Assembly (NCBI GenBank): GCA_900771165.1
Contig: CAAGMX010000259.1
Coordinates: 1 to 6,682 of the forward strand
DNA: 6,682 nucleotides
Source: Victivallales bacterium
GTDB lineage: Bacteria; Verrucomicrobiota; Lentisphaeria; Oligosphaerales; Oligosphaeraceae
Direction: 5' to 3'
Of this stretch, positions 1 to 6,682 are shown one piece after another. Made by a program: the position numbers and the translations under genes. The notes under the pieces were generated by a model. It was not told the DNA's origin, searched no databases, and saw only the letters and a program-made list of their open reading frames with translations. The stretch's first letter is position 1. Every line of letters starts with the position of its first letter.

Positions 1-83
1 ACGCACGATGTCGTTAGAATCAAAGGGCGGGAACTATGGCTAATTCATTGTGAAACTTCCAGAAATAACGAAAAACGCAGAAA

Positions 84-269
84 ATGGAATCCATATTTTT
101 TTGTTTTTGTGGATTGTCTGTTGCTTTAAGAATCTTATTGGCAATACTTCCTGGGAAACATCCAATTATAGAAGCGATCCTGGTGTTTGTACATATTGTG
201 ATTGGGATTGTAATTCTAATTTTTCTCGTGTATCTACTCTTGTATTGTTTGTCTAGTTTGTTCCTATAA
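84..269 (+). CDS. possible small hydrophobic membrane protein (61 aa)
   Basis: This is a doubtful ORF of an unrecognised family. The product would be almost wholly hydrophobic, with two likely membrane segments: roughly residues 4-22 and 28-57, the second very rich in Ile, Leu and Val. Pro-Gly-Lys-His between them (about residues 23-26) would form a short turn. In favour are the coherent membrane pattern and an ATG start. Against it, no Shine-Dalgarno site precedes the ATG, an in-frame TAA lies just upstream at 66-68, and T-rich DNA produces hydrophobic ORFs by chance. Its TAA stop (267-269) sits inside the TATAAT proposed as promoter of the next gene. A GTG-started ORF in another frame (50-256) overlaps it and looks less protein-like. 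Confidence 0.25.
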   Translation: MESIFFCFCGLSVALRILLAILPGKHPIIEAILVFVHIVIGIVILIFLVYLLLYCLSSLFL

Positions 270-270
270 T
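240..270 (+). promoter_or_regulatory. candidate promoter of the GTPase operon
   Basis: A perfect TATAAT lies at 265-270. The best -35 I find is TTGTAT at 240-245, matching three of six consensus bases with a long 19-base spacer. A nearer TTGTTT at 245-250 leaves only 14 bases. Transcription would start near base 277 and give a leader of about 73 bases before the GTPase ATG. The -10 is convincing and the -35 weak. An AT-rich region produces TATAAT easily, so this is a sequence-only guess. Confidence 0.4.
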
Positions 271-336
271 TCTACGGAAATAATCTTTCCCCGTCAAAAT
301 CTCTTTACAAAAATTTCATAGGTAACATCATCCAAT

Positions 337-342
337 AGGAGG
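337..342 (+). promoter_or_regulatory. Shine-Dalgarno site of the GTPase gene
   Basis: A perfect AGGAGG sits seven bases before the ATG at 350. It fixes the start of the 690-residue GTPase and argues that the gene is well translated. Confidence 0.85.
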
Positions 343-349
343 ACAATCC

Positions 350-2422
350 ATGGATAGAATTCAGAAAGTCGGAGCAGAGATCAGTTGTTTTCAGGAGTAT
401 CTGCGGGGAATGCCTGCCGAGGAGTCCAGGGAGACGGCGCTCTCTCATGATTTCACGAAATACCAGGGCGAGGTACAGGAAGGTCTCAAGCGGCGCACCC
501 GGGCCATGGATACTCGTCGCTTCTTTGTGGTGACTGTGGGGGCCTTGAAGTCGGGCAAGTCCACCCTGATTAATGCCCTTGTGGGGCACCGTGTGAGTCC
601 GGATGGGACGGGAGCGGAAACCACGAAGAAGTGTTCTGTGATCATGTCGGAAGAGGAGGGGCATCCGGCGGGCATTACCTTGTATCGCTGCCCGGGGTTC
701 ACGACCCACGCCAAGGAGCGGAAGGAAGTGGAGGAGAGCGGCGAGAAGTTGACGGGCCTCCTCATGGAGTATTTCAAGGGGATCCGGGAATGGGATGCAG
801 AACTCAAGAAGCTCTTCGAGACGAGGTACTACAGTCTCCATCAGAAGAATCTGGATCCTGCAGGGAGAATGGATAATCTGGAGTATGTCCTTACTTCCGA
901 GGACTTTTCTGCTCTGCAGCAGTTCCGGGACTTTTTCATCGCCGAGATCCGGATCAAGGTGGATCCCCAGAAAAACTGCATTTTGAATCACCATAACCAC
1001 AAGATTGCCATTGTGGATATGCCGGGACTGGACGGGACCATGGCGGGGGTGGAAGCGCGGTCGGTGAGTTCGGCCTTCAATCCCGTGAACTACCTCCCGA
1101 AATTCTGCCACCTTTTCCTGTTGGTGCAGAGTTCCATTTCCGGATTGAACCGCACCACGGCGGACACGATTATGGCCTGGCGCTCTGAGAAGAGGAGCAC
1201 GCCGGTCTATCTGGTTTTCAATACCATTGAATCCAAGTCGGGATGGTATACAGAGGATGCGATGCTTGGGGTGAAGAACGTGTGTGAGAAGAGAGCGCAG
1301 AAGGAGCTGGAGAATCGCGGGGTCCGGTATAAGAGCTTCTTTTCCATCAATGCCGCCAAGGGGTGGGAGGCGTTGCAGGCCCAGGAATATGGGCGATGCT
1401 GGAAAGAGGGGAAGAAGGGTCCTGGCCTGTGGGAGGAATCCAAGGTCCAGGAATTGGAAGATGCCCTTTGCAAGGATTTCGATGAGCAGTTGGAGCGGAT
1501 CATCCAGGAGGATGCCCTGGATGGCATTTCTGCAAGCCTGCGGCAATATCAGGAAGAGTTGGAGACCATGGAGGACTCCATCAAAATGCGGCGCCAGGAT
1601 ATCATCCGGGAACAGCAGGATTGGGATAAGGTGGTGAAGTGTGTACGGGAGGTAAGCCGGTCGGTCCGACGGGATGAAATTGAAGAGCTGGCCGCCAAGT
1701 ATTGGGATAGTAAAATGATGGAGGCGGGCTCCAAGATTCATAATGCCATCATGGAAGGCATGGCATATCCTCTCACGGAGAAGGATAAGACGCAGTGCAA
1801 AGATTTTTGTGGGGAGATGGAGCTTCTGGCGGAGAAGGTGCGTAAAACTATTTCACGGTGCCATGTGGAGAATGGATTTGTGACGGAAATGAATTCTCTC
1901 CTGGAACGAAAATATTTGGAGTTCTACTCTGTGTTGGAAACCCAAATCGGGAAGCTGGAAGTCTCCGGGAATGAGGTGAATGTTAAAGAAGTGAAGGAGG
2001 AGATCAAGCGTTTTGGCATTTGGAAGGATGCCACCCAGGAGTTGCAGGAGCAGTTCCCCCATGAAGACCCGGACGGGTATCTGGACAAGAAAAACTATAA
2101 AGGCATTCTCCGTGGTCCTTGGACAGAGGGTGGGAGAAAGGAGAGAAGAGAAGATTTTGCCAATCGGTATGAGGATGGATACAAGAAATTATTGAAGACC
2201 GAGATCAAGGAAAAGCTAGTGGGGTACTGCGTGGTGGCGCAGGAGACCGGGGATTGTCTTTTGAACCGCCGCATCAATATGGTGATGGAGCATTTGCTGC
2301 AGGTGTGGGAGAGCAAGGGGAGAGCGCTGGAGGAGGAACTCCATCGGCTGGATGTCATTTTGCACCATATTCCTGAAATGCAGAAGCACATGGAGCTGAT
2401 CACGGCGAGTTGCCGGAGCTAA
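350..2422 (+). CDS. dynamin-like large GTPase (690 aa)
   Basis: A P-loop GTPase of the dynamin-like superfamily, expected to bind and hydrolyse GTP and work on or near a membrane. An N-terminal helical region (about 1-55) precedes G1, GALKSGKS at 64-71. The G2 threonine is probably T91 or T92, and G3 is DMPG at 223-226. About 130 residues separate G2 from G3, mostly charged helix (118-200), which suggests an inserted helical segment. The strand LVF (288-290) leads into N291-T-I-E where N/T-K-x-D is usual, so the base-recognition loop is degenerate. A likely coiled coil spans about 395-430, and the rest to 690 is charged and helical, as in dynamin stalks. No membrane segment is evident. The start is fixed by AGGAGG at 337-342. 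The next gene begins 30 bases downstream and encodes its likely membrane partner. The GTPase class is well supported. The cellular role is unknown: membrane remodelling, stress and phage tolerance are known for relatives, but none is shown here. Confidence 0.85.
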   Translation: MDRIQKVGAEISCFQEYLRGMPAEESRETALSHDFTKYQGEVQEGLKRRTRAMDTRRFFVVTVGALKSGKSTLINALVGHRVSPDGTGAETTKKCSVIMSEEEGHPAGITLYRCPGFTTHAKERKEVEESGEKLTGLLMEYFKGIREWDAELKKLFETRYYSLHQKNLDPAGRMDNLEYVLTSEDFSALQQFRDFFIAEIRIKVDPQKNCILNHHNHKIAIVDMPGLDGTMAGVEARSVSSAFNPVNYLPKFCHLFLLVQSSISGLNRTTADTIMAWRSEKRSTPVYLVFNTIESKSGWYTEDAMLGVKNVCEKRAQKELENRGVRYKSFFSINAAKGWEALQAQEYGRCWKEGKKGPGLWEESKVQELEDALCKDFDEQLERIIQEDALDGISASLRQYQEELETMEDSIKMRRQDIIREQQDWDKVVKCVREVSRSVRRDEIEELAAKYWDSKMMEAGSKIHNAIMEGMAYPLTEKDKTQCKDFCGEMELLAEKVRKTISRCHVENGFVTEMNSLLERKYLEFYSVLETQIGKLEVSGNEVNVKEVKEEIKRFGIWKDATQELQEQFPHEDPDGYLDKKNYKGILRGPWTEGGRKERREDFANRYEDGYKKLLKTEIKEKLVGYCVVAQETGDCLLNRRINMVMEHLLQVWESKGRALEEELHRLDVILHHIPEMQKHMELITASCRS

Positions 2423-2441
2423 TCCAGGCGTGTCAGCAAGG

Positions 2442-2447
2442 AAGGAG
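2442..2447 (+). promoter_or_regulatory. Shine-Dalgarno site of the DUF697-like gene
   Basis: AAGGAG lies five bases before the ATG at 2453, inside the 30-base gap after the GTPase stop. It supports this start and translation from the shared operon mRNA. Confidence 0.7.
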
Positions 2448-2452
2448 CGAGC

Positions 2453-3505
2453 ATGTTCAAGCGTCTGTTGTGGATAGTCCTGGGGGTGTTTTCCCTGGTG
2501 GGGATTGTGGTGTACTGGGGGAATGTTCTGGTCATCGGGGATCACCTGGGGCGGTTGTTCGGGGGCGGCGGGGTGCCCAATCCCTATGTGATGTGGACCT
2601 GGGATGTAGCGGTGGGGCTGGCTCCCTTCCTGCTGCTGGCCTGGGTTCTGGTGAGAAATCTCCTGGGGTATGGAGAGTTGAATCTCCAGGAGCTCTGCCA
2701 GGGGAACGATGAGGTGAAGATGACCAAGTTCATGGAGGGGCTCTGCGGGCAGAAGGAGGATCCGGAGTGCGTGCTGGACAAATACCAACTCCGGTCCATG
2801 TGCGGACACTATCTCCGGCATGGGAGCCGGGTGGACAAGGCGATGTTCCTCCAGGATTATTTCCAGCGCTGCGACCAGGAGGCCAGAAAGAAATCCCATG
2901 CCTATGCCCTTCTGGCCGCCGTCTCCGTGGTGCTCTCCCCGAAATCCGCCGGGGACACCCTGGCGCTGGTGGTGTGGCAGTGCCGCATTATCTCCTCCAC
3001 GTTGCGGGTCTACGGGGGACGTCCCCGGGCGATGACGGTGGTGCGGCTCTACGCCCGGGTGCTGATGCATTCTTTCCTGGTGGGCTCCCTGGACGAGGTG
3101 CTGGATCAGTTTGCCTTCGGCGCCGTGGACAACGTGAAGCTGATTTCCGTGGTCACCCAGGCCATTGCGGCCATTGCCACCTGCGTGAGGACGGCATCCC
3201 TCACTCGCTACTACATCGAGAATGGCATAGGGAACAACCGGAAGGAGGCGCTGAGCGCTTCCATGAAGGAGGTGCCGGCCGGGATTCTGGAGGTGCTGAC
3301 TTCCGAGGAAATGAAGATCGCCACGAAGAAGTTCTGGCATTGCACTGTGGAGATTTCCAAAGCGGTGGGGAAGAGCGCCTGGGAAGCCGTGAAGGGCTAT
3401 GCCAAGAACGTCATTTCCCTGTTCTCCTCGAAGAAGTCTGAGGAGGAGGACGGGGAGGAGTTCCCGGAAGAGGCTTCCGGGGCGGAGGAAGACGCCCTGG
3501 CGTAG
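2453..3505 (+). CDS. YcjF/DUF697-like membrane protein (350 aa)
   Basis: An inner-membrane protein, probably the partner of the GTPase upstream. Two strong hydrophobic segments (about residues 5-27 and 49-70) flank a short Gly-rich loop (38-43) and look like a transmembrane hairpin. A soluble helical part (75-148) follows. Then comes a region with the DUF697 pattern: hydrophobic helix 150-161, Ser-Pro at 162-163, an Asp (168) in a second hydrophobic stretch (168-177), the Tyr-Gly-x-Arg-Pro signature at 187-191, and another helix (193-215). A further hydrophobic stretch lies at 230-244. The C-terminus (329-350) is a strongly acidic tail. E. coli YcjF pairs with the GTPase YcjX in a similar two-gene order; here the partner is dynamin-like instead. 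The family link rests on remembered motif pattern, not a search. One rare AUA codon, at 3227-3229, encodes Ile259. Confidence 0.7.
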   Translation: MFKRLLWIVLGVFSLVGIVVYWGNVLVIGDHLGRLFGGGGVPNPYVMWTWDVAVGLAPFLLLAWVLVRNLLGYGELNLQELCQGNDEVKMTKFMEGLCGQKEDPECVLDKYQLRSMCGHYLRHGSRVDKAMFLQDYFQRCDQEARKKSHAYALLAAVSVVLSPKSAGDTLALVVWQCRIISSTLRVYGGRPRAMTVVRLYARVLMHSFLVGSLDEVLDQFAFGAVDNVKLISVVTQAIAAIATCVRTASLTRYYIENGIGNNRKEALSASMKEVPAGILEVLTSEEMKIATKKFWHCTVEISKAVGKSAWEAVKGYAKNVISLFSSKKSEEEDGEEFPEEASGAEEDALA

Positions 3506-3511
3506 TCTCCG

Positions 3512-3540
3512 CAGGAGGGAAGGGGGGGCTTTTCTTCCTG
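3512..3540 (+). terminator. 12-bp hairpin after the GTPase operon, possible terminator
   Basis: Bases 3512-3523 pair with 3529-3540 without a bulge. The stem has 12 pairs, including three G-U wobbles, around a loop of five G (3524-3528). It starts seven bases after the stop codon of the DUF697-like gene. No T-run follows (the next bases are GGAGGTGG), so it is not a standard intrinsic terminator. It may instead protect the mRNA 3' end or act with Rho. The pairing is seen in the sequence; the function is inferred. Confidence 0.4.
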
Positions 3541-3548
3541 GGAGGTGG

Positions 3549-3578
3549 TTGCAAACGGGGGGGGAGGTGTCACATTAA
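3549..3578 (+). promoter_or_regulatory. weak candidate promoter of the tRNA gene
   Basis: TTGCAA at 3549-3554 (four of six matches to the -35 consensus) and CATTAA at 3573-3578 (three of six) are 18 bases apart and end 12 bases before the mature tRNA. The position suits a tRNA promoter, but the -10 is poor. A run of eight G (3557-3564) fills part of the spacer. Confidence 0.25.
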
Positions 3579-3590
3579 CCGGGATTTCGC

Positions 3591-3666
3591 GGCCCCGTAG
3601 CTCAGTGGTTAGAGCAGGACTCTTATAAGGTCTTGGTCGCTGGTTCAAATCCAGCCGGGGCTACCA
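3591..3666 (+). tRNA. tRNA-Ile with anticodon UAU (reads AUA)
   Basis: A complete cloverleaf folds by hand. The acceptor stem 3591-3597 pairs with 3656-3662 (first pair G-U). The D stem is 3600-3603 with 3612-3615. The anticodon stem is 3617-3621 with 3629-3633. The loop CTTATAA (3622-3628) gives anticodon TAT at 3624-3626. The variable loop has five bases, and the T stem is 3639-3643 with 3651-3655 around TTCAAAT. The discriminator is A3663 and CCA is encoded at 3664-3666. U33 and A37 are present. UAU pairs with the isoleucine codon AUA. Bacteria usually read AUA with a CAU-anticodon tRNA whose C34 the enzyme TilS converts to lysidine. The D arm, variable loop and T arm recall that tRNA-Ile2 (E. 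coli ileX) as I remember it, which suggests a C34-to-T change on that scaffold. The fold and anticodon are certain; amino-acid identity is inferred from the anticodon. Confidence 0.95.
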
Positions 3667-3680
3667 GCGGGGGATTTATG

Positions 3681-3711
3681 ACATAACTCACTGCAACTCA
3701 AGGAGTTATGT
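3681..3711. repeat. nested inverted and direct repeats just after the tRNA
   Basis: A nine-base inverted repeat, ACATAACTC (3681-3689) and GAGTTATGT (3703-3711), encloses 13 bases. Within it AACTCA occurs twice (3685-3690 and 3695-3700). The second copy forms its own five-base inverted repeat with GAGTT (3703-3707) around AAG. The two stems share their right arm and so exclude each other. ATTTTG follows, a poor T-run. It may be a tRNA terminator or, given its place 15 bases beyond the tRNA, a recombinase recognition site. No integrase gene is in the window. Confidence 0.45.
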
Positions 3712-3719
3712 ATTTTGAC

Positions 3720-3731
3720 GCCCAAAAGGGC
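3720..3731. repeat. small GCCC-AAAA-GGGC palindrome
   Basis: A perfect four-base stem around AAAA lies nine bases after the larger inverted repeat. It is directly followed by A and a run of nine G (3733-3741). It is short enough to be chance, or it could be a second weak stop element after the tRNA. Confidence 0.2.
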
Positions 3732-3756
3732 AGGGGGGGGGAGAAGAGCTGTGTGA

Positions 3757-3782
3757 GGGGATGGGTAAAAAGGGGCTGGGGG
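3757..3782 (+). promoter_or_regulatory. G-quadruplex motif upstream of the secreted glycosidase gene
   Basis: Four G-runs on the plus strand (3757-3760, 3763-3765, 3772-3775, 3778-3782) are separated by loops of two, six and two bases. This satisfies the usual rule of four runs of at least three G with loops of one to seven. It ends two bases before the TATACT at 3785-3790 and covers the place where a -35 box would lie. A regulatory role is inference. Confidence 0.4.
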
Positions 3783-3784
3783 AT

Positions 3785-3790
3785 TATACT
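3785..3790 (+). promoter_or_regulatory. candidate -10 box of the secreted glycosidase gene
   Basis: TATACT matches five of six bases of the bacterial -10 consensus. No good -35 lies 16-18 bases upstream; that space is the G-rich motif. Transcription from about 3797 would give a leader of roughly 100 bases before the ATG at 3901. An activator-dependent promoter would fit the missing -35, but that is a guess. Confidence 0.35.
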
Positions 3791-3884
3791 ATTGGCCTGT
3801 GTTTTCTGAGGTGGGTTGGGCATGCGGGGGCATGACTGCTTTTGGGTCCTTCCACGGATTTTGGTGTCTTCTGTGAAACCTGTT

Positions 3885-3888
3885 GGAG
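3885..3888 (+). promoter_or_regulatory. weak ribosome binding site before the 3901 start
   Basis: GGAG lies 12 bases before the ATG at 3901, farther than ideal. An in-frame TGA at 3874-3876 rules out starts before it. The only alternative after it is a TTG at 3883, and the signal peptide begins cleanly at the ATG, so 3901 is preferred. Confidence 0.4.
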
Positions 3889-3900
3889 CGTAGCCGTATC

Positions 3901-6682
3901 ATGAACTGGCGATTTTTTCTTTCTCTTCTCTTCGGTCTTTCGCTGATCACCTTTGGGCAGAACGTGTTGAAGGATGCGGAATTTGCCTCGATGGACACAT
4001 CCTGGAATGTGCAGCAGGAGGAGCGGATTGCCTCGGCGGATGGGGTGCTGCGCCTGAAGACGGAGGCGGGGCATGAGGGGCGCGCCCTGCTGCAGCAGAC
4101 GGGCTTGGATCTTGTTCCCGGGTTGTCGTATGTGTTTTCCGTGGAGTATCGCAGTGCAGAGGGGGCCTCGGGATATTTCTACCTGGAGCGGAGCTCTGAC
4201 TGGCACGGGGCGGGTCAGAAGGTCCAGGGGACCCCGGAGTGGCAGACGGCCTCCTATGTCTTTGTCCCCCGTGCGGGCATGGGAGACTACTATGCGGTGC
4301 TGGCCACGGAGCCCGGGGCCAACGGGGTGATCGAGTTCCGGAATCCGGTGCTGGAGGTGGAGGAGGGTGGCTTTGCCGCCTACGCCATGGGCGGGGAGAA
4401 TCTGCTAAAGGATGCCGCCTTCCTGGAGAAGGGCTGGTCCGTGCACGACACGTCCCTGACGGAAATCACCGGGGATTGCTCGGTGAAGCTCACCGGGCAG
4501 GAGGGGAAACGCACGGTGGTGGTGCAGGACAAGGTTGCCCTTATTCCGGGGGCTTCCTACGTCTTCACGGTGCTGGTGCGGGGCACGTCGGGGGCCATTG
4601 CCGACTTCTATGTGGAGCGGGCAAAGCCCAACTTCCTGGCGCTGAAGAGCGCAAAGGTGACCTCCCTCTGGCAGGAGGCGATGCTGGAGTTTGTGGCTCC
4701 CGCCGACGAGACGCCCTGCTACGCGGTGCTGTCCACCCCAAAGGGCATGGAGGGTGAGGTGGAGTATCGCGCCCCCCGGCTGACCATGAAGAAGGGGGTG
4801 CTGCAGAATGGGAATTTCAATGCGGGGCTGGCGAATTGGCAGGGGGTGCATGCGGTGCCCTACGACCACCAGAGCGACTACGGGATTTCCGCCAAGCTGG
4901 AGGGAATTGGGCAGGAGGCCTACCTGCGGCAGGACGGCATCCAGGTGAAAAAGGGCAAGATCTACATGCTGGCCTACGATGTGCGGGGCGGCTCCGACAA
5001 GCGCTACACGGACATCCAGGGGGCCACGTGGTCCCGGATTGCGGTGCTGGATGACAAGGGGGAGGTGATTCCCGCCTTCGTTGGCTGGCGGGACTGCTTT
5101 GACCGGTGGCAGCACAAGGAGGCCACCTTCGTGGCCGACCGGGATATGACGGTTTCCCTGGTGTGCCAGCTGAAGAGCGAGGGGGAGGTCTACTTTGACA
5201 ACATCGTCTTCAAGGAGACCCATTCCTCCCTGCCTCTGCTGGAGATTGTGCTGGATGCTCCCTTTGCCTACCACAATGGGGTGGTGGAGGGGCAGTGCGC
5301 TCCCGGCGCGTCGTTCACCGGGCGGCTCTTCCCGGCGTTGAAGGGATCCTGTCTGCGGCTGCGGTTCCAGGGGGTGGAGCAGGTGCTGGATGCCCAGGAG
5401 GGAGTGGCCTTCCAGCTGCCGGTGCCGGAGGCCCAGGGGATCTATCCCATCGAGGCCACTCTGGAGGATGAGGCCGGGGAGACCCTGGCGGAGGCCATGG
5501 TGGAGTTCCGGGTGCGTCCCGTGCCTCCCCGTTCCTTCACCTTCGACGAGAACCACGTCTTCCACATTGACGGCAAGCCCATCTTCCCCATCCATTCCTG
5601 GGGAAACCGGGGGGATCTTCTTCCGGAGGAGGGCTTCCAGCGGCAGCGGGATCTGGGCATCAACATCATTCTCTGCAATCACCGGCAGCTGGATATCGCC
5701 GCCGACGCCGGACTGCTGGCCATGATCTCCATCCCCTCCTCCCTCGCCTCCCTGACGGACGAAGAGGCTGCCCGGAAGAGCGGGGAGCAGCTGCGCCAGG
5801 AGCTCCAGGGGGCCATGGAACATCCCTCCACCGCCCTGTGGTTCGTCACCGACGAGCCCGCCTGGCGAGGCGAGGATGTGCGCCGGAGCAGCAATGCGTA
5901 CCGACGGCTTCTGGCCTATCTGGATGACAGTCGCCCTGCCTTCCTCAACGAGGCGCCCCGGGGCCGGGTGGAGGACAACCGGGCCTACTCCCTGGCCTGC
6001 GATGTCTACGGGGTGGACATCTACCCCATCCCCGCTCCCAACACCCATTCCGGGCTGGAGGACAAGATGATGACCAGCGTGGGCAAATACACGGACATCT
6101 GCCGGGAGACCGTCCGGGATCAGAAGCCCATCTGGATGACCATCCAGGGATTCTCCTGGGGAGACTGGAACAACGCCCAGGAGAAGATCTATCCCACCTT
6201 GGCGGAGTCCCGTTTCATGGCCTATGAGGCCATTGCCCACGGAGCTACGGGGCTTTCTTACTGGGGGTTGAATCTGGGGAGTAAGCAGAACGACCAGTTC
6301 CTGGAGGATCTGTCCACCACCATCCACGAAGTGACCTCCCTGAGCGCCATCCTGATTGCCCCGGAGACGGTGGGGGCCTCCGTCGCCGACAAGCCCGAGA
6401 TCCTGGTCTGCCAGAAGAGCAACGAGGCGGGGGATGTGTGGATTGTGCTGAACGAGTCTGGCGACGAGGTGACGAGCACCATCACGGGCCCCTTCCCCCG
6501 GCGCCTCCGGGTTCTCCAGGAGGAGCGTTTCCTCCTGCCTGAAGACGGCGCCTTCACCGCCACCCTGCCTCCCTATGGCCTCCTGGTGCTGGTGGATGGG
6601 GACAAGCCCCTGCCGCCGCCTCTGGAAATCCCCGCCACCCAACGCCAGAGCGAAAAGGTGGATGTGCCCAGATACTACGAGG
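3901..6682 (+). CDS. secreted multidomain glycoside hydrolase-like protein (partial, 927 codons seen)
   Basis: The frame is open to the window edge, so the C-terminus is missing. Residues 1-19 form a signal peptide: Arg4, then a hydrophobic core of Phe, Leu and Ile, with a possible cut after Thr-Phe-Gly. Three beta-sandwich modules resembling carbohydrate-binding jelly rolls follow (about 21-155, 166-298, 300-440). Each opens with a motif like NVLKDAEF or VLQNGNF and ends in a strand such as EFRNPVLEV. A further beta domain (about 445-545) leads into a TIM-barrel-like region (about 550-800) resembling glycosidase clan A. HPSTALWFVTDEP (641-653) places Glu652 as the likely acid/base. IWMTIQGF (744-751) has Gln749 where a strand-7 nucleophile would be expected. 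PTLAESRFM (765-773) and SYWGLN (786-791) would form strand 8 and its approach. A closing beta domain (about 815-900) ends the visible part. The likely role is binding and perhaps cutting a polysaccharide outside the cytoplasm. Substrate and family number cannot be named. Confidence 0.75.
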   Translation, partial: MNWRFFLSLLFGLSLITFGQNVLKDAEFASMDTSWNVQQEERIASADGVLRLKTEAGHEGRALLQQTGLDLVPGLSYVFSVEYRSAEGASGYFYLERSSDWHGAGQKVQGTPEWQTASYVFVPRAGMGDYYAVLATEPGANGVIEFRNPVLEVEEGGFAAYAMGGENLLKDAAFLEKGWSVHDTSLTEITGDCSVKLTGQEGKRTVVVQDKVALIPGASYVFTVLVRGTSGAIADFYVERAKPNFLALKSAKVTSLWQEAMLEFVAPADETPCYAVLSTPKGMEGEVEYRAPRLTMKKGVLQNGNFNAGLANWQGVHAVPYDHQSDYGISAKLEGIGQEAYLRQDGIQVKKGKIYMLAYDVRGGSDKRYTDIQGATWSRIAVLDDKGEVIPAFVGWRDCFDRWQHKEATFVADRDMTVSLVCQLKSEGEVYFDNIVFKETHSSLPLLEIVLDAPFAYHNGVVEGQCAPGASFTGRLFPALKGSCLRLRFQGVEQVLDAQEGVAFQLPVPEAQGIYPIEATLEDEAGETLAEAMVEFRVRPVPPRSFTFDENHVFHIDGKPIFPIHSWGNRGDLLPEEGFQRQRDLGINIILCNHRQLDIAADAGLLAMISIPSSLASLTDEEAARKSGEQLRQELQGAMEHPSTALWFVTDEPAWRGEDVRRSSNAYRRLLAYLDDSRPAFLNEAPRGRVEDNRAYSLACDVYGVDIYPIPAPNTHSGLEDKMMTSVGKYTDICRETVRDQKPIWMTIQGFSWGDWNNAQEKIYPTLAESRFMAYEAIAHGATGLSYWGLNLGSKQNDQFLEDLSTTIHEVTSLSAILIAPETVGASVADKPEILVCQKSNEAGDVWIVLNESGDEVTSTITGPFPRRLRVLQEERFLLPEDGAFTATLPPYGLLVLVDGDKPLPPPLEIPATQRQSEKVDVPRYYE

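Follow-up and report, generated by a model that had tools for sequence, protein, structure and literature searches.

An intact tRNA-Ile(UAU) gene with an Ile2-type body in a Victivallales bacterium and its probable place beside lysidine-dependent decoding of AUA

Contig CAAGMX010000259.1 of a Victivallales bacterium, a stretch of 6,682 nucleotides that was analysed over its whole length and is called the window here, carries a UAU tRNA-Ile gene that is real, rare and structurally ordinary. We propose, with a probability of about 0.7, that this intact, Ile2-bodied tRNA is charged by a type-2 isoleucyl-tRNA synthetase (IleRS) of the kind found in relatives, reads AUA without lysidine, and likely serves as a second system beside the TilS-dependent tRNA-Ile2(CAU). 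Few bacteria are known to encode a tRNA-Ile(UAU), and the window brings a lineage of Lentisphaerota among them; the phylum is not that of Lactobacillus plantarum, for which a redundant tRNA-Ile(UAU) has been reported.

Results

The tRNA gene and its neighbours

The window contains the following features, all on the forward strand:

350–2422 (+): dynamin-family GTPase (Pfam PF00350), upstream of the tRNA
2453–3505 (+): DUF697 protein (Pfam PF05128), with its stop 85 nt before the tRNA
3591–3666 (+): tRNA-Ile(UAU) with an Ile2-type body and encoded CCA (ARAGORN, Rfam, identity to E. coli tRNA-Ile)
3594–3595 (+): C4 and C5, pairing with G69 (3659) and G68 (3658), the acceptor pairs contacted by TilS in E. 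coli
3617–3633 (+): anticodon arm GGACT-CTTATAA-GGTCT with U31-G39
3624–3626 (+): anticodon TAT (UAU)
3681–3717 (+): hairpin ACATAACTC / GAGTTATGT, then ATTTTG, directly 3' of the tRNA (fold z -4.51)
3901–6681 (+): large protein with CBM_4_9 (Pfam PF02018), open at the window end

ARAGORN called positions 3591–3666 of the forward strand as tRNA-Ile with anticodon tat, in agreement with the initial annotation, which had read a UAU anticodon at 3624–3626. The gene exceeded the gathering score of the Rfam model RF00005, which is 29, by a wide margin (71.2 bits, E 1.5e-14); all stems are paired and no non-standard pair was marked. The anticodon loop CTTATAA occupies 3622–3628 and CCA is encoded at 3664–3666. 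The predicted fold has a minimum free energy of -33.0 kcal/mol (z -3.13), which 1 of 200 shuffles equalled, and a pattern combining an Ile2-type body with a UAU anticodon gave no match in 200 shuffles of the window. The gene is thus a complete cloverleaf with a TAT anticodon, as is proper to a bacterial tRNA-Ile(UAU), and its Rfam score and fold rule out a pseudogene on structural grounds. The hairpin at 3681–3717, with its short T-rich tail, is probably the terminator of tRNA transcription; a consensus terminator scan of 3400–3950 did not include it among its terminators, and a consensus scan of 3400–3590 found no promoter-like sites upstream of the tRNA. Runs of seven to nine G residues lie on either side of the gene (3522–3528, 3557–3564 and 3733–3741).

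The DUF697 gene, the tRNA and the CBM_4_9 gene lie on one strand in that order. Proteins of an Oligosphaeraceae MAG are 57% identical to the dynamin-like protein and 78% identical to the CBM protein; each of the two homologues is encoded on a contig of 134,862 bases, which we take to be one and the same. Judged by these protein neighbours, the window probably belongs in or near Oligosphaeraceae, Lentisphaerota. Among 377 genomes of the phylum searched, the nearest by CBM protein was G278 (51%), and the 29-genome family that includes it was taken as the nearest family. The pair formed by the dynamin-like GTPase and DUF697 genes (350–3505) recurs in G328 (L124) and G043 (L045). A same-locus comparison turned up no tRNA at any of the CBM and dynamin loci that it covered (L044, L045, L060–L067, L120 and L124–L126, with L068–L075 left out), and a search by pattern found a UAU tRNA in 0 of the 29 nearest-family genomes, so that no conserved orthologue is available as proof of selection.

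An Ile2-type body with a distinct anticodon arm

The Ile2-type body proposed in the initial annotation was borne out. Over its whole length the tRNA is identical at 66 of 76 positions to its best match among annotated E. coli tRNA-Ile genes (L188, anticodon CAU), and the best Ile2(CAU) of the nearest family, from genome G372, is likewise identical at 66 of 76; ten CAU tRNAs with an fMet-type body gave 42–49 identities. On sequence identity, the body is therefore of the Ile type and not that of another isotype that has drifted. The family CAU tRNAs, which ARAGORN calls tRNA-Met because of their CAU, were classed as Ile2 by their match to E. coli tRNA-Ile; the 3' half of such a gene was present in 17 of the 29 family genomes and an intact gene in 16. 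The determinants of isoleucine identity in E. coli are the anticodon, A73, C4-G69 and C29-G41 (PMC9976931), and the window tRNA has A73, A35-U36 and C4-G69, with A29-U41 replacing the minor determinant C29-G41. Both acceptor pairs given as E. coli TilS identity elements in excerpts of PMC12514573, C4-G69 and C5-G68, are present, whereas the C34 of a lysidine tRNA-Ile2 is replaced by T at 3624.

The window tRNA and the Ile2(CAU) of G372 differ at ten positions (3, 29–31, 34, 39, 40, 59, 70 and 72), six of which are in the anticodon arm. An earlier suggestion that C34 had changed to T therefore needs amending: with stem positions 29–31 and 39–40 also differing from the nearest Ile2, a plain C34-to-T change of the family gene is ruled out.

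The 31-39 pair was compared among distinct tRNAs from all loci, split by anticodon; the patterns by which they had been selected left both positions free. With kinship among the sequences ignored, A31-U39 is present in 15 of 16 distinct CAU tRNAs that have both TilS acceptor pairs, the lone exception being a G31-C39 pair in Rubrobacter, and in none of the 14 UAU tRNAs that have both pairs, the window counted. It is absent from all 39 distinct UAU tRNAs. Of the 35 other CAU tRNAs, those that lack one or both acceptor pairs, three share the U31-G39 pair of the window. Across positions 29–41, the window tRNA equals the UAU tRNAs of a Berkelbacteria genome (L042) and of three viral contigs (L004, L009 and L011).

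These comparisons bear on whether the C34 of an ordinary lysidine tRNA-Ile2 was simply misread as T. Such an error would involve a single base, at the wobble position, and position 3624 rests on one assembly; but because the window matches other UAU tRNAs throughout positions 29–41 and does not have the A31-U39 pair so prevalent among CAU tRNAs with the TilS acceptor pairs, an error at base 34 appears unlikely, and we assign this explanation a minimal probability.

Distribution of UAU tRNA-Ile genes

The rarity of gene-encoded UAU tRNAs in bacteria, asserted beforehand, was supported: when 84,980 species genomes were searched with a single strict Ile2-plus-UAU pattern, 32 gave a match, and so did 11 viral contigs. 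Nine of the 32 hosts have genomes of 1.9–13 Mb and comprise two Streptomyces, Virgisporangium, Dactylosporangium, Rubrobacter and Zavarzinella, together with Verrucomicrobiales, Anaerolineae and proteobacterial MAGs. The remaining 23 have genomes of 0.4–1.2 Mb; 19 are titled as Patescibacteria-type phyla and four only as 'bacterium'. Within the class of the window, a looser UAU pattern matched 2 of 197 genomes (G408 and G232), in which the tRNA body is unlike that of the window. Excerpts of PMC4013482 report UAU tRNAs in 19 species, including Mycoplasma mobile, and the title of Tomikawa et al. 2018, as cited in PMC9976931, describes redundant tRNA-Ile(CAU) and tRNA-Ile(UAU) in L. plantarum. 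The titles and abstract openings of part of the literature matches mention neither a UAU tRNA-Ile in Lentisphaerota nor Patescibacteria devoid of tilS.

In both G408 (L047:1487–1562) and G232 (L046:154–229), the UAU tRNA-Ile has a CCTCCGG acceptor and is the direct neighbour of a gene for the RNA ligase RtcB; in G408, an open reading frame of the Ro60-vWA type lies on the other side of the tRNA from RtcB. These are possibly tRNAs within an RNA-repair operon, and their setting lends some plausibility to a use of the window tRNA outside translation, for example as a decoy or repair substrate. We consider such a use highly improbable, as the three main proteins of the window contain no RtcB or Ro60 domain by Pfam and the tRNAs of G408 and G232, with 58–59 of 76 positions identical to the window, differ from it in body and acceptor stem. 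Elsewhere, in a proteobacterial MAG (RBC049; L037:4577–7956), a UAU tRNA stands among 13 ARAGORN tRNA calls, in an array that encloses an RtcB homologue (5920–7119, 39%).

Family copy or horizontal gain

Identities among UAU tRNAs were taken from gapped comparison over the whole gene. The closest UAU tRNA to that of the window is the Berkelbacteria gene in L042 (reverse strand, 3914–3988), identical at 66 of 76 positions and so as close as any family CAU tRNA; the 11 viral UAU tRNAs are identical at 57–62 of 76, and one phage Ile2(CAU) tRNA at 67 of 76. Similar tRNAs occur in 1016 phage and 685 plasmid records; the three that were examined all have CAU, and 13 phage records outside these three match at 90% or above. 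As the L042 tRNA is as close to the window as the family Ile2 and shares its arm at positions 29–41, the window tRNA could have arisen either as a copy of the family Ile2 or by horizontal gain of a UAU tRNA. The arm common to the window, L042, L004, L009 and L011 may reflect transfer between phyla or an arm preferred by UAU tRNAs.

Acquisition from a phage, a genomic island or another phylum would be in keeping with the Ile2-type UAU tRNAs on 11 viral contigs, with the arm shared across viral and Berkelbacteria genes, with whole-gene identities to the L042 and phage tRNAs that equal or exceed those to the family, and with the absence by pattern of a UAU tRNA from the 29 nearest-family genomes. 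We nevertheless regard it as quite unlikely. No phage or plasmid gene was found in the window: five of its open reading frames match no phage family (PHROGs), and its three main proteins contain no mobile-element domain (Pfam). In addition, two neighbour genes have homologues in an Oligosphaeraceae MAG, and the viral UAU tRNAs reach only 62 of 76 identities over the whole gene.

Retention of tilS in relatives and in larger UAU hosts

Homologs of tilS scored above the cut-off in 27 of the 29 nearest-family genomes and in 11 of 12 genomes of a second sample of the class, both UAU carriers included. Among the 32 hosts found by the strict pattern, tilS lay above the curated cut-off in nine, which are the nine genomes of 1.9–13 Mb; together with the two class members, 11 of 11 UAU hosts with genomes of at least 1.9 Mb possess it. 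Judged by tRNA body, Ile2(CAU) was clear in nine of these eleven hosts, probable in one (G011) and not found in one (G029). In the 23 small UAU genomes (L014–L021, L023, L025–L029, L031, L032, L034–L036, L039 and L041–L043), for which completeness is not given, tilS was above the cut-off in none and matched weakly in five. In these small genomes, lysidine-free decoding of AUA is apparently the sole system.

Such genomes, each with an Ile2-type UAU tRNA and no tilS above the cut-off, offer a precedent for full replacement, in which the lineage of the window would have lost both tRNA-Ile2(CAU) and tilS and would depend on the UAU tRNA as its only reader of AUA. Also in line with replacement, the pattern search found no Ile2(CAU) in G278, G475, G476, G384 and G477, the five family genomes whose CBM proteins are closest to that of the window. 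However, all five have tilS above the cut-off and none has a UAU tRNA by pattern; since tilS is kept and neither tRNA was found, a tRNA that reads AUA was probably overlooked by the pattern in these genomes, and it also missed fMet in three of the five. Moreover, G223, the next closest by CBM protein, has an intact Ile2(CAU), and every larger-genome UAU host has tilS. Replacement is thus unlikely in our estimation, and the relatives speak against the escape from TilS first suggested for this lineage. Loss of tilS appears to be the pattern of tiny genomes, and redundancy that of genomes like the window's, because all larger UAU hosts keep tilS, most of them with Ile2(CAU); we extend the latter pattern to this organism by inference. 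A supplementary copy, possibly on a mobile element, had been offered as the alternative to escape: the supplementary copy fits better, while the mobile element found no counterpart among the genes searched with Pfam and PHROGs.

IleRS type

The E. coli IleRS charges a UAU tRNA poorly, and the IleRS of M. mobile has Arg in place of Trp. An adapted synthetase, as envisaged in the initial annotation, may be unneeded here, because the relatives of the window already have a type-2 IleRS. All three family IleRS proteins analysed with Pfam lack a zinc finger and carry DUF5915, the mark of type 2, at the C-terminus, and the enzyme is of type 2 in 8 of 8 typeable family genomes (10 searched). Across the 34 UAU hosts, 29 have type 2 and two have type 1, and three (G005, G012 and G032) were not typeable; the proportion of 29 in 31 typed hosts stands against no background rate of type 2 and comes from a sample dominated by Patescibacteria. 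Eleven of the 29 type-2 calls were made by Pfam and the rest by an HMM derived from 12 proteins of this set; the count includes three weak HMM scores (G003, G009 and G024; 20–30 bits) and leaves out the additional IleRS-like copies that G001, G024 and G031 possess.

Of the two type-1 enzymes, that of G026 has CxxCW and that of G013 has CxxCR, with Arg for Trp after the zinc CxxC. G013, a Verrucomicrobiales MAG (IleRS at L179:1294–4047), has a UAU tRNA and this CxxCR type-1 IleRS, yet it has kept tilS and Ile2(CAU). The Trp-to-Arg exchange is ruled out as a general rule, since only G013 has it and most hosts have a type-2 enzyme without that site.

Discussion

Our preferred reading, a UAU tRNA working beside the lysidine system, can be set out as a sequence of steps. 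With U34, the tRNA would no longer be a substrate of TilS. The type-2 IleRS of the relatives would charge it and tolerate U34, as this enzyme is homologous to the cytosolic IleRS of eukaryotes, which use a UAU tRNA-Ile. Excerpts of PMC10485003 describe the homology of IleRS2 to the cytosolic eukaryotic enzyme and its distinct anticodon-binding domain; in passages of PMC8879553, eukaryotic reading of AUA is assigned to a pseudouridine-modified UAU anticodon, and Lentisphaera is named as the bacterial source of human cytosolic IleRS. Once charged, the tRNA would read AUA without lysidine, alongside the usual tRNA-Ile2(CAU). PMC8879553 also argues that UAU is avoided in bacteria since misreading of AUG would follow. 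In the three genes of the window, only 2 of 89 Ile codons are AUA; demand for AUA reading in the window is therefore small, and with small demand the cost of AUG misreading may be limited.

A wider interpretation is tentative and, in our view, somewhat doubtful. Type-2 IleRS may make bacteria permissive for lysidine-free reading of AUA, and the window tRNA may be one of many Ile2-type UAU tRNAs of IleRS2 lineages, marked by the missing A31-U39 pair. Tiny genomes would have gone on to lose tilS, whereas the window would still be at a stage of redundancy; its phylum is the one to which the cytosolic IleRS of eukaryotes has been traced (PMC8879553). TilS, the maker of lysidine, is usually essential, and the interpretation offers a testable route by which lysidine could become dispensable: a redundant UAU tRNA arises where the synthetase tolerates U34, after which the CAU tRNA and tilS are lost. 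Two markers that can be read cheaply from sequence also emerge from the comparison, namely the type of IleRS and the pair at positions 31 and 39.

Comparison with known systems

The window tRNA shares with lysidine tRNA-Ile2(CAU) its body, variable loop, T arm and the C4-G69 and C5-G68 pairs, but it has U34 for C34 and U31-G39 for A31-U39. The Berkelbacteria UAU tRNA-Ile in L042 resembles it in 66 of 76 positions, including all of positions 29–41; unlike the window tRNA, it has a D loop shorter by one base and comes from a genome (G031) with no tilS match. In M. mobile, as excerpted from PMC4013482, UAU likewise sits on an Ile2-type tRNA and AUA is read without lysidine, as we predict for the window; M. 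mobile has no tilS, whereas the relatives of the window keep it. L. plantarum, to judge from the cited title, presents a similar arrangement, with a gene-encoded UAU tRNA-Ile in addition to tRNA-Ile(CAU), and relatives of the window retain TilS and Ile2(CAU). It differs in belonging to another phylum; in the window organism, whose relatives have a type-2 IleRS, co-existence of the two tRNAs is a prediction.
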